64,000 nucleotides of DNA from Candidatus Obscuribacter phosphatis. Its GTDB lineage: Bacteria > Cyanobacteriota > Vampirovibrionia > Obscuribacterales > Obscuribacteraceae. This document shows, in pieces, positions 1 through 64,000 of the stretch. The translations under genes were made by a program, and so were the position numbers. The first letter of the stretch is position 1, and every line of letters starts with the position of its first letter. The stretch is from NCBI GenBank assembly GCA_001899315.1, contig MOYA01000004.1, forward strand, positions 118,477 through 182,476, given 5' to 3'. The notes below the pieces were generated by a model. The model saw nothing but the letters and a program-made list of their open reading frames with translations, did not search any database and had not been told where the DNA came from.

Positions 1-1
1 C

Positions 2-457
2 ACTCGCTACAGTTTTTCAGCTGTAAACACTATTTTGTTTAAGACCGGTACTATTCCAAATGCTGGTCGTATCAATCTAGAAGCCGCCGGCAAGAAAAAA
101 TTCGAACCGCTTACCCCCGAGCTGGAAGCCTATTTCAGACGCTGGCTTTATTTGCGTCTTTTCGCCAAAACATACTTTGGACCAGCGGCTGCCGGCTTTG
201 GGGTGGTTTCTGGCTATAACTGCTTGATGGCTTCTATTATCTGCGTCATGCTCTATGCCAAAGCCTCGGCTATTTTGCGCAAAGAAAACAAGCTCAACAT
301 AGAAGATATCTATGAAGCTTATTGGCGTCTAGACCGCGAATTGCTCACTATGGGTCAGAACTCTAAGCAAGAGAACGTGGCTTACAACTTTGCTTTTGCC
401 ACACCCCGTCTATTTCACAAAGTGCTATTTGAGCTGGAGCAAAGCTTGAAAGCTTGA
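2..457 (+). CDS. C-terminal part of an uncharacterised protein (start lies before the window)
   Basis: The reading frame is open from the left edge of the window to the stop, so the gene is 5'-truncated here; the TTG at 35 is only the first possible internal start. The visible part is alpha-helical, with a hydrophobic helix (roughly GVVSGYNCLMASIICVMLYA) and a conserved-looking acidic helix ending in a W-R-L-D-R-E motif. The pattern of a hydrophobic helix followed by an E-D-I-Y-E-A...R-L-D-R-E segment vaguely recalls the C-terminal half of FliB-type lysine N-methylases, but the cysteine cluster that would prove it would lie outside the window. It is convergent with the patatin gene. Function is not assigned. 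Confidence 0.6.
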   Translation, partial: TRYSFSAVNTILFKTGTIPNAGRINLEAAGKKKFEPLTPELEAYFRRWLYLRLFAKTYFGPAAAGFGVVSGYNCLMASIICVMLYAKASAILRKENKLNIEDIYEAYWRLDRELLTMGQNSKQENVAYNFAFATPRLFHKVLFELEQSLKA

Positions 458-479
458 TCTGCAACTACTTACAGACCGA

Positions 480-1481
480 TTATTTAGAGCAAAGAACTCC
501 GCGTTCAGCCAATTTGCGCTTAAGCTCGGGCATCATTTCTTTGGCAGCTTTCACACCGGCTTCGTAACCCCTCATACCGTCTGCCTTTTTGCGTGATATG
601 AGTGAAATGCCCTTGGTATCAGGGTGAATAACCACATCGGCATCTTTGCACTGTTCTACGTCTTGAGCGTTGAGCTGGATGCGAAGAGCTTGTTTGCTCA
701 CCGAGCCAATCTTTCTGAAATTCTTGATAGGCTGGTCCACCAGAGGCTCATCGATGTCGACGGCGATAACAAAGTCGGCACCCATTTCGCGCACATGGTT
801 GACCGGCACATTACAAATCAGTCCACCATCGCAATAAAGCTTGTTTTCAATTTCAACTGGCTTTCTGAGACCAGGCACGGCTGTACTGGCTTGCATGGCG
901 GTGCCAAGATCGCCATGGGTAATGCGACAGCTTTCACCGTCCACCATATTGGTCACCACTGCAGCAAAGGGGATGTTGAGCTTATCGATGGCTGAATGCT
1001 TGCCGGCTAGTCTATTGGCGTAGTCTCTAAATTTACCGCCGTAATAAAGACCGTCATAGGGGTGATGACCAAACAGTCTAGGCATGACCATAATCGGCGC
1101 CACCAAAATACGAACAGAAAGGGGCACAGTCATAAAGTGCTTCATCAACTCAGAATCTTGAAAGCGATTGGCTATTTCTTCAACCGGCATACCTGAGGCA
1201 TACAGACCGCCTACCACACTACCGATGGAAGTGCCGGCGATAACATCTATCGGAATGCCTTCGTCTTTCAACACTTTGAGCACACCGGCATGGGCTGAGC
1301 CACGCGCTCCGCCGCCACCAAGAGCCAGACCTATTTTGGGTCGAGCCCGACTGGTATCTTCTGCACTGCTGCTTTTAGCCGGTGCTGTCGGTTCGGCTGT
1401 TGTTTCATCAGCGAAAACAGCATTGCCGCCGATCATGATAGTCATGCTGGCGATAAGAGGAAGAAGGGCTAATTTTTTCAT
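480..1481 (-). CDS. Secreted patatin-like phospholipase
   Basis: This is a patatin/RssA-type acyl hydrolase that would cleave phospholipid or lipid esters with a Ser-Asp dyad. The oxyanion loop GGGGARG is at about residues 55-61, the nucleophile elbow GTSIG puts the catalytic Ser at residue 85, and the DGG motif puts the Asp at 218. The frame extends 30 codons further upstream, but the ATG at 1481 is preferred: it follows AGGTC and begins a signal peptide (MKKLALLPLIASM, then a hydrophobic stretch ending AVFA). A Ser/Thr/Pro-rich linker follows, so the enzyme is probably exported. There is no beta-barrel domain, unlike PlpD-type type V secreted patatins. Substrate unknown. Confidence 0.88.
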   Translation of the reverse strand: MKKLALLPLIASMTIMIGGNAVFADETTAEPTAPAKSSSAEDTSRARPKIGLALGGGGARGSAHAGVLKVLKDEGIPIDVIAGTSIGSVVGGLYASGMPVEEIANRFQDSELMKHFMTVPLSVRILVAPIMVMPRLFGHHPYDGLYYGGKFRDYANRLAGKHSAIDKLNIPFAAVVTNMVDGESCRITHGDLGTAMQASTAVPGLRKPVEIENKLYCDGGLICNVPVNHVREMGADFVIAVDIDEPLVDQPIKNFRKIGSVSKQALRIQLNAQDVEQCKDADVVIHPDTKGISLISRKKADGMRGYEAGVKAAKEMMPELKRKLAERGVLCSK

Positions 1482-1728
1482 TTTGGTTTTGACCTGAAGC
1501 GAGCTTGCTTGAAGAAGACGCGAGAAGCGCCTTTGGGATTCTATCAGGTCAAGTATGCCAATTCCTGACAAGTTTGTCAGATAGCTTTCATATAGCTTAA
1601 AGGTTGTTAGTTATTCTCTAAGCTTTGCCGCCGCCTCAAATAGGCAATAAGAGCCTTTCAACTGAATTTTTAGGGCAGTCTCTACAATCAGAAATAGCTA
1701 GTGAACTAATTTTTTAGCGCACTCTCCA

Positions 1729-2331
1729 CTAATCGGCAATAGCTTTTGAATCAGAAGCTACCACAGCAAAAAGGTCTTTCAAAGCAGCCAAGGTAGCGTT
1801 ATGCAGGTCGCGCGCCTTGACCACTTCGCCGCCCTTTGTCGCCGAAGGCAAATCGCGGGTGGCGCAGGCAGAAGCCACGACAGTGACAGGATAAGCCAGG
1901 GCATGGGCTGACCTCACCGTAGTACTGATGCAGGCATGAGTCATAAAGCCGGTAACTATAAGGTTTTTCAAACCAGCCTTTTTGAGCTGCTCGTCTAGCT
2001 CGGTCCCCACAAAGCTGGAAGGTTGAGACTTATCGATGATGCTATCTTCGCTCTGCGGCTTTAGTTCATCGACGATTTGAAAATAGGGTCCGTCCGGATC
2101 AAAAATAGGAGCCCCGCTCATTGTTTTGTGCCTAACAAACCAAATTTTGCCTCCGGCACGACGGGAGCGCTCTACCAAGCCGGCAATCTCTTCCACAGCC
2201 TGCTCAAAACCAGAAAGAGGCAAGGCTCCGTCTTTGTACTCACGCTGAGCATCGACAACAATCAGTGCGCTTTCCGATAGCTTGCTAGGACAGCCCTCGG
2301 CATTGAGCATTTGCAATAAGGTCTTAGCCAT
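1729..2331 (-). CDS. Isochorismatase-family cysteine hydrolase
   Basis: This is a cysteine hydrolase of the isochorismatase/nicotinamidase fold, 200 residues, cytosolic. The expected triad is visible: Asp27 in VVDAQ, Lys101 in the IDKSQPSSF segment, and Cys134 in THACIS after the typical LIVTGFMT strand. The family hydrolyses small amides or vinyl ethers (nicotinamide, isochorismate, carbamoyl compounds). No siderophore or NAD genes are nearby, so the substrate cannot be named. It is on the same strand as the GT9 gene, 39 bases downstream of it, and could be the last gene of the dnaA-dnaN transcript. Confidence 0.85.
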   Translation of the reverse strand: MAKTLLQMLNAEGCPSKLSESALIVVDAQREYKDGALPLSGFEQAVEEIAGLVERSRRAGGKIWFVRHKTMSGAPIFDPDGPYFQIVDELKPQSEDSIIDKSQPSSFVGTELDEQLKKAGLKNLIVTGFMTHACISTTVRSAHALAYPVTVVASACATRDLPSATKGGEVVKARDLHNATLAALKDLFAVVASDSKAIAD

Positions 2332-2370
2332 TTCTATCCTTTTTTTGAACTCTATAAAAACAAGACAACT

Positions 2371-3291
2371 TTAGCTCAGCAGTTCTTTCAGTTCATTAAA
2401 GACAGCCTGGGGAGAGATGCCGTAAAGACAACGCTCCTTCTCATCTTCGAGGGCACAGGTCAAAGGCTCCCAGAGTTGCCAGACCGGATAAGCCAACTTC
2501 TCATTGGGACTGTCGGCAAATTCTCGCTCTAGGCAAACAGCTGGGCAAACTGGGCCGACAAGCGAGCGCACATGCTTGTAGGGACGCATAAACATGTTGT
2601 TATAGCGAAAAATAGAGACTGTAGGCACTCCTTGATGCACAGACAAATGCATCAAACCGGTGTCAACAGCAACCACTGCTTTGGCGCTGCTGATTAAGTC
2701 TAGGGCGTCGCCAATGCCGGGGGTCGGCTCGTGGGGAAGACCCGCTTCTATGACATTAGCCACAATTTGGCAGCGCTCCGGTTCGCCTATGACAAGCACC
2801 GGTATTCCTTGCTCTTCAAGCAGCTGAGCCAAGGTTAGCCAATGCTTTTCAGGCCAGCATTTGAAGTGTCCAGCCGAGCCGGGAATAAAAATCACAGTCT
2901 GGCTCAAATCTTGACGCTTGTGAAAAGAGAGCGGCTGCAAACTAAAGTCGCAGTCAATTTGAAAGTCACGACAGATACCCTTCAAGACATCGAGTATTTT
3001 GTAGCCTGGATAAAGATCATTGAACTCTTTCGAACCCCAGATCGATGAAGACTGCAGGGGATGATCTCTAAAGTTGAAATAGCGGTCACCGGCCTTTAGT
3101 TCTTCCGGCTTAAACTCTGACTCTTTGATGCTGCCTGCCAACCCCTCTATCTTGTCAGAGAGACCATACTGAGCCGGCGAGCGCATTATCAGATAGGTTT
3201 CGTGACCGCTCTTGATGAGGGCATGCAAAATTGGAATCGTGACGATTAGATCGCCAAGACCATTTGAGACTGGAGCGAGATAATATGCCAA
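2371..3291 (-). CDS. Glycosyltransferase family 9 (heptosyltransferase-like)
   Basis: This is a GT-B glycosyltransferase of the heptosyltransferase (GT9) family, which transfers sugars to lipopolysaccharide core or similar glycans at the inner face of the cytoplasmic membrane. The N-terminal GLGDLIVTIP motif (residues 11-20) is the acceptor-side signature. The C-terminal nucleotide-sugar half shows FIPGSAGHFKCWPEKHW (135-151) and the diagnostic AVDTGLMHL (208-216). Length (306) is slightly short for the family. Its presence supports a glycolipid outer membrane. It lies 18 bases after the small exported gene that follows dnaN, so it is probably in that transcript. Confidence 0.85.
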   Translation of the reverse strand: MAYYLAPVSNGLGDLIVTIPILHALIKSGHETYLIMRSPAQYGLSDKIEGLAGSIKESEFKPEELKAGDRYFNFRDHPLQSSSIWGSKEFNDLYPGYKILDVLKGICRDFQIDCDFSLQPLSFHKRQDLSQTVIFIPGSAGHFKCWPEKHWLTLAQLLEEQGIPVLVIGEPERCQIVANVIEAGLPHEPTPGIGDALDLISSAKAVVAVDTGLMHLSVHQGVPTVSIFRYNNMFMRPYKHVRSLVGPVCPAVCLEREFADSPNEKLAYPVWQLWEPLTCALEDEKERCLYGISPQAVFNELKELLS

Positions 3292-3309
3292 TTTTCCTCT
3301 TTCTCTAAA

Positions 3310-3798
3310 TCAAGGACTATCAGCCTGCAAAACATCCAGTCCAGCTGCTATTCGCCTAGCCAGCTTTTCAACTGTGATAGTTTCACTGGCATAAGGCTTG
3401 CGGTAGACGACCTTGCTCTTGTTAGTAATTAGCTTATCCATTAAATGACTGGCTGCCACCGGATCTACTTGGCGCATCAAAAGAAAAAGATAGATTTTAC
3501 CTGCGCTTGTGGCATTGGTGAAGCGGGCTTTAATAACCGCTGCATTGACCTGAGCCGGTGAAGCATTCTTGAGCCGCTTAAACGCCAGCCAAAGCTCACC
3601 GGCAGTGGGTTTGCCCTGCGAGTAATAATAGACCGAAGATGCTTTACCCAGACTGTTTAGGTCGGAGAGGTTATCGGCTAAAGCTGCTCCAGCCGTAAAA
3701 GAGAGAAGCAAAAGAATGGAACAAGAGATGAGAGCAGCAGTGATTATAACTTTTGAAATACGGCTTGGCAGCTCAAAGACAGATAGCGGAAAGCGCAC
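3310..3798 (-). CDS. Small exported or membrane-anchored protein of unknown function after dnaN
   Basis: The 162-residue product starts with a positively charged segment and one hydrophobic stretch (about residues 16-42, ending AGAALA), read as a signal peptide or an N-terminal anchor. The rest is helical and polar, with no cysteines and no motif I recognise. The start lies 3 bases after the dnaN stop, so translation is probably coupled to dnaN. A GT9 gene follows at once. The spacing supports a real gene; the function is not known. Confidence 0.7.
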   Translation of the reverse strand: MRFPLSVFELPSRISKVIITAALISCSILLLLSFTAGAALADNLSDLNSLGKASSVYYYSQGKPTAGELWLAFKRLKNASPAQVNAAVIKARFTNATSAGKIYLFLLMRQVDPVAASHLMDKLITNKSKVVYRKPYASETITVEKLARRIAAGLDVLQADSP

Positions 3799-3801
3799 AG
3801 C

Positions 3802-4998
3802 CTATTTTGCCTGTACAGGCATGAGCAGGTATTTGTAGTTCTCGTCACCGATGCCCTTGATGATCAGAGGCTTGAGCGGACCGGTCATTTCCAGCTTGAC
3901 TTCATCTACACCCAGTCGTTGCAAAACATCAGTCAAATAGCGCACGTTGACGGCGACATCGATGGTTTCGCCTTCCAGTCCGATTGAAACTTCTTCCTGA
4001 GCACGTCCAACGTCAGGTGTATTGGCTGAAATCTGTACCATATCAGCTTCAAAGTGCAGCTTGATCAAGTGAGTACGGTCATCAGACATAACCGCCACAC
4101 GTTCGATCGCTCCCACTACTTCATCACGTTTGAAACTCGCCAAATGGCTGTAGTCTTTGGGAAAGAGTGTCTGGTATTGGGGATATTCGCCGGAGATGAG
4201 GCGGGTGGAAAGGAAGTGGCTCTCGGTCTCAAAAGTAATCTGACCATTAACCACAGCCAGTCTCACATCTTTGCCGTCTTGGCTGTCGAGAACTTTGACA
4301 ATTTCGGTGCAAGACTTGGCAGGAATAATTGCTTTCAAGCTGACTGGTTTTTCAAGAGTGGCTGTAGCAGACTTGGTTTCGCCTTCTACTTCCATGGCAG
4401 CATCGCTTTCTTCGACGGCGCGAGCGGCTGGGACGGCTACATTCAATTTTTCAAAGCGGTGAGCAAGACGGGAACCATCTGTGGCTGTACATTCGAAGTT
4501 GCCATTATCGATGACCAGATAAACCCCGCCTAAGATGCTGCTGGTGTCGAAAGCGGCGGCGGCAAAAGCTGTTTGCACAATACTCTTTCTAAGCACATCG
4601 GAAGGCATCAAGACGCCTTCGCGCGAACGACTTTCGGCTGTCTTGGGGAAATCATCAGCGGGTAGACCAGTGATGCTGAACTTAGAACGTTTGCAGGTAA
4701 CCGAGGTTTCGAAGGTGTCTTTGTTTACTTGAAAAGAAACCAAGTCACTCGGCAGCTTGGAGACGATCTCGAGCAACTTCTTACCGGGCAAAGTGATTGA
4801 ACCTGGTGTATAGACAACCCCGGTGGCCTTGGTTTCGATTGTCAAATCAAGATCGGTACCGTGGAATTTAACTGTGGTTTCGTCAAGACTCTCAATCAAG
4901 ACATTGCTGAGAATCGGCTGCACGACTCTGGTTGCAAGAGCGCTGGTCACATCTTTAAGGGCTTTCACCAGGACATCTTTTTGAACTGCAAAGTGCAT
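3802..4998 (-). CDS. dnaN: DNA polymerase III sliding clamp (beta subunit)
   Basis: The protein is the ring-shaped processivity clamp that tethers the replicative polymerase to DNA. It begins MHFAVQKDVLVKALKDVTSAL, with the typical RVVQPILSNVLIE first strand, has the central RLISGEYPQY signature, and ends in LMPVQAK, matching the usual C-terminal LMP(V/M)R. It has 398 residues against about 370-380 for most clamps. The excess is an acidic, Ser/Thr/Glu-rich insertion around residues 195-215 in the second domain, which reads as a surface loop. It lies downstream of dnaA on the same strand, separated by the oriC candidate, which is the ancestral bacterial order. Confidence 0.97.
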   Translation of the reverse strand: MHFAVQKDVLVKALKDVTSALATRVVQPILSNVLIESLDETTVKFHGTDLDLTIETKATGVVYTPGSITLPGKKLLEIVSKLPSDLVSFQVNKDTFETSVTCKRSKFSITGLPADDFPKTAESRSREGVLMPSDVLRKSIVQTAFAAAAFDTSSILGGVYLVIDNGNFECTATDGSRLAHRFEKLNVAVPAARAVEESDAAMEVEGETKSATATLEKPVSLKAIIPAKSCTEIVKVLDSQDGKDVRLAVVNGQITFETESHFLSTRLISGEYPQYQTLFPKDYSHLASFKRDEVVGAIERVAVMSDDRTHLIKLHFEADMVQISANTPDVGRAQEEVSIGLEGETIDVAVNVRYLTDVLQRLGVDEVKLEMTGPLKPLIIKGIGDENYKYLLMPVQAK

Positions 4999-5391
4999 TT
5001 GTTGAAACCTCGGGAATTATTTGCTTAACGATCCAGTTGTATATATAAAGGAACGACTTCCGATGTGTTGTGCTTAGTGCCCTGGAAATCTCCATAAAGA
5101 TTACCGTCTGCGGGGAATATTTTCAACTTCTCTCTAGTGTGTTTTTGGCAACCTGAGCCATCTTTAGCATTTCTACTCTTGTTAGTTCAATAAATTTAGT
5201 TATATAGAAGTAGGAGGGGAAGCCAATTTTTGTAGATAAGCCTTGAAACTTAAACCCTGTCCGAAGATCCCCTGTAGAAAACTTGTCTGTGCTTTGTTGA
5301 TAAAGAAAAGTCGTATATACGCCAAGTGGTGGGGATTGCACAGAGGGCTTACAACAAGCGGACAACTTTTGCACAAGTTTTCTACAGGCAG
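4999..5391. other. oriC: Candidate chromosomal replication origin (oriC) between dnaA and dnaN
   Basis: The gap between dnaA and dnaN holds a cluster of sequences matching the relaxed DnaA-box form TTWTNNACA within 160 bases. These are TTATCTACA (minus strand, 5231-5239), TTTTCTACA (minus, 5273-5281), TTATCAACA (minus, 5295-5303), TTTTGCACA (plus, 5367-5375) and TTTTCTACA (plus, 5378-5386). Two of them lie in a perfect 16-base inverted repeat (5271-5286 against 5373-5388). An AT-rich stretch (about 5180-5208) next to the cluster could be the unwinding element. Box identity is judged by eye; a GC-skew switch over the whole chromosome would confirm it. Confidence 0.6.
5271..5388. repeat. Perfect 16-bp inverted repeat carrying DnaA-box-like sequences
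   Basis: CCTGTAGAAAACTTGT at 5271-5286 is the exact reverse complement of the 16 bases at 5373-5388. Each arm contains TTTTCTACA, one base from the cyanobacterial-type box TTTTCCACA. The right arm touches the end of dnaA. The arms are 86 bases apart, too far for a simple hairpin, so a paired protein-binding site is more likely. Confidence 0.7.
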
Positions 5392-6867
5392 TTAATCTGC
5401 CAACTGGCTTGAGATTTGCTTTACCGACTGCGCTAGATTGGGGTCTTTGGGCATGGCCTCTTTTATTCTAGAGTGCGCATATAGAGCAGATGTATGTTTG
5501 CGGTTACCGAAGGCTTCACCAATTCGTGGGAAGCTCATCTTGATAAGCTCGTGGGCCAAATACATAGCAATATGCCTTGGCAAGGTGAGGTCCTGACTAC
5601 GTTTTGCCGAGCGCAGTTCGCTGGGTTCGACTCGATAGTGCGAAGCCACTGTTTGAATGATGCGATCGATGGTTATGGTGGCTCTAGGCTTGTTATTTGG
5701 CACTGTGGGCTGCAACATACCGGCCAGCGATTGAACGGTCAATGCTTCGCCTGTGAGGCTGCTGTATGCGTTGGCCCTGATTAGAGCACCTTCCAACTCT
5801 CTTATGTTTGTGGTGAATACCGAGGCGATGTACTCAAGAGCATCGTCATCAATACGCATATTCTCGGCTTCGCATTTCTTGCGCAAAATGGCAACCCTGG
5901 TCTCTAAGTCAGGTGCTTGAATATCGGCTATCAGCCCCCATTCAAAGCGACTGCGTAGACGTTCTTCTAGGTGGGAAATGGCTTTGGGTGGACGATCAGA
6001 CGAGAGTACTATTTGTCTGCCTGAATCTCGCAGGGCGTTGAAAGTATGGAAGAACTCTTCCTGTGTACTTTCTTTGCCTTGCAAGAACTGAATATCATCA
6101 ACCAACAAAACGTCTACCTGCCGGTAACGTTTGCGGAAGTCGGACATGCGGTCGTCTCTAATCGAGTTGATGAGCTCGTTGGTGAATTTTTCGCAACTTA
6201 TATATCTGATTGAGGCATTGGGAGAATGTCGCAAAATCTCGTGGCCTATGGCATGCATGATATGTGTCTTACCAAGACCAACCCCTCCATATATAAATAG
6301 AGGGTTATAGGCTTGTCCGGGTCTTTGCGCCACTGCTAAAGCCGCCGAATGGGTGAAGCGGTTGTGGGCGCCTACGACAAAGGTTTCAAATAGATATTTG
6401 GCATTGAGATTGCTGCGGGCTGTCAACACCGAATCGGGTAAACGAGCGCTATTGGCGGGATTAGACTGTCCAAGCGACTGGAAGGGGTTTTGACTGGGAT
6501 AGCTTGGTTGAGCAATGGCAGGCTCTGCTTCTGTTCCCTCGGAACTGATACTGGCTATGGTGGCAGTATAATTGTCTGCTTTCACGCTCGGATCGACGAT
6601 TACCTTGATCGAGACCGGGCTGCCAATAACTTGTCCGATTGCTTCAGACACAGCAGCAGCGTAGTTATTAGCCACCATGCCGCGCATAAATTCGTTGCTT
6701 ACGGCAATAGAAGCCTGCCCCTGAGCCAATTCCACCAGTTGAGCCGGCCTAATCCAGCTCTCAAAGCTAGGCTGGCTAAGCTTTTTCTCCAGAATGACTC
6801 TGGCCTCGCTCCAGACATCTTTATTTGATTTGAGGAGGCGCACGTCTTCTGTATTTGAGTTTGTCAT
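5392..6867 (-). CDS. dnaA: Chromosomal replication initiator protein DnaA
   Basis: DnaA binds DnaA boxes, melts the origin and loads the replicative helicase. All four domains are visible. Domain I has VWSEARVILEKKLSQPSFESW near the N-terminus, then a Ser/Pro-rich linker. The AAA+ domain has Walker A GGVGLGKTH at about 194-202 and Walker B LLVDD at about 254-258. Domain IV, binding DNA, has the RHIAMYLAHELI helix and a DnaA signature that reads HTSALYAH instead of the common HTTVLHA. The frame opens 18 codons earlier (6921), but the ATG at 6867 fits the usual domain I start and has AGGAC upstream. Length is then 491. It is divergent from rpmH. Confidence 0.96.
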   Translation of the reverse strand: MTNSNTEDVRLLKSNKDVWSEARVILEKKLSQPSFESWIRPAQLVELAQGQASIAVSNEFMRGMVANNYAAAVSEAIGQVIGSPVSIKVIVDPSVKADNYTATIASISSEGTEAEPAIAQPSYPSQNPFQSLGQSNPANSARLPDSVLTARSNLNAKYLFETFVVGAHNRFTHSAALAVAQRPGQAYNPLFIYGGVGLGKTHIMHAIGHEILRHSPNASIRYISCEKFTNELINSIRDDRMSDFRKRYRQVDVLLVDDIQFLQGKESTQEEFFHTFNALRDSGRQIVLSSDRPPKAISHLEERLRSRFEWGLIADIQAPDLETRVAILRKKCEAENMRIDDDALEYIASVFTTNIRELEGALIRANAYSSLTGEALTVQSLAGMLQPTVPNNKPRATITIDRIIQTVASHYRVEPSELRSAKRSQDLTLPRHIAMYLAHELIKMSFPRIGEAFGNRKHTSALYAHSRIKEAMPKDPNLAQSVKQISSQLAD

Positions 6868-7179
6868 CGAAACTAAGGTCCTGAGTGGTAATTGGCTACG
6901 ATAGCCCTGTGATTGAGGCATTGCAAGTCGCTGGGCTACAATTTGTACTTGGCACGCTGGTCAAGGACTGACAAAAGATTTTGCAGCCGGCGCGCCAAAT
7001 TAGCCCAAACTCACCTGAAATGTCTCTAAGTGAGCAATTATTCGTAAATTTTTAGTCCGCCTTCATGGCAGACTTCTCGAAGTATTTGCAATAGATGATA
7101 GCATAGCTATGCCTTCGATAGAATGCGACAAAACGCCAAAAAATTTTTACTTGAATTCAGGTCAGGAGTTACATAAGAC
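6868..7179. promoter_or_regulatory. Divergent intergenic region between dnaA and rpmH
   Basis: This 312-base gap must hold the promoters for dnaA leftward and for the rpmH operon rightward. I see a perfect 12-base palindrome GCATAGCTATGC at 7101-7112 and an AGGAG ribosome-binding site at 7164-7168 in front of rpmH. No good DnaA box was found here, so the origin signals appear confined to the dnaA-dnaN gap. The exact promoter hexamers are not clear by eye. Confidence 0.4.
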
Positions 7180-7314
7180 ATGAAAAGAACACTCAGAGGT
7201 GCTATTCGCAAAGCCAAGAGAGGAAGCGGCTTTCTTAAAAGAATGTCTACCAAGTCTGGACAAAAAGTAATTAAAGCTCGTCGTGCTAAAGGCCGTTATC
7301 GCCTGTCCGTATAA
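7180..7314 (+). CDS. rpmH: 50S ribosomal protein L34
   Basis: The 44-residue, very basic protein begins [20 protein letters not shown] and ends [11 protein letters not shown], matching the L34 pattern of a KRT start, a central GF..RM.T..G segment and a terminal RR.KGR.RL. L34 is a late-assembling protein of the large ribosomal subunit. AGGAG lies 11 bases before the ATG. It heads the conserved rpmH-rnpA-yidD-yidC-jag operon. Confidence 0.97.
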
Positions 7315-7324
7315 GAGTCTTTTC

Positions 7325-7759
7325 TTGCTTCCGGCATCAGAGCGGGCGCGCAAGTCAAGCGTATTCACCCGTGCATACACTGCAAGGCGTTCAGTGTCTT
7401 CAGGTTGTCTGACGCTATACATATTGCACCGCTTCGTTCCAAAGCGCTTGAGGACCGAAAAGAATGGTCCTGCTGAAAACAAGCCTGCAAGGCTACTTGT
7501 GGGCTTTTCTATAGCAAAAAAAGTATTGAAAAGCGCTTGCCGCCGTAATCGCTGCAAAAGACGAGTGAGAGAAGCCTACAAAGCGGTCAAGAACGAGCTC
7601 TTGAGCGGCGATGAATTGGCCGAAGGCTTCAAACATTGGTATGCAGCCATTTTTGTTATAGGTGCCGAAGCTCAAGAGCTTCCTTATACCGATTTGAAAA
7701 GAGTTATGCGCGAATGCCTCGTCAAAGCCAATAAGAAATTCGGCAAAGCGAATCTGTAA
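7325..7759 (+). CDS. rnpA: Ribonuclease P protein component
   Basis: RnpA is the basic protein cofactor of RNase P, which trims the 5' leader from tRNA precursors. The family signature is clear: RLLVGFSIAKKVLKSACRRNRCKRRVREAYK, in which the RNR motif contacts the catalytic RNA. The TTG at 7325 gives MLPASERARKSSVFTRAY, which aligns with the usual MLPKEHRLRKS start, so I prefer it. A GTG at 7283 inside rpmH would add 14 residues with no family support. An insertion of about 15 residues lies between the N-terminal strand and the GFSIAKK motif. Six bases separate it from the yidD frame. Confidence 0.93.
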   Translation: MLPASERARKSSVFTRAYTARRSVSSGCLTLYILHRFVPKRLRTEKNGPAENKPARLLVGFSIAKKVLKSACRRNRCKRRVREAYKAVKNELLSGDELAEGFKHWYAAIFVIGAEAQELPYTDLKRVMRECLVKANKKFGKANL

Positions 7760-7765
7760 AACACA

Positions 7766-8104
7766 TTGATAAATTATCTGACCGACAATAAATGTAATTT
7801 CGACTGCAAGCCGACTGACAAAGAGGCTGGTTATGGCCAAGCGGCTATGTTTGCCGATTGTAGCGGTCTTGGTTTGTTGTCAAGGATGGCTTTGTTTGTT
7901 CTCTGGCTCTATCAGAAGACTCTGATTTTGAGACAGCCATCATGCAGGTTTTATCCATCCTGTTCACAATATATGGCTGTAGGGATCAGGCGTTTTGGTT
8001 TTTTTAGGGGTCTCTTTCTGGGGCTGAAAAGACTATGCAAATGTCATCCCTATCATGAAGGCGGCATCGATGACGTGCCCGACCATTTTTCTCTTTTGAG
8101 GTAG
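7766..8104 (+). CDS. yidD: Membrane protein insertion efficiency factor YidD
   Basis: YidD is a small membrane-surface protein that helps YidC-dependent insertion. The core runs from [20 protein letters not shown] through [16 protein letters not shown] to [16 protein letters not shown], with the conserved Cys-Arg-Phe-x-Pro-x-Cys and K-C-H-P motifs. The frame from the TTG at 7766 gives 112 residues, longer than the usual 70-85. Internal ATGs at 7847 (85 residues) and 7886 (72 residues) fit the family length better, but none has a strong ribosome-binding site, so the start is unsettled. It lies between rnpA and yidC as in most bacteria. Confidence 0.92.
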
Positions 8105-8111
8105 CCGTAGC

Positions 8112-9377
8112 GTGGACTTTATTACTTATCAGTTAATGATTCCTTTTCTGCAGTTTGTTGTGCAGAAAACCCAAAGCTATGGTCTTGCCATAATCATGCT
8201 TACCTTGGCAGTGCGTGCCCTGGTGTGGCCCCTGGTTTCTAAGTCGACCAAAAATATGCAGAAGATGGGCAAGTTGTCGCCCATGCTCAAAGAGCTGCAA
8301 GAGCGCTACAAAGACGATCAAGAAATGTTGCAGCGCAAGATGATGGAATTTTGGTCGGTCAACAAAGTCAATCCGATGAGCGGTTGCTGGCCTATGTTGG
8401 TGCAGTTGCCGATCTTGTTGGCCCTCTTTGGTACCTTCAACGGACCGCCTTTTTCAGACAAGCCCATAGATGTGCCGGTCAAAGTTATTGAGGCAAAAGA
8501 AAGCGCTAAGAGAGAGCATAAAGAAGTATCTGGATCAAACTGCCCTTATGTCTCTAAGGACGGAAAAGTAGCCAAGCTGGTTGTTTTCCCCGGTGAGAGC
8601 AAGGCGGTAGAAGGCGATAAGGTCGATTTTTCCACCCGTGTGGTTGAAGGTGAAGTACCGGCTGATTTCAAAGTGAAATGGCAGGTACAAAAGGGTGCCA
8701 CCCTGGCCAAAGCTGATGAAGCCACCATTGACCAAGAGGGGCATGCTGTCTTTCTCAAGCCCGGTGACTATAAAGTAGAAGCCGTTGTTGAGGGTGTGGC
8801 CAAAAACGACTCTTTCTTGTTTATCAATTCACTCGGCAAAAAAGCCACCGGTCTGGAGCTGCTCAAACCCGAGAATCTCGACCTAGTGGCCATGATTGCT
8901 TTGTTTGGTCTAACCATGTTTCTATCTTCGAAACTGACCATGACCACCCCCAAAGACCCCAGCCAGATGGATGAGCAGCAGCGGGTTCAGGCTGATACAG
9001 CCAAAATGATGCCCCTGGTTATGACTGCTACTTTTGTCATCATCCCTTTGCCTGCCGGTGTTTATCTTTATATGTTGGTATCAAGCTTGGTGCAGACCTT
9101 GCAAACTTGGCTGATTATGCGCAAGCCGGCACCCGACCTGATCGATGTCGATGCTAATGGAAAAAATGCACCGACTGGTCTAAATAATCCCAATAATCAA
9201 AGGAATCCCAAAGTTATCGATATTGGCACAGCGCCTAGTTCTCAGAACAGCGGCAAAAACGGCAAGAACGGTGTTTCTTCCGATGAGGGCGCGACCATTC
9301 AGTTCGATCCAGATAAACTCGCCAAAGAAGGCGAGACTGTGGAAAAAGGCAAGTCAAAAAAGAAAAAGAAGAAGTAA
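8112..9377 (+). CDS. yidC: Membrane protein insertase YidC/Oxa1/Alb3 with an inserted extracytoplasmic domain
   Basis: YidC inserts and folds proteins in the cytoplasmic membrane. The core is present: a first TM segment with FVVQKTQSYGLAIIMLTLAVRALVWPL, the cytoplasmic coiled-coil loop PMLKELQERYKDDQEMLQRKMMEF, the NPMSGCWPMLVQLPIL segment, and two late TM helices around residues 250-330. It starts at a GTG and has no proteobacterial P1 domain. Between the second and third conserved TM segments (about residues 125-245) sits a beta-rich insert that looks Ig-like (VEGDKVDFSTRV, FKVKWQVQKG, PGDYKVEAVV). The C-terminus is polar and ends in a run of lysines, as in ribosome-binding tails. Confidence 0.94.
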   Translation: MDFITYQLMIPFLQFVVQKTQSYGLAIIMLTLAVRALVWPLVSKSTKNMQKMGKLSPMLKELQERYKDDQEMLQRKMMEFWSVNKVNPMSGCWPMLVQLPILLALFGTFNGPPFSDKPIDVPVKVIEAKESAKREHKEVSGSNCPYVSKDGKVAKLVVFPGESKAVEGDKVDFSTRVVEGEVPADFKVKWQVQKGATLAKADEATIDQEGHAVFLKPGDYKVEAVVEGVAKNDSFLFINSLGKKATGLELLKPENLDLVAMIALFGLTMFLSSKLTMTTPKDPSQMDEQQRVQADTAKMMPLVMTATFVIIPLPAGVYLYMLVSSLVQTLQTWLIMRKPAPDLIDVDANGKNAPTGLNNPNNQRNPKVIDIGTAPSSQNSGKNGKNGVSSDEGATIQFDPDKLAKEGETVEKGKSKKKKKK

Positions 9378-9380
9378 ACC

Positions 9381-9917
9381 ATGAATCTAAGCCAATTTGA
9401 CGATAATGCAAAAAGCTATTTGGAGAAAATCCTAGCCATTTTGGACATCGAAGCCGAGGTCTTGCAGGAAGATGTCGACGACACAACCACTTGTTATCGC
9501 ATCGAGTGCAAGTCGGATGATGCTCGTATTTTGATCGGTAAGAACGGTCAAACGCTCGAGTCTCTGCAGTTTGTAGTGCGCCAGATGGTGAAGAGCAAAA
9601 CCCTTGATAGAAGCCACTTTATCGTTGATGTCTGCGATTATCGCGGCAGAAGACGCCGTACTCTGGAAGAGCAAGCCAAGAAAGGCGCTGTTGCCGTGTT
9701 GAACGGTGATTCAGAGCGCTTCCCTTTGATGCCGATGACTGCCTATGATCGCCGCTTGGTGCATAATTATTTGCAAGAAAACTTCCCCGACCTGGCATCA
9801 GAAAGTGAAGGCGAAGGCGAAGGACGCCACATCGTCATAAGCTTTAAAGGACTGGAAGATGGCGAGGGCGGCGAAGACCATGGTGATGAAGCACACGATG
9901 GCGACGTCGAAGAATAG
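9381..9917 (+). CDS. jag: KH-R3H RNA-binding protein (Jag/KhpB family)
   Basis: This is an RNA-binding protein of the Jag/KhpB family, usually cotranscribed with yidC. A KH domain with ILIGKNGQTLESLQFVV (about residues 50-66) carries the G-x-x-G loop, and an R3H domain follows (MTAYDRRLVHNYLQE, then GRHIVISF). It lacks the N-terminal Jag_N domain found in Firmicutes, and the C-terminus is a Gly/Glu/Asp-rich acidic tail. The start is 3 bases after the yidC stop, so it is translationally linked. A strong terminator follows. Confidence 0.92.
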   Translation: MNLSQFDDNAKSYLEKILAILDIEAEVLQEDVDDTTTCYRIECKSDDARILIGKNGQTLESLQFVVRQMVKSKTLDRSHFIVDVCDYRGRRRRTLEEQAKKGAVAVLNGDSERFPLMPMTAYDRRLVHNYLQENFPDLASESEGEGEGRHIVISFKGLEDGEGGEDHGDEAHDGDVEE

Positions 9918-9956
9918 ATCTATTTTCGGCAAAGATAAGCCGAACTAAACCTAGAG

Positions 9957-9985
9957 AGACGGTTCCATCAGGGACCGTCTTTTTG
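9957..9985 (+). terminator. Rho-independent terminator of the rpmH-jag operon
   Basis: The stem AGACGGTTCC pairs with GGGACCGTCT around a short ATCA loop and is followed at once by TTTTTG. It lies 39 bases after the jag stop. Confidence 0.9.
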
Positions 9986-10082
9986 TTTGGGCTGGGTCGG
10001 TCTTGTTTGAAGATAGGAAGATCTGAAGATCAAAAAACAGTTTAGACGTTTTTTTTGATTATTATAACAAGTAGTAATAATC

Positions 10083-10135
10083 GCCAAAAAAAATGTGGGC
10101 TCCAGCCAATCTTTGCCAAGATTGAGAAGCCCACA
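10083..10135 (-). terminator. Long terminator hairpin for the HD-domain gene
   Basis: ATGTGGGCT (10092-10100) pairs with AGCCCACAT (10127-10135), and a nested stem CAATCTT/AAGATTG closes a TGCC loop. On the minus strand the hairpin is followed by a run of eight T (10083-10091), so it terminates the leftward HD-domain transcript 40 bases after its stop. Confidence 0.85.
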
Positions 10136-10174
10136 TCAGAGTTACAGATCTAATACCGTCTTGCTTGCTTTACT

Positions 10175-10837
10175 TCAACAGCGCAATAGCTCTCTGGCCA
10201 TATTCGCCCTTGCCTTTCTATCGGCAAAAGAGCTGATGGCAGGTGTGCGAAAGAGCACAGGCTCTTTGATGAACTTAGTGAGAAAAGCCCCGCGCCCTGC
10301 TCGGAAGTCTGTGTCGGAAATATGGCTGTACTCGAAGCGAATCTGCCGGCAGTAACGGTCGTAGGCACGCCGTTCAGCAGCCAAAATAAGCAGGTCGCAG
10401 TCGAGGAAGAGGTCGAGTTCTTCCTGGCTCAGAGCCGGGCTATCGACAATTCTCTTTTCGGTATGCGAAGCCGTCGCCATGATTAGCATTTCGACTGCAG
10501 ACAAGATTGCCTGCTCATCTTGTTTAGACCCAGCAGTACAGACGGCACTGATGAAACGCTTGGCCATTAACCAGGAGTCAAATTCGTTTGTCTTTGACTT
10601 TGGATTGTAGACGGCGTCATGGAAAAACACCGCCAGTCGCATGGCAACAGAGGGGGAAGGCGAGAATTTGTGCAGGTGATCGAGAAACTGACCGATGTGC
10701 TTGAGACGGTGGTAAGCCCGATGCTTTTCTCTGTAGAGCTTCTCCAGCTCAGCAAAGAATGGCCGCCAAATAAGCTCGTCCACTCCAAGCTCTTTCATTA
10801 AAGCTAGCCAGTATCGTTTGGCTTTGGTTTTAGACAT
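10175..10837 (-). CDS. HD-superfamily metal-dependent phosphohydrolase-like protein
   Basis: The 220-residue protein belongs to the family of predicted HD phosphohydrolases often mislabelled as an NMDA-receptor subunit homologue (COG4339). The diagnostic segment is AYHRLKHIGQFLDHL (about 39-53), followed by AVFFHDAVYNPKSKTNEFDSW (about 74-94), where the H..H...HD set would bind metal. It is cytosolic with no membrane segment. It appears monocistronic, with its own terminator. The biological substrate of this family is not established. Confidence 0.82.
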   Translation of the reverse strand: MSKTKAKRYWLALMKELGVDELIWRPFFAELEKLYREKHRAYHRLKHIGQFLDHLHKFSPSPSVAMRLAVFFHDAVYNPKSKTNEFDSWLMAKRFISAVCTAGSKQDEQAILSAVEMLIMATASHTEKRIVDSPALSQEELDLFLDCDLLILAAERRAYDRYCRQIRFEYSHISDTDFRAGRGAFLTKFIKEPVLFRTPAISSFADRKARANMARELLRC

Positions 10838-11060
10838 AGTTACCCCACTGTGGCAAAGCTTAGCCTATCTAAGGAAAATGGTTGTCCTATTGGAAGACTT
10901 GGTTTTTGGTAATAGTCGGCAGAGTCTGGTTGGGCTTTATGCCAAATTGGACACTGCCGACTTGCTCACTTACCTTGCTTAAACCAGGAAGACATTTACT
11001 GCAGGCATTTATGCCGCATTTGTCGTCATAAGCAAGGTCGCCTTAGAGACGACCGAGGTT

Positions 11061-12182
11061 CTACTCCGGCGTGCTCACCTTGCCGATGAAGAGCAGGGTG
11101 TCGGTGGTTTCGTCCACCAGGGCGGCAACAAAGGGGCGGTCCACGTCGATGCGCGGCACCATGCGCACGCATTCGAGGGCCACGCCGACTGCGGTCACGG
11201 CAGCTGCTTCACCGCCGTCTTCGTCGAAGCGAGCGAAGGTCTTGTGCTTGACCTGGCTGATGTACATGGAGGCATCGGCGAGGCCGCTCAGATCGGCGCC
11301 GGCGCTCAGGGCTTCGCTCATGCCCAGCTTGCCCAGCGATGCCTTGAGGTCGGTGTCGAATTCCACCTGGAAGCGCGGCAGGCTCAGTTCCACTTCGCTC
11401 TTGTAGGCCTGCTTGAGGGCAGTGAAAACAGCACCGTCGAAGTTCTGGACGAAGTCGTCGATATTGGCGCCCTCTGCCGGCAGCACCACATAGAGAACGA
11501 CGCGGCCGCTTGCACCGAAGGGCAGCGCCAGAGCCTGGTAGCTCTTGTTGCCGACATAGCGCAGTTCGGCCTCGCGGTTCATGAACATGGCCGAGACTTC
11601 GCCCTCTTCGCTGTTGAAGGCGCGGCTGTAGGTCATGCTCTTGTCGAAGGCTTCCGACCACTTGCCCTTGAAGTAGATGGCATTGAGGAGGAACATCACC
11701 ATGTCGGGAGAGATGGACTTGATGATGGTGGGAATCTTGCCCTTGGTCTTTTCGTCGGCCCAGGCGTTGATGGCGTCGACGGTGCCGGCGTCGCCGAAGT
11801 CGGCGTTGTTGATCGTGGCCTGGTAGGCGGCGACGACACGGTTGAGGAAATCAGGCTTGAAGGTCATCGACTGCTCGGCCCAAATGGCATTGGCCACGTT
11901 CAGCTCGACGCCGCTGCTCGGGTCGGTGAGAGCGGCAAGCAGGGCGGCCATCGAGGCGTTGATGGTCTCCAGGCTCTCGTTTTCGGAGAAGCCCAAGGTG
12001 GACTGCATGGCTGCCAGGGTGGTGGAGCGAGCACCGTTCATCGTCATGGCCAAGGCGATGGCCACCGAAGCCGGTGAGACGAGAACGTTCTTGCCCTTGT
12101 TCTGGCGGGCTTCTTCCTTGAACAGCGCCAGGCCGAACTTGGTGGTGGCGGAGGCGGCGGTGTTGCTGGTTTGGTTCGTCAT
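11061..12182 (-). CDS. Serpin (serine protease inhibitor family I4)
   Basis: This is a full-length serpin that would trap target proteases by insertion of a cleaved reactive loop. Visible marks are NVLVSPASVAIALAMTMNGA near the N-terminus, FLLNAIYFKGKWSEAF in the middle, and a C-terminal hinge DGGEAAAVTAV with small residues, typical of inhibitory serpins, then RPFVAALVDETTDTLLFIGKV. Counting 17 residues from the hinge glutamate puts P1-P1' at about Glu-Cys within LECVRM; the register is uncertain by a few residues. No signal peptide is present, so it acts in the cytosol or is released another way. The ATG at 12182 is preferred over a GTG 12 codons upstream. GC and codon choice (GCC, CTG, AAG, GGC) are clearly richer than in its neighbours. 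Confidence 0.93.
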   Translation of the reverse strand: MTNQTSNTAASATTKFGLALFKEEARQNKGKNVLVSPASVAIALAMTMNGARSTTLAAMQSTLGFSENESLETINASMAALLAALTDPSSGVELNVANAIWAEQSMTFKPDFLNRVVAAYQATINNADFGDAGTVDAINAWADEKTKGKIPTIIKSISPDMVMFLLNAIYFKGKWSEAFDKSMTYSRAFNSEEGEVSAMFMNREAELRYVGNKSYQALALPFGASGRVVLYVVLPAEGANIDDFVQNFDGAVFTALKQAYKSEVELSLPRFQVEFDTDLKASLGKLGMSEALSAGADLSGLADASMYISQVKHKTFARFDEDGGEAAAVTAVGVALECVRMVPRIDVDRPFVAALVDETTDTLLFIGKVSTPE

Positions 12183-12568
12183 GATTTCTACTTTTGGCTG
12201 TTGGGTTGAATCTTCCACTGCCAGTCTGCAACTTCAATTCATCACCAATTCAGGCGCTGATTTTAGCTAGTCAGTCTCTATAGGCAAGTCCAATTTTTTG
12301 CCTTAATGGCTGAGGACTTGCTGGAGAGGTTGCGCCTTATAGAGGTACTGATATTTTGGTGATGAGCGACTCGAAGGTAGAGGGCAGTAAAAGACAGCTT
12401 CAGACTAGGAAAGCAGAGACTATGATTGCCCTCTTTGTGTAGCAAGATGAGGGAAAGTTAGCGACCAGCTCATCCAAATTAGGGCTGATGCCGGCTTATA
12501 AGGGCTAATTAAGATTTCAGGCGGCTCTGTTAGCTGTGCTAACCTGGCTCTATTGATACCTGAGTTTG
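12183..12568. other. Intergenic region upstream of the serpin gene
   Basis: About 390 bases lie between the serpin start and the agmatinase stop, both on the minus strand. I see no reading frame, strong hairpin with a T-run, or repeat that I can name. It presumably holds the serpin promoter. Confidence 0.3.
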
Positions 12569-13624
12569 TTAGACAATAGGCTTTAGCTTGTTGCTCAAGG
12601 CGGTGAGATTGGCCAGGCGATAGAGCAAGCGGGCGCCGACATTAGCATCCCATTCATCATCTTGATCTGGTCCGGGAGCCACTTCGTTCACATCAAAACC
12701 GATCATTGTTTTGCCGCTTTGCACAGCGAGTTGCACCATATACAGTGCTTGTTCCATCTCTAAACCGCCTGGCACAGGGGTGCCAGTGTTGGGGCAGAGT
12801 TTTGGATCTAAGCCGTCTACATCAAAGCTGACATAGAATTTTTCAGGCAGATGATTGACTACCATTTGGCAAATTTCACTGTAATTTTCTCCGCTATAAA
12901 GGCGGGCTTTCAGATCGCGATCGAAATAAGTTGTGATGCGACCGTTGGAGCCGGCAATTAGTTCATATTCGTCCTGGCAATAGTCGCGTATACCCACCTG
13001 GACAAGCTTTTTGAGCTCATTAATCTTGAGGGCGTTGAACATAATCGAGGCATGCGAAAACTCGAAACCTTCGTAGGCATCTCTCAGATCGGCATGGGCA
13101 TCAAAGTGCAAAATGCCGAATTCGCCATGTTTCTTTGCCAGCGCTTTGAACAGTCCTAGGGGGGTGGAATGGTCGCCGCCGACTAAGCAGGCAATCTTGC
13201 CTTTCTCAAGCCAGTGTGCGGCTGTTTCTTCCACCCAACTATTCATTGTTTGGCAAGCTTGATCAATTTCTTTCAAAAGCCTTGCCATGTCTTTATCTTG
13301 CTTATCTGCACCTTGTTCGAGCATGCTGATATAGGCTTCGGCTTTGCCCCTAGCCAGTTCATTCATCAAAAGCAAATTTTCGGGCAGATCGAGCATGGAC
13401 AAGCCGATCTTCCAGGCATCGCTCAGTAAGGGCTCGAATAAATCCACCTGCCTAGAGGCTTGCAATATGGCGGCAGGTCCGGCTGCGGTGCCGGCTCTGT
13501 AAGAAACAGTCACTTCCCAGGGAACAGGAATGAGAACGATCTGAGCTTGTTCTGGGGTAAAGGGCAAGCCGAAGATATTGTCGGTGCTGGCCAGTCCATT
13601 TGGGTCGAATGCAAGTTCGGTCAT
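12569..13624 (-). CDS. speB: Agmatinase/arginase-family ureohydrolase
   Basis: This is a binuclear manganese ureohydrolase that most likely cleaves agmatine to putrescine and urea. All metal-binding motifs are present: LVGGDHSTP, HFDAHADLRD and SFDVDGLDP, plus GFDVNEVAPGPD near the C-terminus. It has 351 residues, longer than the 300-residue norm because of an inserted acidic/helical segment (about 85-135) between the N-terminal GTAAGPAAIL region and the GGDHS motif. Agmatinase, formiminoglutamase and guanidinobutyrase share these motifs, so the gene symbol is tentative. A small gene lies just upstream on the same strand. Confidence 0.85.
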   Translation of the reverse strand: MTELAFDPNGLASTDNIFGLPFTPEQAQIVLIPVPWEVTVSYRAGTAAGPAAILQASRQVDLFEPLLSDAWKIGLSMLDLPENLLLMNELARGKAEAYISMLEQGADKQDKDMARLLKEIDQACQTMNSWVEETAAHWLEKGKIACLVGGDHSTPLGLFKALAKKHGEFGILHFDAHADLRDAYEGFEFSHASIMFNALKINELKKLVQVGIRDYCQDEYELIAGSNGRITTYFDRDLKARLYSGENYSEICQMVVNHLPEKFYVSFDVDGLDPKLCPNTGTPVPGGLEMEQALYMVQLAVQSGKTMIGFDVNEVAPGPDQDDEWDANVGARLLYRLANLTALSNKLKPIV

Positions 13625-13719
13625 TTTTCAGTCTTTCTTGATAGTGCCTCTAGCTAGGCATAAGTTAGCTGAAAAAGACCTTGAGCGGGCCACTGCACCG
13701 CATTTCTTTATTTTGTTGC

Positions 13720-13977
13720 TTAAGCAGCCTGGAACGCCTCAGGCGCGGTTTTGTAATAAGGGCGTCTTTCTTTAGAGTTGATGTCGTCGGGCATGATTGG
13801 CAAGTCTTCGCAGGCTGCAGACGCGAAGCGACTGCCACTGGTAATTCTCTTGGCACCGGTCTTTAGCTCAAAGGCTGAGCGGTCGGCTAGAGCGCGCATC
13901 ATATCAGAGGCTTTCTTTACCGAGTTTGCTTCCCCTAATATTGCAGATTGGTTGGCTGGCATCGACATTGTAAGCAT
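13720..13977 (-). CDS. Small protein of unknown function upstream of the agmatinase gene
   Basis: The 85-residue product begins MLTMSMPANQSAILGEANSV and is polar and helical, with a C-terminal DDINSKERRPYYKTAPEAF segment. A good Shine-Dalgarno GAGG lies 5 bases before the ATG, which is the main support for it being real. A frame of similar length overlaps on the opposite strand (13778-14029) but has no comparable start signal. No known domain was recognised. The gap to the agmatinase start is 95 bases, so the two may be cotranscribed. Confidence 0.5.
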   Translation of the reverse strand: MLTMSMPANQSAILGEANSVKKASDMMRALADRSAFELKTGAKRITSGSRFASAACEDLPIMPDDINSKERRPYYKTAPEAFQAA

Positions 13978-14066
13978 ACTGACCTCAGAAACAGACTTTA
14001 GAAACAGAAAACGCCTTTCATGGCATTAACAATAGAACGGTCAACATAAAAAACACGTGAAATCGG

Positions 14067-15215
14067 CTAATAATTCTTTTTTTCTTTGCCGGCGTATTTT
14101 TTTAGCAGTTCTAGGGTGTTTCTGTCTCTGGCATTTTCGCCCAGACGGTTGAGCTTGTTCTGCAACATATTGATAGCCATGCCGGTCAAGAAACCGCGCC
14201 GACCAAAAAGCAACCAACCCAAAAGGAGCGAGCCGCCCAGACCATACAAAGCGGCATAGGAAAATTCGCCCTTGCCGGTAAGCTGTGTTTTGGCACCACT
14301 CTTTAGTCTATTGTAGATTTTGTCGGCTCTTTCTTGGACGGCTCTTGCCTTGCTGTGGTCGCCGATGCGGTCCAGCAAAACAGAGTAGGCAAAGAGTGTT
14401 TCGGCTACTTTGGCGCTATCTTTACCAAACTGTTCTTCTCGCATGTGCAGGGCTTTTTCATAGTTGAGAGTGGCTTCTTGCAGTTTGCCGCGGCTGGTGA
14501 GCAGATTGGCCAGGCGGGTATAACCCCTGCCGGTGCCCCGCTCTCCAAGGGTTTGGTCGCCTAGCTTGACGGCATTTTTGTAGCTTGCTTCGGCTTTATC
14601 TAGGTCGTTCATTTTGACATAGAGATCGCCATAGTCGACGCCTAAGGCTACTATCTTCTCGCTGGTTGGTCCATAGTGAGCCATTCTTATTGACTCTATC
14701 TCATTGAAGATAGGCAAGGCAGCCGGCCAGTTTTTCGACTCCACATAAGCACCGCCCAAGACTTCCAGCGAGAAGCCGGCATTGAGACCAAACAAGGTGG
14801 AAACCGGAGCTGTCGTATAGATTTTGCTGCTTAGCTGATTAAAGCCAAAGTAAGCCAAAAGAAAGCCACTTAGATCTAAGAGCATGAGGGACCAGACGGC
14901 TGCTAGAGCAAACTTTAGACTGTTGCGAAAAATCGATCTCGTTTTCATAAAACCGCTGAATAACGAGTTTTGAGGCACGGCAGTCTCGACCGCAGTTTCT
15001 ACTAAGGTTTCAATTACTGCCTTATGTGCTTTGCCGCTGACGCTGGTCAGTCTGTATATTTTGAAGGTTAACCAGGCGGCAAACCACAAAAGTTCGACAG
15101 ACAGGGCCAAAACTAGTTGTGGTGAAGGATGGGCTAGAGTAATTGGGATGAGATAACCGAGGCTGGTGAGAGCTAGGAGAAAAAGAGCAAGGGTAAGAAT
15201 TTGGTCACTGTTCAT
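14067..15215 (-). CDS. Membrane protein with tetratricopeptide repeats
   Basis: The 382-residue protein has two N-terminal membrane segments (about residues 5-52), a third after a short loop (about 95-122), and a fourth near the C-terminus (about 320-340). Between the third and fourth lies a soluble TPR block: IVALGVDYGDLYVKMNDLDKAEASYKNAV, then GYTRLANLLTSRGKLQEATLNYEKAL, then VAETLFAYSVLLDRIGDHSKARAVQ. This spacing is that of the kinesin light chain-like TPR_12 type. Such proteins usually act as scaffolds. Nothing in the neighbourhood names the partner. Confidence 0.8.
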   Translation of the reverse strand: MNSDQILTLALFLLALTSLGYLIPITLAHPSPQLVLALSVELLWFAAWLTFKIYRLTSVSGKAHKAVIETLVETAVETAVPQNSLFSGFMKTRSIFRNSLKFALAAVWSLMLLDLSGFLLAYFGFNQLSSKIYTTAPVSTLFGLNAGFSLEVLGGAYVESKNWPAALPIFNEIESIRMAHYGPTSEKIVALGVDYGDLYVKMNDLDKAEASYKNAVKLGDQTLGERGTGRGYTRLANLLTSRGKLQEATLNYEKALHMREEQFGKDSAKVAETLFAYSVLLDRIGDHSKARAVQERADKIYNRLKSGAKTQLTGKGEFSYAALYGLGGSLLLGWLLFGRRGFLTGMAINMLQNKLNRLGENARDRNTLELLKKYAGKEKKNY

Positions 15216-15279
15216 TTAATGGTGATACCACAGGCGGTGTTAACTGCTTGAGCGCAATTACTTTTGCCTTTTAGTTAAG

Positions 15280-16518
15280 CTAAACGGCTACTCTGGATGC
15301 CAATTGCGAATTGGTTCGCATCAATGTGAATTCCACTATCGACATATCAAGCTTAATAGAGCCTGTGCGTACGCGTCTGTGCAAGTCGACCGCCTTATCT
15401 ATTTCTTTCTGCTCATGAGGATTGGTTTGGCTCAAAAGTTTTTCAAACTTTTCAGAGTCGGTGACGGCAATCTTCAAGGCTTCCTTCATCGAAGTGCCTT
15501 CTTTAATGCCCAGTTTGCTGAGCAAGTCTTTTTCTTTGGCGGCTCTTGCTACAACATCGGCTAACTTGGTAGGGGTCATAAAGCCTGTCAATCTGAGGTA
15601 TTCATAAAGTGAAATGCCTCTGGCAAACTCGTTGTTCAGTAGCTGCGATGCTACACCCAAAGGTGGAAACTGCCCGGTTTGGGCTTGATCTTTCAGGGTT
15701 TCGACGGCTTTCTTGATTGATATTTCACCACACCGAGCCTTCTTTTGCAGAGCCAGAGCCTTATCGAGAAGGGCTTCATCAATCCAGCCGTGTTCGGTCA
15801 AGACTTCGCCTATCATCTTGTTATTGGCTTCAGCAATACTAGCTGCAATTTCTATCTCAGATTCGCGCACAGCACCAGAAAGAGTAAGCAAGTCACCAAG
15901 CCTTGTGTTATCTGAGCTTTCGCTGGCGGTGGAAGCATCAATTGCTTCTTTCAGTAAGTTGAGACCAAGATTGAGTTCTATGGCGCCGAGCCTGATATCG
16001 TGCTGCACCTTTAGAGTGGTGTTGAGATTGGTCTCGTGCACCCGGTCAAGCAAAAGCAAGATGCGACCGAGGGGAAGCCCTGAGTAATCGCTGACTTTGA
16101 GGAATTCCTCGACTTCTTCTTCTTGCATTTGTCCTGAGCCGACCAGGAGTTCACCCAAGCGACTGCCTTTTGAGGCATAGGCATCGACACCGAGGGTAAC
16201 CAAAGCGTCCGCAAAGCGCCAATTGTTTCGTCTGACCAAGTCGATAGCAGTTTTGGCTTGAGACAAAGTGAGAAGCCCGTCTTTGAGCATCCATTGCGCG
16301 TCCAGTACGCCTTTTAGACTGGCGGTAGAAATGCGCTCGAACATGACCAGCACCTTGCCCACTGGAAGACCTGTCTCCAGCGAGACTTTCAAGGCACGTC
16401 TGATTTCTTCTTCCTCCAGCAGGCCGAAGTAAGACAATAACGGCCCGAGTCTGTAGTCCGAGGTACCAACGTTCATATTCAGCTTTGGGTCTCCAGTCAT
16501 GAGCGCGGGCTCGGGCAT
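15280..16518 (-). CDS. Protein built of repeated GspE/MshE N-terminal-like helical units
   Basis: The 412-residue soluble protein repeats a unit of about 40 residues of the form LG.LL...G....EE...AL......LP.G..L. Copies are seen at about residues 24-66 (LGPLLSYFGLLEEEEIRRAL), 120-165 (LGELLVGSGQMQEEEVEEFL), 205-255 (LGDLLTLSGAVRESEIEIAA, IGEVLTEHGWIDEALLDKAL), and a weaker copy near 300-340. The unit resembles the N-terminal domain of type II secretion/type IV pilus ATPases (GspE_N/MshEN), some of which bind c-di-GMP. No ATPase domain follows. I infer a stand-alone ligand-binding or adaptor role. Confidence is high for the repeats and low for function. Confidence 0.7.
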   Translation of the reverse strand: MPEPALMTGDPKLNMNVGTSDYRLGPLLSYFGLLEEEEIRRALKVSLETGLPVGKVLVMFERISTASLKGVLDAQWMLKDGLLTLSQAKTAIDLVRRNNWRFADALVTLGVDAYASKGSRLGELLVGSGQMQEEEVEEFLKVSDYSGLPLGRILLLLDRVHETNLNTTLKVQHDIRLGAIELNLGLNLLKEAIDASTASESSDNTRLGDLLTLSGAVRESEIEIAASIAEANNKMIGEVLTEHGWIDEALLDKALALQKKARCGEISIKKAVETLKDQAQTGQFPPLGVASQLLNNEFARGISLYEYLRLTGFMTPTKLADVVARAAKEKDLLSKLGIKEGTSMKEALKIAVTDSEKFEKLLSQTNPHEQKEIDKAVDLHRRVRTGSIKLDMSIVEFTLMRTNSQLASRVAV

Positions 16519-16697
16519 GCTGACAACTATATCTAAAGTTTATATGCCCCTTAGTCTGGAAAGATTTCAGATCAAGAGACTGCTTGGCTCTTAATTAAAC
16601 ACTTGTTTGCAAACTGAAGCAAGGATATTGGTGGTGGGAAAATGTCACTATTATCATAAATCGCGTTGTTTTTCGATCGGCGTAAGTTTGGATTTTT

Positions 16698-16721
16698 GGA
16701 ATAACCGATATCGGTTATTCC
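16698..16721. repeat. Perfect 24-bp palindrome over the GT2 stop codon
   Basis: GGAATAACCGAT is followed directly by its reverse complement, so the 24 bases are a perfect palindrome that includes the TAA of the glycosyltransferase gene. On the plus strand it is followed by GTTTTCTT and on the minus strand by AAAAATCC. It is therefore a weak terminator at best for the leftward gene and may be a protein-binding site or transcript-end structure. Confidence 0.5.
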
Positions 16722-17731
16722 GTTTTCTTAGGCTTGTCGAAAACAAAATTTTCGCACCAATCGAGCCTCTTGCTTTGCCCAAAGGTTCTCAAGCAGTAGT
16801 CGCTATAGCCCATGAGCTCTACTTTGAGCTTAGCCTTACCCGTGGGGCCCCTTCCAGGTAAAGTGAGACAATGTTTGAACACATGCAGGCTTATCAAGAA
16901 GAAAGCCCATGGCTTAAGGTAGAGCGGCGCGTGCAGGGCGAAGAAAAGCAGTCGGTTGCGGGTGTGATAGTAAGCGCGCCAGAGGCTCAAACCCCCTTGG
17001 GTGGAGGCACTGCCTTCGTGCTCGATCATGGTGTCTGCCACCAAGAGACATTCATAGCCGGCTTTGCGTATACGCAGACAGAGGTCGACGTCTTCAAAAT
17101 AGAGAAAATAGCGTTCATCGAAAAGACCGATTTCTCTAAGCACAGACTCTTTGAGGAGTAGGTTGGAGCCCGTCACCCAGTCGCAACTGAGCACAGAGTT
17201 AGTAACACTTGCTGCATTCTCCGGCACAGGCTTGAGATAGGTTTTGGCTTTGGCAAAGTCTATTTTGCCGACCCCGGTTGCGGCGCGTTTCTCGCCATCC
17301 TTTCCTTCTAGAACCAGAGCGGCGGCGGCTCCAGCTTTGGTGTTGGCTGATAAGACAAAGGTAAGTCTTTTTAGGTTTTCCGGCCTAACCGTGGCATCAT
17401 TGTTTAAGAGCCAGATATAGCTTTCTTCTTGCTTGTCTGCTGTTTTGGCGAGTTGGTGCTTGATACCCTGATTGCAACCCCCGGCAAAACCATGATTGGT
17501 TGAAAGACGCAAAATTTCAAGGTTTTCGAATTCAGACTTTAGTGTTGCACCGTCGTTGTTCTCGGAGCCGTTGTCGACCAAAAGTATGCTGTAATGCGGA
17601 TAATCAAGCTCTTTTAGGCTTTTCAGACATTCTCTTGTCTTGTCTATGCCACGCCAGTGAAGAACCAGTACAGTCACATGGGGAGTCGATTGGTTATCTA
17701 GTGTATTTGCAGCAGGCGTCTTATTCTTCAA
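16715..17731 (-). CDS. Glycosyltransferase family 2 (WbbL/rhamnosyltransferase-like)
   Basis: This is a GT-A inverting glycosyltransferase, probably membrane-associated, acting on cell-surface polysaccharide. The N-terminus shows VTVLVLHWRGIDKTRECLKS, then LVDNGSENNDG and LSTNHGFAGGCNQGI. The metal-binding motif is LLNNDATV. The C-terminal half has GSNLLLKESVLREIGLFDE and FLYFEDVDLCLRIRKAGY, the pattern of rhamnosyltransferase-like GT2 enzymes. A hydrophobic segment lies near residue 285. It is divergent from the next gene. The donor sugar cannot be told from sequence alone. Confidence 0.88.
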   Translation of the reverse strand: MKNKTPAANTLDNQSTPHVTVLVLHWRGIDKTRECLKSLKELDYPHYSILLVDNGSENNDGATLKSEFENLEILRLSTNHGFAGGCNQGIKHQLAKTADKQEESYIWLLNNDATVRPENLKRLTFVLSANTKAGAAAALVLEGKDGEKRAATGVGKIDFAKAKTYLKPVPENAASVTNSVLSCDWVTGSNLLLKESVLREIGLFDERYFLYFEDVDLCLRIRKAGYECLLVADTMIEHEGSASTQGGLSLWRAYYHTRNRLLFFALHAPLYLKPWAFFLISLHVFKHCLTLPGRGPTGKAKLKVELMGYSDYCLRTFGQSKRLDWCENFVFDKPKKTE

Positions 17732-17850
17732 AATTCAAATTTCAAAATTGGTGTGTAAGAGCAATTAGTGTTTGAGCATGTTTGCAAAGATTGATAATAT
17801 AGGGGAGTTGTCGGAAGTTAGCTTTAATCTCGTTTACGGAGTAAATTCAG

Positions 17851-18300
17851 TTGTCGGACGCGGACCTACCCAAAGACCAGAACAATAAAGCTGAAACCGA
17901 CATGGCGCCTGAGTCGGGGCAGTTTCCTCGCCGTGCCGGTTTGGCTAATCTCTTTCTTGCCATCAAGCACATCAATGATGCTTCGGTGGCTGAGAACGTC
18001 AAGCAGCGTTTTTCTGATTATGTGACCATCGTTCTTGTGGTCATGTGTATCCTCAGTCTTGTCATGGCTGTTTCGGTGCCTGTATCGCCCGTGCTGAAGC
18101 TTTTGCCGTTGCTCTTTACAGTCGGTTCGGTGGTTTTCTACATAATCAATCGACTGGGCATCATGATTTCGCTTACTGCTAGGCAAGCCTTGATTGTTTG
18201 GCAGATTCTTGTGGCTGGCTTTTGGCTTGGTGTAACCAGCGCCATGCTGGTCATGCTTGCTTGTTTCTATTTCGTTTCGCAAGGCAATCAGGTGCCCTGA
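17851..18300 (+). CDS. Small membrane protein of unknown function
   Basis: The 149-residue protein starts at a TTG and has a polar N-terminal 50 residues followed by three hydrophobic segments (about 58-80, 83-100, 113-142). No motif was recognised. It lies 41 bases before the preferred start of the peptide-binding lipoprotein on the same strand, so the two are probably cotranscribed. The upstream gap of 119 bases is shared with the divergent GT2 gene. Confidence 0.6.
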   Translation: MSDADLPKDQNNKAETDMAPESGQFPRRAGLANLFLAIKHINDASVAENVKQRFSDYVTIVLVVMCILSLVMAVSVPVSPVLKLLPLLFTVGSVVFYIINRLGIMISLTARQALIVWQILVAGFWLGVTSAMLVMLACFYFVSQGNQVP

Positions 18301-18341
18301 TCAAGCGGCTTTTCCTGGCAAAAGCAAGGAATTCGATTTTA

Positions 18342-19961
18342 TTGGCTAGAACTGCATATTTTTTGAGGACGGGTCGAAAGGCGGTCTGTCTCGCGCTCTC
18401 GCTTGCTGCACTTAATGCCTGTGCAAGCAAAGACCTTGCTTTGGTAAAAGAGAAAGAAAAAGAGAAAGAGCCCTCGCAGATCGTACTTGGCATGGTCTGG
18501 GAGCCCATATCCTTCAATCCTTTGCGCGGCATTGATGCAGGTTCTTATTGCGCTTCTAGTTTTGTTTACGAAGGGCTGGTTAAGTTCGATGATTCAATGC
18601 AATTGGTACCAGGCTTAGCCGAATCGTTTTCGGTGTCGCCGGATGGCTTGACCTATAAGTTTGTCCTTAGACCGGGCTTGAAGTATCACAATGGCAGCCC
18701 TTTGACGGTTGAAGATGTAAAGCAGTCGCTTTTGGCTGGTGCCGGTCAGTACTCTCCATTTCGCGGCGACTATCGAGATATAGAGACCGTCCAGCTTGTA
18801 GGCGATAGACAGGTTGTGGTCAAGCTCTCGCGACCTTGCCAGCCTTTGCTTTCTCGCCTTGCCGAATTGCGCATTCTGCCTGCAGCGGTAATCAATAGTG
18901 GCGACCATGGTAATTCAGTTCTGGCTAGAGAACCGATAGCTACCGGTCCCTATTATTTGAAGAGCTGGCTGGCTGGGCGCTATCTTGTTTTTGAGCGAAA
19001 CAGTAATTATTGGGGTAAGGCGGCGGCTAGCGAGCGCATCATTTGGCGAGTGATACCAGATAAGATGGCGTTGGCGGCGGCCTTGGCGCGAGGCGAAGTT
19101 GACCTGGCGCCCTCAGATGGGCGGCTTTGGCAGAGCTTTTTAGCCAAGATTGATAGTGACAAACCGGCTGGTAGGCTGCAAGTTGATTCTTTCAGAGGTG
19201 GGCGCACGGTTTATCTCGGCTTTAATCTTGAAAGATCGCCCTGGTCTGAACTGGCTGTGCGTCAAGCTTTTTCTTGTGCCATTGACCGTGGTGCCATACT
19301 AAAGACTCTCTATGCCGGCTTCGGCACCATACCTGATACTGATTTCCCTGAAACCAGCTGGGCGTTTTTTGATGGCGTCAAAAAGGTAAGTTATTCGCCG
19401 CAGCAGGCCAAGACCTATTTGGAAAAGGCTGGTTTTGTGCATCGTGGCAAGAGCTGGGTGCGCAATGGAGAGACCCTGGCTATCAAGATAATGACCATCA
19501 AGGACTTCGATGAGATGGCGCAGGTGGTGGCAGACTATTTGGCACGCATAGACATAGCTTGTGAAGTGGAAGTTCTGGAATACTCGGCTTTGCGAAGGTC
19601 GTTTATGCAAAAGGGCAGGTTTGATGCGGTGATCTGGAGTCGGTCTTTTGGTCCGGACCCTGAATCGACCATGGTTTGGAGTAGCAAAGGTCCGCTCAAT
19701 TTTTGTCGTTTGCAGTCTCAACAAGTTGATGACTGGCTGAAGCAAGGACGGTTGGCTGCCAGTCAAGCGGAAAGGAAGATGGTCTACGCTTCTTTGCAGG
19801 GCTATCTGGCTGAGAATCTGCCCTGGGTCTTTATGGTGAGACCAGACCTGATAGTGGTTTCGAACGGCAAAATAGAAGGCATACAAAAAGGCCGGCAAAA
19901 AATTGCCGGCCTACCATGGGACAATATCGCCACCAACGCCGCCTTTTGGCGAAGTCGGTAG
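18342..19961 (+). CDS. ABC transporter substrate-binding lipoprotein, family 5 (peptide/nickel type)
   Basis: This is a periplasmic solute-binding protein of the DppA/OppA/NikA family. The TTG at 18342 has AAGGAA upstream and gives a short signal peptide (RTGRKAVCLALSLAALNAC) with a lipobox cysteine, so the protein is a lipoprotein. Family marks are FNPLRGIDAGSYCASSFVYEGL, then LVPGLAESFSVSPDGLTYKFVLRPGLKYHNG with the typical DGLTYTFxLRxGVKFHDG pattern, and GPYYLKSWL. A Lys/Glu-rich linker follows the lipid anchor. No permease or ATPase gene lies nearby, so its transporter partner must be elsewhere. Its last codons contain a terminator for the opposite strand. Confidence 0.9.
   Translation: MARTAYFLRTGRKAVCLALSLAALNACASKDLALVKEKEKEKEPSQIVLGMVWEPISFNPLRGIDAGSYCASSFVYEGLVKFDDSMQLVPGLAESFSVSPDGLTYKFVLRPGLKYHNGSPLTVEDVKQSLLAGAGQYSPFRGDYRDIETVQLVGDRQVVVKLSRPCQPLLSRLAELRILPAAVINSGDHGNSVLAREPIATGPYYLKSWLAGRYLVFERNSNYWGKAAASERIIWRVIPDKMALAAALARGEVDLAPSDGRLWQSFLAKIDSDKPAGRLQVDSFRGGRTVYLGFNLERSPWSELAVRQAFSCAIDRGAILKTLYAGFGTIPDTDFPETSWAFFDGVKKVSYSPQQAKTYLEKAGFVHRGKSWVRNGETLAIKIMTIKDFDEMAQVVADYLARIDIACEVEVLEYSALRRSFMQKGRFDAVIWSRSFGPDPESTMVWSSKGPLNFCRLQSQQVDDWLKQGRLAASQAERKMVYASLQGYLAENLPWVFMVRPDLIVVSNGKIEGIQKGRQKIAGLPWDNIATNAAFWRSR
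19885..19911 (-). terminator. Terminator for leftward transcription, embedded in the end of the lipoprotein gene
   Basis: GGCCGGCAA (19890-19898) pairs with TTGCCGGCC (19903-19911) around a four-base loop. On the minus strand it is followed by TTTTTG. It would stop the transcript of the small secreted protein gene at 20120-20332, while on the plus strand the same bases code for residues near the C-terminus of the lipoprotein. Confidence 0.75.
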
Positions 19962-20119
19962 CGAACTACCCATTTTTGATGGCTAAAATAGCCTTTTATG
20001 CCTACGCCTGCCAGAGCGCCTTACTGACAAAGAAACCGTCCTCATCCATGCCTCCAGGCAAGCCCGGAGTCATGTGATAGAGGACAAATTCATCGAAACG
20101 AGCTTGGTTAAGCTCTTTT

Positions 20120-20332
20120 CTACTTGGTGCAGAGGGGCTTGTCGCCGTTGTGCTCTCTGTACCAACGCAGAGCTTTCGCCCAGCGGTGGATGCACTGTTT
20201 TCTGTGACGGGGAATGGAGTAGGATGGCGGACGGAGGTGGAAATATCTTCCCTCGTCACCGCAAACCTGCGCATTCGCTGCCGGCACCGAAACGGCTGCC
20301 ATGGCTGCAAGGACTAGAAGTGCTGATCTCAT
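20120..20332 (-). CDS. Small secreted cysteine-containing protein
   Basis: The 70-residue product begins with a clear signal peptide (MRSALLVLAAMAAVSVPAANA, cleavage after ANA). The mature part of about 49 residues has three cysteines and several Trp/Arg/His residues. AAAGGAGA lies about 9 bases before the ATG, a strong ribosome-binding site. No family is recognised. After the stop, another frame on the same strand (to 20002) continues with the plausible tail NQARFDEFVLYHMTPGLPGG, so a frameshift that shortened a longer protein cannot be excluded. Confidence 0.6.
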   Translation of the reverse strand: MRSALLVLAAMAAVSVPAANAQVCGDEGRYFHLRPPSYSIPRHRKQCIHRWAKALRWYREHNGDKPLCTK

Positions 20333-20706
20333 CGAACGTCTTCTCCTTTCAGAAGTTGCGCTTAGTAACCTGGTAACTAAATGGTTTGGTTATTGGGCGC
20401 ACCAAGGACACTCATAGGAATGTCCCAGGGGTGATTGTACTATTCCCTGGTCAATTGAAAACATGTCAAGTTTTCGATTGTTAAGGGTGATTTAGGCTGT
20501 TTGCCCGAAACTGTGAGCGTTTCAGCGATTTCAAAAATTAATGAAGTTGACCGATTATCGGTCGCTTGGCAGCCCTAGATATATTTCTATTAGGTAGATA
20601 AATGTAATTAGTGATTAGTTGTCTTCTAAAGGGGCATTAAAATAGGAGCGGTCACGCTGTGCGGACAAGCTTTCTTTGCACCGCCTTTTAGGTAGTTTCA
20701 TCCCTG
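20333..20706. promoter_or_regulatory. Divergent region before the helicase gene with a perfect short palindrome
   Basis: This 374-base gap separates the leftward small secreted gene from the rightward helicase. It contains GACCGATTATCGGTC (20549-20563), a perfect palindrome with a three-base centre, placed 144 bases before the helicase start. A near-palindrome TTAGTAACC/GGTAACTAA lies at 20369-20387 close to the leftward promoter side. No reading frame of interest was seen. Confidence 0.35.
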
Positions 20707-23700
20707 GTGTCAAACATAGTCAGATCAGATCAATCGCCGAATCGCATGCCTCCCCAGCCGGGCGAGTCTCGCGATGCTGTGCATTGGTTTGTCGATTCGC
20801 TTGGTCTATATCAGGGTTCTGCCCGCGGGCTCTTTTTATCAGACTATTCAGAAGACCAAGAAGCTCTGATTGAGTCGGCTGTCATCAACTTTAAGTCTAG
20901 GGGTGTCAAGAGTCTTGTCATCGCCGGTGAGATGCTCTACAAGCAGGCTGACTATCTTTATCAGCATGCAGCCGCTCAGACCACTTTTGGCCGACCGCTC
21001 TTGTCTCAGTTGGAACTGGACATGATTGATGCCGATGTGCTCATTGTCACCGACTTGGTAGCGCCTGAGACACCGCAACAACTTTGGTATTTCTATCATC
21101 ACTTGCTCTATCCGCGGGCAATGGCTCAAAAGCCTTTGATTTTGACGACGCCGCTCAGTCTTGATGAATTTCTTTCTTATGGCGCTGCCTGTGATGATCT
21201 GGAGTATGCCGGTCGCCGCGTTACCTGGGAAAAGGTAGCATGGCTTATGGACGGCATGCTCATCGACCTGCATCATTTTCGTATGCTCAAGGGCGAAAAC
21301 CTGCCTCCTATGCTCAAGGCTGAATACTTTCTCTATAAGGCTCTGGTTAGTCGTGGTTTGGTGGTTACGCCACAATATGTGTTGGGCGACTATATGCTTG
21401 ATTTTGCCATGGTCGAGCGCGGTAATAAATTGGCGGTCGAATGCGATCTTTTAGCCAGTTTGGATAATCCCAATGCCCGCTCTTCCGAAGCCAAGCGTAC
21501 CTTGGTTTTGCTAAGCGACGGCTGGAAGCTCTTACGCTTCACCGTGGTTGATCTGTTGGCTAACTTGATGGACTGCGTCGATGCCGTGGCCGATGTCTGG
21601 GTGACGGGACGCAAGAAATCGCCCTCGGGCAGGCTGGTTTCGGGGCAAGCTAGTTCGCATTTAGTAGACCTGCCGGTGGAAGATGATATTGAACGACGTG
21701 CCATTACCTATGGTGCTGGTCCAATCGCCATCACCGGCGGTGCTGGAACGGGCAAGAGCACCTGTGTGGCTAGGCGAGTGGCGCACCTGCTTTCGCAAGG
21801 TGTAAATCCTGAGCGCATTTTGGTTATCTCGCATTCTACCGAGAGTGCTCGATCTCTCCGCACCGAGCTTGAGAATCTTATTGACAAACCTTCTTTGCAA
21901 AGACTTCATTTCCATAGCTGGAACGAGCTTGGGTTGAAGCTATTAAAAGAGAATACCAGTGCTATTAAGCGCAAACCGCCGCTCAAAGTGGAAGGGAATC
22001 CGCAGCGCGTCATACAAAGGCTTTTGACCAAGTATAAACGCGATCTCGACCAAATGACGCTCGAAATGGCTGAGGAACTGGAGGAGTTCACTCTTGCCTC
22101 TCTGATATCGCTCTATAAAGCTAATTTGATCACCCCTAAACATGTCAAAGATAGAGCGAAAAATAGCGTTGATGAACTAGTAGCCAGGGTTTATCAGGGT
22201 TATGAAGAACAACTGCAAAAAAGCAACAAAATAGACCGTGATGACATGGTGACCATGGCGGCTCAGTTGCTTGCCGACAATGCCGATATCAGAGCACGAT
22301 ATCAATATCAGTTTGAATTTGTGCTGGTCGACGAATACCAAGATGCCAATGCCGCCGCCGATCTTTTGCTGCGCATGTTGGCTCTGCCGCAAGACAATCT
22401 CTTTATCTCCGGTGATGAAGACCAATCGATTTACGAGAGCAAGGGTTCGCTGCCTAAACTAATTGCTGAAGTTTCGCTGCGTTTGCCCAATGCTCGCTGT
22501 TTCGTCTTAGAGAATAATTGGCGCTCGCATCCCGATATAGTTGAGCTGGCTAATCGTCTTTTAACAGGCATGAGTCGGCGCCGTATTCGCAAAGAAATGG
22601 TGCCCGGTTGGGAAATGAGCGGCGACCGGGCCGTGGTTGGACCGCAGCTTGCCGAGACCGAGGCAGCCGAAGCCGAATGGGTGGCGGCAGAGATAGAGTC
22701 ATTGCTTGCCGGCGGGCGTAATCCGCAAGATATAGCCATTCTTTATCGTTATAATCGTTATGCCTCTTTGGTGGAAGAAGCCCTCTTTCGGCGCGGCATC
22801 AAGTGTTTGACTACCAACCCAGACTCTACTATGGTGCCTGATGAAGTAGCCGACATCATGGCTTTTCTGCGCTTGGTTATGGACCCTGATGGTCCTAAAG
22901 CGCGCGAATCTTTTGAGCGTGTCTGTCAGCTGAGAACCAAAGAAGTAGATCCCAGGCTCTTCAATACCATTGCTAGCTTTGCCGAAGCCAATAATTTGTC
23001 ATTTTTGAAGGCGGTGGAGATTTATTCGGAAGCGGTAGCTGACCAATCTTGCCAAGATCTCGAACAGTTGGTGCGCATTATTCGCACCATGAACCACGAG
23101 AATCTGCCGCCGGCTGAGACTATTGCCCTGCTCAAGCGCACCCAGCGTCTCTCAGAATATTACAAAGCAGTGAAAGTGCCGCCAGGAGTCAATTATGAGC
23201 CGATGCGCAAGTTGACCCAGCTGGAAGAAGAAGCTCGTAAGTTCAAAACGGTCGGTGACTTTGTGCGCAGTCAGACCTCGCCGAAAGTGGCTGAGGGTCA
23301 GGCTGAACCCCTCGTGTTCATCTTGAGTTTGCATGAGTCAAAAGGCAAAGAGTTTCCAGTCGTTTTCTTGACCGGTATGGCTGAAGGTCTTTTCCCCTCA
23401 GAGACGGCAAGCGACCCAGAAGAAGAACGCAGGCTCTGTTACCTTGGCATGACTAGGGCAAAAGACATGCTCTATGTTTCTTATCCGGGTAAGTTCAACG
23501 ATGTGGTGCTGGCCCCGTCTCGCTTTTTGTTGGAAACTATGCAGGATGCAACCCCGAGACCAGTGTCGGTGAACGCGCCGACGCAAATGCCAACCCCGAC
23601 CCCAAGCCCAACCTCAACCTCAACTAATTTGTCCAAACCCGCTGTTTCGGAGACTCAGACTGCCGCCCATTCAGCACAACAAGAAGCAGCTCTGAGAGCA

Positions 23701-25377
23701 CAGCAAGAGGCAGCCCAGAGGGCACAGCAAGAAGCAGCGCTGAAGGCACAACAAGAAGCTGCACTGAGGGCACAGCAAGAAGCAGCCCTGAAGGCACAGC
23801 AAGAAGCAGCACTGAGGGCACAGCAAGAAGCAGCCCTGAGAGCGCAGCAAGAAGCAGCACTGAAAGCACAGCAAGAAGCTGCACTGAAGGCACAACAAGA
23901 AGCCGCGCTGAGAGCACAGCAAGAAGCTGCGCTGAGAGCACAGCAAGAAGCTGCACTGAAGGCACAACAAGAAGCTGCTTTGAAAGCACAGCAAGAAGCA
24001 GCTTTGAGAGCACAGCAAGAAGCCGCGCTGAGAGCACAGCAAGAAGCCGCGCTGAAAGCACAGCAAGAAGCAGCACTGAGAGCACAGCAAGAAGCAGCAC
24101 TGAAGGCACAGCAAGAAGCAGCTCTGCGAGCACAACAAGAAGCAGCTCTGCGAGCACAACAAGAAGCTGCTCTGAGAGCGCAGCAAGAAGCAGCATTAAG
24201 AGTGCAGCAGGAAGCCGCACAGAGAGAAGCAGCTCTGCGAGCACAGCAAGAAGCTGAACTGAGGGCGCAGCAAGAAGCTGCACTGAGAGCCCAGCAGGAA
24301 GCGGCTCTAAGAGCGCAACAAGAGGCCGCACTAAGAGCGCAACAAGAAGCCGCTCTGAGAGCCCAACAGGAAGCTGAACTGAGAGCGCAGCAGGAGGCTC
24401 TGAAGATGCAAGAGGCTTCTGTAAGAGCGCAACAAGAGGCCGCGCTAAGAGCGCAGCAAGAAGCAGCACTAAGAGCGCAGCAAGAAGCAGCACTAAGAGC
24501 GCAACAAGAGGCTGCACTAAGAGCGCAACAAGAGGCCGCGCTAAGAGCGCAGCAAGAAGCAGCACTAAGAGCGCAGCAAGAAGCAGCACTAAGAGCTCAG
24601 CAGGAAGCAGCCCTGAGAGCCCAGCAAGAAGCAGCTTTGAAAGCCCAACAAGAAGCCGCACTAAATGAAGAGGCGGCGAAGGAAGAAGCGGCGCGCAAAG
24701 CAAAAATGGAAGAGCTGCAGAGGGCTCAGCAAGAGGAAGAGCAGCGTTTAAGAGAGCAGAGCGAAAGCGGTAAGAAAGGCAAAAAAGGCAAGAAGGCACA
24801 AGCTCGCGAAGAAGAGAAGGTCAATGCCAGCGATGTTCGTGATGTCGCCATCGGCTTGCCGCCCCAGTCTACACCGCAGGCAGAAAGTGCCTTCTCGATG
24901 CCTCCAGCCGCTCAGGCGGATGCTTCTGAAGACGCCTTCTGGCAGAGCGTCAACAGTTTTTCGGGTGGCGAAATTAAACCGGGCGGTAAAGCGGGTGTGC
25001 CTCCAGGTGTGACGGCACCGATTCCTCAACCAGATATTCCAGTTTATAGCCCAGTCAGTGAGCCCCAGGTTGCACAAACTCGACCGGCTCAAGAACTTTG
25101 TCCAGGCTGTTCCGAGCCGCTTGACCCAGGCTCTAGATTTTGCGGAGAGTGCGGCTTTAGGCTCGAAACCAAGATTATTTCCTGTCACCTCTGTGGCGCT
25201 CCGCAAGAAGGTGATGCTAAATTTTGTGGTGAATGCGGCTCTAAATTGCACGACAACAAAGCCGCTCCAGCTGCGCCTGATGCTGGTTCACCGCTGAGCA
25301 CCTATGAGGGATATTTGAGCGGGCAGAAGCCATCTCAGGCTGGTTGGGTGACTAGACTGAAAAAGATAGTTGAGTAG
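20707..25377 (+). CDS. Giant UvrD/Rep-type helicase with N-terminal nuclease-like domain, octapeptide array and zinc ribbons
   Basis: The 1556-residue protein combines four parts. Residues 200-285 look like a PD-(D/E)XK nuclease of the DUF559/Vsr type: LDFAMVERGNKLAVECD (Asp232, Glu245, Asp247) and then DGWKLLRFT. Residues 335-930 form a superfamily 1A helicase: Walker A GGAGTGKS (344-351), DEYQD (542-546), SGDEDQSIY, NNWRSHPDI, HESKGKEFPVVFLTG (near 875) and CYLGMTRAKD (near 911). Residues 990-1320 are about 40 copies of AQQEAALR or AQQEAALK. The C-terminus has two zinc ribbons (CPGC...CGEC and CHLC...CGEC, about 1464-1520). A DNA repair or defence role is inferred. It starts at a GTG. No partner gene adjoins. 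Confidence 0.9.
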   Translation: MSNIVRSDQSPNRMPPQPGESRDAVHWFVDSLGLYQGSARGLFLSDYSEDQEALIESAVINFKSRGVKSLVIAGEMLYKQADYLYQHAAAQTTFGRPLLSQLELDMIDADVLIVTDLVAPETPQQLWYFYHHLLYPRAMAQKPLILTTPLSLDEFLSYGAACDDLEYAGRRVTWEKVAWLMDGMLIDLHHFRMLKGENLPPMLKAEYFLYKALVSRGLVVTPQYVLGDYMLDFAMVERGNKLAVECDLLASLDNPNARSSEAKRTLVLLSDGWKLLRFTVVDLLANLMDCVDAVADVWVTGRKKSPSGRLVSGQASSHLVDLPVEDDIERRAITYGAGPIAITGGAGTGKSTCVARRVAHLLSQGVNPERILVISHSTESARSLRTELENLIDKPSLQRLHFHSWNELGLKLLKENTSAIKRKPPLKVEGNPQRVIQRLLTKYKRDLDQMTLEMAEELEEFTLASLISLYKANLITPKHVKDRAKNSVDELVARVYQGYEEQLQKSNKIDRDDMVTMAAQLLADNADIRARYQYQFEFVLVDEYQDANAAADLLLRMLALPQDNLFISGDEDQSIYESKGSLPKLIAEVSLRLPNARCFVLENNWRSHPDIVELANRLLTGMSRRRIRKEMVPGWEMSGDRAVVGPQLAETEAAEAEWVAAEIESLLAGGRNPQDIAILYRYNRYASLVEEALFRRGIKCLTTNPDSTMVPDEVADIMAFLRLVMDPDGPKARESFERVCQLRTKEVDPRLFNTIASFAEANNLSFLKAVEIYSEAVADQSCQDLEQLVRIIRTMNHENLPPAETIALLKRTQRLSEYYKAVKVPPGVNYEPMRKLTQLEEEARKFKTVGDFVRSQTSPKVAEGQAEPLVFILSLHESKGKEFPVVFLTGMAEGLFPSETASDPEEERRLCYLGMTRAKDMLYVSYPGKFNDVVLAPSRFLLETMQDATPRPVSVNAPTQMPTPTPSPTSTSTNLSKPAVSETQTAAHSAQQEAALRAQQEAAQRAQQEAALKAQQEAALRAQQEAALKAQQEAALRAQQEAALRAQQEAALKAQQEAALKAQQEAALRAQQEAALRAQQEAALKAQQEAALKAQQEAALRAQQEAALRAQQEAALKAQQEAALRAQQEAALKAQQEAALRAQQEAALRAQQEAALRAQQEAALRVQQEAAQREAALRAQQEAELRAQQEAALRAQQEAALRAQQEAALRAQQEAALRAQQEAELRAQQEALKMQEASVRAQQEAALRAQQEAALRAQQEAALRAQQEAALRAQQEAALRAQQEAALRAQQEAALRAQQEAALRAQQEAALKAQQEAALNEEAAKEEAARKAKMEELQRAQQEEEQRLREQSESGKKGKKGKKAQAREEEKVNASDVRDVAIGLPPQSTPQAESAFSMPPAAQADASEDAFWQSVNSFSGGEIKPGGKAGVPPGVTAPIPQPDIPVYSPVSEPQVAQTRPAQELCPGCSEPLDPGSRFCGECGFRLETKIISCHLCGAPQEGDAKFCGECGSKLHDNKAAPAAPDAGSPLSTYEGYLSGQKPSQAGWVTRLKKIVE
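23674..24668 (+). repeat. Tandem 24-bp repeat array encoding AQQEAAL(R/K) octapeptides
   Basis: About 40 in-frame units of 24 bases code for the octapeptide AQQEAALR/K with few interruptions (EAALR, VQQEAAQR and LKMQEASVR near the middle). Synonymous codons vary between units, with blocks of near-identical units, which suggests growth by repeated unequal exchange. The antisense strand is open throughout, which explains long spurious frames there. Confidence 0.95.
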
Positions 25378-25506
25378 AAACATTGCATTGCGCTGAAAAG
25401 CGCACTTGTAACTAGCTCTCAAACAATATCGATAGAAAGCAGCTTTAAGATGAAAAGTCTGTGTTGATTTTGTGCCACAATTAAGGGCTGCTTACTGGAG
25501 TAAATT

Positions 25507-26517
25507 GTGTACATCAAGAACGACATAACGACATCAATAGTGCTTTGGTTTTCCTGGCGCTATATTGCTTTCTTCTTTCTGTACACTGCGGCTGCTTATG
25601 CGGCTTTTCAATTCTATGGCTTAAAGTCTCTGGCTATTCCTTTTTTGCCCGTTGGCACAATTGGTACAGCTGTTGCTTTCTATATTGGCTTCAAGAACAA
25701 CTCTTCGTATGAAAGATTGTGGGAAGGGCGGAAGATTTGGGGGGCTATAGGCAGCTTATCTAGAGCTTTCGCTGCTGTTTTGGTTGGCGGCCTAGACAAA
25801 GTAAGCAAAGCTGCTCAAGAGCGTCGAATTGCTCTGGTGAAAAGACAAATTTACTTCTGCCATACTCTTGCTATGCAACTGCGCATTTCGTCAGCAGAGA
25901 GAAAGAGAGAAACGCTAGCTCCCGAAGTCAACCTGGTGAAAAAGCTTTGTTCTCCGCCTGAGAATTCGCAAAAGACTCTCGATGACTTTTTGCAGGCAAA
26001 TCTCAGCAAGCGCGATTATGAGCTGGTAAGAGGCGTTGATAACAAAGCTCTTAGTCTCTTGAGGTTGCAGCTGGACGATATAGAGAGTGCAGGCGCCGAC
26101 CTGCAGCTAAGCGAGCCTGCTCTTGAGAAATTGACCGAGATTTTAGTGAGCTTATTCAGCGAGCAAGGCGCCTGCGAGAGATTGAAAAACTTTCCTTTTC
26201 CTCGTCAGTATGCGCATTTTAGTAATGTCTTTGTGTGGATATTCCTGCTTTTGCTGCCTTTTGGCTTAATCGATGAGCTTTCCAAGTCTGCCGGCGGCAC
26301 CCTCGTCTGGACTGTGATTCCATTTTCTACTCTCATCTCTTGGATGTTCATTACAATGGAACAAGTGGGAGATAGCAGCGAAGATCCCTTTGAACTGGGT
26401 CTCAATGATGTGCCAATTTCGGCGCTGGCTCGTTCTATCGAGATCGATCTCCTGCAATTTATCGGTGCCGAAAGTGTTCCAGAAAAGTTGCAACCGGTGG
26501 CTGATATCTTACTCTAG
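25507..26517 (+). CDS. Bestrophin-family membrane channel
   Basis: The 336-residue protein belongs to the bacterial bestrophin family, pentameric anion or cation channels of the cytoplasmic membrane. The N-terminus has a W-R-Y-I-A membrane helix, followed by the second helix and the family motif FYIGFKNNSSYERLWEGRKIWGAI (about 57-80). A late pair of membrane helices (about 235-285) is preceded by PFPRQYAHFSNVFVWIF, and the C-terminal DPFELGLNDVPISALARSIE matches the bestrophin signature D-P-F-G...D-I-P. It starts at a GTG with CTGGAG upstream. Its gene faces panE convergently. Confidence 0.87.
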   Translation: MYIKNDITTSIVLWFSWRYIAFFFLYTAAAYAAFQFYGLKSLAIPFLPVGTIGTAVAFYIGFKNNSSYERLWEGRKIWGAIGSLSRAFAAVLVGGLDKVSKAAQERRIALVKRQIYFCHTLAMQLRISSAERKRETLAPEVNLVKKLCSPPENSQKTLDDFLQANLSKRDYELVRGVDNKALSLLRLQLDDIESAGADLQLSEPALEKLTEILVSLFSEQGACERLKNFPFPRQYAHFSNVFVWIFLLLLPFGLIDELSKSAGGTLVWTVIPFSTLISWMFITMEQVGDSSEDPFELGLNDVPISALARSIEIDLLQFIGAESVPEKLQPVADILL

Positions 26518-26556
26518 CTGCCCAAGTAGCTAACTTTTCCATTTCAGCCTTTCTCG

Positions 26557-27483
26557 TTAGTTTTGCTTAGATTCTCGCCTTTGCTGATAAGCACAGACAT
26601 GACAGTATGCTACTTGCAGCATTGGCACTGGAATATTTTGTAGCTGGGCGCGCTCAATAAAATCGCCTAAAATCTGCTGTGCTTCCACTCTATTGCCACG
26701 TTCCATATCTCTCAGCATAGAGGCTGTCAGGCTAGACGATGCGTCGACCAGTCTTGAATGAGTAGAGTCTACGAAAGACTGTTCGGGTTCGAAGCCTTGG
26801 GCTCTCAGCACCGCTAGACATTCGTCGGCCAGTTGCTTGGCTATTTCTGTCCCAAAAGGCGATTTGGCGACTTCGCCGACGGTGGCACGCATCATAGTGG
26901 TAAGCGCGGCTAGACTGGCTATCAGCACCCATTTTTCCCACATGTCTTGCACTATGGCAAAGCTTGCCTGCGAGGTAAAGCGGCAAGGGCTGATAAGCTC
27001 TTCCAATTCTTGTATGCGTTCGCTCATGATGCCTGAAAGCTCGCCATAGCGCAAACTATGATTGGCATTAAAGTGAATAATTCGCCCTTCTTCATCTAGT
27101 TCTGATGAGATGATGCAGCAACCACCGAGCACATTTTCTTCAGTAAACTTAGCCTTTAGTACATCTAGATGCTGCATGCCGTTCAGCAGGGGCAAGATCA
27201 TCGAATCGGCTCCGACGGCTGGCGCAATCGCTTGCATGGCGCTGTCTAGATCATAAGCTTTGCAAGATAAAATAATGAGGTCGTAAAAGTTTTCAGCTTT
27301 TTCTATGACAGAAATCTCTTTGTGGTGTAGGTCGCCAAAACGACTTTTCACCACCAGCCCATCGCGTCGCAGGCGTTCAGCGCGGGCTGCCCTGACAAGA
27401 AAAGTGACATCGGCACCGGCTTCCAAAAGACGACCACCAAAGTAGCCGCCGGTGGCGCCGGCACCCAAAACTAAAATCTTCAT
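26557..27483 (-). CDS. panE: 2-dehydropantoate 2-reductase
   Basis: PanE reduces ketopantoate to pantoate with NADPH in pantothenate and coenzyme A synthesis. The Rossmann motif GAGATGGYFGGRL is at residues 7-19. The central part has LLNGMQHLDVL and the middle EKWVLIASLAALTTMMRA, where the Lys of EKW matches the catalytic lysine. The C-terminal domain holds SSLTASMLRDMERGNRVEAQQILGDF, the usual substrate-binding segment S-S-M-xx-D-xx-x-G-R-x-T-E. Length (308) is standard. It is monocistronic by position. Confidence 0.92.
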   Translation of the reverse strand: MKILVLGAGATGGYFGGRLLEAGADVTFLVRAARAERLRRDGLVVKSRFGDLHHKEISVIEKAENFYDLIILSCKAYDLDSAMQAIAPAVGADSMILPLLNGMQHLDVLKAKFTEENVLGGCCIISSELDEEGRIIHFNANHSLRYGELSGIMSERIQELEELISPCRFTSQASFAIVQDMWEKWVLIASLAALTTMMRATVGEVAKSPFGTEIAKQLADECLAVLRAQGFEPEQSFVDSTHSRLVDASSSLTASMLRDMERGNRVEAQQILGDFIERAQLQNIPVPMLQVAYCHVCAYQQRRESKQN

Positions 27484-27630
27484 CTACACCCTTTATATAA
27501 TTTGATTCTCTGGTTGATAGTCTAACCCAATCGAGTCTTGGGTATAGGCTGATAAGTCAAGTTCGGAAATTAGACCTAAAGCTACTAAAGACCGCTCAAA
27601 CTACTAAAAATAAAATAGGTTCCTGCATAC

Positions 27631-28269
27631 ATGAATTTTGAATCAGAGGGTTATCGTGAATTTCTCGAGCTTTTTTCCAGGCATGTCGAAACTTATTTAG
27701 GCGATATTGATTTGGTCATGCATGAAACAGTTTCGGACGCTGTACATGTTGATATTCATGTTGTGCCCGCAAATGAAGAGAGGCCCTATATCGCTCTTAT
27801 TACATCGGGTATGAGTGACTTACCCATGAGCGTGCCTGATGAACTGGATGAGTTTAAGTATGCTGAGTTGCTCATTTGTTTGCCGCCTGATTGGCCTATC
27901 TCTATGGAAGCCTTTCAAGACGAAAAGAACTATTGGCCGGTTAGGTGGCTGAAAATTCTAGCCAGGCATCCTTACTATGCCGCCACTTGGTTCGGCATCA
28001 ATCATACAATTCCAACCGGTGAGCCAGTTTGCGAAGGTCTCGATATCGCCGGTTTTATGCTTGTTCCTCCCATGGTATCTGAGGTAGAGTTCTTTGAGCT
28101 CGAGGTTTCGCAAGAAAAAAAGGTTTATTTCTATCAGCTCTTGCCTATTTATCAAGACGAAATGGATTTGAAGCTGGAGCAAGGCGCAGATGCCCTCTGG
28201 GAAAAATTAGAGGAGCATCTAGAAATTGAAGATTTGATCAATCCTTATCGCGCCAGTGTTTGCAGATGA
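27631..28269 (+). CDS. Suppressor-of-fused (SUFU) domain protein
   Basis: The 212-residue protein matches the bacterial SUFU-like domain throughout. HVDIHVVPANEERPYIALITSGMSDLPMSVP leads into YAELLICLPPDWPIS and NYWPVRWLKILARHPYY. The segment GHTIPNGEP of other members appears as NHTIPTGEP, and YQDEMDLKLEQGADALWEKL closes it. In bacteria these domains occur as stand-alone proteins and as immunity proteins in polymorphic toxin systems. No toxin gene adjoins here. Cytosolic, no signal peptide. Confidence 0.85.
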   Translation: MNFESEGYREFLELFSRHVETYLGDIDLVMHETVSDAVHVDIHVVPANEERPYIALITSGMSDLPMSVPDELDEFKYAELLICLPPDWPISMEAFQDEKNYWPVRWLKILARHPYYAATWFGINHTIPTGEPVCEGLDIAGFMLVPPMVSEVEFFELEVSQEKKVYFYQLLPIYQDEMDLKLEQGADALWEKLEEHLEIEDLINPYRASVCR

Positions 28270-28285
28270 GATGTGCAAGAGCAGT

Positions 28286-28876
28286 TTAAGGCTGTTTCAG
28301 TGCTACTCTGAGAAAGGCGGAAGCACCGCTTTCTATGCTCTCTTGGCTGGCTCCGGCTCTGGCTCTAATAGATAGCCCATGCAAGGTGGAAACCAATAAA
28401 ACAGCTGCGGCTTCTGGTGTGATTTGGGGGTTGAGCTCGTCTTTATGCTTTTCAAAAACGCGGCAGAAGAAGCGATCTGATTCGGCAATGGCACCGGCTA
28501 GTTTGGCCTTAATCGATTCGGTTTGGCAGCACTCTTCGGCAAGCATGCAGGCAACCAGGCAGCCAGGAGGGGTTTCTTTGCCCATAACAATTTTTGCTAT
28601 GTCTCGAAAGTATTGACGCAAGCCATCTTTGAGATTGTTGCATTCACTTAGGGGCTTTGCTATGGGGGCGAGTATGTGGGCGCGGTAATGGTCTATCACT
28701 TGCAGAAAGAGCTCTTCTTTGCCGCCGAAGGCAGCATAAAGACTTGGTTTGTTTATATTGAGAGCGGCAGTGATGTCGTCTAAAGCAGTGCCTCGATAGC
28801 CGTGCCGCCAAAAAACCAACATGGCGTCATGCAGGGCTTGATCATTATTGAATTTCTTTGGTCTGCCGCGGCTCAT
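28286..28876 (-). CDS. TetR/AcrR-family transcriptional regulator
   Basis: The 196-residue repressor has an N-terminal helix-turn-helix: GRPKKFNNDQALHDAMLVFWRHGYRGTALDDITAALNINKPSLYAAFGGKEELF. The C-terminal ligand domain carries several cysteines (GCLVACMLAEECCQ), the layout of TetR regulators that sense electrophiles or oxidants. It is divergent from a cupin gene, with 93 bases between them holding two matching palindromic sites, so it very likely represses the cupin gene and itself. Confidence 0.9.
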   Translation of the reverse strand: MSRGRPKKFNNDQALHDAMLVFWRHGYRGTALDDITAALNINKPSLYAAFGGKEELFLQVIDHYRAHILAPIAKPLSECNNLKDGLRQYFRDIAKIVMGKETPPGCLVACMLAEECCQTESIKAKLAGAIAESDRFFCRVFEKHKDELNPQITPEAAAVLLVSTLHGLSIRARAGASQESIESGASAFLRVALKQP

Positions 28877-28881
28877 TAAAT

Positions 28882-28944
28882 TTGTACCAATCAGTATAAA
28901 AACCCTTGATTCGGTTTAACCATATTATATACTGAATAGTACAA
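28882..28944. promoter_or_regulatory. Paired operator sites between the TetR gene and the cupin gene
   Basis: TTGTACCAATCAGTATA (28882-28898) and TATACTGAATAGTACAA (28928-28944) are inverted copies matching at 14 of 17 positions. Each is itself roughly palindromic around TAC....GTA. They flank the space where both divergent promoters must lie, as expected for TetR operators. Binding is inferred. Confidence 0.65.
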
Positions 28945-28969
28945 AATTCAAAACCTGGAGGTAAGTCTC

Positions 28970-29440
28970 ATGCCTGTTAACCAAACAGCTGATATTCGCA
29001 CGCGTGTAGGTGCTAATTTTGGCGCTATTTATACCGGTCCCCTGGCTCAACTAGATGACTACAAACTAGAAATGCCGGCGCTCAAGCGTACTGTTAGAGG
29101 CAAACTCTTTATCAAGCAGTTTTTGGGTCTAAGTGGTATGCAAATCTCGATGAATAAGCTGCCGGCCGGCGCAGCGGTGCCATTTTATCACCAGCACAAA
29201 GAGAACGAAGAAGCCTATATCTTTGTCGGGGGTAGTGGTGAAATGCAAATCGACGGCGAAGTCTTTGCCGTGGAAGAAGGAACGATTGTGCGTATTAGTC
29301 CGGCGGGCAGTCGCACTCTGCGCAATAACTCAGATTCCGATTTGTATTATATTTGTGTGCAAGCTAAAGATGGCTCGCTTCAATCTGAAACGCTTGAAGA
29401 CGGCATTAAGTCTGACGCTCCAGTTAGCTGGCCGACCTAG
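28970..29440 (+). CDS. Cupin-domain protein
   Basis: The 156-residue protein has a single cupin beta-barrel. The metal-site motif AVPFYHQHKENEEAYIFVGGSGEMQIDGE (about 65-93) gives two His and one Glu, and a second motif follows near TIVRISPAGSRTLRN. A strong GGAGG site lies 8 bases before the ATG. Cupins of this kind act as dioxygenases, isomerases or binding proteins; which one cannot be told. The divergent TetR-type gene with shared operators suggests it responds to a small ligand or electrophile. Confidence 0.88.
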   Translation: MPVNQTADIRTRVGANFGAIYTGPLAQLDDYKLEMPALKRTVRGKLFIKQFLGLSGMQISMNKLPAGAAVPFYHQHKENEEAYIFVGGSGEMQIDGEVFAVEEGTIVRISPAGSRTLRNNSDSDLYYICVQAKDGSLQSETLEDGIKSDAPVSWPT

Positions 29441-29544
29441 GCTGAATATATTGCAAGCTTGGCAAAGTCTAAGCCTTATTGGGAGTCGATGGCGTAAAAT
29501 AGGCGTTTTGCGCCGTCGCCCCACGAGGCTAATACTCGAAATAC

Positions 29545-32001
29545 ATGACAGAAACAAGTTCTGCCTCTATTGATGAGCAGGCGGCTAAGACCGAAAGCTA
29601 TGGGCAAGGCCCGGATAATACCGCTGCTTTATTGGTGATTTTAGTACTGTTTTTTGTTTCGGGCTTTTGTGCTCTGGTTTATCAAGTTGTCTGGCAGCGC
29701 ATGCTAGGTCTTTTTACCGGTGCAGAGACTGTTTCTGTTAGTTTAATTACAGCTGCCTGTATGCTTGGGATGGGTGTCGGTAGTCTCGCCGGTGGTATCA
29801 TCTGCGACAAGATGCGGCGCCGCTCTTCTCTAATATTAGCCTTTGCCGCTTCAGAGCTTCTGATAGGTCTTTTCGGCGCCGGCAGCAAGATCTTGCTCTA
29901 TGATTTTCTCTATTGTCAGGTACCCTTTTTGGGCGACTCGCGTCTGCTCGCCTTTGTTGTCGTTTTTGCCGCGCTTTGCTTGCCCACTTTCTTTATGGGC
30001 ATGACCCTGCCGGTCATTTCAAGAGCCTTTATCACCATTATCGCCAGAGCGCCAATAAGCATCGCTTGGTTCTATGCCCTCAATACAATGGGTTCGGCGG
30101 TCGGTTCATTGGTGGCGGCTCTATTTATGATACGCAACTTGGGCTATGAACCGACTCTTTATCTAAGTGCCGGGCTCAATTTGATTTGTGCTCTGGGTGC
30201 CCTGATAGTGGGCAGTCGGGCTCGCCGTCTCGCCAGCGATCAGGTCGCGGCAGAAAGCTCGCCAGAGTCTAAGTCTAAGCCAGAGCCAGAGCCAGAGTCT
30301 AAGTCTATGTCTGAACCTAAAGCTGATTCTGTTCAGTCTAGTCGAGAACAGTTGGATAAGACAGGCGAGAGCCAGACCCTCTCTCAATCAATGACCGGGG
30401 CGCGTCTTGCTGCCTGGGCAGCCTTTAGTGCTCTATCAGGCTTTCTAGCGCTTGGGCTAGAGATTTTGTGGTTCAGACTAATCTCGGTGATGCTCAAAGC
30501 CAATTCGATGACCTATGGCTGGCTCTTATTTCTTTATTTGTTCGGGCTTGCCGCCGGTACATTGCTTGGTTCAAAATTGCTTGCTCGGCGCAAGAATCCT
30601 GCCTCCGACTTTTTCTTGTTTCAAGCCCTTTGCAGTATTTATGCCGTCACCGCCCTCGCTTTCTTTGTCAAGAGTCTTGGTTTTGATTCAGTCTTTAAAT
30701 CACTCTTCGAATTTTTCGGCCAGTACGATCCAATCGACTTCAGCGCTAAAATCCCACCGCTCAAATTGCTTCTAGAGCTTTATGTCTTTCTGCCTGCTGC
30801 CTTGATTGTGCCGCCGGTGACACTGATGGGCATGAGTTTTGTCAGTTTGCAGAAAGTTTTGCAGACCGACCTCAAATTTGTCGGCAGGCGCATTAGTTTG
30901 GTGCAGACCGCCAATATTATCGGTTCGACCCTGGGTTCGCTCTTTGTCGGCTTGCTTGCTTTGAGATATTTGAAGACATCGGGCACCCTGCGATTGTTTG
31001 TATTGGGCGGCAGTATCTTTTTGTTTATGTGGCTCTATGGTCTTTTGCAAGAAAAGTTGAAGAAAAAGGCTCTCTCGGCTGGTTTATCTATTGTTTTGAC
31101 TGCCGCCGCCGCCCTTGGGCTCTTTTATTATGTGCCCAATGCCAAAGAGATTTGGCATAAATTGCACGGTTATTGCAGCCCGGGGCAGTTTACTATGAGT
31201 GAAGATCACAGTGGTTTAGCCGCCACCGGCCCGGTAAGCTGGAGCCCTGAGCATACTTTTGTTTATGTCAATGGCCAAGGTCATAGCGAATTGCCCTACG
31301 GGCGGTATCATTCACAGATTGGTCTTTTGCCTGTCTTTTTGCACCCGCAGCCGATTGATGTGGCTGTAATCGGCTTGGGCAGCGGCAATACTCTTTATGC
31401 CAGTGGTGCCAATCAACTGACAAAAAATATAACCTGTTTTGAAATTGTCGAGCCCACTTATGACTGTCTGAAACAGCTGAACAAGATGAAGCCGTATCAA
31501 CCCCTCAGTCGCTTGCTTAGCGATAAGCGCATTAGGATGGTCTTTGCCGACGGCCGAAAAGGTTTGCAAAGAGAGAATCGCAAATACGATGTCATCGAGC
31601 AGGACCCGCTGCGTCCCTATGACTCGGGCTCGGGAATGCTCTATTCGAAAGAGCATTTTGAGAATCTCAAACGTTATCTCAAACCAGGCGGCATAGTGGC
31701 GGTCTGGTGTCCAACTCAGCGCACAATGCGCACTGTCGCCAATTCTTTTCCCTATGTGCTCTCTTTTGGGGCAACGATGGTGGGCAGTATGACCCCTTTT
31801 GCAGCAGATAAAGCCCAGGTTTTGCAAAGATACGATGCTAACCGCATTGCCAGTTATTGCGAAGAAACCGGTGCCGACTGTCGTGCTCTCTTGAGCGAGA
31901 TACTAGATCAAGATAATGGGCGTGTCTCCACTGCTAAGTTTCCAGCGGTCAAACTCAATCACGATCTTTATCCGCGCGATGAGTATTGGGTTAACCAATA
32001 G
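29545..32001 (+). CDS. Fused multi-pass membrane protein with C-terminal spermidine synthase-like domain
   Basis: The 818-residue protein has an N-terminal transporter-like membrane domain of about 12 helices (FVSGFCALVYQVVWQRMLGL is the family hallmark near residues 38-57), interrupted by a Ser/Glu/Lys/Pro-rich loop (about 230-275). The C-terminal 260 residues form an aminopropyltransferase-like fold: VAVIGLGSGNTLYASG binds the nucleotide part, VFADGRKGL and YDVIEQDPLRPYDSGSGMLYS follow. The usual acidic D-x-S/D motif reads EQDP. Such fusions are common in bacteria, but their reaction is mostly untested. A polyamine link with the agmatinase gene is possible but only inferred. Confidence 0.85.
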   Translation: MTETSSASIDEQAAKTESYGQGPDNTAALLVILVLFFVSGFCALVYQVVWQRMLGLFTGAETVSVSLITAACMLGMGVGSLAGGIICDKMRRRSSLILAFAASELLIGLFGAGSKILLYDFLYCQVPFLGDSRLLAFVVVFAALCLPTFFMGMTLPVISRAFITIIARAPISIAWFYALNTMGSAVGSLVAALFMIRNLGYEPTLYLSAGLNLICALGALIVGSRARRLASDQVAAESSPESKSKPEPEPESKSMSEPKADSVQSSREQLDKTGESQTLSQSMTGARLAAWAAFSALSGFLALGLEILWFRLISVMLKANSMTYGWLLFLYLFGLAAGTLLGSKLLARRKNPASDFFLFQALCSIYAVTALAFFVKSLGFDSVFKSLFEFFGQYDPIDFSAKIPPLKLLLELYVFLPAALIVPPVTLMGMSFVSLQKVLQTDLKFVGRRISLVQTANIIGSTLGSLFVGLLALRYLKTSGTLRLFVLGGSIFLFMWLYGLLQEKLKKKALSAGLSIVLTAAAALGLFYYVPNAKEIWHKLHGYCSPGQFTMSEDHSGLAATGPVSWSPEHTFVYVNGQGHSELPYGRYHSQIGLLPVFLHPQPIDVAVIGLGSGNTLYASGANQLTKNITCFEIVEPTYDCLKQLNKMKPYQPLSRLLSDKRIRMVFADGRKGLQRENRKYDVIEQDPLRPYDSGSGMLYSKEHFENLKRYLKPGGIVAVWCPTQRTMRTVANSFPYVLSFGATMVGSMTPFAADKAQVLQRYDANRIASYCEETGADCRALLSEILDQDNGRVSTAKFPAVKLNHDLYPRDEYWVNQ

Positions 32002-32029
32002 TTTTAAGAGCTTTCTTTAATTTCTCTTT

Positions 32030-32599
32030 TTATTTTTGTTTCTTGAGATAAAGCTGGAGCATGGTCTTGAGGATGGTTCTTTGTTGACTCCATCTCAGGT
32101 CTCTACCAGAGAGGGCTCTTTCCATCACCATGCCTGACATAAAGACGCCGATGAAATCACAGATGTCTTCGTCGTTTATAAACAGTCTTTGCTTGAAAAT
32201 CTCAAGCAGGGCGGGCGAGCAGAAGGTATCTCGCATCTTTGTCAAGAGCACTTCGTCGCCTGACCTGTATACATCTATTTGTATAAGGGTCCACTTCATA
32301 AAGTATTCTTCGTTCTCTTGCATCCAGTCGAGCAAGAGGTCGAGCCCTTGTTCAAAGTTCTTAGACTGAGCAGCGAACTCTAAGAAATTGGTGGCCTTAC
32401 TGTTCAAGAAATGGTCGAGCAGAGCCTCAAATATAGCTTGCTTGCTTTCAAAGTAGTGATAAATGGTGCCGGTTGAGACCCCAATTGCCTTAGATAGATC
32501 GCGCATGGTGAGGGCGCTATAGCCTTTTTCAGCCATGGCGTCAAAGCTCTTGGTCAAGAGCTCGCGGCGATATTCTTCGTGGTCGACAATCTTTGGCAT
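32030..32599 (-). CDS. TetR/AcrR-family regulator of the RND efflux operon
   Basis: The repressor has a standard TetR helix-turn-helix, EEYRRELLTKSFDAMAEKGYSALTMRDLSKAIGVSTGTIYHYFESKQAIFEALL, and a helical ligand domain of about 130 residues. The ATG at 32599 gives 188 residues; a GTG at 32635 would add 12. It is divergent from the adaptor gene of the efflux operon, with an imperfect palindrome between them, so it most likely represses that operon until a toxic ligand binds. Confidence 0.9.
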   Translation of the reverse strand: MPKIVDHEEYRRELLTKSFDAMAEKGYSALTMRDLSKAIGVSTGTIYHYFESKQAIFEALLDHFLNSKATNFLEFAAQSKNFEQGLDLLLDWMQENEEYFMKWTLIQIDVYRSGDEVLLTKMRDTFCSPALLEIFKQRLFINDEDICDFIGVFMSGMVMERALSGRDLRWSQQRTILKTMLQLYLKKQK

Positions 32600-32654
32600 C
32601 AAATCTAATGTAACAGATGGCTGGACTTTTTTCACACAACGGTTTTATAATAAA

Positions 32655-32678
32655 CGAGTGTTCGATAACAAACATTCG
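32655..32678. promoter_or_regulatory. Candidate TetR operator in front of the efflux operon
   Basis: CGAGTGTT and AACATTCG, 8 bases apart, form a 24-base imperfect palindrome (7 of 8 pairs). Within it TTCGATA is repeated directly at 32661 and again at 32675. Size and position resemble AcrR-type operators. Confidence 0.5.
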
Positions 32679-32752
32679 ATATAGTTCCATCTATAAGAAC
32701 GCCGCCAAAGTTTTCCTCCCAACCAAACCATGACTAAACATCCAGGTGACCA

Positions 32753-34171
32753 ATGTTAGAAACACAAGAAAAAGAGAAAACGACCTGCTCAGTTGAGCGC
32801 TTCATAGGCTTCGGTAAACCTGAATCTAAACCAGAATCTAAAAGGGTTTTCTTGAAGAATAAGAGGCTCTGGCTGGGTCTGGCCTTTGGCTCGGCTCTAG
32901 CATTGGTCATCGGGATGGGTAGTTTTGTAGCTGGTCAGGGAAAGAGCGAAAAGCCCGTCAAAAGGGCAATTACGGTTGAAACTGCCCGTGTCGACAAGCA
33001 TTCGCTGGCCCGAGAGATTAAGGCCACCGGCACGGTAATGGCCCGAGACCCCCTAGAAATCGGCTCTCAGGCCAGCGGACTGAAAATCGATCTTCTCTTG
33101 GCTGAAGAAGGCGACTGGGTGGAAAAGGGTCAGATTTTAGCCCGGCTCAATACCGATATCTTGAATGCCCAGCTTAAGGAAGAGCAGGCAATTTTAGATA
33201 ATGCCGCCGCCAGCTACCAAAAGTCTCTGCAGCCTAACCGGCAAGAAGAGATAAACATGCAGCGAGCTTCGCTCGACTCTACCGCCGCCGATATTGCCCA
33301 GAAAGAAGCAGCCATAGCCAGAGCTTCGGCTGAATACAACAATGCACTTTCTATCTCTGAGAGGTATTCGTCTCTCTACAGGGAAGGCGGTGCTACTGCC
33401 CAGGAAGCTGAGCAAAAACGGACCGATGTGCAGTCTTATAAGGCTGCTCTGGAAACCGCCAAGGAAGGCTTGCGGCAGGCGAAGCTAAACCGAGAAAGAG
33501 AAAGGCTGAGACTAGATGAAATGCAAACCGGTGGTCGGCGCGAAGACATTAGCATTGCTGCAAGCACAGTGGCTCAGCACCGGGCTCGCATCGAGCAGCT
33601 GCAAGCCCAGATAGCCCAAGCTATAGTGAGGGCGCCCGCTGCCGGTCTCATTGTAGAGAGAAGCGCTCATCTTGGCGAAATTTATAACGGCGGCATAATT
33701 TATAAGATGATTCGCGACGGCGAACTGGAATTGCAGGCTAAACTGCCCCAGCAAGATTTAGACCAAATCAGACTAGGACAGGAAGTGCTGGTGAGCGATG
33801 GCAAACGCACATTGACCGGTAAGGTCTGGTTGCTTGCCCCCAGTGTCGATTCGACTTCGCGACTTGGCAAAATTAGAATTGCCTTGCCCACTGACAAAGA
33901 CCTCAAAGCCGGTATGTTTGTCACCACCACAATTGCCACTGTCAGCCGCGATAGCCTGGCTGTGCCTGAGTCTGCCCTGGCTTATGAAAACGATAAAGCA
34001 TCGGTCTTGGTGATCGAAAACGGTATCGCCCACAAAAGACGCGTGAATACTGGCTTGCGCCATGATCGCTATGTAGAAATTTTAGACGGCTTGCAAGCCG
34101 GCGAAACAATAGTGAAAGAAGGAACGGTCTTTGTTGCCGACGGCGACTTGGTTAGAAGCGCCACACTCTAA
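32753..34171 (+). CDS. RND efflux periplasmic adaptor (HlyD/AcrA family)
   Basis: This membrane-fusion protein bridges the inner-membrane pump and outer-membrane channel. One N-terminal membrane anchor (about residues 42-62) follows a polar start. The lipoyl/biotinyl half-motif GLKIDLLLAEEGDWVEKGQILARLNTD precedes a long alpha-helical hairpin (about 140-280) with many Gln/Glu/Arg residues. The return half reads IVRAPAAGLIVERSAHLGEI, and beta-barrel and membrane-proximal domains close the protein. The hairpin is long, as needed to reach a TolC-type channel. The gene is 22 bases before the pump gene. Confidence 0.92.
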   Translation: MLETQEKEKTTCSVERFIGFGKPESKPESKRVFLKNKRLWLGLAFGSALALVIGMGSFVAGQGKSEKPVKRAITVETARVDKHSLAREIKATGTVMARDPLEIGSQASGLKIDLLLAEEGDWVEKGQILARLNTDILNAQLKEEQAILDNAAASYQKSLQPNRQEEINMQRASLDSTAADIAQKEAAIARASAEYNNALSISERYSSLYREGGATAQEAEQKRTDVQSYKAALETAKEGLRQAKLNRERERLRLDEMQTGGRREDISIAASTVAQHRARIEQLQAQIAQAIVRAPAAGLIVERSAHLGEIYNGGIIYKMIRDGELELQAKLPQQDLDQIRLGQEVLVSDGKRTLTGKVWLLAPSVDSTSRLGKIRIALPTDKDLKAGMFVTTTIATVSRDSLAVPESALAYENDKASVLVIENGIAHKRRVNTGLRHDRYVEILDGLQAGETIVKEGTVFVADGDLVRSATL

Positions 34172-34193
34172 ACACCAAAACTAGGTAATCAAA

Positions 34194-37100
34194 ATGTTCA
34201 ATATATCTGCCTGGACAATCAGACAGCCTATACCCTCAATTTTGCTTTTCATCATGCTCACAATCGCTGGCTTGGTTTGTTTCACCCAAATAGAGATGGA
34301 TGAATTGCCGAACATCGATATGCCCACAGTCAGTATAAGTATTGCTCAAAGCGGTGCTGCACCATCTGAATTAGAAGTGCAGGTGACCCGCAAAGTTGAA
34401 GACGCACTTTCAGGCTTATCCAACATCAAGCATATAACTTCCAACATTTCTGAAGGCTCTTCCACCACTACGGTCGAGTTTGAGCTGGGCACCAATACCG
34501 ACCGCGCCGTCAACGATGTGCGCGACCGAGTCAATCGCATCAGGGCATCTTTGCCTGCCGAAATCACCGAACCAGTAATTCAAAGACTTGATTTTGCCGG
34601 TGAGGCTTTTGCCACCTATACAGTGTCGTCAGATAGCATGAGTGATACCGAGCTTAGCTGGCTTATCGATAACGATATCAGCCGGGTGCTTTTGTCGGTG
34701 CCTGGGGTGGGGCAGGTGCAGCGATCTGGTGGTGTTGCCCGCGAAGTAAGAATCAATCTAGACCCGGCCAAACTTGAGGCAGTTGGTCTTACAGCCGAAA
34801 GTGTCAATAACCAGGTGCGCTTTCGCAATATCAATATGCCGGGTGGCAGAGGACGCTTGGCTGGTGCTGAGCAGACCATCAGAACGGTGGGCAGTGCACA
34901 TGACATAGACGAATTGCGCAATCTCAAAATAGCCCTGCGCAACGGTGAGTTCGCTCCCCTTTCCAGCCTCGGTACGGTGGAAGATTCTCATGCCGAAGCC
35001 AGACAAATGGCTTATTTGGATGGTAAGCCGGTTGTTGCCTTTTCACTGAAGCGCAGTACCGGCAGAGGTATGGCCCAGGTGGCCAAAATGGTCGACCGCA
35101 AACTAGATGAGCTGAAAGCTACTTTGCCGCCCTCTGTAAAGATAGAGAAAGTACGCACCAGTGCAGTCTATGTGCAAGAGTCTTTTGACGCCACAATCGA
35201 ATCGTTGGTATTGGGGGCGGTGCTGGCTGTGGTGATTATCTGGGTCTTTCTCAAAGACTGGCGCTCTGCCGGTATTTCGGCTCTGGCCATGCCTCTCAGC
35301 ATGATACCTACTTTCATTTTTATAAAGCTCTTGGGCTATACCCTAAACGACATGTCACTTTTAGGTCTAGCTTTGGTTATTGGTATCTTGGTCGACGACG
35401 CCATTGTCGAAGTAGAAAATATCGTCAGACACATTCATATGGGTAAGACACCCTATCAGGCAGCCCTTGATGCCGCCGACGAAATTGGTCTAGCGGTTGT
35501 CGCTACAACTTTTTCGATTATCGCTGTGTTTGTGCCCTTGGCGCTTATCTCGGGCATACCCGGGCAGTTCTTTCGGCAGTTCGGCTTTACAGTCGCCATA
35601 GCCGTATTTATGTCTTTGGTAGTGGCGCGTCTTATGACCCCGATGATGGCTGCCTTTTGGCTAAAGAACCCGCCGGCTGAAAGTGGTCGTTCCAAACTGG
35701 TCGAACTCTATGATATCTCTCTTGATTGGGCACTCAAGCATCGTAAAACCACTTTGGCTGCCGCTTTTGGTTTCTTTCTCTTGAGTTTGGGCTTGACCGC
35801 ACTCATACCAATGAACTTAATTGGCTCGGTTGACCGCGGCGAGACTATTTTGTCGGTAGAATTACCGCCGGGTAAAGATATCGAAGGCACAGCCGCAACA
35901 GTGCTAAAGATTAGTCAGCTGGTGCAGTCCAATAAAAATGTCGCACGTGTGTTTTCGGCCGTCGGCACACCCGGTGAGGCTTCTTCTATAGGCAGCGGTG
36001 GCGAGAGCGGCAAGGTCAATAAAGCCAATCTCTATATCAGTCTCAAACATCGCGGCGAAAGAAAAGATTCGCAGCAAGTGGTGGAACAGCAAATCAGAGA
36101 AGCGCTGCAGAGTGTGCCTTCTATTCGCACTAAGTTTGTCAACACCAGTGGTCCGGGCGGTCGAGTAGATTTTTGTCTGGTCGGCTCTAACCCGGCAGAG
36201 CTTGATGCCACCGCCCAAGAGCTAGCCAGACAGATGCGAGACATAAAGGGTCTGGCCGACGTGCAAAGTAATGCATCTTTGCAGGCGCCCCAGCTTGTCA
36301 TAAAACCAAACTGTGAGTTGGCGGCAGAACACGGAGTGACCGTGCAGTCTATAGCCCGCACCGCCCTGGTTGCCACCATAGGTGATGCTGATATCGCCCT
36401 TGGTCGCTTTGATCTGCCCGACCGTCAAATTTATGTACGTGTACAGATTGACCCGCTCTTTAAGAAAGATCTGGAATGGATTCGTAATCTCAAAGTCAGT
36501 TCGATAAATGGCGCTCTCATACCCCTTTCAGCCCTGGCATCGATCGATGTCACCAGCGGACCATCTGAGATTACCCGCTATGACAAGCAAAGACAGGTAC
36601 TGATCAGTGCTCAGCTTGTAGACAAAATGCCTCTGGGTGAGGCTATATCAGCCATACGCGCCCTGCCTGCCTTTAAGAATAAAGCGGCTTCGGTGGTGGA
36701 GTCGCCATCGGGAGACGTAGAGCTGCAGCAAGATGTCTTCAAGGGCTTTGCCGTAGCCATTGTGGCTGCTGTTTTGCTTATGTACTGCGTTCTGGTCTTA
36801 CTCTTCAACGATTTTGTGCATCCCTTCACCATTATGACTTCGCTGCCACTATCTATTGGCGGAGCCATTGCCGCGCTCATGATTTCTGGGCAACCTTTGG
36901 GGCTCTATGCCCTGATTGGCATAGTGATGCTTATGGGGCTGGTGGCTAAGAATGCCATTTTGTTGGTCGAATATTGCTTGATGTCGATGCATCAGGGTAT
37001 GAGTGTCGACCAGGCAATTCGCACTGCCGGTGATGCACGTATGCGGCCTATTTTGATGACCACCCTGGCTATGGTGGCCGGTATGGTGCCCATAGCCATG

Positions 37101-38918
37101 GGCATCGGTGCCGGTTCGGAAGTACGTTCGCCTATGGCAGTGGCTGTGATTGGCGGTCTGGCCACATCGTCGCTTTTGACCCTAATTGTGGTGCCGGTTA
37201 TCTTCACTATTTTCAACGAATGGAAAGAAAAGCTTAGCGTAGCTGCTGGGCGGCAAGAGAAAAGCAAGCAGAGTCTAGTGGAGAAAGTTAGTCTTAATCT
37301 CTTGCTTGTCGGAGTGCTTGCTCTATCTGCTGCCCTCCAGCCGGCTTTTGCCCAAGACCTAGGTTTAAATAGCCCTGCTAAGGGTGATCAAGATGTCGAA
37401 ACCCTTTTGGAATCTGAGTATCGCAAAGCAGAAGAGATATCGGATACTCTTTTGCAGCCTCTGCCTGAAACCGCTCAAGAAGGCATCAGTATCAAATATC
37501 CCGATGCTACTTTTCTTTTGCCTATCGGTCAACAAAAACTGCCGCCCATTAAGCTGGAAGCTAGTTATAACCGCGGCATAACCTTGGCTGAAGCCTTGCA
37601 GCAAGCTTTGAGCAATAACTTGCCCATAAAAATTTCGAACGATAACTACAAAACAAGAAGAGCTCTCTTTGCTGGTTCTCTTGGTGGCTTCTTACCCGAC
37701 TTGAGCATGACCTATCGCTATCAGAATGTCTATCAGGGCGGCGACAAACTGTTCAATTTGCGCACCGGCAATACATCGCTTACCTGGGCTTATTTTCAGG
37801 GCGGCAAAGTGGTAAGCACGGCGCTCAACACTTATTACAATATGAAAGCCTCTCGCAACGACTATAGCAAGCAGGTCAACGACGTACTTTTAGATGTGTA
37901 CCGTAAGTATAACGAGGTGCTCTACAATCAAGCGCTTTTGCAAGTGCGCATCAAGTCGCTTGAAACATCGAGGGCAAATCTCAAGCTAACCAAACAGCAG
38001 TTTAGAGCCGGTACAGGTACTAAATTTGCCGTCATGCAGTCTGAATCGCAGTTGGCATCAGATGCTCAAAACTTGGTCAACCAGCAAGTCGCCACCCGTA
38101 AAGCCGCCATTGCTCTAGCTGTGGTTTTGAATAGCGACATCATGGACAACCTTTTGCCAAAAGAAGAAACCTTGGGCAAGACTTTTCTTATTGATCCCGC
38201 CGCTAAACCAGTCGAGCTTGTGGCGAGAGCGCGCAGCCTCAGACCCGAGCTGAAAGCTCTAGAAGCCCAACGCCGAGCAGCCAAGGCCGCCATCGCTCAA
38301 GCGGGTAGCGCCCTTTTGCCCACCGCCCAGCTTTTTGTCTCACCCAGCAATACCAGGCTCTCGGGCGCAAGCAGTCTGGCCGGTCTGTCGTCTGGGCTGA
38401 CAGGCGGCGCCGCTTCTTCTGCTGGTGTCAATTTATCTACCACCGGCACAGGTACAAGCAGTGTCAATGTTGGTGGTGTTTTAGGCAGCAGCGTCACTCT
38501 CGGCACATCGGTAACCTGGAATCTTTCTGGACTAGGCGTAAGTGATATGGCCAATATGGAAGCCAATAGAATTATTGCCAGACGTATTCAAAATGAATAC
38601 AACCAAGAACTGCTCAAGATAACTCAGGAAGTGCATAACTCTTTTCTTGATATGCAAACCGCCGAAGAACAGATAAATATCACCGAGGTTAATGTCAATG
38701 CTTCAAGAGAAGGGCTGAGGCTAGCATCGAAAAGACTATCTTTGGGTAACGGCACCAATTTAGAACTTATCGAGGCACAGCGCTCTTATGTCAATGCTCT
38801 GGCAGCCCAGATTAGAGCCTTTGTCGAATTTCGCAATGCCCAGGCTCAAGTTTTGCGCGACACCGGGACTATATCAATAGCTGCCTTAACCGGTGCAAGT
38901 GCCAACAAATTGCAGTAA
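34194..38918 (+). CDS. RND efflux pump fused to a TolC-family outer-membrane channel
   Basis: One uninterrupted frame of 1574 codons encodes two proteins of a tripartite pump. Residues 1 to about 1015 are a complete HAE1-like RND permease: FNISAWTIRQPIPSILLF at the start, the TM4 motif GILVDDAIVEVENIVRHI with two proton-relay Asp, and GLVAKNAILLVEYCLM in the second half. After EKLSVAAGRQEKSKQSL comes a signal-peptide-like stretch (LNLLLVGVLALSAALQPAFA, about 1033-1052). A TolC-type channel of about 520 residues follows, with two helical OEP repeats (RGITLAEALQQALSNNLPIK; QRSYVNALAAQIRAFVEFRNAQ). Cleavage after AFAQ would release the channel, or the two may remain joined. The adaptor gene precedes it. 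Confidence 0.9.
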   Translation: MFNISAWTIRQPIPSILLFIMLTIAGLVCFTQIEMDELPNIDMPTVSISIAQSGAAPSELEVQVTRKVEDALSGLSNIKHITSNISEGSSTTTVEFELGTNTDRAVNDVRDRVNRIRASLPAEITEPVIQRLDFAGEAFATYTVSSDSMSDTELSWLIDNDISRVLLSVPGVGQVQRSGGVAREVRINLDPAKLEAVGLTAESVNNQVRFRNINMPGGRGRLAGAEQTIRTVGSAHDIDELRNLKIALRNGEFAPLSSLGTVEDSHAEARQMAYLDGKPVVAFSLKRSTGRGMAQVAKMVDRKLDELKATLPPSVKIEKVRTSAVYVQESFDATIESLVLGAVLAVVIIWVFLKDWRSAGISALAMPLSMIPTFIFIKLLGYTLNDMSLLGLALVIGILVDDAIVEVENIVRHIHMGKTPYQAALDAADEIGLAVVATTFSIIAVFVPLALISGIPGQFFRQFGFTVAIAVFMSLVVARLMTPMMAAFWLKNPPAESGRSKLVELYDISLDWALKHRKTTLAAAFGFFLLSLGLTALIPMNLIGSVDRGETILSVELPPGKDIEGTAATVLKISQLVQSNKNVARVFSAVGTPGEASSIGSGGESGKVNKANLYISLKHRGERKDSQQVVEQQIREALQSVPSIRTKFVNTSGPGGRVDFCLVGSNPAELDATAQELARQMRDIKGLADVQSNASLQAPQLVIKPNCELAAEHGVTVQSIARTALVATIGDADIALGRFDLPDRQIYVRVQIDPLFKKDLEWIRNLKVSSINGALIPLSALASIDVTSGPSEITRYDKQRQVLISAQLVDKMPLGEAISAIRALPAFKNKAASVVESPSGDVELQQDVFKGFAVAIVAAVLLMYCVLVLLFNDFVHPFTIMTSLPLSIGGAIAALMISGQPLGLYALIGIVMLMGLVAKNAILLVEYCLMSMHQGMSVDQAIRTAGDARMRPILMTTLAMVAGMVPIAMGIGAGSEVRSPMAVAVIGGLATSSLLTLIVVPVIFTIFNEWKEKLSVAAGRQEKSKQSLVEKVSLNLLLVGVLALSAALQPAFAQDLGLNSPAKGDQDVETLLESEYRKAEEISDTLLQPLPETAQEGISIKYPDATFLLPIGQQKLPPIKLEASYNRGITLAEALQQALSNNLPIKISNDNYKTRRALFAGSLGGFLPDLSMTYRYQNVYQGGDKLFNLRTGNTSLTWAYFQGGKVVSTALNTYYNMKASRNDYSKQVNDVLLDVYRKYNEVLYNQALLQVRIKSLETSRANLKLTKQQFRAGTGTKFAVMQSESQLASDAQNLVNQQVATRKAAIALAVVLNSDIMDNLLPKEETLGKTFLIDPAAKPVELVARARSLRPELKALEAQRRAAKAAIAQAGSALLPTAQLFVSPSNTRLSGASSLAGLSSGLTGGAASSAGVNLSTTGTGTSSVNVGGVLGSSVTLGTSVTWNLSGLGVSDMANMEANRIIARRIQNEYNQELLKITQEVHNSFLDMQTAEEQINITEVNVNASREGLRLASKRLSLGNGTNLELIEAQRSYVNALAAQIRAFVEFRNAQAQVLRDTGTISIAALTGASANKLQ

Positions 38919-38997
38919 AGTCCAAGAAGATCGGCAGTTGTCTTGTCTATTATTTATGGTAAAGTACTGAACAAAGAAGAGCACTGAGAAAAGAACT

Positions 38998-39035
38998 AAA
39001 GAAAGACACCGGACAGCCTCTGCAGCTATCCGGTG
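38998..39035 (-). terminator. Terminator between the convergent efflux and glyoxylate-cycle genes
   Basis: CACCGGA (39007-39013) pairs with TCCGGTG (39029-39035), with an inner GC-rich stem. On the minus strand it is followed by TCTTTCTTT, fitting the end of the leftward malate synthase-isocitrate lyase transcript. The plus side has only a weak T-rich stretch. Confidence 0.6.
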
Positions 39036-39129
39036 CTAGTTATTTGAGCCGCTTTATGGCTTTATCTGATCAGGCTCTAGGTCAGAGTTTCATAGATAAT
39101 AGCTATCCTAGTTTATTCCATTCTATTGG

Positions 39130-42114
39130 CTATTTCTTGTCGTCGTGAAACTGTTCGCTTTCGGTTGAGCCGCTCAAAGCCGTGGTTGACGACTCTCCGC
39201 CTGTTATGCTGAGCAGCAGTTTGTCGAACCAGCCGGCGCCGACTTCGGCTTGGTGTCTAACAGCCGAGTAACCTTGGTCGGCAAGGGCAAACTCTTCTTC
39301 TTGCAGCCGTACATAGGCGGGCATTCCTTCCGCTGCGTACTCTGTGCTGAGTTTGTAGGCGCTCAGGTTGACCGCATGCCAGCCGGCTAGAGTGATGAAT
39401 TGAAATTTGTAGCCCATTTTGCCAAGTTCATTATTGAAGCGGGCGATTGTGGCATCGTCCAGGTTCTTCTTCCAGTTGAAGGACGGCGAACAGTTGTAAG
39501 CCAAGAGCTTGCCCGGATATTTTGCATGTATCGCTTCGGCGAAGCGGCGGGCTTCTTCTAGGTCGGGACGCGATGACTCAAACCAGACCAGGTCGGCATA
39601 AGGTGCATAAGCCAGACCGCGGGCAATCACTGCATCGAGACCGCCCTTGACGCGGTAAAAGCCCTCGCTGGTGCGTTCTGCGCCGGGCATGATGAACGGT
39701 CTGTCTCTCTCGTCGATGTCTGAGGTGAGAAGGGTGGCGTCGAGGGCGTCGGTGCGGGCAACCAGCAAGGTAGGCACATTCATGATATCGGCTGCCATAC
39801 GCGCCGCTGCCAAAGTGCGAATAAACTGCGAGGTCGGCACCAGTACCTTGCCACCCATATGACCGCATTTCTTTTCGGCAGCCAGTTGGTCTTCAAAGTG
39901 CACCGCCGCGGCGCCGGCTTCGATCATCTGTTTCATTAGTTCGAAAGCCTGAAGTGGACCACCGAAACCGGCTTCGGCATCGGCGACAATGGGCAAATAG
40001 CAATCGGTCGAACCCTGACCAGTCAGGTTTAAGATTTGGTCGTGGCGCATAAGGGCGCTATTAAGGCGGCGCACCAGTGCTGGTGCACTATTGGAAGGAT
40101 AGAGGCTCTGGTCGGGGAAAGTTTGTCCGGCAAGATTAGCATCAGCTGCCACTTGCCAGCCGCTCAGATAAATAGCTTGCAGACCGGCTTTAGCCATCTG
40201 CACCGCTTGAGCGCCGGTCATAGCCCCGAGGGCAATTACTTGGGGCAGGCTCTGCATGCGTTGCCAGAGCAGTTCGCAACCATGGCGGGCCAGGTTGCAG
40301 TCAGGCAAAATAGAAGGACGCAGCTTTATTACATCTTGGGCGCTATAGGGACGTGTGACGCCTTGCCAGCGCTCCTGCACTTTCCAGGCGGCTTCAAGCA
40401 AGGCTGCCTCTGAGATGATGTCTTCCTGACCTTGTGATTCTTGCTGTTTTTCTTTCTCGGTGTTCATAATGTTTTGACTCTTGATATTGTTGGTTTCGTT
40501 GTCGAGCAAGTAAGCATAGGCTTCTGTGGTGATGAATTCGACAAAGCCCTGACGCAGCACCACTTTCTCTAAGATGGAGCGGGCTTGCTCTAGATAGTGT
40601 GCTTGCTCTTTTAGTCTTTGGTTTTGCAATAGACGATTGAATTCTTCTCTGAGATATTTGCGAAAGAGCTTACGGTTGAATCTCTCGCCGCTCGTCATCA
40701 AAGCTGAGTGCTTTAGCCATTGCCAGAGTTGTGCTCTAGAGATTTCGGCGGTGGCGGCATCTTCCATAAGGTTGTGAATAGCCACGGCACCGCGCCCTGC
40801 CAACCAAGCACTTAGATAAAGAAGGCTCACTTCGATATTGAGACGAGCACCGCTTTCGCTCACTTTTAGTGAGACTTTGTCCATATAGCAGAGTTCCTCC
40901 GGCTTTACCCTTTCGGTGTCCGGCAAGACTCGCTCTTTCTGATTGCTGCGCTCGCCCAGTACTTGGCTGAATTCTTGCCTGGCGATGGCTATTAAGTCGG
41001 GATGCGCCACCCAGGTGCCGTCAAAACCTTGGTTTGCTTCACGTCTTTTGTCTTGCGCCACTTGCTTGAAAGCCAAGTCATTGACTGCGGCATCGTGGCG
41101 GTTAGGTATAAAGGCCGACATGCCGCCGATGGCGTGAACACCATGACGGTGCGCTATATCGACCAGCCGGCGGCAATAGGCCTGCATGAAAGAGACTTCC
41201 ATAGAAAGTTCACTGCGGTCAGGTAAGACCTTTGAAGGGTGCTGCCTAAACCTTTTGATCAGGCTAAAGATATAATCCCAGCGTCCGGCATTGAGCCCAG
41301 CGGCATGGTCTTTCAGTTCAAAGAGAATAGCTTCCATTTCATAAGAGGCCACGATTGTTTCAATCAGTACAGTGGCTCTAATTGTGCCGCGCTCGATAGC
41401 AAGCAGGTCTTGCGCCAAGTTGAAGACATCGTTCCAGACTCTGGCTTCGAGGTGGGTTTCAAGCTTGGGCAAATAGAAATAAGGACGGCTGCCTCGGCTG
41501 ATTAGCTCTTTGGCGTTGTGAAAGAAGAAAAGGCCAAAATCAAAGAGTGAAGCAGAAATAGGCTTGCCGTCAATTAATATATGGGCTTCGTCTAGATGCC
41601 AGCCGCGTGGACGTACCATCAGCACTGTTTTTGCATCGGCTTTGAGAGAATAGCTTTTGCCCTCTTTTTCTGTGAAGTTGAGACGGCGGCGCACGGCGTT
41701 ATAAAGATTGGCTTGACCACTGAGCATATTGGCAAAGCTTGGCGAACTGCTGTCTTCAAAGTCGGCCATAAAGACATCGGCCGAGCTGTTGAGAGCATTG
41801 ATAATGGTTTTAGCGTCTACCGGTCCGGTAATCTCGACCTGGCGCTTTTCAATCTCGGCAGGGCAAGGCGCAGCTTTCCAGTCTTCCTGACCGATAGCCA
41901 GGCTAGAACAAGCAAAGTAAAGAGCCTTGCGATTATCTATATAGCGCTGTTTTCGGCTTCTATCGAGCAAGCATTGCTGTCTGCGGCTTTCGAAAGAGTC
42001 TGAGAGAGTGACGAGAAAGTTGATAGCTTCATCGGTAAGAATATGAGCAAATTGACTTTCAAGATTGAGAACGGCTGGAGCTGGAAACTTGATTTCTACG
42101 CGATCGGCTTTCAT
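39130..42114 (-). CDS. Bifunctional malate synthase-isocitrate lyase (glyoxylate cycle enzyme)
   Basis: A single 994-residue chain carries both glyoxylate-shunt enzymes. Residues 1 to about 535 are malate synthase [33 protein letters not shown] and [14 protein letters not shown], the family signature, then [12 protein letters not shown]. Residues about 560 to 994 are isocitrate lyase: [48 protein letters not shown], the catalytic [14 protein letters not shown] and [18 protein letters not shown]. The linker (about 535-560) contains MNTEKEKQQ, a possible internal start at 40468 with only a weak ribosome-binding site. The product would let the cell grow on acetate or fatty acids. A 3-base-clean frame argues against a sequencing join. 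Confidence 0.93.
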
Positions 42115-42487
42115 TTGTGTAGCTCTCTGTTTTGGTTGTGGTTGAATCGCTTGCGCAAGGCAAGGCGAAATCGTCGAACCCTTTGGTTCGACTTGATGGA
42201 CATCTGCAGGAAAGTGCCGGTCTTATTAGATTTGGAAAAGTTTGTATAGAAAAAACGAATAGACGATTTTTTCTAGCAGATTGTCTTGTCTATTTTCATC
42301 AGATTCAAACAAGCAGAAAGAGTAATAGTTCTTTTCGGCAGCTTGAAGATTTTGTTGGCTGCAAGAGTCTCGCAGATGTCCTTGGTTAGCGGTCTTTTCG
42401 GCAATTAATCTCTCTAGACACTTTCGCCATATTTCCGACATAACGCCGGGTTAACTTGACAACGTGAACCGACCGGAGAACCCACCC
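42115..42487. other. Divergent intergenic region between the glyoxylate enzyme and a Gly/Cys-rich protein
   Basis: About 370 bases hold the promoters for both divergent genes. TTGACA at 42456-42461 lies close to the rightward gene, whose GGAG ribosome-binding site starts at about 42475. A leftward 71-codon frame (42226-42441) lacks a start signal and is not called. No hairpin with a T-run was noticed. Confidence 0.35.
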
Positions 42488-43957
42488 ATGGTAAGAGTGC
42501 ACCATATGGAAAGTCCATTGGACTTTCAAAAATGCAATGATGAGAACAAACAATATAGAGAGGAACAATCGAACCTAAGTTTACTAGAGCTGATGCGTGA
42601 CAATTCAAAAAATATGTCACCCAGCCTGTCTCAAGGACTAGACAAGTTAATCACCCAAGAGAGAAATCGACTGACCGAAGACAAATTCGACGAACTATTA
42701 CTAGACCTGGAAAGAGCAGACCGAGCAACCGATAGAGGCAGCCACCATATAGCCAGGCAGTGGATGCAAGAAGCCAGAGAAGACTTGAGAGACCTGAGAC
42801 GCAATCTGTTACCCGAACTTTCTTTTAGTACCGATGATGACCAAGATAAGCACCGAGAGTCTGAAGAAGACGAAGAGACTGTTTGCGTCAGCCGTGAGCG
42901 CCGCTATCGTGATGGCAGGACTGAGAGCGAAACCCATTGCATCGATAATCACGGAAGAAGATTCGGTGGCGGCGGTGGCAGTGGTCCCGCACCTGCCGAG
43001 AGTTCTGGCGCCGGTGGTGATAGCGGTGCCGCTTCTTGCGGCACAGGCGATGGCGCTGGTGCTAGTTGCGGCGACGGCTCTAGTGGTGGCTCCGGTGGTG
43101 GCGACGGTGGCGGCGGTGGCTGCGGAGATGGTGGCTGTGGCGGCGACGGTGGCTCCGGGGAGTATTATGGCGTTGGCGGCCCCTCAGATAATTATTCTGA
43201 CTCTATATATGAAACCACCGATAACACAAGCGTTTCAGACAGTTCACAACCAGATCGCAGCAAACCAACAAGAGGTACAGTAGAGCAAGTATTGCAACAA
43301 AACAATAGAAATGCCAATCAAGTATTTCCTGGTGAGAACACCGATCATTTCGGCTGGTTTGGAGGAAAAGCCGGAGCTGGTGTAGACAAACCGACAGTGC
43401 CTGATGATAAATACAACTATATGATGGCCTGGAATATGGTTTATCCCGAGAAGGGCAAAGAAGCCGACCCTAATGCACGTGTGGAAATGACTAATTTTCG
43501 CAGCTTTGCTCATACCACAGACGGCAGATGGGTTGAATTGCAAAACCAGAACCAGAGCGGCATCGGAGGCGGTTTATCATATGCCGACTTTAGAGATATG
43601 TATGCAGTCTTTGACAGACCAATCACAAATGAAAACGGCATAGCTAGTTTTCAGTCTCCGCCCGAAGGCTATAACTTTCAGCCATGGATTGGCAGCCGTG
43701 GAGACTTTTCCAATCTGAACATAGACGGCATCTTTATTTCAGGTTCGGTGCGGGCCGACCGTCCTAATTCTAACTTGGTCATTGACCAGGGAGCTGACTG
43801 GTATGCCCATGGCAGCGGCACAGCAGTTGGTCTGGAGAACTCTGATGGAATCGGCACCAGCAATTGGATGCGCCTGTCTGAAAATTGGCAGCCGCTCTTT
43901 TACACCACGGTCAGCGAAGAGGAGCTGCGCCGCAATCCACCGCCCGGCATAGGCTAA
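42488..43957 (+). CDS. Gly/Cys-rich three-part protein of unknown function
   Basis: The ATG at 42488 follows GGAG by 9 bases and gives 489 residues. Residues 1-150 are charged and helical (KNMSPSLSQGLDKLITQERN, RADRATDRGSHHIARQWMQE). Residues about 165-240 are almost only Gly, Ser, Ala, Asp and Cys, with regularly spaced single Cys in CGDGG- and SCGTGDG-like runs. The last 220 residues form a globular, Trp/Asn/Phe-rich domain (GRWVELQNQNQSGIGGGLSY, NWMRLSENWQPLFYTT). No signal peptide or membrane helix is seen. I do not recognise any family. A strong terminator follows. Confidence 0.8.
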   Translation: MVRVHHMESPLDFQKCNDENKQYREEQSNLSLLELMRDNSKNMSPSLSQGLDKLITQERNRLTEDKFDELLLDLERADRATDRGSHHIARQWMQEAREDLRDLRRNLLPELSFSTDDDQDKHRESEEDEETVCVSRERRYRDGRTESETHCIDNHGRRFGGGGGSGPAPAESSGAGGDSGAASCGTGDGAGASCGDGSSGGSGGGDGGGGGCGDGGCGGDGGSGEYYGVGGPSDNYSDSIYETTDNTSVSDSSQPDRSKPTRGTVEQVLQQNNRNANQVFPGENTDHFGWFGGKAGAGVDKPTVPDDKYNYMMAWNMVYPEKGKEADPNARVEMTNFRSFAHTTDGRWVELQNQNQSGIGGGLSYADFRDMYAVFDRPITNENGIASFQSPPEGYNFQPWIGSRGDFSNLNIDGIFISGSVRADRPNSNLVIDQGADWYAHGSGTAVGLENSDGIGTSNWMRLSENWQPLFYTTVSEEELRRNPPPGIG

Positions 43958-43996
43958 TAGCCGGAAGCTGGAAAAAGCTCAATCGAGAGGGAGAGG

Positions 43997-44027
43997 AAAG
44001 AGCCCCATATGGGGCTCTTTCTTTATC
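43997..44027 (+). terminator. Strong palindromic terminator
   Basis: AAAGAGCCCCAT is followed directly by its exact reverse complement (44009-44020), then CTTTATC. It lies 40 bases after the Gly/Cys-rich gene and just before the end of the convergent HxlR gene, so it may serve both directions. Confidence 0.85.
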
Positions 44028-44042
44028 TGTCTTCTTTCTGAT

Positions 44043-44480
44043 TTAGCCGAGATTTTCCGCTTCCCACTTCTGAATATCGGCAATTACTTGTGCTTTCAAG
44101 CCCTTTTCATCGCGGCCTAGCCTTTTATAGAGAGTCTGCATGGCCGGCAGATCTTTCATATATTTGGCGCCCCATTTTGCCAGTTCTAAAAGAATGGGCA
44201 GCAGATCTTTGCCTTTGGCGGTCAAGTAATAGAGTTTACGACTGCGATTGTCGGGATGAACCTTCTCGTCGATTATGCCGGCAGCATAGAGCTTTTTGAG
44301 ACGGTCTGAAAGAATGTTGGTGGCAATCGCTTCAGGGCTGGCCAGAAACTCTTTGTATTCATGCTTATTGAAAAAGAAAAGGTCGCGCACCACAAGCAAG
44401 GTCCATTTGTCGCCAAAAAGGTCGAGTGCGTTGCTAAAGACGCACTGTGAACGCTGTTGCACTGTTTTTTGCATAGACAT
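44043..44480 (-). CDS. HxlR-family winged-helix regulator
   Basis: The 145-residue protein shows the HxlR pattern: CVFSNALDLFGDKWTLLVVRDLFFFNKHEYKEFLAS, then ISP-like EAIATNILSDRLKKLYAAGIIDEKVHPDNRSRKLYYLTAKGKDLLPIL. An N-terminal Cys (residue 13) lies before helix 1 as in redox-sensing members. It is divergent from a DinB-like gene, with two identical palindromes in between that are probably its operators. Confidence 0.92.
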   Translation of the reverse strand: MSMQKTVQQRSQCVFSNALDLFGDKWTLLVVRDLFFFNKHEYKEFLASPEAIATNILSDRLKKLYAAGIIDEKVHPDNRSRKLYYLTAKGKDLLPILLELAKWGAKYMKDLPAMQTLYKRLGRDEKGLKAQVIADIQKWEAENLG

Positions 44481-44509
44481 GTGTGAATTTTAGCAGAAAA
44501 TTGGGACTG

Positions 44510-44559
44510 CTTGCAAAATGCAAGTGGTTGGGTTAAGCTAAATACTTGCAAAATGCAAG
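44510..44559. promoter_or_regulatory. Tandem identical palindromes, probable HxlR operators
   Basis: CTTGCAAAATGCAAG occurs twice (44510-44524 and 44545-44559), 35 bases apart from start to start, and the copies share a further GTGGTT on the right. Each is a near-perfect palindrome CTTGCA-N3-TGCAAG. They lie in the 140-base gap between the HxlR and DinB-like genes. The spacing of about 3.5 helical turns would put the sites on roughly opposite helix faces. Confidence 0.75.
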
Positions 44560-44620
44560 TGGTTTTCTTGAAGCCTATTTGCTATCTAATAAAGACAGTC
44601 CATAAAGGCAGTGACAAGCT

Positions 44621-45202
44621 ATGCAGCAAGAACCAAAACTAGATCGCCCCGGGGCTGGTTTGCCTTTCTATGAATGGGCTTTGGTTAATTTCATCATCTT
44701 CCCGCTGCGTATGCAGAAAACGTCTAAGGCATCGGCTCTTAGAGATTTTCAGCAAGAGAGCAACGAAATCTTAGAGGCTGTAAGCGCTTTGTCGGTTGAA
44801 GATTTGGGCGAACGCCGTTTGATCAAAAGGCTGCCCGGTCTGGAGGATAGCTCGCGCTTTTGGTCTTGCGCAATGACTTTGGATCATCTGATTATTGTGG
44901 GCAAGAGAATGCAAACTGTGCTGACAACTCTCTCAAGCGGCTCAAATGAGCTGCCTGCTGCCTCAATAGAGGCTGTTAAACCATCGGTGCAGGTAGAGGC
45001 GTCCACTATCATCGACGAGTTCAAGCAAATGAGCAAAGACTTTGTCGAAAAAGTAGAGCGGCTCGATTTAGCCGCCCATCCGAACGTCAAATTCAAGCAT
45101 CCCTGGTTTGGTGATATGAATGCTTTGCAGTGGCTGGCTTTTGCAGCGCCGCACCAACAGATTCACCGTCGACAGATCAAAGAGATAATCAAACGCCTTT
45201 AG
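44621..45202 (+). CDS. DinB-fold (DUF1569-like) protein
   Basis: The 193-residue protein is a four-helix-bundle DinB-like protein. The C-terminal segment HPWFGDMNALQWLAFAAPHQQIHRRQIKEII is the family's typical end with two histidines, and the helix with MTLDHLIIVGKRMQ gives the third histidine for a metal site. These proteins include thiol transferases (bacillithiol or mycothiol dependent) and proteins of unknown role. The divergent HxlR regulator and shared operators suggest induction by a reactive compound. Confidence 0.8.
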   Translation: MQQEPKLDRPGAGLPFYEWALVNFIIFPLRMQKTSKASALRDFQQESNEILEAVSALSVEDLGERRLIKRLPGLEDSSRFWSCAMTLDHLIIVGKRMQTVLTTLSSGSNELPAASIEAVKPSVQVEASTIIDEFKQMSKDFVEKVERLDLAAHPNVKFKHPWFGDMNALQWLAFAAPHQQIHRRQIKEIIKRL

Positions 45203-45212
45203 TAAGTGAGGG

Positions 45213-45265
45213 GCGAATAAAGTGGTAAAGGTGCCGATGGACTCACCGGGCTTGAATGTGCCAAA
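45213..45265. repeat. 53-bp direct repeat, copy 1
   Basis: The 53 bases here match those at 45669-45721 at 51 of 53 positions, in the same orientation. The core reads AAAGGTGCCGATGGACTCAC and continues to TGAATGTGCCAAA. On the minus strand both copies read as the end of a protein (GTFKPGESIGTF), so they may be remnants of duplicated gene ends. Confidence 0.8.
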
Positions 45266-45407
45266 TAATTCTCCAATTTACGCCAATCTGTTTTTTTCGT
45301 TTTGTCAAAACTCCAACCCACAGTTAGCAAACTGAATTGCAGCGAAGCCACAAACTAACATCTATATGTTCTGCTATTTAGGTGAGCAAGATATGGAGGG
45401 AGAAAAA

Positions 45408-45620
45408 ATGCAAAGCCAGAGAGAAAGGGACTTCTGGGCAGTCACTTGGGGATTATTGATTGCGTGCTCGATAGCTATGCAACAAATTTACGCCAGGACT
45501 CATGAGTATGGGGTTGAGCAGCCAATTGGTTTGCGTGGCACTGCAGATTGGCTCTATCGACACCCTGAGGCGCTTTTCGGGCAGCATTTCAGTTATCCAA
45601 GTGTTCCAGTTGACCGCTAA
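45408..45620 (+). CDS. Small membrane or secreted protein of unknown function
   Basis: The ATG at 45408 follows a strong GGAGGGAG site by a few bases and gives 70 residues, MQSQRERDFWAVTWGLLIAC onward. A charged start is followed by a hydrophobic segment (about 9-24). The mature part is rich in Tyr, His and Pro and ends PSVPVDR. No family is recognised. It lies between the two copies of a 53-base repeat. Confidence 0.5.
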   Translation: MQSQRERDFWAVTWGLLIACSIAMQQIYARTHEYGVEQPIGLRGTADWLYRHPEALFGQHFSYPSVPVDR

Positions 45621-45668
45621 AGATAAAGCAAGACGAATGTGCCTTGCCTGAATAGATGGCGATGTTTG

Positions 45669-45721
45669 GCGAATTAAGTGCTAAAGGTGCCGATGGACTC
45701 ACCGGGCTTGAATGTGCCAAA
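45669..45721. repeat. 53-bp direct repeat, copy 2
   Basis: This copy differs from the one at 45213-45265 at only two positions. Together they bracket a small gene of 70 codons, and the second copy is followed by a 130-base stretch before the next gene. No terminal inverted repeats or transposase gene are present, so an insertion sequence is not supported. Confidence 0.8.
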
Positions 45722-45855
45722 GTCGGGTAAGAGGGCATGCGTAACCGGTTTTCTGGAGACCGCAAACTCGATGCTAAGTTTGCCGATGCGTGACGTATTC
45801 CTCCCATTGAAAAACTTTCTTCCTGTTCGTATTAAAGAATTCAGGGGGATGATCA

Positions 45856-46356
45856 ATGCAAGCAATCTATCTACGTTCTGTTAGAGTTCTGCAGATCTCA
45901 GTAGCAGCTTTAGCTGTTTTTGCCTTAGCTTTAGTTGTTCACTTGAATAATTACAATGTGCGTTTGAGCAACAATGTAGATAATCCTTTAGATTCACAAA
46001 TTGCCAATTTCCTCAGCAATACAGAAAGAGCGGCTGGAAGAAAGATTGGTGCAATAGTCCTTCATGAAGCACACCCTTTGGTGCTTGCAGCGCTCGGTTT
46101 GCCAAAGCATACAGAGCCATTTGAAGCCGAGAGTATTATTCAAGAAAGACTAAACCAAGCTAAATCAAAAGGACTATCCCCAACTGACGAAGCAAAAATG
46201 GTCCTCAATGCAAACTCGCTATCTACTCACAGCTTGAATCAGCGAATTAAGCTGCTCGATCTTTTTATGCATCTTCAAAGCCTTAATGATCCACGCCATG
46301 GAAGCAGTTGCTATCTGGATGAATGGGTAAGCCCGTTTAGATACTTAGATAGATAG
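45856..46356 (+). CDS. Membrane-anchored protein of unknown function
   Basis: The 166-residue protein has an N-terminal hydrophobic helix (about residues 8-29), then a soluble helical domain with SNTERAAGRKIGAIVLHEAH and AESIIQERLNQAKSKGLSPTDEAKM. AGGGGGA precedes the ATG. Two late residues (SCYLDEW) include the only Cys. No family was recognised. It probably faces outward from the cytoplasmic membrane. The convergent toxin-antitoxin pair follows. Confidence 0.65.
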   Translation: MQAIYLRSVRVLQISVAALAVFALALVVHLNNYNVRLSNNVDNPLDSQIANFLSNTERAAGRKIGAIVLHEAHPLVLAALGLPKHTEPFEAESIIQERLNQAKSKGLSPTDEAKMVLNANSLSTHSLNQRIKLLDLFMHLQSLNDPRHGSSCYLDEWVSPFRYLDR

Positions 46357-46413
46357 GCTCTGAACGGGTCCTCCTCCCCCTCGATGGAAATAATCTCTGA
46401 AAAGCTCTGCAGG

Positions 46414-46923
46414 CTAAGACTTGGGTGGGCTTGTCTCTGTCTCCTCAGAGTTTGAATCCTCTGTGACCCCAGCTAATTCAAGCTTTTCGGACTCTTTCAG
46501 AAGGGCATCGAACGAGTCTGGCGGCTTCCCGTTTTCTAGGCCCTTGGTGAACAGCGCATATGGGTCGTTTTTATCGCCCGCCTTCCGTTGGGTTTTGTCG
46601 TCGCTTACCCAGGCGTAGACAATGACTTTCTTCTCGCCCCTGCTCAGATAGCGGAAAAACAACCGAAAGCGACCGAACTTGGCGCGCTTCCAATGCTTGT
46701 GGTTCTTTCCCAGCGTATTGCCCTGATTCCAGCGCTCGTGTCCGGGATCGGCGGGGATTTCTTCGCATATCAACTTGGTTATTTTCGCGAGCAGCTTGAC
46801 GGTAGGATGTTCGCGATATGTATCCGGCTGCTGTGCTTGCAGGCGTTCTGCCGTCGCTAGCAGCTTGTCGAACTTTGACTTGAATAACGGGTGCTGAAAG
46901 AGGTCAAAGCCGTTTACTTTCAT
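46414..46923 (-). CDS. yhaV: YhaV-family toxin (RelE-like ribonuclease)
   Basis: The 169-residue protein aligns along its length with E. coli YhaV, a ribosome-dependent mRNA interferase. It begins VNGFDLFQHPLFKSKFDKLLATAE (cf. VNGWALYAHPCFQETYDAL) and continues with VKLLAKITKLICEEIPADPG. Then come HKHWKRAKFGRFRLFFRYLSRGEKKVIVYAWVSDDKT and DPYALFTKGLENGKPPDSFDALLKE. A Ser/Glu-rich tail of about 25 residues is extra. It lies 3 bases after the antitoxin stop, in the usual antitoxin-toxin order. Confidence 0.92.
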   Translation of the reverse strand: MKVNGFDLFQHPLFKSKFDKLLATAERLQAQQPDTYREHPTVKLLAKITKLICEEIPADPGHERWNQGNTLGKNHKHWKRAKFGRFRLFFRYLSRGEKKVIVYAWVSDDKTQRKAGDKNDPYALFTKGLENGKPPDSFDALLKESEKLELAGVTEDSNSEETETSPPKS

Positions 46924-46926
46924 GGA

Positions 46927-47250
46927 TTATTCGAAGTCGGCGTCAGAAAAAAGGACACCTTCAGTAACTGCTTTGGCGCGAGCAATCGTTGCGGCGTCCA
47001 ATGGAGTGATTGCCTTATGGTTCTCTGCCATGTCTCTTTCCAGGAATGCCAAGAAGGCGCTAACGACCGGATCTTCTTCCAGTGCTGCATTGGTCTTGTC
47101 CAGGAGCGAAATCAAGATCGTGCCAGGTCCGATAATGTCGGCGCGGACCTCTGCTTGTTGTTTGAACTCGGGGTTCTGCCTGAACAACTCCTTATCCAGG
47201 CGAATTGCTTCGGATGAACCAGTCGTTGTGATTTTGCCTTTGTAGTTCAT
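46927..47250 (-). CDS. prlF: PrlF-family antitoxin (SohA)
   Basis: The antitoxin has an N-terminal swapped-hairpin AbrB-like DNA-binding half (NYKGKITTTGSSEAIRLDKELF), followed by the PrlF tail EEDPVVSAFLAFLERDMAENHKAITPLD. This tail matches E. coli PrlF around MNAFLRFLDADIQNNPQ. The ATG at 47250 has GGAG 9 bases upstream; the frame is open further to 47316. It binds and neutralises YhaV and represses the pair's own promoter at the palindrome upstream. Confidence 0.88.
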   Translation of the reverse strand: MNYKGKITTTGSSEAIRLDKELFRQNPEFKQQAEVRADIIGPGTILISLLDKTNAALEEDPVVSAFLAFLERDMAENHKAITPLDAATIARAKAVTEGVLFSDADFE

Positions 47251-47275
47251 TTGCATCGTCTCCACGACCGTTAAG

Positions 47276-47307
47276 CATTCTATACGTATTATTGTACGTA
47301 TAGAATG
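47276..47307. promoter_or_regulatory. Perfect inverted repeat, probable operator of the prlF-yhaV pair
   Basis: CATTCTATACGTA (47276-47288) and TACGTATAGAATG (47295-47307) are exact reverse complements with a six-base spacer. The site lies 26 bases before the antitoxin start, where the promoter must be, as expected for autoregulation by an antitoxin with a swapped-hairpin domain. Confidence 0.8.
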
Positions 47308-47443
47308 TTTTGTCAATTTCGCGAGTGTTTTTTGTGGCAGAGGTGTCCGTGCTTAGTCGTTAACGACGCGCCACAAACAACCGCACCGAGGAGGGCACGG
47401 AAGCTTTGCGGAGCGACCGTACAGGCAAGGCAGGGGCTTTCGC

Positions 47444-47881
47444 TTACTTTATATCAAGCGGTACGCTTTTGCAGAGCGGGTTCTTAGACTCTTCCACAAG
47501 TTCGCTTAGAGTAGAGGCGGCAAAGGCTGCCTCTAGATGCCCTGTGGCTTCTGAGAGCCTTTTATGCAATGGGCAGAGATTGATACCATGACTTTTTATG
47601 CCCAGTGGGCAGCTAGTCAGTTTTTCAATTGGGTCGACGGCATTTACCACATCTAAAATTGAAATAGCTGCGGGGGCTCTAGACAAAACAAAACCACCAC
47701 CCACCCCTCTTTGCGAGCGAACGAGTTTGCCTTTTGCCAGCTGATTCATTATTTTGCTCAAGTAGCCGGGCGGCACCATGGTAACTTCAGCAATTTCAGT
47801 GCCGGTTGCAGCCGACCCTGCAGTTTTCATTGCCAAATAAACCATAGCCCTGAGAGCGTACTCTGCAGTTTGCGAAATCAT
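47444..47881 (-). CDS. Rrf2-family regulator, probable NO-responsive (NsrR-like)
   Basis: The 145-residue protein has the Rrf2 start MISQTAEYALRAMVYLAM, the wHTH segment VPPGYLSKIMNQLAKGKLVRSQRGVGGGFVLSR, and a C-terminal SCPLGIKSHGINLCPLH. NsrR and IscR use three cysteines for an iron-sulfur cluster; here only two lie in the loop, with a His and a later Cys (PLCKS) nearby, so cluster ligation is uncertain. It is divergent from the rubredoxin-RIC-NO reductase genes, which is the typical NsrR regulon. Confidence 0.85.
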   Translation of the reverse strand: MISQTAEYALRAMVYLAMKTAGSAATGTEIAEVTMVPPGYLSKIMNQLAKGKLVRSQRGVGGGFVLSRAPAAISILDVVNAVDPIEKLTSCPLGIKSHGINLCPLHKRLSEATGHLEAAFAASTLSELVEESKNPLCKSVPLDIK

Positions 47882-47907
47882 AGGACACCTGAATAACCAA
47901 CAAAAAT

Positions 47908-47988
47908 ACCTTTATATTCAGATTACCATGCTATGGGCGTTTGCGCTATTGACAAAAAAGTGACATGTGCTATTGTGGATATAAAGGT
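47908..47988. promoter_or_regulatory. Promoter of the NO-defence cluster flanked by inverted elements
   Basis: TTGACA (47949-47954) and TATTGT (47971-47976) form a sigma70-type promoter with a 16-base spacer. ACCTTTATATTC (47908-47919) lies upstream, and its near-exact reverse complement GGATATAAAGGT (47977-47988, 11 of 12 match) overlaps the start region. The pair flanks the promoter and may bind the divergent Rrf2 protein. Confidence 0.5.
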
Positions 47989-48025
47989 CCAGTTATCTTC
48001 AATCTCTAATCAAAGGAGAAAAGTC

Positions 48026-48241
48026 ATGAAATTCATTTGCACATTGTGTAACTACATACACGAAGAAAACATTGCAGGCGACAGTCCAAACGCTCTGCCA
48101 AAAGATATTTATGCTTATGCCAACCTGCCCGAAGACTGGCAATGCCCGGGCTGCGGCAATCGTCCTGAGTTTTATCAAAGCTGTTCTTGCGTAAGCCTCG
48201 CCGAAATTGAAGGCGAAAAAGCAAAACAAGAAGCTGCCTGA
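48026..48241 (+). CDS. Rubredoxin-like protein
   Basis: The 71-residue protein has CTLCNYIHEE near the N-terminus and WQCPGCGNRPEFYQSCSC near the middle. Together these supply the four Cys of a rubredoxin-type iron site (CxxC and CPxCG). It would carry electrons to a reductase or to the repair enzyme. The ATG at 48026 follows a near-perfect AAAGGAG; the frame extends 31 codons upstream but no start signal is there. It is the first gene of the cluster with RIC and NO reductase. An N-terminal iron site with a short Glu-rich tail is a common form. Confidence 0.85.
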   Translation: MKFICTLCNYIHEENIAGDSPNALPKDIYAYANLPEDWQCPGCGNRPEFYQSCSCVSLAEIEGEKAKQEAA

Positions 48242-48285
48242 AAACTCAGCTGAAAATTCAGAAAATTCAGAAAGGAAGTGATCTT

Positions 48286-49023
48286 ATGAACGCTTTAGAA
48301 GAAGCGACAATAGGTGCTTTGGTCGCTCAAAAGCCTGCTCGTGCCGCGCTATTTGACAAACTGTCTATCGACTTTTGTTGCGGCGGCAAAGCAACTCTGT
48401 CAGAGGCCTGCCTAAAGGCTGGCCTGGCAGTAGAAGAGGTGGGCCGAATGTTGGAAGAGTTTGATCGATGTGATAGTGCTCTAACTGCGGCAGAAGAGCC
48501 GGACTGGCTTAAGGCAAGCTTGACAGATTTGGCCGATCATATCGTCAAAACACACCATGCTTATCTCAATCAAGAATTGCCCAGACTAGCCGCTCTTGTG
48601 GCAAAAGTAGCAGCTGTGCACGGTCAGAAAGATGCCAGGCTTTTAGAGTTGAAGAATGTCTTTGAAGCTCTCAAAAGCGAGCTTGAGACCCATACAGGTA
48701 AGGAAGAGAAAATTCTATTTCCTTATATTCGCTCTCTAGATAGTCGTTCTTTTGATGCTGCTGCACACAAGAGGCAGCCTGTCTTTGGCACGGTACTCAA
48801 CCCTGTTAAATGCATGGAGAACGAGCACGAAGATGCCGGTCAAGCTCTGCTGAAAATGCGAGAGCTTACCGACCAATATCGAGCGCCTCAAGGCGCTTGC
48901 AACAGCTGGCTAGCCCTGTTGGATGGTCTAGAAAAGCTCGACGAAGATTTGCGTATACACATTCATAAAGAGAATTCCATTCTCTTTCCTCGGGCAATTG
49001 CCTCTGAACTGAGCGGAAAATAG
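48286..49023 (+). CDS. ric: Iron-sulfur cluster repair protein RIC (ScdA/YtfE)
   Basis: The 245-residue protein repairs iron-sulfur clusters damaged by nitric oxide and peroxide. The N-terminal ScdA_N domain includes KLSIDFCCGGKATLSEAC, with the Cys-Cys pair. The hemerythrin-like domain supplies di-iron ligands in HIVKTHHAYLNQELPRL, ETHTGKEEKILFPYI, ENEHEDAGQAL and IHIHKENSILFPRAI. Length and order match ScdA/YtfE. It lies between the rubredoxin-like gene and NO reductase, 3 bases before the latter. Confidence 0.94.
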   Translation: MNALEEATIGALVAQKPARAALFDKLSIDFCCGGKATLSEACLKAGLAVEEVGRMLEEFDRCDSALTAAEEPDWLKASLTDLADHIVKTHHAYLNQELPRLAALVAKVAAVHGQKDARLLELKNVFEALKSELETHTGKEEKILFPYIRSLDSRSFDAAAHKRQPVFGTVLNPVKCMENEHEDAGQALLKMRELTDQYRAPQGACNSWLALLDGLEKLDEDLRIHIHKENSILFPRAIASELSGK

Positions 49024-49026
49024 AAA

Positions 49027-51312
49027 ATGCAATACAAAAAACTCTGGATAGCTCTAATCACCGTCATCATCGCCTCTTTTGCCGTTCTCGGTTATTGTGG
49101 CTATGAAATATATATGCAAGCACCACCCGTGCCTGAGAGGGTGGTGGCGGGCAATAAGGTGCTCTTTACCTCTCAAGATATTAAAGACGGTCAAAATGTT
49201 TGGCAGTCGATTGGCGGGCAAGAGCTTGGCAGCATCTGGGGTCATGGTGCCTACATCGCACCTGATTGGTCGGCAGATTTTCTGCACCGTCAGCTGGTCT
49301 ATATGCTTGATCAATGGGCAAATCAAGAGTTTGGTACAACCTTTGCCAAGCTAGACCTTGAGAAACAGGCGGCTCTAAAGGCGCGTCTGAAAGAGCAGAT
49401 GCGCAAAAATACTTACAATCAGGCGAGCCGCGATTTGGTTCTGACCGCCGCTCAAGCTGAAGCAGTAGAAGCTACAGGTAAGCATTATTCCGCTCTCTTT
49501 AGGGGCGAAGAAAGCCAGAAAAAGCTGAGAGAAGCATACGCTATGCAACCGCAGGCGGTGCGCAATGATGAAAACATGCACAAGCTGCTCGCTTTTTTCT
49601 TTTGGGCTTCCTGGGCTTGTGGCACTAACCGCCCTGGCGAGAATGTCACCTATACTCATAATTGGCCAGCCGAAGCTTTGATCGATAACGCGCCTACCGG
49701 TACAATCGTTGTCTGGTCGGTCTTTAGTGTGGTCTTTCTGCTTGCCGGTATCGGCACTCTGGCTTGGTACTTTGCCAAAGAGAGAAGCAATGAAACAGCC
49801 GAGCACGAGATTCCAGGACAAGACCCGCTTTTGGCCCTCAAACCGACACCTTCTATGGTGGCCACTATAAAATATTTCTGGGTGGCCGGTGCACTTTTTT
49901 TAGCCCAAGTTGGTTTGGGTGCGGTCACCGCGCACTACGGTGTAGAAGGCTCAGGCTTTTATGGTTTACCCCTAGCTGATTGGCTGCCCTATGCCGTGAC
50001 ACGCACCTGGCACACCCAGCTGGGAATATTTTGGATCGCTACCGCCTGGCTTGCCACCGGTCTCTTTGTTGCTCCTGCCGTCTCTGGCGTAGAGCCAAAG
50101 TTTCAGAAACTCGGTGTCAATTTTCTCTTTAGCTGCCTGGTGCTGATTGTTGTCGGTTCAATGTTTGGACAGTGGTTGGGTGTACAGCAAAAACTTGGTC
50201 TGACAGCCAATTTCTGGTTTGGTCACCAAGGCTATGAATACGTCGATCTTGGCAGATTTTGGCAGATATTTCTTTTGGTTGGCTTGTTTCTCTGGCTCAG
50301 CTTAATGGCGAGAGCGCTTTGGCCGGCTTTCAAAAATCCCCAAGAGAACCGCAGTCTGCTTATGCTTTTCTTGTTGTCTTCGCTGGCAATTGCTGGCTTT
50401 TATGGCGCCGGCTTGATGTATGGTCAGCATACTAATTTAGCGATTGCCGAGTATTGGCGCTGGTGGGTGGTGCATCTTTGGGTGGAGGGCTTCTTCGAAG
50501 TTTTCGCCACCGTCGTCATTGCCTTTTTGTTCACTCGTATGGGGCTTTTAGCAACCCGCACAGCCACTGCCAGTGTGCTATTCTCTACCGCAATTTTTCT
50601 GGCTGGTGGAATCATCGGCACCATGCACCATCTCTATTTTTCAGGAACGCCGACGCCTGTATTGGCTTTGGGGGCGACTTTCAGCGCCTTAGAGGTAGTG
50701 CCGCTCACCCTTATCGGTTTCGAGGGCTATGGCAATCTCACCCTAAGCAAGGCTAGACCATGGGTGGCAAGCTATAAGTGGCCGATTTATTTCTTTGTGG
50801 CGGTGGCATTTTGGAACTTTGTCGGGGCTGGACTGTTCGGCTTCCTAATTAATGCTCCAATTGCGCTTTATTATATGCAAGGCTTGAACACAACGCCGGT
50901 ACACGGGCATACTGCTCTGTTTGGTGTGTACGGAATGCTCGCCATCGGCTTGATGCTATTTTGCCTCAAAGGGCTTGGCACTAAGTACATGTGGAAAGAG
51001 CAGAGCTTGAGTTTTGCCTTTTGGTCTATCAATATCGGTTTGTCTCTGATGGTTGTTCTCAGTCTTTTGCCCGTTGGTCTTTGGCAGACCTGGGCAAGTG
51101 TCGAGCACGGTTTGTGGTATGCCCGTTCAGCTGAGTTTATGCAAACAGATTTGATGAATTGGCTTAGATGGGCTCGCGTCTTGGGCGACGTTGTCTTTGC
51201 TTTAGGGGCGGTAGCTCTAGGCTGGTTCGTGCTCGGGCTCAAGACCGGCTGGTCGATATCGCAAGAACTTGACGAGAATATTGAAAGAGAAAGAAAGGCA
51301 GTGCAGCTGTAG
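49027..51312 (+). CDS. norZ: Quinol-dependent nitric oxide reductase (qNOR)
   Basis: This is a single-subunit NO reductase that turns NO into N2O using electrons from quinol. It has 761 residues and about 14 membrane helices, with the N-terminal extension that replaces NorC (GNKVLFTSQDIKDGQNVWQS, GHGAYIAPDW). Haem/FeB ligands are seen in TRTWHTQLGIFWIATAWL, HLWVEGFFEVFATVVIAF (with the FeB glutamate), GTMHHLYFSGTP and VHGHTALFGVYGMLAIG. Its start is 3 bases after ric, so the two are translationally coupled. Role: NO detoxification, because no NorC or other denitrification gene is seen in this window. Confidence 0.96.
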   Translation: MQYKKLWIALITVIIASFAVLGYCGYEIYMQAPPVPERVVAGNKVLFTSQDIKDGQNVWQSIGGQELGSIWGHGAYIAPDWSADFLHRQLVYMLDQWANQEFGTTFAKLDLEKQAALKARLKEQMRKNTYNQASRDLVLTAAQAEAVEATGKHYSALFRGEESQKKLREAYAMQPQAVRNDENMHKLLAFFFWASWACGTNRPGENVTYTHNWPAEALIDNAPTGTIVVWSVFSVVFLLAGIGTLAWYFAKERSNETAEHEIPGQDPLLALKPTPSMVATIKYFWVAGALFLAQVGLGAVTAHYGVEGSGFYGLPLADWLPYAVTRTWHTQLGIFWIATAWLATGLFVAPAVSGVEPKFQKLGVNFLFSCLVLIVVGSMFGQWLGVQQKLGLTANFWFGHQGYEYVDLGRFWQIFLLVGLFLWLSLMARALWPAFKNPQENRSLLMLFLLSSLAIAGFYGAGLMYGQHTNLAIAEYWRWWVVHLWVEGFFEVFATVVIAFLFTRMGLLATRTATASVLFSTAIFLAGGIIGTMHHLYFSGTPTPVLALGATFSALEVVPLTLIGFEGYGNLTLSKARPWVASYKWPIYFFVAVAFWNFVGAGLFGFLINAPIALYYMQGLNTTPVHGHTALFGVYGMLAIGLMLFCLKGLGTKYMWKEQSLSFAFWSINIGLSLMVVLSLLPVGLWQTWASVEHGLWYARSAEFMQTDLMNWLRWARVLGDVVFALGAVALGWFVLGLKTGWSISQELDENIERERKAVQL

Positions 51313-51635
51313 GGAGGCCGAGTAGCTAGTTGAGTTTGGCAATAATGCACTCAATTAGTGAGCTCTTGTGCTCGGAAAGTTTAGACAAGATATCAGCCGT
51401 ACAGATTATGCTTGCAACACACAGCAAAGCAATGGGAAGTCCTACAGCGGCGCTAAAGAAACGGGCAGTAAGGGGTGATACTTGCCTAAGAGTCTGGACT
51501 ATATCTGCTCTTGCAAATTGTCGGCATCTAGAGTTTGACATTTGCAGGCAAAATCAAGCAATTACTTTTCATTCTATTGTATTTGCTTGAGCAATCTATG
51601 ACTATAGAGAAAGACGAGATACTCAGGCAAGGCTA
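51313..51635. other. Intergenic region after the NO reductase gene
   Basis: About 320 bases carry two overlapping short frames on opposite strands (51326-51541 minus, 51330-51590 plus). The minus one has a possible hydrophobic helix (FFSAAVGLPIALLCVASIIC), but neither has a ribosome-binding site. No terminator hairpin is visible after norZ. Confidence 0.3.
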
Positions 51636-51941
51636 GTGAGCAGCGGTTCAAAGTTAGAAAAAATCGGTGGCAGTCTGATCTGGTGTATTCCGCCATTTTG
51701 GTTCTTCATAACTATTGCTTGGTTTCAGTTCTTCAGAACGCCAACTTCTCAGTTAGATATCGGTTTGAGGTTGGCGTGGCTAACTAGCCCGTTAATTCTG
51801 GCGGTTATATTGTTCGCCAGGTTTAAGGCTTGGCGCAAACCCATAATCTTTAGCTGCCTTACATATTTTTTGCTCTTTTGCTGCCTGGGAATGACAAAAG
51901 GTGCAATTAATGCAGCCCTTTCAGAGTTTCTGCATTATTAA
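51636..51941 (+). CDS. Small membrane protein of unknown function
   Basis: The 101-residue protein starts at a GTG and has three hydrophobic segments (about 13-33, 41-62, 70-92), with charged turns between. The upstream AAGGCTA is a weak ribosome-binding site. No family is recognised. It stands alone between NO reductase and a secreted protein on the same strand. Confidence 0.5.
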   Translation: MSSGSKLEKIGGSLIWCIPPFWFFITIAWFQFFRTPTSQLDIGLRLAWLTSPLILAVILFARFKAWRKPIIFSCLTYFLLFCCLGMTKGAINAALSEFLHY

Positions 51942-52056
51942 GAAGAGGCTCTGCTCTGCTTTTGGCTGTCTTTTGAGCTATAATCAAAAGTCCAGAGCAT
52001 AATTGGTAGGTGTAAGTCGGTCATTTTGTCGAATAAGCTTCTTTTTGAGGTGAAAA

Positions 52057-52701
52057 TTGCTGTTTCGAGTTGCCTTGGTGTTGCTTTTGCTTTTGAGTGC
52101 GCCTTTGCAGCCAGCTTTGGCCAACCAGCCTGTTCTTAAGTCGCAGACTAGTGCCGCATCGCAGAAGATTTATGATGTTGCTAAGGCGTCTGTCGGAAAA
52201 GAAATGTGGAAAGGCTTTGGCTTAGCCAATGGCACTCTTGGCTGTGCCGCGGCGGTAAGTAATGTACTGCGGCAGGCTGGTGTAAGCTCGGTGCGAAGCC
52301 CATTGGTGACCGCAATGCGAAGTCAGCTGCTTAGCCACTCTAGTGGATGCAGTGAGCGTATTATTCGAAATGGCGAGGGCGAAGAGATTGATGATTCTCT
52401 TCTGCTGAAAGACTGTCAGCCTGGAGACATTCTGCTGGCATTCAGAGACCCGCCAAGTAAGATAAATGCAGGGACTAGTGCCCATTGCGGCATTATGGGA
52501 CGTGGTACGCAAGTTTACACGAACAATTGGATGGATGGCATTTGGACCGAAGTAGAGATTCATCAGATGTTCGATGCTTACCCGTATGTGCGTCTGATTA
52601 GGCTGGGAGGCAATGGAAAGCTGATGCAGGGGGGTAAGACTGTTAACTCTAAGAGGACTCAACAAGCTGATAAGGTATTGAAGAACAAAGCCGGACGGTG
52701 A
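52057..52701 (+). CDS. Secreted CHAP/NlpC-like cysteine hydrolase candidate
   Basis: The 214-residue protein has a clear signal peptide (LFRVALVLLLLLSAPLQPALA) from a TTG preceded by GAGGTGAAAA. The mature part has the layout of a papain-like amidase: a Cys at the start of a helix (GTLGCAAAVSNVLRQAGV), a CQPGDILLAF strand, and a His in SAHCGIMGRG followed by YTNNWMDG. These match the Cys-His pair of NlpC/P60 or CHAP enzymes that cut peptidoglycan peptides. Assignment is by pattern, not by full alignment. The Lys/Arg-rich tail may bind the cell wall. Confidence 0.65.
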   Translation: MLFRVALVLLLLLSAPLQPALANQPVLKSQTSAASQKIYDVAKASVGKEMWKGFGLANGTLGCAAAVSNVLRQAGVSSVRSPLVTAMRSQLLSHSSGCSERIIRNGEGEEIDDSLLLKDCQPGDILLAFRDPPSKINAGTSAHCGIMGRGTQVYTNNWMDGIWTEVEIHQMFDAYPYVRLIRLGGNGKLMQGGKTVNSKRTQQADKVLKNKAGR

Positions 52702-52749
52702 AAATATGGCAGAGCAAGGTGGAATGCTGACTAGCGAGAGATTGAAGAG

Positions 52750-53427
52750 GTGAATTTGCAAATCTTTTTTGTCGCTTTATTTTGGATGATCTGGTCTTCA
52801 CTTGTCGCTCCTGAAATAGGAATGGCTCATACTATCTTGAGACCTGAAGAAGTTGAGCTAGCGAGGCTTTTGGGGAATTCGTTTAGTCAAAGCTTAGATG
52901 TATCTGTTGAGCAAAATAGAAAGTATAGGGCAATTTTGCAAGCTAGACTAAATACTGGCTCTGGTCGTTTTGAGGACGTGAAGCTGTTTTTGCCCAGTGG
53001 TAACGCGCAAGTAGACTTGGACTTGCTGGATGCAGTGCTTTCTATGGATAAGGTTTCTGTGCCAAGTATTTTGAGGGGAAACGACTTTATTGATTTTGAG
53101 TTTATGATTGGAGGCAGCGCCAGCGGCGAGATTAGCGAAATTGCAAAGCGTTATCATAGAGAGTTTGTGCCACAAGCTGGTAGCTCTGCTTTTCACGCGA
53201 TTCCATTGTCAGTCTTACAAAAATATCCGACACTTTTCACATATCTGGAATTAACATCACCAGCTCATTTCAGAAGTATTGCCAATAAAAAGATCAGGAC
53301 CGAAGAAATAGCAAAATTGCGCGAACCGTGGTTGCGGTTTTTCGACTCTCATCCTTCGGCAAGTAAGCAACAGATTTTAGAACTTGAAAAAGAGCTCGAT
53401 TTACGATTTGCTTTGCTCAAGCATTGA
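52750..53427 (+). CDS. Secreted protein of unknown function
   Basis: The 225-residue protein starts at a GTG (or the TTG two codons later, which suits the AGAGG site better) with a signal peptide of about 26 residues (LFWMIWSSLVAPEIGMA). The mature domain is mixed alpha/beta; GRFEDVKLFLPSGNAQVDLDLLDAVLSM resembles the start of a TonB C-terminal-like fold, but this is a weak impression. It lies 48 bases after the hydrolase candidate, so the two may share a transcript. Confidence 0.6.
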   Translation: MNLQIFFVALFWMIWSSLVAPEIGMAHTILRPEEVELARLLGNSFSQSLDVSVEQNRKYRAILQARLNTGSGRFEDVKLFLPSGNAQVDLDLLDAVLSMDKVSVPSILRGNDFIDFEFMIGGSASGEISEIAKRYHREFVPQAGSSAFHAIPLSVLQKYPTLFTYLELTSPAHFRSIANKKIRTEEIAKLREPWLRFFDSHPSASKQQILELEKELDLRFALLKH

Positions 53428-53658
53428 TTGATCGAATCTATCAACCGGTCTTTGTGGCACAGCTTCAGCATTGTCATTTCAAACCTATCTCCAGAAATTC
53501 GCCGTGAGTGTATGTCTTTGTCCGTCAACCCAGTCTTTCTGGAAGCCTCTAGCCGTTAGCATAGTCGATGCTAAAGCTGTTTGTCGTCGATCAAGATCAA
53601 GCGTTTCGGCTGCGATGAGAAAAACTGCGGCTTCGATCCGGAGGATTTCAGCTACGGC

Positions 53659-54651
53659 TCAAGCGTTTCCGTTTAGTGCCATCTCTTCTTTCTCAGGGCT
53701 CAGCCCGGCGCCGAGTGCAACTGCATCTCTTGCTTTGTCCCATTCATTGACTGCTCTAATGGTATCGTCTAGCGGTCGCCACCTCAGCCCTGCTTGAGCC
53801 GCTTTCTCTGTAGAAACCATCATCATTGCTTGCAAGTCTGAGTTTTCCTGCAGCCAGAGCGGCATTTCCATCCATGGCTGTATGCCTGCCTTTTCCAGGC
53901 TTTCTTCGTTGACCCATTTTAGCTTCGGCTTCGCCGCGTTATCGTAAACGGTATTAGTGACGGTATCGAGAAAATCGCCCATGGTTAGTTTTTCGCCTGG
54001 TCCCACTGCATTGTAGATGCCGGTTTTATTGTTGTCTGCAAGATGCAATATGAATGCAGCAAGATCTCGTACATCGATAAACTGCACCACTCTCTCTCGG
54101 CTGCCCGGCGCTAGTATTGTCCCGCCCTGTCTCACTCTTCTTATCCAGTAGGTAAAGCGGTCGGTGGGGTCATGGGGTCCTACGATTAGCCCTGGTCTGA
54201 CTATAAGTGCTTTGTCTTGGTCTACAAGGTTGGTAAGGAAGCTTTCGCAGAGAGCCTTTTTTGTTGCGTAGTTAGGTTCTTCCGGCTGAATTGGTTGTTC
54301 TACAAGATCTGACTTCTCGTTTATCGCGACGCCACTCTTTGTTTGATAAACAGAAATAGTCGAGACGAAGATGTATCTCTCTGTTTTTTTCTTTAGAACT
54401 TCCACTGAAAGTGAAACGTCTTCCGCCTCATAACCACAGGTGTCGATAATGCAGTCATAATGCCCTTCCAGCTTCTTTAGGTCGTGCCTGTTCTTTCTGT
54501 CGCCGATAATTTCTTTGACAGTGCTATGTTTAAACAGAGTGGGATTTGTCAGCCCTCGGTGAAAAATAGTGACGATATGGCTGTTGAGAAGTGCTGCATC
54601 AACAAGGTGTCTGCCTAGAAATTTTGTGCCGCCAAGTATGAGGATGTTCAT
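53659..54651 (-). CDS. NAD-dependent epimerase/dehydratase (extended SDR)
   Basis: The 330-residue enzyme has the Rossmann start MNILILGGTKFLGRHLVDAA, the strand FVSTISVYQ and the active-site Tyr-x-x-x-Lys in NYATKKALCESF. GPHDPTDRFTYWIRRVRQGG and FIDVRDLAAFILHLAD follow, as in isoflavone reductase-like and CsbD-type epimerases of the extended SDR group. The substrate is not clear. The C-terminus is Asn/Gly/Glu-rich. After the TGA the same frame stays open for another 57 codons. Confidence 0.88.
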   Translation of the reverse strand: MNILILGGTKFLGRHLVDAALLNSHIVTIFHRGLTNPTLFKHSTVKEIIGDRKNRHDLKKLEGHYDCIIDTCGYEAEDVSLSVEVLKKKTERYIFVSTISVYQTKSGVAINEKSDLVEQPIQPEEPNYATKKALCESFLTNLVDQDKALIVRPGLIVGPHDPTDRFTYWIRRVRQGGTILAPGSRERVVQFIDVRDLAAFILHLADNNKTGIYNAVGPGEKLTMGDFLDTVTNTVYDNAAKPKLKWVNEESLEKAGIQPWMEMPLWLQENSDLQAMMMVSTEKAAQAGLRWRPLDDTIRAVNEWDKARDAVALGAGLSPEKEEMALNGNA

Positions 54652-54780
54652 TGAGGAAGTGACAGATTAGTTCGACTTTACGATTTTACCTCTTAAATGG
54701 TTATTCATATAGGTCGTCTTTGTATACTAGTGCGAGCTTTTGTGGCGAAAAGAGGCGATTCTATTTGAGGGAGATGTAGC

Positions 54781-55098
54781 GTGGGCTGGGAAGCAGAGAC
54801 GAACAAAGATGGCAAAATAACTCACTATCGCAATACTGAAACGGGGGAGATAGCTTCACCCTCTGAGTATGAGCGACTTGATCGAGTGAAGGATAAATCT
54901 GATTCGTTGCAAGAGTCGACGCAAACAAGAGAAGCAGTGCAAGTGCAAAATCAAGCTCGGGTGGTCTATACAGACCAAAAGAGTAAGGGGTTTATTGATG
55001 CTACTTCTGCCATAGTGTCCATGCCGACTCTGAGCATGATCTCGGTTATTGCGATGATAGTCTTCATCAGAGTAAAGAATAGTTTGGCAAAGAAATGA
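54781..55098 (+). CDS. Small C-terminally anchored protein of unknown function
   Basis: The 105-residue protein starts at a GTG after GAGGGAG. The N-terminal 70 residues are polar and charged (GWEAETNKDGKITHYRNTETGE looks WW-like, with a W and a TG-E turn). The C-terminus has one hydrophobic helix (SMPTLSMISVIAMIVFIRV) and a basic end, so it is probably tail-anchored. No family is recognised. Confidence 0.55.
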   Translation: MGWEAETNKDGKITHYRNTETGEIASPSEYERLDRVKDKSDSLQESTQTREAVQVQNQARVVYTDQKSKGFIDATSAIVSMPTLSMISVIAMIVFIRVKNSLAKK

Positions 55099-55239
55099 AT
55101 AGACATAATTGATATGAGAAATTCTCAAGCTGATGAACTTGGGACAGGTCAGGGTCAGTAAAAGCAATAGAACCCCTGATCACAAAGTGAACAGAGGTTC
55201 CATAGTTCTTCAATCGCTGTTCCTAAATCGCTTGCGGCT

Positions 55240-56430
55240 TTACGCCACTTTCGACTCTTTCTCCTGCGCTTCTTCCTTTTGCAAGATGCGGCTTGCTTCC
55301 ATTATTGATTTGTAGATTTCGCGCACTTTTTTGGCTATTTGCGGCATTGAACAATGTTTGACGACCATATCGAGAACATCTTGTTCGCGTTTGACGTCGC
55401 GAATGGGCAGCTTCAATTCGGCTTTCAGTTCACCGACTTCCATAGCTAAGAGCAAACGCTTTTCGAGAAGTGTGGCGATGGTGGCGTCCAGTCTGTCTAC
55501 TTCGTGGCGAATCGAATGCAGCTCTGAAGCCATGGCGTCGCGCAGGCTCAGTGATACGACCGCATCTCTTTTGGCGGCAGTGTTGGCTGCGACAGGCATT
55601 TTTCTGCCTACTGCTTCGGCGATGGGCACCAAGCTTTCGACAATTTCCAGCATGTGCTCAAGTGAAATAGCTTGTCTGGCGTCTGAAACCGATTTTTCCG
55701 GTTCGGGATGGCATTCGATCATGAGACCGTCGGCGCCGCAGGCGATTGCCGCACGAGCTAGATCTGCCACCATTTCACGCTTGCCGCAGGCATGGGAAGG
55801 GTCGACTATGATGGGCAGATGGGTCATCTGTCTAAGAGCTACTACGCCGCCAAGATCGAGAACATTTCGGGTGGCTGTGTCGTAACTTCTGATGCCGCGT
55901 TCGCACAAGATTACTTTGTTGTTGCCGCCGGCCATGATGTATTCGGCGGCCATGAGGAATTCATCTAGGGTGGCCGATAGACCGCGCTTGAGAATGACTG
56001 GTTTGTCTAGTTTGCCGATATGTTTGAGCAGCTCGAAGTTTTGCATGTTGCGGCTGCCTATTTGCAGAACGTCAGCTGTGTGAACGGCTATGTCGGCGTG
56101 TTTTTCAGACATGACTTCGGTGATCACCGGCATATTGTAGGTCTTTGATATTTCGCCCAAAATTGCCAGCCCTTCTTCGCCCATGCCCTGGAAGGCGTAT
56201 GGTGAGGTGCGCGGTTTGTAGACGCCGCCTCTGATGGCGTTTATGCCTTTATTATTGAGTGCTTTGGCGACTGTGTGCATTTGTTCAGACGATTCTACCG
56301 AGCAGGGTCCGCCTACAATCAATAGGGTTTTGCCGCCGCAGGTAACGCCTTCCGAGATTTTTACTTCGCTTCTTTGATTGGTCTCGGTAAGCTGAGCTTT
56401 CATCTGTTCATTAGTTTGTGCCTGAGCCAT
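55240..56430 (-). CDS. aroF: DAHP synthase fused to chorismate mutase
   Basis: The enzyme starts the shikimate pathway by joining phosphoenolpyruvate and erythrose-4-phosphate. Residues about 25-290 are a type I-beta DAHP synthase: VGGPCSVES, GGVYKPRTSPYAFQGMGEEGL, QIGSRNMQNFELLKHIGK, KRGLSATLDEFLMAAEYI, and the metal-binding VDPSHACGKR and ECHPEPEKSVSD. Residues about 310-380 are an AroQ-type chorismate mutase (IRHEVDRLDATIATLLEKRLLLAMEVGELK). Catalytic domain first and mutase last is the order known in Bacteroidetes such as Porphyromonas; Bacillus has the reverse. The ATG at 56430 follows AAGGAAAG. A leader-peptide attenuator lies upstream. Confidence 0.94.
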   Translation of the reverse strand: MAQAQTNEQMKAQLTETNQRSEVKISEGVTCGGKTLLIVGGPCSVESSEQMHTVAKALNNKGINAIRGGVYKPRTSPYAFQGMGEEGLAILGEISKTYNMPVITEVMSEKHADIAVHTADVLQIGSRNMQNFELLKHIGKLDKPVILKRGLSATLDEFLMAAEYIMAGGNNKVILCERGIRSYDTATRNVLDLGGVVALRQMTHLPIIVDPSHACGKREMVADLARAAIACGADGLMIECHPEPEKSVSDARQAISLEHMLEIVESLVPIAEAVGRKMPVAANTAAKRDAVVSLSLRDAMASELHSIRHEVDRLDATIATLLEKRLLLAMEVGELKAELKLPIRDVKREQDVLDMVVKHCSMPQIAKKVREIYKSIMEASRILQKEEAQEKESKVA

Positions 56431-56470
56431 TTTTTCTTTCCTTATAGTTTCGTTCAAATATTTTTTGTTC

Positions 56471-56505
56471 AAATAAAAAGACCGCTGCATTTACTGCAAG
56501 CGGTC
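56471..56505 (-). terminator. Attenuator terminator upstream of the DAHP synthase gene
   Basis: On the minus strand GACCGCTTGCA (56505-56495) pairs with TGCAGCGGTC (56489-56480), with one bulged base and a short loop, followed by TTTTTATTT. It lies before the gene, not after one, so it acts as an attenuator. Its 5' arm overlaps an alternative pairing with the end of the leader-peptide frame. Confidence 0.85.
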
Positions 56506-56550
56506 CGCCTCGGGAATTCAGCAACGTGAATCAATTCACCCCGGGCGAAC
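56503..56550 (-). promoter_or_regulatory. Antiterminator pairing between the leader end and the terminator arm
   Basis: GTTCGCCCGGG (56550-56540, codons 13-16 of the leader) can pair with CCCGAGGCGGAC (56514-56503) with one bulged A and one G-U wobble. This uses the first bases of the terminator's 5' arm, so the two structures exclude each other. A small hairpin GTGAATTGATTCAC sits inside the loop. When a ribosome finishes the leader it covers the first arm and the terminator forms. Confidence 0.7.
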
Positions 56551-56586
56551 CTCTGTAAACCAAAAATAAAAGCCGTAGTAGCGCAT
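56536..56586 (-). CDS. Aromatic leader peptide of the DAHP synthase attenuator
   Basis: The 16-residue frame reads MRYYGFYFWFTEVRPG and stops at TGA. Seven of 16 residues are aromatic (three Tyr, three Phe, one Trp), all within codons 3-10, followed by the two exclusive RNA pairings. GGA lies 7 bases before the ATG. This is the layout of trpL- and pheL-type leaders: a ribosome short of charged tRNA-Tyr, -Phe or -Trp stalls in the run and lets the antiterminator form, so transcription reaches the DAHP synthase gene. The start is 156 bases upstream of that gene. Confidence 0.8.
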   Translation of the reverse strand: MRYYGFYFWFTEVRPG

Positions 56587-56641
56587 TTATCTATCCAATA
56601 TGTTGTGCGGATTTGTAGTGCAAAAAATTTCTTTGTGAGGA

Positions 56642-56698
56642 GCAAGTTCATACACGATATTGGCAACGGCAAAATACGTCAACACATTTTGAACTTGC
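56642..56698 (-). promoter_or_regulatory. Promoter of the DAHP synthase leader inside a 9-bp inverted repeat
   Basis: On the minus strand TTGACG (56682-56677) and TATCGT (56659-56654) have a 17-base spacer and would start transcription about 60 bases before the leader ATG. GCAAGTTCA (56642-56650) and TGAACTTGC (56690-56698) are exact reverse complements flanking this promoter and may be an operator pair. Confidence 0.5.
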
Positions 56699-56927
56699 GT
56701 AAACAAGTATCTACGCCTCTTTTGCTGACCGACCGGACGGTTAACTTGGTTTATCTATATAGGCAATGAGCAGAACTCGTTCTCATTTTTTAGAGAATTC
56801 AATTACCGCGAGCAGGCATTTAATCCAAAACTACGTATTTACCCCACTGGGTTGCCCAGTAATTGTCACGTTGCAAACACACAATTGAGTCATAGCCAAC
56901 CGCAATTTTCTTTTACGAGTCATCTAT
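56699..56927. other. Divergent spacer before the 685-residue protein
   Basis: About 230 bases follow the leader promoter and must hold the rightward promoter. The stretch CTGACCGACCGGACGGTTAA (56724-56743) carries the imperfect palindrome CCGACCGGACGG. A second GC-poor stretch follows it (TTTATCTATATAG). No frame or terminator is seen. Confidence 0.3.
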
Positions 56928-58985
56928 ATGAATAAACAAACCGAGTCGATGAGCTGGACCGAAGCCAATGTGGTCAATCCTCTCTCAAACGTCGCCAGTG
57001 ATGCCTATAATGCGCTTTTTGTGAACACATTTGGTAGTGTCGCCAACAAAGCTTCCCAGGCAATTGCCGATAAAGATGTGGTGAAGCGTGCCGAGCATGC
57101 TGCTGTAGGAAAGAGTGAAGGCTTCAGCAAAGAAACCGTCACCCAAGCGGCTGTATCGGGCGTGGGCTTAGCCCTCGTTTATGTGGCATCTGGTCGTGCT
57201 GCTTCTGGGCTTATTCGTTCGGCAATGAGTATCACCGGTGCCGAGGCTAAGGTTGCCGCTGTAGCCGGAGCCGAGAACGCTGCTAAGTTTTCGCGCACTG
57301 TTATGAGCGACAAAACCGGTCAGATTAGCGGTGCTGTCGCTTATGACGGCTTGCGAGATGTGCGAAGTGGTGAAACCCGTATGGGTAACATGGCTGGTTC
57401 ACTCACCGCATTTGGTATCTATGAAAAGTTCAATCCCAAATTGGCTAATCTCAATTTTGGTGCCAAACTAGCTGGTTATGGCGTCTTGGGTGCTGGTGGC
57501 TCGGCTTCGGCTAAGCTAGTGTCTGACGGTGTCAGTGGGCATCTCTCTAGTGCGCAAGACATCGGCAACAGCATGCTGACCGGTGCTGCTCTCAATATGG
57601 CTTTGCCTGGTTTTCAAAGAGCGGCTGGTTTAGGGCTAAGTAAGTTGAACGACCGCATCGGCAGGGGTAATCCGGTTGAGCGCGATTTGCAGTTAAACGG
57701 TCTTGCCGGTAAGTCTGAAACTCTCGATGACCTGGCCGGTAAGGTGGCTTCGCTGCGGGTAAAAACCGGGCAAGAGACCACCAGTTTGCGCGGCAAAGAA
57801 GTGCATCTGCAAGGCAGCGGCAATGCTGCCGATCGTGCCCATGAGTTTGCCCATGAATGGTATTTGAAAAGCAGAAGAGGCGAGTTTGATAAAGTGGCGC
57901 AGACTTTGCGCAGCGGCGACGAAGTCAAAGCTTTTATGGAATATCGTCAGTTGAGACTGGGCGGTGAGACCTATGCACATCGTATGGAAGCACAGGTTGC
58001 TAAAGAAGTCGGCGACCCGAGAAAAGTCGAACTGAGCATGGAGCGTATTGCCGGCACTAAGACACCGGCCGGTGTCACATATGACGAGCAGTGGCGCCGC
58101 GACTTTGAGAGATTTAAGTCTACCGACGGCAAAGTGATTACAGAAGTTGATTTTCACACCGTGCCTAGCATTGCCGGGGTTGAGAGTATGCGTGAGCTAG
58201 CCTTGCGTGATCCTAAGGCTATGAAACAGGTGATGCGTGAAGAGTATTATCCTGGTCTCAAGAAAGCTTTTCCTGATAAGTCTGAGTATGAAAAGCTGAG
58301 CACATATTATGGCTATCTGACCGACCGCAACGGCACCTGGGATGCTGTTGCCTTGAGAGGCAGCGACGGCAAAGTGATCGGCGGCATTCAGTCGCAGGTG
58401 ATTCCAGTCGATGGCAAAGTAATCAAAAACGCCGTCTGGGGCGAGCATATTTGGCTGGCACCGGAAGCTCGCAGTTTCCCCAATTTTCGTGGATTGATGA
58501 CTGTTGCTGCCGAGAGATTTAGAGCCACCGGTTCGCAGGTTGCCTTTATGGAGTTCAACGACCGAGCCAAGATGTCTCTGCAAGAGATGATTCAAGACGC
58601 CAAAGGTGGTTTGAGCACTGAGGCTAGAGAAGTAATTTGGGGACGTTTCGCCAATAAGGGTCTCAATATTGCCCACTTCAAAGACGGTAAGATTGCTCCT
58701 TATGCCCAGCCTGGAATGGATGGACAGGCGCCGGTCAACTATTTGACTTTGGCTATGATATCGTTGCGCGACGGCAAAAATTTAGCCGGCACAAAATTGC
58801 CTACCGAAGATTATTTGAAGCTATTGCGCAATGCCCACGGCACCCTGGTAGACGTGCACACCGACCCGACAGTGCTTGCTTACACCAAAGAGTTGCAAGA
58901 TCGCATCGCCCGCGGTGACAAGACTATGACTTTCGCTAGGCTGTCCGACACTACTGTGGGCAGAATTGTCGGCCGTCAGTTTTAA
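56928..58985 (+). CDS. 685-residue protein with hydrophobic Ala/Gly N-terminus and GNAT-like C-terminus
   Basis: Residues 1-250 are Ala/Gly/Ser-rich with several weakly hydrophobic helices (AAVSGVGLALVYVASGRAASGLI; LAGYGVLGAGGSASAKLV), like proteins that coat or insert in membranes or cages. The middle (about 280-400) is charged, with RAHEFAHEWYLKSRRGEFDKV. The C-terminal third resembles a GNAT acyltransferase: GKVIGGIQSQVIP, then GEHIWLAPEARSFPNFRGLMTVAAERFRATGSQVAFMEFND, a pattern of strand, acyl-CoA loop and helix. No whole-protein family is known to me. Next to it, convergent, lies another protein of unknown function. Confidence 0.75.
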   Translation: MNKQTESMSWTEANVVNPLSNVASDAYNALFVNTFGSVANKASQAIADKDVVKRAEHAAVGKSEGFSKETVTQAAVSGVGLALVYVASGRAASGLIRSAMSITGAEAKVAAVAGAENAAKFSRTVMSDKTGQISGAVAYDGLRDVRSGETRMGNMAGSLTAFGIYEKFNPKLANLNFGAKLAGYGVLGAGGSASAKLVSDGVSGHLSSAQDIGNSMLTGAALNMALPGFQRAAGLGLSKLNDRIGRGNPVERDLQLNGLAGKSETLDDLAGKVASLRVKTGQETTSLRGKEVHLQGSGNAADRAHEFAHEWYLKSRRGEFDKVAQTLRSGDEVKAFMEYRQLRLGGETYAHRMEAQVAKEVGDPRKVELSMERIAGTKTPAGVTYDEQWRRDFERFKSTDGKVITEVDFHTVPSIAGVESMRELALRDPKAMKQVMREEYYPGLKKAFPDKSEYEKLSTYYGYLTDRNGTWDAVALRGSDGKVIGGIQSQVIPVDGKVIKNAVWGEHIWLAPEARSFPNFRGLMTVAAERFRATGSQVAFMEFNDRAKMSLQEMIQDAKGGLSTEAREVIWGRFANKGLNIAHFKDGKIAPYAQPGMDGQAPVNYLTLAMISLRDGKNLAGTKLPTEDYLKLLRNAHGTLVDVHTDPTVLAYTKELQDRIARGDKTMTFARLSDTTVGRIVGRQF

Positions 58986-58993
58986 ATGCAGGC

Positions 58994-59686
58994 TTATCGT
59001 CCCTTTTGGGCATCCAGATAAGGTTTCATAACTGTGGCATAGGCATTTTCAGCTGCGGTTTTGCCGCCGCCCTCTTTGAACTTATCAAAAGAGGTGTTGC
59101 CATTTTCCCTAATGGTCACTTTATCGGTGCCGCTGTATTTCATCATTTGTCGGTCGGTACCGCCCTGCAGGGTGAGCTCGGCGTGCATGGTCGCACCTTT
59201 TTCTGTGGGATGCGGATACTCGCGAGAGACTATGAGGGAAGGTGACCTATCGCCTTGATAAACACCCATTGATCTGTAGTCTAAGTTTATGCCGTACTTG
59301 TCGAGTTCTTTGTTGAGTCTGTGAAAAGTTTCGTCGGCAACTTTAACCTGTGAGCTCTTGTGAAAGGCTTCTGGGTTGGTTTTGTCGTTGGCGCGTGGAG
59401 CAATACGATTAAAGAAGTCGCCTAAAGCCTCTAGGTTGCCGGTTTTTACAGCTGTCTCAAGCTGGCGAACATTGCTGTTTACCTGGTCGTTCTCTTGGGG
59501 CGTCAGTTTTGGTCGCATTGCTTCCAACTTTTGAGCCTGTGTTTCACAAGGCACTTTGTTTAGATCGGCGGGAGCGCCCAAGCCGATGGCATCCCAAAAT
59601 TTGTCGACCAGATTTTGTTCTGAATCTTTCTTTGCTTCAGCCTGTTCAATATGCTGTTGCGAGCCGCAGATTGGTTTGTCAGCCAT
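58994..59686 (-). CDS. Polar protein of unknown function
   Basis: The 230-residue protein is soluble and acidic to neutral, with no signal peptide. A helical N-terminal half (EQAEAKKDSEQNLVDKFWDAIGLG; NSNVRQLETAVKTGNLEALGDFFNRIAP) precedes a beta-rich part (ATMHAELTLQGGTDRQMMKY). The last residues are YLDAQKGR. A Cys pair (PICGSQ, VPCETQ) is N-terminal. No family is recognised. It ends 8 bases from the convergent 685-residue protein gene. Confidence 0.65.
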   Translation of the reverse strand: MADKPICGSQQHIEQAEAKKDSEQNLVDKFWDAIGLGAPADLNKVPCETQAQKLEAMRPKLTPQENDQVNSNVRQLETAVKTGNLEALGDFFNRIAPRANDKTNPEAFHKSSQVKVADETFHRLNKELDKYGINLDYRSMGVYQGDRSPSLIVSREYPHPTEKGATMHAELTLQGGTDRQMMKYSGTDKVTIRENGNTSFDKFKEGGGKTAAENAYATVMKPYLDAQKGR

Positions 59687-60125
59687 AAGAGTCTCCAGTG
59701 CCTTGCGGCATAGATATACAGATAGACCATTGCTATATACCCGCTTCCGCTGAGCAAGAATCTCATGACAACCGGGTGCTGCCTTTGGTTCTTTGGGTAA
59801 ATTTGGCGGGTATTGCTCAAGCTGGTTGCAATCAGCTCAAAAGCTTAAATAGCAAGGGTTTTGCGCTGTTGTCAGGGGTTGGTGGTTGCATGTTGGCCGG
59901 GCTTCGCTAGATCTGTACGTGATCTCATGACTAGTTATAAAGCAAGACTAATTAGAAGCTCATTGAACACTAATAATAGAAAGCCATAGTATTCAGCCCG
60001 CATCTCAATACCGTTTTCTTTTTTTATTTCAAGCTACTCAAGCAATTTCAAGACCAGTGACCAAGCCCGTCTGGAACCTTCGTTTGGAAGGTTCTGAGGC
60101 TCAAACCATGGTTGAGGTAACCCCT
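59687..60125. other. Region before the CocE-type hydrolase with a 5' hairpin
   Basis: The 439-base gap contains a plus-strand frame (59698-59910) with a hydrophobic tail but no start signal. GAACCTTC (60074-60081) pairs with GAAGGTTC (60087-60094) around a five-base loop, just upstream of the hydrolase ribosome-binding site, and may be a 5'-UTR structure. Confidence 0.35.
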
Positions 60126-62159
60126 ATGACTAAGTCTGCATCGAAGCGAGCTTCGAGCGAGAAGCTCAGTCTCAAAAGTTTCTATAGATACAGAGTGGTA
60201 AAGCGCAGTCTGACGATGCCCGATGGGTTGAAGTTGGCTGCCACATTGTGGATGCCCTGCGCCAAGCGGCGCGGCGAGACTTTCCCGGTGCTGCTCGAGT
60301 ATCTTCCCTACCGCAAGGATGACACCTTTTATGTCGGTGACTATCCCTGCTTCAGTTATCTGGCACAGCTTGGTTTTATCTCGGTAAAGGTCGACATTCG
60401 GGGCACCGGTGCGTCGGAAGGCGCTTATCCGGACCGTGAATATTCCGATATCGAGATGCAAGACGGCGAAGAAGTGATTCGCCAGCTTGCTGCTCTGCCG
60501 CAGTCGAATGGCAATGTCGGCATGTTTGGTGTTTCTTGGAGTGGCTTCAACAGCTTGCAGATGGCCATGCGCCGTCCGCCGGCTTTGAAAGCTATTCACG
60601 CGGTGCACGCTTCTGATGACCTATTTCACGACGACGTGCATTACATCGACGGCAACCTGCATCTCGACCCCTATCACCTCTTCATCAATCACGAGCTGGG
60701 ATTGCCCCGCACGCCCGGCTACGAGCTTGATGCTTCCTACTTCCGGCAGCGCTTCGACAAAGAGCCCTGGATTTTCACCTATCTGAGCAATCAGCGCGAT
60801 GGAGAGTTTTGGCGGCGCAAGAGTCTGCGGGAAGACTATAGTCGCATCAACATTCCGGTCTACCTTATGGGTGGGCTGTTGGACGGCTATCGCACCGCTA
60901 CCGTAAGGATGTTCCAGAAGCTCAAGGGTGATGTGCGCTGTGACATCGGTCCCTGGAATCATTCTTGCCCGGACGATGGTACACCCGGCCCGAACTGGGA
61001 ATGGCTGGACCGCATGGCTGCTTGGTTTAGGCGCTATCTGCTGCCGGGCAGTGCCGAAAGCTTGGCCTGGTCGAAAGCCAAAAAGCGCAAAGAGTTCATG
61101 GTCTTTGTGCGCGAGGGGCATGCCGCCGACAAAGATATCGAGACTGTGCCCGGCTATTTCCATGGCTTCGATTATCCGCTCAAGGGTACTCGGCGCAAGA
61201 AGTATCAGTTGACGCCGGCGCTTGGTCCTGCAGTGCAGTCGCTCTCTTACAAAGCTTTCGGCGGTACTGCTGCCGGCACTTGGTGGGGCGATACGACCGG
61301 CGATATGGCTCGCGACGATGCCGAAAGCCTGATTTGGGAAAGCGCACCGCTCAAACGCGCCAACCAAATTGTCGGCTTTCCCGCTGTCAAGCTTAAGGTG
61401 AGCGCCAGCTCGCCGACGGCTAAGTGGACGGTGCGGCTGGAAGATGTGGCGCCGGACGGCACTGTGGCTCTTGTCACCGGTCGGCTTTTCAATCCGGCTT
61501 TCTTGAAAGAGCGGCTCAACCCTGCCTTGCCGGCTGCCGACCAGTGGTACGAACTGAACGGCGACTTGCATTTCACCACATGGACTTTCAAGCCGGGGCA
61601 CAAGATTCGCCTGGCGGTCTCAAACGCTCAGCTGATCATGTGCTGGCCAAGCCCAGACCGCATGGTGGGTCGAGTTGATTTCGGCGCTTCCCTGCTTTCA
61701 CTGCCGGTGGTGCCCGCCAAAAGCCGGGAGCAAGAGGTGAAAGACTTGCCTGCGGTCAAGTCAAAGCGCGGTGCGCCTTTCAGCGAAGGTCTCTGGTATC
61801 CGCAAGGCAAGCCGGAAAGCGAAGTGAAGCAGCGGCGTCGTCCCCTCGACCAGCGCAGCAGCGAACGCAGTCATACCATCGTTTCCAGGCAGGCATTCCG
61901 CATCAAAGAGCGCAAGTTTTTCATCGAGAATTCGAACTCGTGGGCGGCTTGCAACGAAAAGCCCTGGGCAGCGCGCTATACCGGGCGAGCCACCACCAGC
62001 ATGGTGAGCCAGGGGCGTCATGTGCAACATCGCACCATCATCAGGGTGGTGTCGGACAAGACCAAGCTGAATGTCTCGGTGACGCGGTATCTTTCGGTAA
62101 ACGGAAGAACCCTGCGCAAGAGGCATTTCAAGCAAGTGATCAACAGGCAGTTCAATTAA
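60126..62159 (+). CDS. CocE/NonD-family alpha/beta hydrolase (X-Pro dipeptidyl peptidase S15 type)
   Basis: This is a serine hydrolase of the CocE/NonD group. The nucleophile elbow is GVSWSG (about residue 140); VDIRGTGASEG upstream is the family oxyanion region. The catalytic His lies in GPWNHSCP and the Asp in the GLLDGYRT segment. The C-terminal jelly-roll domain is present (WTVRLEDVAPDGTVALVTGRL; ELNGDLHFTTWTFKPGHKIRLAVSNA), as in X-Pro dipeptidyl peptidases and cocaine esterase. The ATG at 60126 has TTGAGGTAA upstream; a GTG 23 codons earlier crosses a hairpin. Codon choice is GC-rich like the next gene. No signal peptide. Confidence 0.88.
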   Translation: MTKSASKRASSEKLSLKSFYRYRVVKRSLTMPDGLKLAATLWMPCAKRRGETFPVLLEYLPYRKDDTFYVGDYPCFSYLAQLGFISVKVDIRGTGASEGAYPDREYSDIEMQDGEEVIRQLAALPQSNGNVGMFGVSWSGFNSLQMAMRRPPALKAIHAVHASDDLFHDDVHYIDGNLHLDPYHLFINHELGLPRTPGYELDASYFRQRFDKEPWIFTYLSNQRDGEFWRRKSLREDYSRINIPVYLMGGLLDGYRTATVRMFQKLKGDVRCDIGPWNHSCPDDGTPGPNWEWLDRMAAWFRRYLLPGSAESLAWSKAKKRKEFMVFVREGHAADKDIETVPGYFHGFDYPLKGTRRKKYQLTPALGPAVQSLSYKAFGGTAAGTWWGDTTGDMARDDAESLIWESAPLKRANQIVGFPAVKLKVSASSPTAKWTVRLEDVAPDGTVALVTGRLFNPAFLKERLNPALPAADQWYELNGDLHFTTWTFKPGHKIRLAVSNAQLIMCWPSPDRMVGRVDFGASLLSLPVVPAKSREQEVKDLPAVKSKRGAPFSEGLWYPQGKPESEVKQRRRPLDQRSSERSHTIVSRQAFRIKERKFFIENSNSWAACNEKPWAARYTGRATTSMVSQGRHVQHRTIIRVVSDKTKLNVSVTRYLSVNGRTLRKRHFKQVINRQFN

Positions 62160-62194
62160 CTGCTAGACTTTCAGCAAAGAAAGCAGGAAACAAC

Positions 62195-63184
62195 ATGGTC
62201 AAGAAAATCAGAAAAACAAAGCCTGTGACCCGGCAGGAAGGCGAACTCTACCCCGAGATCGAGCCCTTCTGCACCGGCTATCTGGATGTGGAAGGCGGTC
62301 ACTCTATCTATTTCGAAGAGTCGGGCAACCCCAAAGGCAAGCCGGTGGTCTTTCTGCACGGCGGGCCGGGCGGCGGCACCGCGCCTTCCTATCGCCGTTT
62401 CTTCAATCCAGACCTTTATCGCATCATCCTCTTCGACCAGCGTGGTTGCGGCAAAAGCAAGCCTTTTGCTTCGCTCGAGAACAACACCACCTGGGATCTC
62501 GTCTCTGATATCGAGGCTCTGCGTGAGCATTTCGGCATCGAAAAATGGATGGTCTTCGGTGGATCTTGGGGCAGCACTCTCGCTCTCACCTATGCCGAGG
62601 CGCATCCTGAGCGGGTGACCGAACTGGTTCTGCGCGGCATCTTTATGGGGCGCAAGAAAGAGCTTGCTTGGTTCTATCAGGAAGGGGCAAGCTATGTCTT
62701 TCCCGAGTTCTGGCAGGACTATCTCAAGCCCATTCCAGTGCGCGAGCGGGGCAATCTGATCAAGGCTTATTACAAGCGTCTGACGAGCAAGAACGAGAAG
62801 GTGCGTCTGGAAGCCGCCAGAGCCTGGAGCATCTGGGAAGGTGCTACTTCCAAGCTCTTCGTCGACCACGATTTGATCGCTCGCAACGGCGGTGATGACT
62901 TCGCCACGGCTTTCGCCCGCATCGAATGTCATTATTTCGTCAACAACTGCTTCTTCGAGAGTGACTCGCAGTTGCTCGATGGGGTCGACTTTATCCGTCA
63001 TATTCCCACCACCATCGTGCAGGGTCGCTATGACATGGTCTGCCCGGCCACATCGGCTTTCGAATTGGCTCAGGCTTTCCCCGAAGTCGAGTTCATCGTG
63101 GTGCCCGATGCTGGTCATTCGATGAATGAACCGGGCATTCGTCGCGCTTTGCTCAATGCCTGCGACAAGTACGCCGGGCTTTGA
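62195..63184 (+). CDS. pip: Prolyl aminopeptidase (proline iminopeptidase)
   Basis: This S33 alpha/beta hydrolase removes N-terminal proline from peptides. It shows the oxyanion motif HGGPGGGTAPSYRRFF, FDQRGCGKSKPFAS, the nucleophile elbow GGSWGSTLALTYAEAHPERV, and QGRYDMVCP with the catalytic Asp, then the late His in VPDAGHSMNEPG. Length (329) fits the family. AGGAAA precedes the ATG. It is 35 bases after the CocE-type hydrolase, so the two form an operon: X-Pro dipeptides freed by one could feed the other. The pair has the same GC-rich codon use as the serpin. Confidence 0.94.
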   Translation: MVKKIRKTKPVTRQEGELYPEIEPFCTGYLDVEGGHSIYFEESGNPKGKPVVFLHGGPGGGTAPSYRRFFNPDLYRIILFDQRGCGKSKPFASLENNTTWDLVSDIEALREHFGIEKWMVFGGSWGSTLALTYAEAHPERVTELVLRGIFMGRKKELAWFYQEGASYVFPEFWQDYLKPIPVRERGNLIKAYYKRLTSKNEKVRLEAARAWSIWEGATSKLFVDHDLIARNGGDDFATAFARIECHYFVNNCFFESDSQLLDGVDFIRHIPTTIVQGRYDMVCPATSAFELAQAFPEVEFIVVPDAGHSMNEPGIRRALLNACDKYAGL

Positions 63185-63211
63185 AAAAGTCCTAGACCTT
63201 AGTTGAAAGAG

Positions 63212-63261
63212 CGGCAGAAACAGTGGATCTTCCATTTGTTTCTGCCGTCTCTTTTTTTTTT
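63212..63261 (+). terminator. Rho-independent terminator of the peptidase operon
   Basis: CGGCAGAAACA (63212-63222) pairs exactly with TGTTTCTGCCG (63237-63247), with an inner TGGA/TCCA stem, followed by TCTC and nine T. It lies 28 bases after the pip stop. Confidence 0.95.
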
Positions 63262-63325
63262 GCTTTACTATTTATGGTAAAGAATAAACACTTTCGATTT
63301 GTCCTTTAGACTTTATCGCTTTGAT

Positions 63326-63871
63326 TTAAGGGGCTTTGCCGTTTTCGATTTGAAAAGCCATGCGTTCTTTGACATCGTTTAGATGTTCGGTTAGCGGCAA
63401 AAGGTCTTTCTTGCCGCCTGTGAACGGTTCGCATTGAATGAGATGAAAACGCACCATGTCATCCCAGGCATCAAGGTTCTCAAGTGAGCGGTGGCGACCA
63501 AGCCAGCGAAACTTGTAGGCAATACCGACTGAATCGGCGCTCATATCGTCAATCAAGACAAAGCCGTCTGGTCGCTTTAGCTCTTGCCAATTGTCGGGTC
63601 CGTAGATGCCTTCGACGTATTGCAAGAGATTGAGCTTCTTGAGAACTTTAGACTGAAAGCGAGAGTGCCCGAGAGTGAGAATGGAAATATCGAATTTGTG
63701 CTCTTTCAAGGCTTGTAAGAAGGCTTCGGCGCTAGGTCTTGCCTCTGTCATCACAACTTTGCCCGGTAGGAAAAACTTGGGTCGCCGGTCGAAAAGAGCC
63801 GGGCTGAGCAAAAAAGCCAGGTCGGTATTGACGAGGGTGCGATCACAGTCGACAAAGACTCGAAAGTGCAT
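63326..63871 (-). CDS. HAD-superfamily phosphatase-like protein (NIF/FCP1-like)
   Basis: The 181-residue protein has the N-terminal DCDRTL motif (residues 9-14) with the nucleophile Asp and general acid of HAD enzymes. SILTLGHSRFQSKVL is motif II and VLIDDMSADSVGIAY is motif IV with the acidic metal ligands. The short cap and the layout are those of small NLI-interacting or FCP1-like phosphatases. No substrate is suggested by the neighbours. It is the last recognised gene; the 129 bases beyond contain no clear feature. Confidence 0.82.
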   Translation of the reverse strand: MHFRVFVDCDRTLVNTDLAFLLSPALFDRRPKFFLPGKVVMTEARPSAEAFLQALKEHKFDISILTLGHSRFQSKVLKKLNLLQYVEGIYGPDNWQELKRPDGFVLIDDMSADSVGIAYKFRWLGRHRSLENLDAWDDMVRFHLIQCEPFTGGKKDLLPLTEHLNDVKERMAFQIENGKAP

Positions 63872-64000
63872 TACTACTTACAACCTCTTGCCTGGGGGGT
63901 CTTGGGGGATTTGATTAGGTTATACCCCGGTTGGGGGTCATATGGTTGCGCTAGAACCAATTGCTTTCAAGAGCCTAATCATCTCTCAGGTCGGTTGAAG

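Follow-up and report, generated by a model that had tools for sequence, protein, structure and literature searches.

A single reading frame joining an HAE-type RND pump to a TolC-type channel in Vampirovibrionia, with an internal signal-like segment and a likely polyprotein fate

The window (the whole 64,000-nt stretch of DNA that was analysed) carries a genuine pump–channel fusion frame, in which a complete RND permease of the HAE type is followed by a TolC/OEP-type channel, and this architecture is confirmed. The product is best read, at a probability of roughly 0.7, as an efflux polyprotein, in which an HAE-type pump and a channel precursor with its own signal would be cut after A1053 to form a tripartite pump with both parts at 1:1. 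Judging from the sequence features at the junction, signal peptidase I most likely cleaves inside the fusion chain and so gives pump and channel in equal numbers. The open-frame scan encountered no internal stop over the 1574 codons, and PF00873 and two copies of PF02321 fall within this one frame, which bears out the unbroken run from permease to channel reported in the preliminary description. Under an independent-bases model, the chance of 560 extra open codons at the base composition of the window is about 1e-12. The adaptor gene is the first of the operon, 22 nt upstream of the fusion gene, and the features of the region are collected in Table 1; the host assembly comprises 5.49 Mb in 8 contigs. 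On the other side of the fusion, the adjoining frame at 39130–42114 (minus strand, 994 aa) encodes a bifunctional glyoxylate-shunt enzyme, composed of malate synthase A (residues 25–536) and isocitrate lyase (residues 569–990), both exceeding curated NCBIfam cut-offs, and the 818-aa product of 29545–32001 (plus strand) combines a spermidine-synthase domain with an MFS-like membrane part.

Table 1. Positions in the window of the fusion gene, its parts and its neighbours.
Feature	Position	Strand	Details
Divergent TetR-family regulator	32030..32635	-	PF00440 E 3.5e-16
Periplasmic adaptor (MFP)	32753..34171	+	TIGR01730 RND_mfp 169.5 bits, cut-off 94.9
RND-OEP fusion gene	34194..38918	+	single open frame, ATG to stop, 1574 aa
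RND permease domain, HAE-type, full length	34206..37214	+	residues 5-1007; PF00873 E 8.2e-242
Cytosolic RND tail and linker, lysine-rich	37215..37277	+	residues 1008-1028
Internal signal-peptide-like segment	37278..37352	+	residues 1029-1053; predicted cleavage AFA^Q
GTG codon of V1029	37278..37280	+	conserved in G002
Mature TolC/OEP-type channel	37353..38915	+	residues 1054-1574 (521 aa); predicted mature part

The match of the fusion to PF00873 (ACR_tran) scored 805.5 bits and covers profile positions 2–1020 of 1021. The best solved relative of the pump is MdtB, to whose DD pair D401 and D402 are aligned, and K919 was located by script within LVAKNAILLVEY; we take these three residues to be the Asp-Asp and Lys of the proton relay. 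The top NCBIfam models were NF033617 (738.4 bits), followed by NF000282 and the MdtB and MdtC models, and no subfamily cut-off was reached among the NCBIfam models; because NF033617 scored below its cut-off of 1250, the pump is described as HAE-like without a named subfamily. Membership of the CusA/CzcA heavy-metal RND pumps was rejected (TIGR00914, 414.7 against a cut-off of 701.45), and the general HAE models score well above this value, in agreement with the HAE-type pump proposed earlier. Past the point where the permease domain ends, 29 stand-alone pumps of the family have C-terminal tails of 34–62 residues. In the C-terminal third of the fusion, both PF02321 repeats (37584–38129 and 38214–38864) exceed the cut-off, which upholds the earlier reading of a full OEP channel, and weak matches to the OprN, OprM and MtrE chains were also observed. 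The predicted cut is separated from the first channel helix by 75 residues.

The C-terminus of RND permeases is cytosolic and the channel must be periplasmic, so that a signal or a membrane helix is needed at the junction. The hydrophobicity peak of the fusion is located there, at residues 1034–1052 (1.85 over 19 residues); the letters of residues 1034–1053, LNLLLVGVLALSAALQPAFA, agree with the preliminary description, and the internal signal-like peptide that it proposed was recovered as a hydrophobic segment ending AFA^Q, or AIA^Q in the second genome, G002. By a crude signal rule, used in place of a trained predictor, this segment sits inside the fusion chain and away from the precursor N-terminus, and since the same rule also fires on several RND helices of the fusion, the segment alone is no proof of cleavage. 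A hydrophobic signal or helix stands at the junction in 12/12 frames from Bacteroidota, in 2/2 frames from f7, another Vampirovibrionia family, and in 2/2 genomes carrying the present fusion. A signal kept at the junction is the rule in the RND–OEP fusions examined and topology demands it, so the surprise once expressed at a retained signal peptide is unsupported.

The same fused frame was observed in G002 (1572 aa), with 97% protein identity and 87% nucleotide identity, and there too the adaptor gene lies upstream and a TetR-family regulator adjoins the fusion (locus L088). By the NG86 method, dS between the two genomes is about 0.75 in both domains, and dN is 0.010 for the RND part, 0.015 for the OEP part and 0.39 for residues 1029–1053, where 14/25 positions (56%) are identical; one lysine, the small/aliphatic run, QPA, A-x-A and the +1 Gln (AFA^QD vs AIA^QD) are kept. 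On this comparison, the segment looks like a signal peptide that diverges under selection for its physics. An assembly or sequencing error might produce such a frame by removing a stop or shifting the frame between two neighbouring genes, and G002 is a metagenome assembly, as the window's own genome may also be; however, the same unbroken frame is present in both assemblies despite a 13% nucleotide difference, and their sole length difference is an in-frame gap of 6 nt. Because the divergent G002 retains an identical frame architecture, the indel artefact that the preliminary description had named as able to overturn the fusion is excluded, and an error of any such kind is considered exceedingly improbable.

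Channel homologues were detected in 50/50 genomes of the family, and among the matches listed only G000 and G002 have one in a frame above 1300 aa, with none in such a frame among those listed for the third congener, G001. In the pump tree, the sister of the fusion pump is the pump of G015 (99/100 support, long branch), where the order is adaptor, pump and channel, the GTG start of the channel overlaps the TGA stop of the pump as GTGA, and a signal-like segment follows directly behind this GTG; counted without gaps, the G015 pump ends 1–2 codons from the position of the fusion GTG 1029. The search for separate genes in relatives, suggested earlier, was thus successful, the nearest pump relative having unfused, overlapping pump and channel genes. 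From this arrangement, the fusion probably arose by stop loss in an overlapping pump gene upstream of a channel gene. The fused channel is not joined specifically to the G015 channel in the OEP tree, and because the latter is not its nearest relative, the stop-loss route stands as a model without a direct ancestor. Behind the G015 pump (locus L081) there are two consecutive channel genes, 4710–6464 and 2836–4737 (minus strand), which are sister to each other in the OEP tree. Gain of the fusion from a plasmid was rejected, as no channel match to the fusion was found on plasmids and none of the 5000 records listed has one place covering 80% of it.

The GTG at 37278 may be what is left of a start codon once used by the channel gene, and it bears on a second explanation, in which two products are made, the fusion and a channel initiated separately at this internal codon. 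Both genomes keep this codon, and it falls close to the point at which the G015 pump ends and the G015 channel starts with GTG, but the fusion has no in-frame ATG between residues 982 and 1171, its in-frame GTG and TTG codons standing at 1029, 1037, 1041, 1072, 1087 and 1109, and no clear purine-rich ribosome-binding site was seen at the right distance before GTG 37278 (agcagagtcta GTG; agcaagatctg GTG). Real starts in the window are also weak in ribosome sites; AGGAGG occurs 8 times in the whole window against 28.8 expected from shuffles, strong Shine-Dalgarno sites seem to be avoided in this genome, and because of this rarity a missing strong site says little. The upstream frame, by contrast, runs on without a stop, so ribosomes translating the pump would all make the fusion anyway. 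An independent internal start, which had been held out as another way to undo the fusion reading, is therefore not well supported, and separate initiation at the GTG is judged improbable.

At least 92 of the 289 genomes of the class have a channel match, in a scan where the best five candidates per genome were scored and the window's own fused channel is not among the matches listed, and a second fusion was observed in f7, in G048 (1559 aa) and G081 (1548 aa). The channels of these two form a supported pair (98/94) within a clade of the OEP tree that holds stand-alone channels, and pump and channel genes converge in 3/5 of the loci examined for f7 stand-alone orthologues; because of this clade and these convergent loci, the f7 fusion would be separate in origin. 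The f7 fusions retain the same kind of segment as is present at the N-terminus of the stand-alone orthologues (8/8), with a poorer site at the G048 junction (PMYS^EE).

Fusions were also observed on Bacteroidota plasmids. In the first loci examined there, the pump and channel genes are separate, several of them overlapping, and the fused frames turned up on whole-record scanning of ten plasmids, eight of them with one or more channels in frames of 1457–1513 aa and a ninth with one in a frame of 1181 aa. The resulting 12 fusion frames from 9 plasmids, some of them near-duplicates, can be aligned with E. coli CusA as far as its residue 1019–1043 of 1047. Their junction segment ends A^Q in 12/12 frames against 3/75 for the remaining hydrophobic segments in these sequences, the cleavage sites having been picked by eye where just one hydrophobic stretch separates the channel from the final helix of the pump, and the distance from the predicted cut to the first channel helix (H1-like motif) is 4–12 residues by manual count. 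Bochtler et al. (PMC5837995) report a Gln directly after the signal peptidase I site in a mean of 71% of Bacteroidetes substrates. Several Bacteroidota plasmids of different genera also harbor a conserved split RND pump, in which a CusA-like permease is annotated as two consecutive genes of about 425–460 and 630–650 aa and a TolC gene comes next, overlapping or adjacent (loci L109, L114, L115, L116, L117 and L119).

Cleavage, already raised in the preliminary description, is the best reading of the junction sequence, with A-x-A^Q kept while the segment around it diverges and with stand-alone channels looking comparable. A signal-like segment lies ahead of the channel domain in 32/33 stand-alone family frames, 17 of them ending AQ (e.g., ...WPAFAQ); L071 has no hydrophobic segment, and in L076 and L016 the segment picked may precede the true start. 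The segment might instead stay uncut as a 13th membrane helix, which its hydrophobic peak would fit, with the channel permanently tied to the pump across the periplasm; the 75 residues before the first channel helix could span up to about 260 Å, which is enough if they are nearly fully extended. In the cited part of one account of MexAB-OprM, the complex has OprM:MexA:MexB at 1:2:1, is about 320 Å long and leaves MexB without contact to OprM (PMC6447562), and in that of another the channel is 140 Å long with the H1 helix in the mid-barrel equatorial domain (PMC8277102). Against these dimensions the 4–12 residues of the Bacteroidota fusions (at most about 40 Å) would not let an uncut chain reach, so that cleavage appears close to required in them. 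The 75-residue stretch of the window protein is no longer than the leaders of stand-alone family channels, where the open frame before the channel match measures 76–200 residues, signal included (32 frames with a segment), and it thus gives no sign of adaptation to a tether; A-x-A^Q is moreover preserved in G002. The tether offered as an option in the earlier account is therefore unlikely in general, given the short Bacteroidota spacers, and survives for the window protein, given its 75 residues, as a possible but strained arrangement, which is considered unlikely.

With cleavage as the preferred reading, the 12-helix pump would insert with its C-terminus in the cytosol, and the internal segment would work as an N-in/C-out Sec signal, carrying the channel part to the periplasm, where signal peptidase I would cut after A1053. 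The mature 521-aa channel so released would trimerise in the outer membrane, and the adaptor encoded by the upstream gene would link it to the pump, completing a drug-type tripartite system in which pump and channel are produced 1:1, matching the need of the assembled complex. No publications on the processing of RND–channel fusions or of this protein were found in the literature covered, most of which lies outside subscription journals.

Sequence alone does not account for how tripartite pumps, often drawing on a TolC that is shared, come to have pump and channel in matched amounts. Where the pump's own chain includes a private channel, the 1:1 ratio is set by the gene itself, and cutting by signal peptidase I within the chain can be put to a direct test; from the A^Q at all Bacteroidota junctions read, a cut that leaves pyroglutamate at the new N-terminus is predicted. 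The RND–channel fusion architecture is already known, and what is new is the HAE-type example with an independent origin in Vampirovibrionia, along with the general, testable prediction that RND–channel fusions are polyproteins processed by signal peptidase. That such fusions form a recurrent polyprotein class of at least three origins (Bacteroidota metal pumps and two Vampirovibrionia lineages with HAE-type pumps), cut in place with each pump trimer supplying its own three channel chains where the complex is assembled, is proposed tentatively, as a view somewhat more apt to fail than to hold.

Several known systems resemble the window fusion to different degrees. The CusA/CzcA-type fusions on plasmids of Bacteroidota (Spirosoma, Haliscomenobacter and Hymenobacter) likewise have pump then channel in one frame with an A^Q junction, but they carry a CusA-like metal-efflux pump where an HAE-type pump is present here, have a very short spacer behind the signal and belong to another phylum, and we infer that they are independent in origin. 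The f7 fusions of G048 and G081 share the HAE-like pump with a channel, the junction signal and the adaptor gene upstream, whereas the G048 pump is just 32% identical to that of the window and the channel falls in another clade. The tripartite HAE pumps MdtABC and MexAB-OprM draw their RND, adaptor and channel from the same families as the window system, and their genes are separate, in contrast to the fused pump and channel here. A further parallel is FbcH, the cytochrome b-c1 precursor of Bradyrhizobium, in which a polytopic membrane protein is joined to an exported protein and an internal signal is cut by signal peptidase; its proteins are unrelated to those of the window fusion, and FbcH belongs to a respiratory complex.

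Follow-up and report, generated by a model that had tools for sequence, protein, structure and literature searches.

Putative leader-peptide attenuators, usually two in series, upstream of a DAHP synthase gene in Cyanobacteriota

In Candidatus Obscuribacter phosphatis, a gene encoding a fused DAHP synthase–chorismate mutase (aroF) is preceded by a compact leader, which we term element A. Its sequence and modelled folding indicate that it is very probably a ribosome-mediated transcription attenuator of the trpL/pheL kind, which would read the charging of phenylalanine, tyrosine and tryptophan tRNAs and control aroF. Like members of that class, element A combines a cluster of product codons in a short open reading frame (ORF) (seven of eight codons aromatic, and conserved in relatives), a covarying terminator with a U-tract between the leader ORF and the structural gene, and a competing antiterminator whose 5′ strand would lie under a ribosome at the stop codon (the effect of such masking on folding is positive in most relatives and weak in the DNA analysed here). 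Predicted consensus promoters occur upstream of the leader, with none of high score after the terminator. The attenuator reading put forward in a preliminary description of this DNA is strengthened by relatives, in which aromatic leaders, terminator and alternative helix are conserved with compensatory changes.

All parts of the element lie on the minus strand of a 64-kb stretch of DNA (the window). The leader ORF, MRYYGFYFWFTEVRPG, occupies 56536..56586 including its stop: it begins with an ATG at 56586, runs for 16 codons to a TGA at 56538–56536, and has matching leaders in relatives. Within codons 3–10 are seven aromatic residues (three Tyr, three Phe and one Trp, encoded by TGG). A predicted sigma-70-type promoter, TTGACG-17-TATCGT (56654..56682; consensus scan), lies approximately 100 nt 5′ of the leader; the Shine–Dalgarno sequence 5′ of the leader is weak (GGAT), and a small U-rich hairpin is predicted over the aromatic codons. 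The 5′ arm of the antiterminator, GGTTCGCC (56544..56551), spans the last base of codon 12 to the first bases of codon 15. It can pair with the 3′ arm, GGCGGACC (56502..56509), which is marked out by helix covariation and competing folding energies and overlaps the base of the terminator 5′ arm. The intrinsic terminator hairpin (56480..56506; predicted −16.7 kcal/mol) reads GACCGC(TTGCAGTAAATGCA)GCGGTC at 56505–56480 and is followed by TTTTT; the U-tract, TTTTTATTT, occupies 56471..56479. A covariance model of the whole element, R1, matches 56471..56562 with an E value of 3.1e-15 (converted from G000:C4:174947-175038). The putatively regulated gene, aroF (55240..56430), starts with an ATG at 56430 and encodes a 396-residue protein with a type I DAHP synthase domain (Pfam DAHP_synth_1) and a C-terminal chorismate mutase domain (CM_2). 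The fusion had been correctly recognized in the preliminary description, and its positions for leader frame, terminator and gene agree with the minus-strand sequence to the base.

Relatives of aroF were drawn from two sets, the GTDB family of the host and a collection covering 84,980 species genomes, and the upstream regions were scanned for short aromatic ORFs. A leader of type A, which ends in VH[RL]x or VRxG, is found upstream of aroF in 101 of 112 fetched loci (not all of these are independent, as some genomes are present in both sets). In about 82 of the 112, a different ORF with its own terminator, leader B (for example, MTYFSSWFYGFYFWPRASSG or MIRYFWYYGFTVPGHSPG), lies between A and aroF, and the usual arrangement is two putative attenuators in series. 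Leader A is present in Obscuribacterales-type genomes as well as in oxygenic cyanobacteria, among them Nostoc, Calothrix, Fischerella, Leptolyngbya and Nodosilinea. Orthologues with the hairpin but without aromatic codons would have spoken against attenuation, as the preliminary description noted; the opposite was seen in both groups, in which aromatic leaders are conserved. Leader A shows a modest synonymous excess (211 observed versus 155 expected), and a stereotyped core, SWFYGFYFWPR, is conserved in the B leaders of Nostocales. Promoter-like TTGACR-17-TANNNT sites recur at most loci, mostly 37–98 nt upstream of A, and the consensus scan found none scoring ≥10/12 between terminator A and aroF, an arrangement that fits a single transcript running through A and then B. 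The genus of the window has A only, with B absent in all three genomes (L001, L004 and L005); as these loci read, the genus has lost B and the window holds a reduced, single form.

Both helices of element A covary. In an alignment of 56 element A sequences (A1), GGTTCRYC at the leader end and GGYGRACC ahead of the terminator form an 11-bp antiterminator helix, in which 95.1% of cells are paired and 6 of 11 pairs, and 45 cells, are changed on both sides. None of 500 shuffles, a control that leaves relatedness in place, reaches any of the observed measures, and sliding the helix by 1–3 columns lowers pairing to 28–54%. For the terminator, compensatory changes on both sides occur in 4 of 10 pairs (17 cells; 0 of 500 shuffles). 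In 14 sequences, a column shared by the two helices has G in place of A; there the terminator partner is C instead of U, and the antiterminator partner remains U, forming a U–G wobble. For B, whose MAFFT alignment (A2) is too ragged at the leader end for pairs to be counted, the antiterminator is supported by inspection and masked folding.

Masked folding, in which the RNA under the ribosome is removed, compared a ribosome in the middle of the aromatic run with one at the stop codon. The mean probability of the terminator basal pairs increases from 0.42 mid-run to 0.89 at the stop for A, and from 0.49 to 0.93 for B, without reversals in either. In the window copy, terminator base pairing under equilibrium folding is 0.79 with a stalled ribosome and 0.90 with the ribosome at the stop codon, the forced antiterminator and terminator structures are isoenergetic (−31.1 versus −31.2 kcal/mol), and switching is predicted to be weak. 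The two helices of this copy share only the basal 3–5 bp of the terminator and therefore compete for its base, not for the whole arm. The mutually exclusive pairing of the leader end with the terminator 5′ arm that had been proposed is thus retained as a covarying helix, and is narrowed in the window to those basal pairs. In the window, a ribosome stalled at Trp9 or Phe10 would itself mask part of the antiterminator arm; co-transcriptional folding could help the switch. This early masking, the weak predicted switching, the weak Shine–Dalgarno sequence, the modest synonymous excess and a Trp codon retained in a genus that seems to lack Trp synthesis all count against the attenuator reading.

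We infer the following sequence of events. RNA polymerase would start approximately 60 nt upstream of the leader ORF, trailed by a ribosome. With Phe-, Tyr- and Trp-tRNAs charged, the ribosome would quickly arrive at the UGA and mask GGUUCGCC, the terminator would form and the transcript would end near 56475. Were one aromatic tRNA scarce, the ribosome would stall in codons 3–10, leaving GGUUCGCC to pair with GGCGGACC; the terminator would then lose its basal pairs and polymerase would enter aroF. In most relatives, in which unit B follows A, the transcript would face two successive checkpoints, alike in kind and in aromatic repertoire.

Order-3 Markov simulations predict 0.025 short ORFs with seven of eight aromatic codons per 64-kb window, which, together with conservation, rules out chance as the origin of leader A. 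The real window holds two such ORFs, leader A and one at 9382 on the minus strand (MVYFFFFFFDLP...); the latter is an artefact, antisense to the Lys-rich C terminus of a YidC-like gene. In that part of the window (5392–9917), dnaA-, rnpA-, yidC- and jag-like genes are grouped together, an arrangement common to many bacterial replication origins. The single significant match of R1 in the host genome is at aroF; four further matches, all with E > 1, were rejected as copies of the element.

Linkage to aroF is strict in the genomes sampled from the phylum. R1 gives 38 strong matches in 386 genomes drawn from Cyanobacteriota; aroF of the window type (counted at E < 1e-100) is present in 37 of the sampled genomes, 36 of which carry R1, and the 37th (G192) has a B leader only. 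The two remaining strong matches adjoin broken aroF genes. In one (G431; L236, G431:C1:3949500-3958500; 824-7532), an insertion of about 6 kb that bears an integrase interrupts aroF, and in the other (G079; L234, G079:C48:71000-77500; ~2805-3126), element A is joined directly to a truncated aroF, a decayed copy. The insertion in G431, a large Nostocaceae-like genome, carries a recombinase-like ORF, is flanked on each side by a YAFQG-coding repeat, leaves both upstream leaders intact and resembles developmentally excised elements. Because R1 derives from related loci, the scan gauges specificity and reach and is not an independent discovery. Gut-type members of the same class gave matches with E 0.002–0.005, which were taken as noise. 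Thirty prephenate dehydratase-domain loci, used as a negative control, have no aromatic leader with a terminator upstream.

Leaders A and B carry matched codon repertoires. Their aromatic fractions correlate across 26 loci (r = 0.90 for Phe, 0.94 for Tyr and 0.73 for Trp) and across 16 clade means (0.91, 0.93 and 0.75; permutation P ≤ 2e-4), so that two differently sequenced ORFs read the same amino acid set. Several genomes of the family have two aroF genes, and the leaders of these paralogues are variously Tyr-only, Phe-rich, Trp-only or Phe/Trp. In G013, G014 and G015 the fused aroF has Phe/Trp leaders (with one Tyr in a G015 leader) and the A and B leaders of the second aroF are all Tyr-only or almost so; a chorismate mutase gene lies 3′ of the second aroF in G013 and G015, and G027 has the same split between its two aroF genes. 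A Phe/Tyr pair accompanies a Trp-only leader (LWWRGFAW) in G046, G023 has one Trp/Tyr-rich and one Phe-rich leader set, and in G029 a trp operon ends with aroF. The leader classes cluster only loosely on the aroF protein tree, and Tyr-only leaders may have arisen once or twice. We lean towards the view that Cyanobacteriota possess a dedicated, possibly ancestral, serial two-attenuator system before DAHP synthase, the leader codons of which were re-tuned after duplication, assigning isozymes to end products, with Trp codons dropped in some lineages that lost Trp synthesis. Leaderless relatives of these genes also occur. A second DAHP synthase-like type (~50–54% identical; L002, G000:C1:426131-426856, and L184–L187) has no aromatic leader upstream, and one clade of aroF paralogues is without its own leader (L188, L190, L196 and L197); in L188 and L190 the leaderless aroF lies near an adenylyltransferase-like gene.

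Profile searches found neither trpE (PF00425) nor trpA (PF00290) in the host (G000) or its genus-mates (G030 and G031), and were positive in 14 control genomes. The host genus is probably a Trp auxotroph, in which Trp would not be its own end product. The leader had been suggested to sense all three end products at once; the Phe, Tyr and Trp codons are indeed there and, because the Trp pathway appears to be missing, we read this as sensing of all three aromatic tRNAs. Among leader-bearing lineages that are at least 90% complete, G020 and G021 are without trpE and trpA and their leaders are without a Trp codon, and pathway-bearing genomes whose leaders were read have at least one Trp codon each. 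A strict link between Trp codon and Trp pathway, which G020 and G021 fit, was rejected; the link is suggestive only, because the genus of the window retains one Trp codon in leader A despite missing trpE and trpA. The trpE genes of the family (L148–L167) carry their own Trp-rich, trpL-like leaders with GWWRW-like runs, and Trp attenuation seems also to be present in these non-photosynthetic relatives.

Other mechanisms could in principle account for a conserved aromatic leader. As in TnaC or SpeFL, the nascent peptide might stall the ribosome with a free aromatic amino acid as ligand, rather than through tRNA charging. The stereotyped core of the Nostocales B leaders would suit such an arrest peptide; however, aromatic order and identity vary freely across loci (YFYFWF, FYYWF, YYYYY, FFFWF and WWRGFAW), the A and B repertoires shift together and the conserved C-terminal VH[RL] is accounted for by RNA pairing, and we regard this explanation as very improbable. 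It is harder still to credit a riboswitch or T-box, in which the leader RNA would itself bind uncharged tRNA or an aromatic amino acid, making the ORF incidental. A conserved, structured leader before an amino acid biosynthesis gene is what such an element would look like, but one helix and a terminator are too little conserved structure for an aptamer, and aromatic codons covary between two different ORFs. No Rfam family, the T-box with its consensus and specifier stem included, matches the 64-kb window or the aroF leaders of ten relatives; weak, sub-threshold Rfam matches to miRNA families and IS009 were disregarded.

We consider it unlikely, although deserving more weight, that B performed the real attenuation in this lineage and that A alone, as in the window, is a decayed remnant acting as a constant partial terminator. 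The absence of B from all three genomes of the genus, the weak switch of the window copy in folding and the missing Trp pathway would be expected of a remnant. Against decay, two members of the genus with differing flanks (L001 and L004) share an identical stretch of ~120 nt, leader through terminator, and in the third member the leader, helix and terminator persist with altered codons (RNFGFYYWF). Attenuation by aromatic tRNA charging remains our preferred reading of element A, in the window as in its relatives.

According to a 2016 survey, reliable data on attenuation in cyanobacteria did not exist (PMC4833913). Intrinsic terminators with U-tracts work with a cyanobacterial polymerase, and cyanobacteria lack Rho (PMC13289151). 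If the mechanism operates as inferred, classical leader-peptide control would reach a phylum whose cyanobacteria lack this factor, and would explain how entry into the shikimate pathway is controlled in Cyanobacteriota. The leader pairs, with codon repertoires that follow one another and the isozyme in question, would then constitute a natural experiment, and whether two same-signal attenuators in series sharpen a response or widen its range is testable.

The enteric trpL, pheL and hisL attenuators resemble element A in that cognate codons lie in a leader ORF and the antiterminator and terminator helices exclude each other. Each of the enteric attenuators reads a single amino acid; the codons of element A are usually of all three aromatic kinds. 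The enteric antiterminators also take the terminator arm more fully than the basal 3–5 bp taken in element A. Were leader codons to assign isozymes to end products, as we suggest above, this would be an RNA counterpart of the allosteric split among AroF, AroG and AroH in Escherichia coli.

The preliminary description suggested that such a leader for a DAHP synthase may be undescribed in cyanobacterial relatives. In the open-access subset of the literature we found no leader-peptide precedent for DAHP synthase in Cyanobacteriota (an earlier description elsewhere is possible), and precedents exist outside the phylum in Corynebacterium glutamicum and Acholeplasma. In C. glutamicum, aroF is preceded by the aroR attenuator (Neshat et al. 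2014, following PMC11802643; the leader also in PMC4046766), which similarly places a Phe-Tyr-Phe leader peptide before DAHP synthase; experiments are reported to show increased transcription when Phe is limiting, with a Phe response and no Tyr response (PMC11802643). Compared by its published description, aroR is actinobacterial and single, whereas the Cyanobacteriota element usually comprises two units in series, has 4–8 aromatic codons, usually of all three kinds, and has a conserved GGUUCRYC/GGYGRACC antiterminator. The uORFC-13-1 motif upstream of Acholeplasma aroF, for which attenuation has been proposed, also has a terminator next to a short ORF that contains Phe codons, before DAHP synthase; its 24 representatives come from Acholeplasma and environmental sequences only (PMC8632094), and its structure, by the published description, differs from that of element A. 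The Salmonella mgtCBR leader, called a singular example, likewise contains two short ORFs with attenuators in one leader (PMC3641672). Its tandem attenuators read different signals, ATP and proline, whereas A and B read the same aromatic repertoire, each with its own intrinsic terminator. The working principle is already known; what appears to be new is the phylum, the RNA family, the serial duplication with matched repertoires and the isozyme-specific tuning of leader codons.
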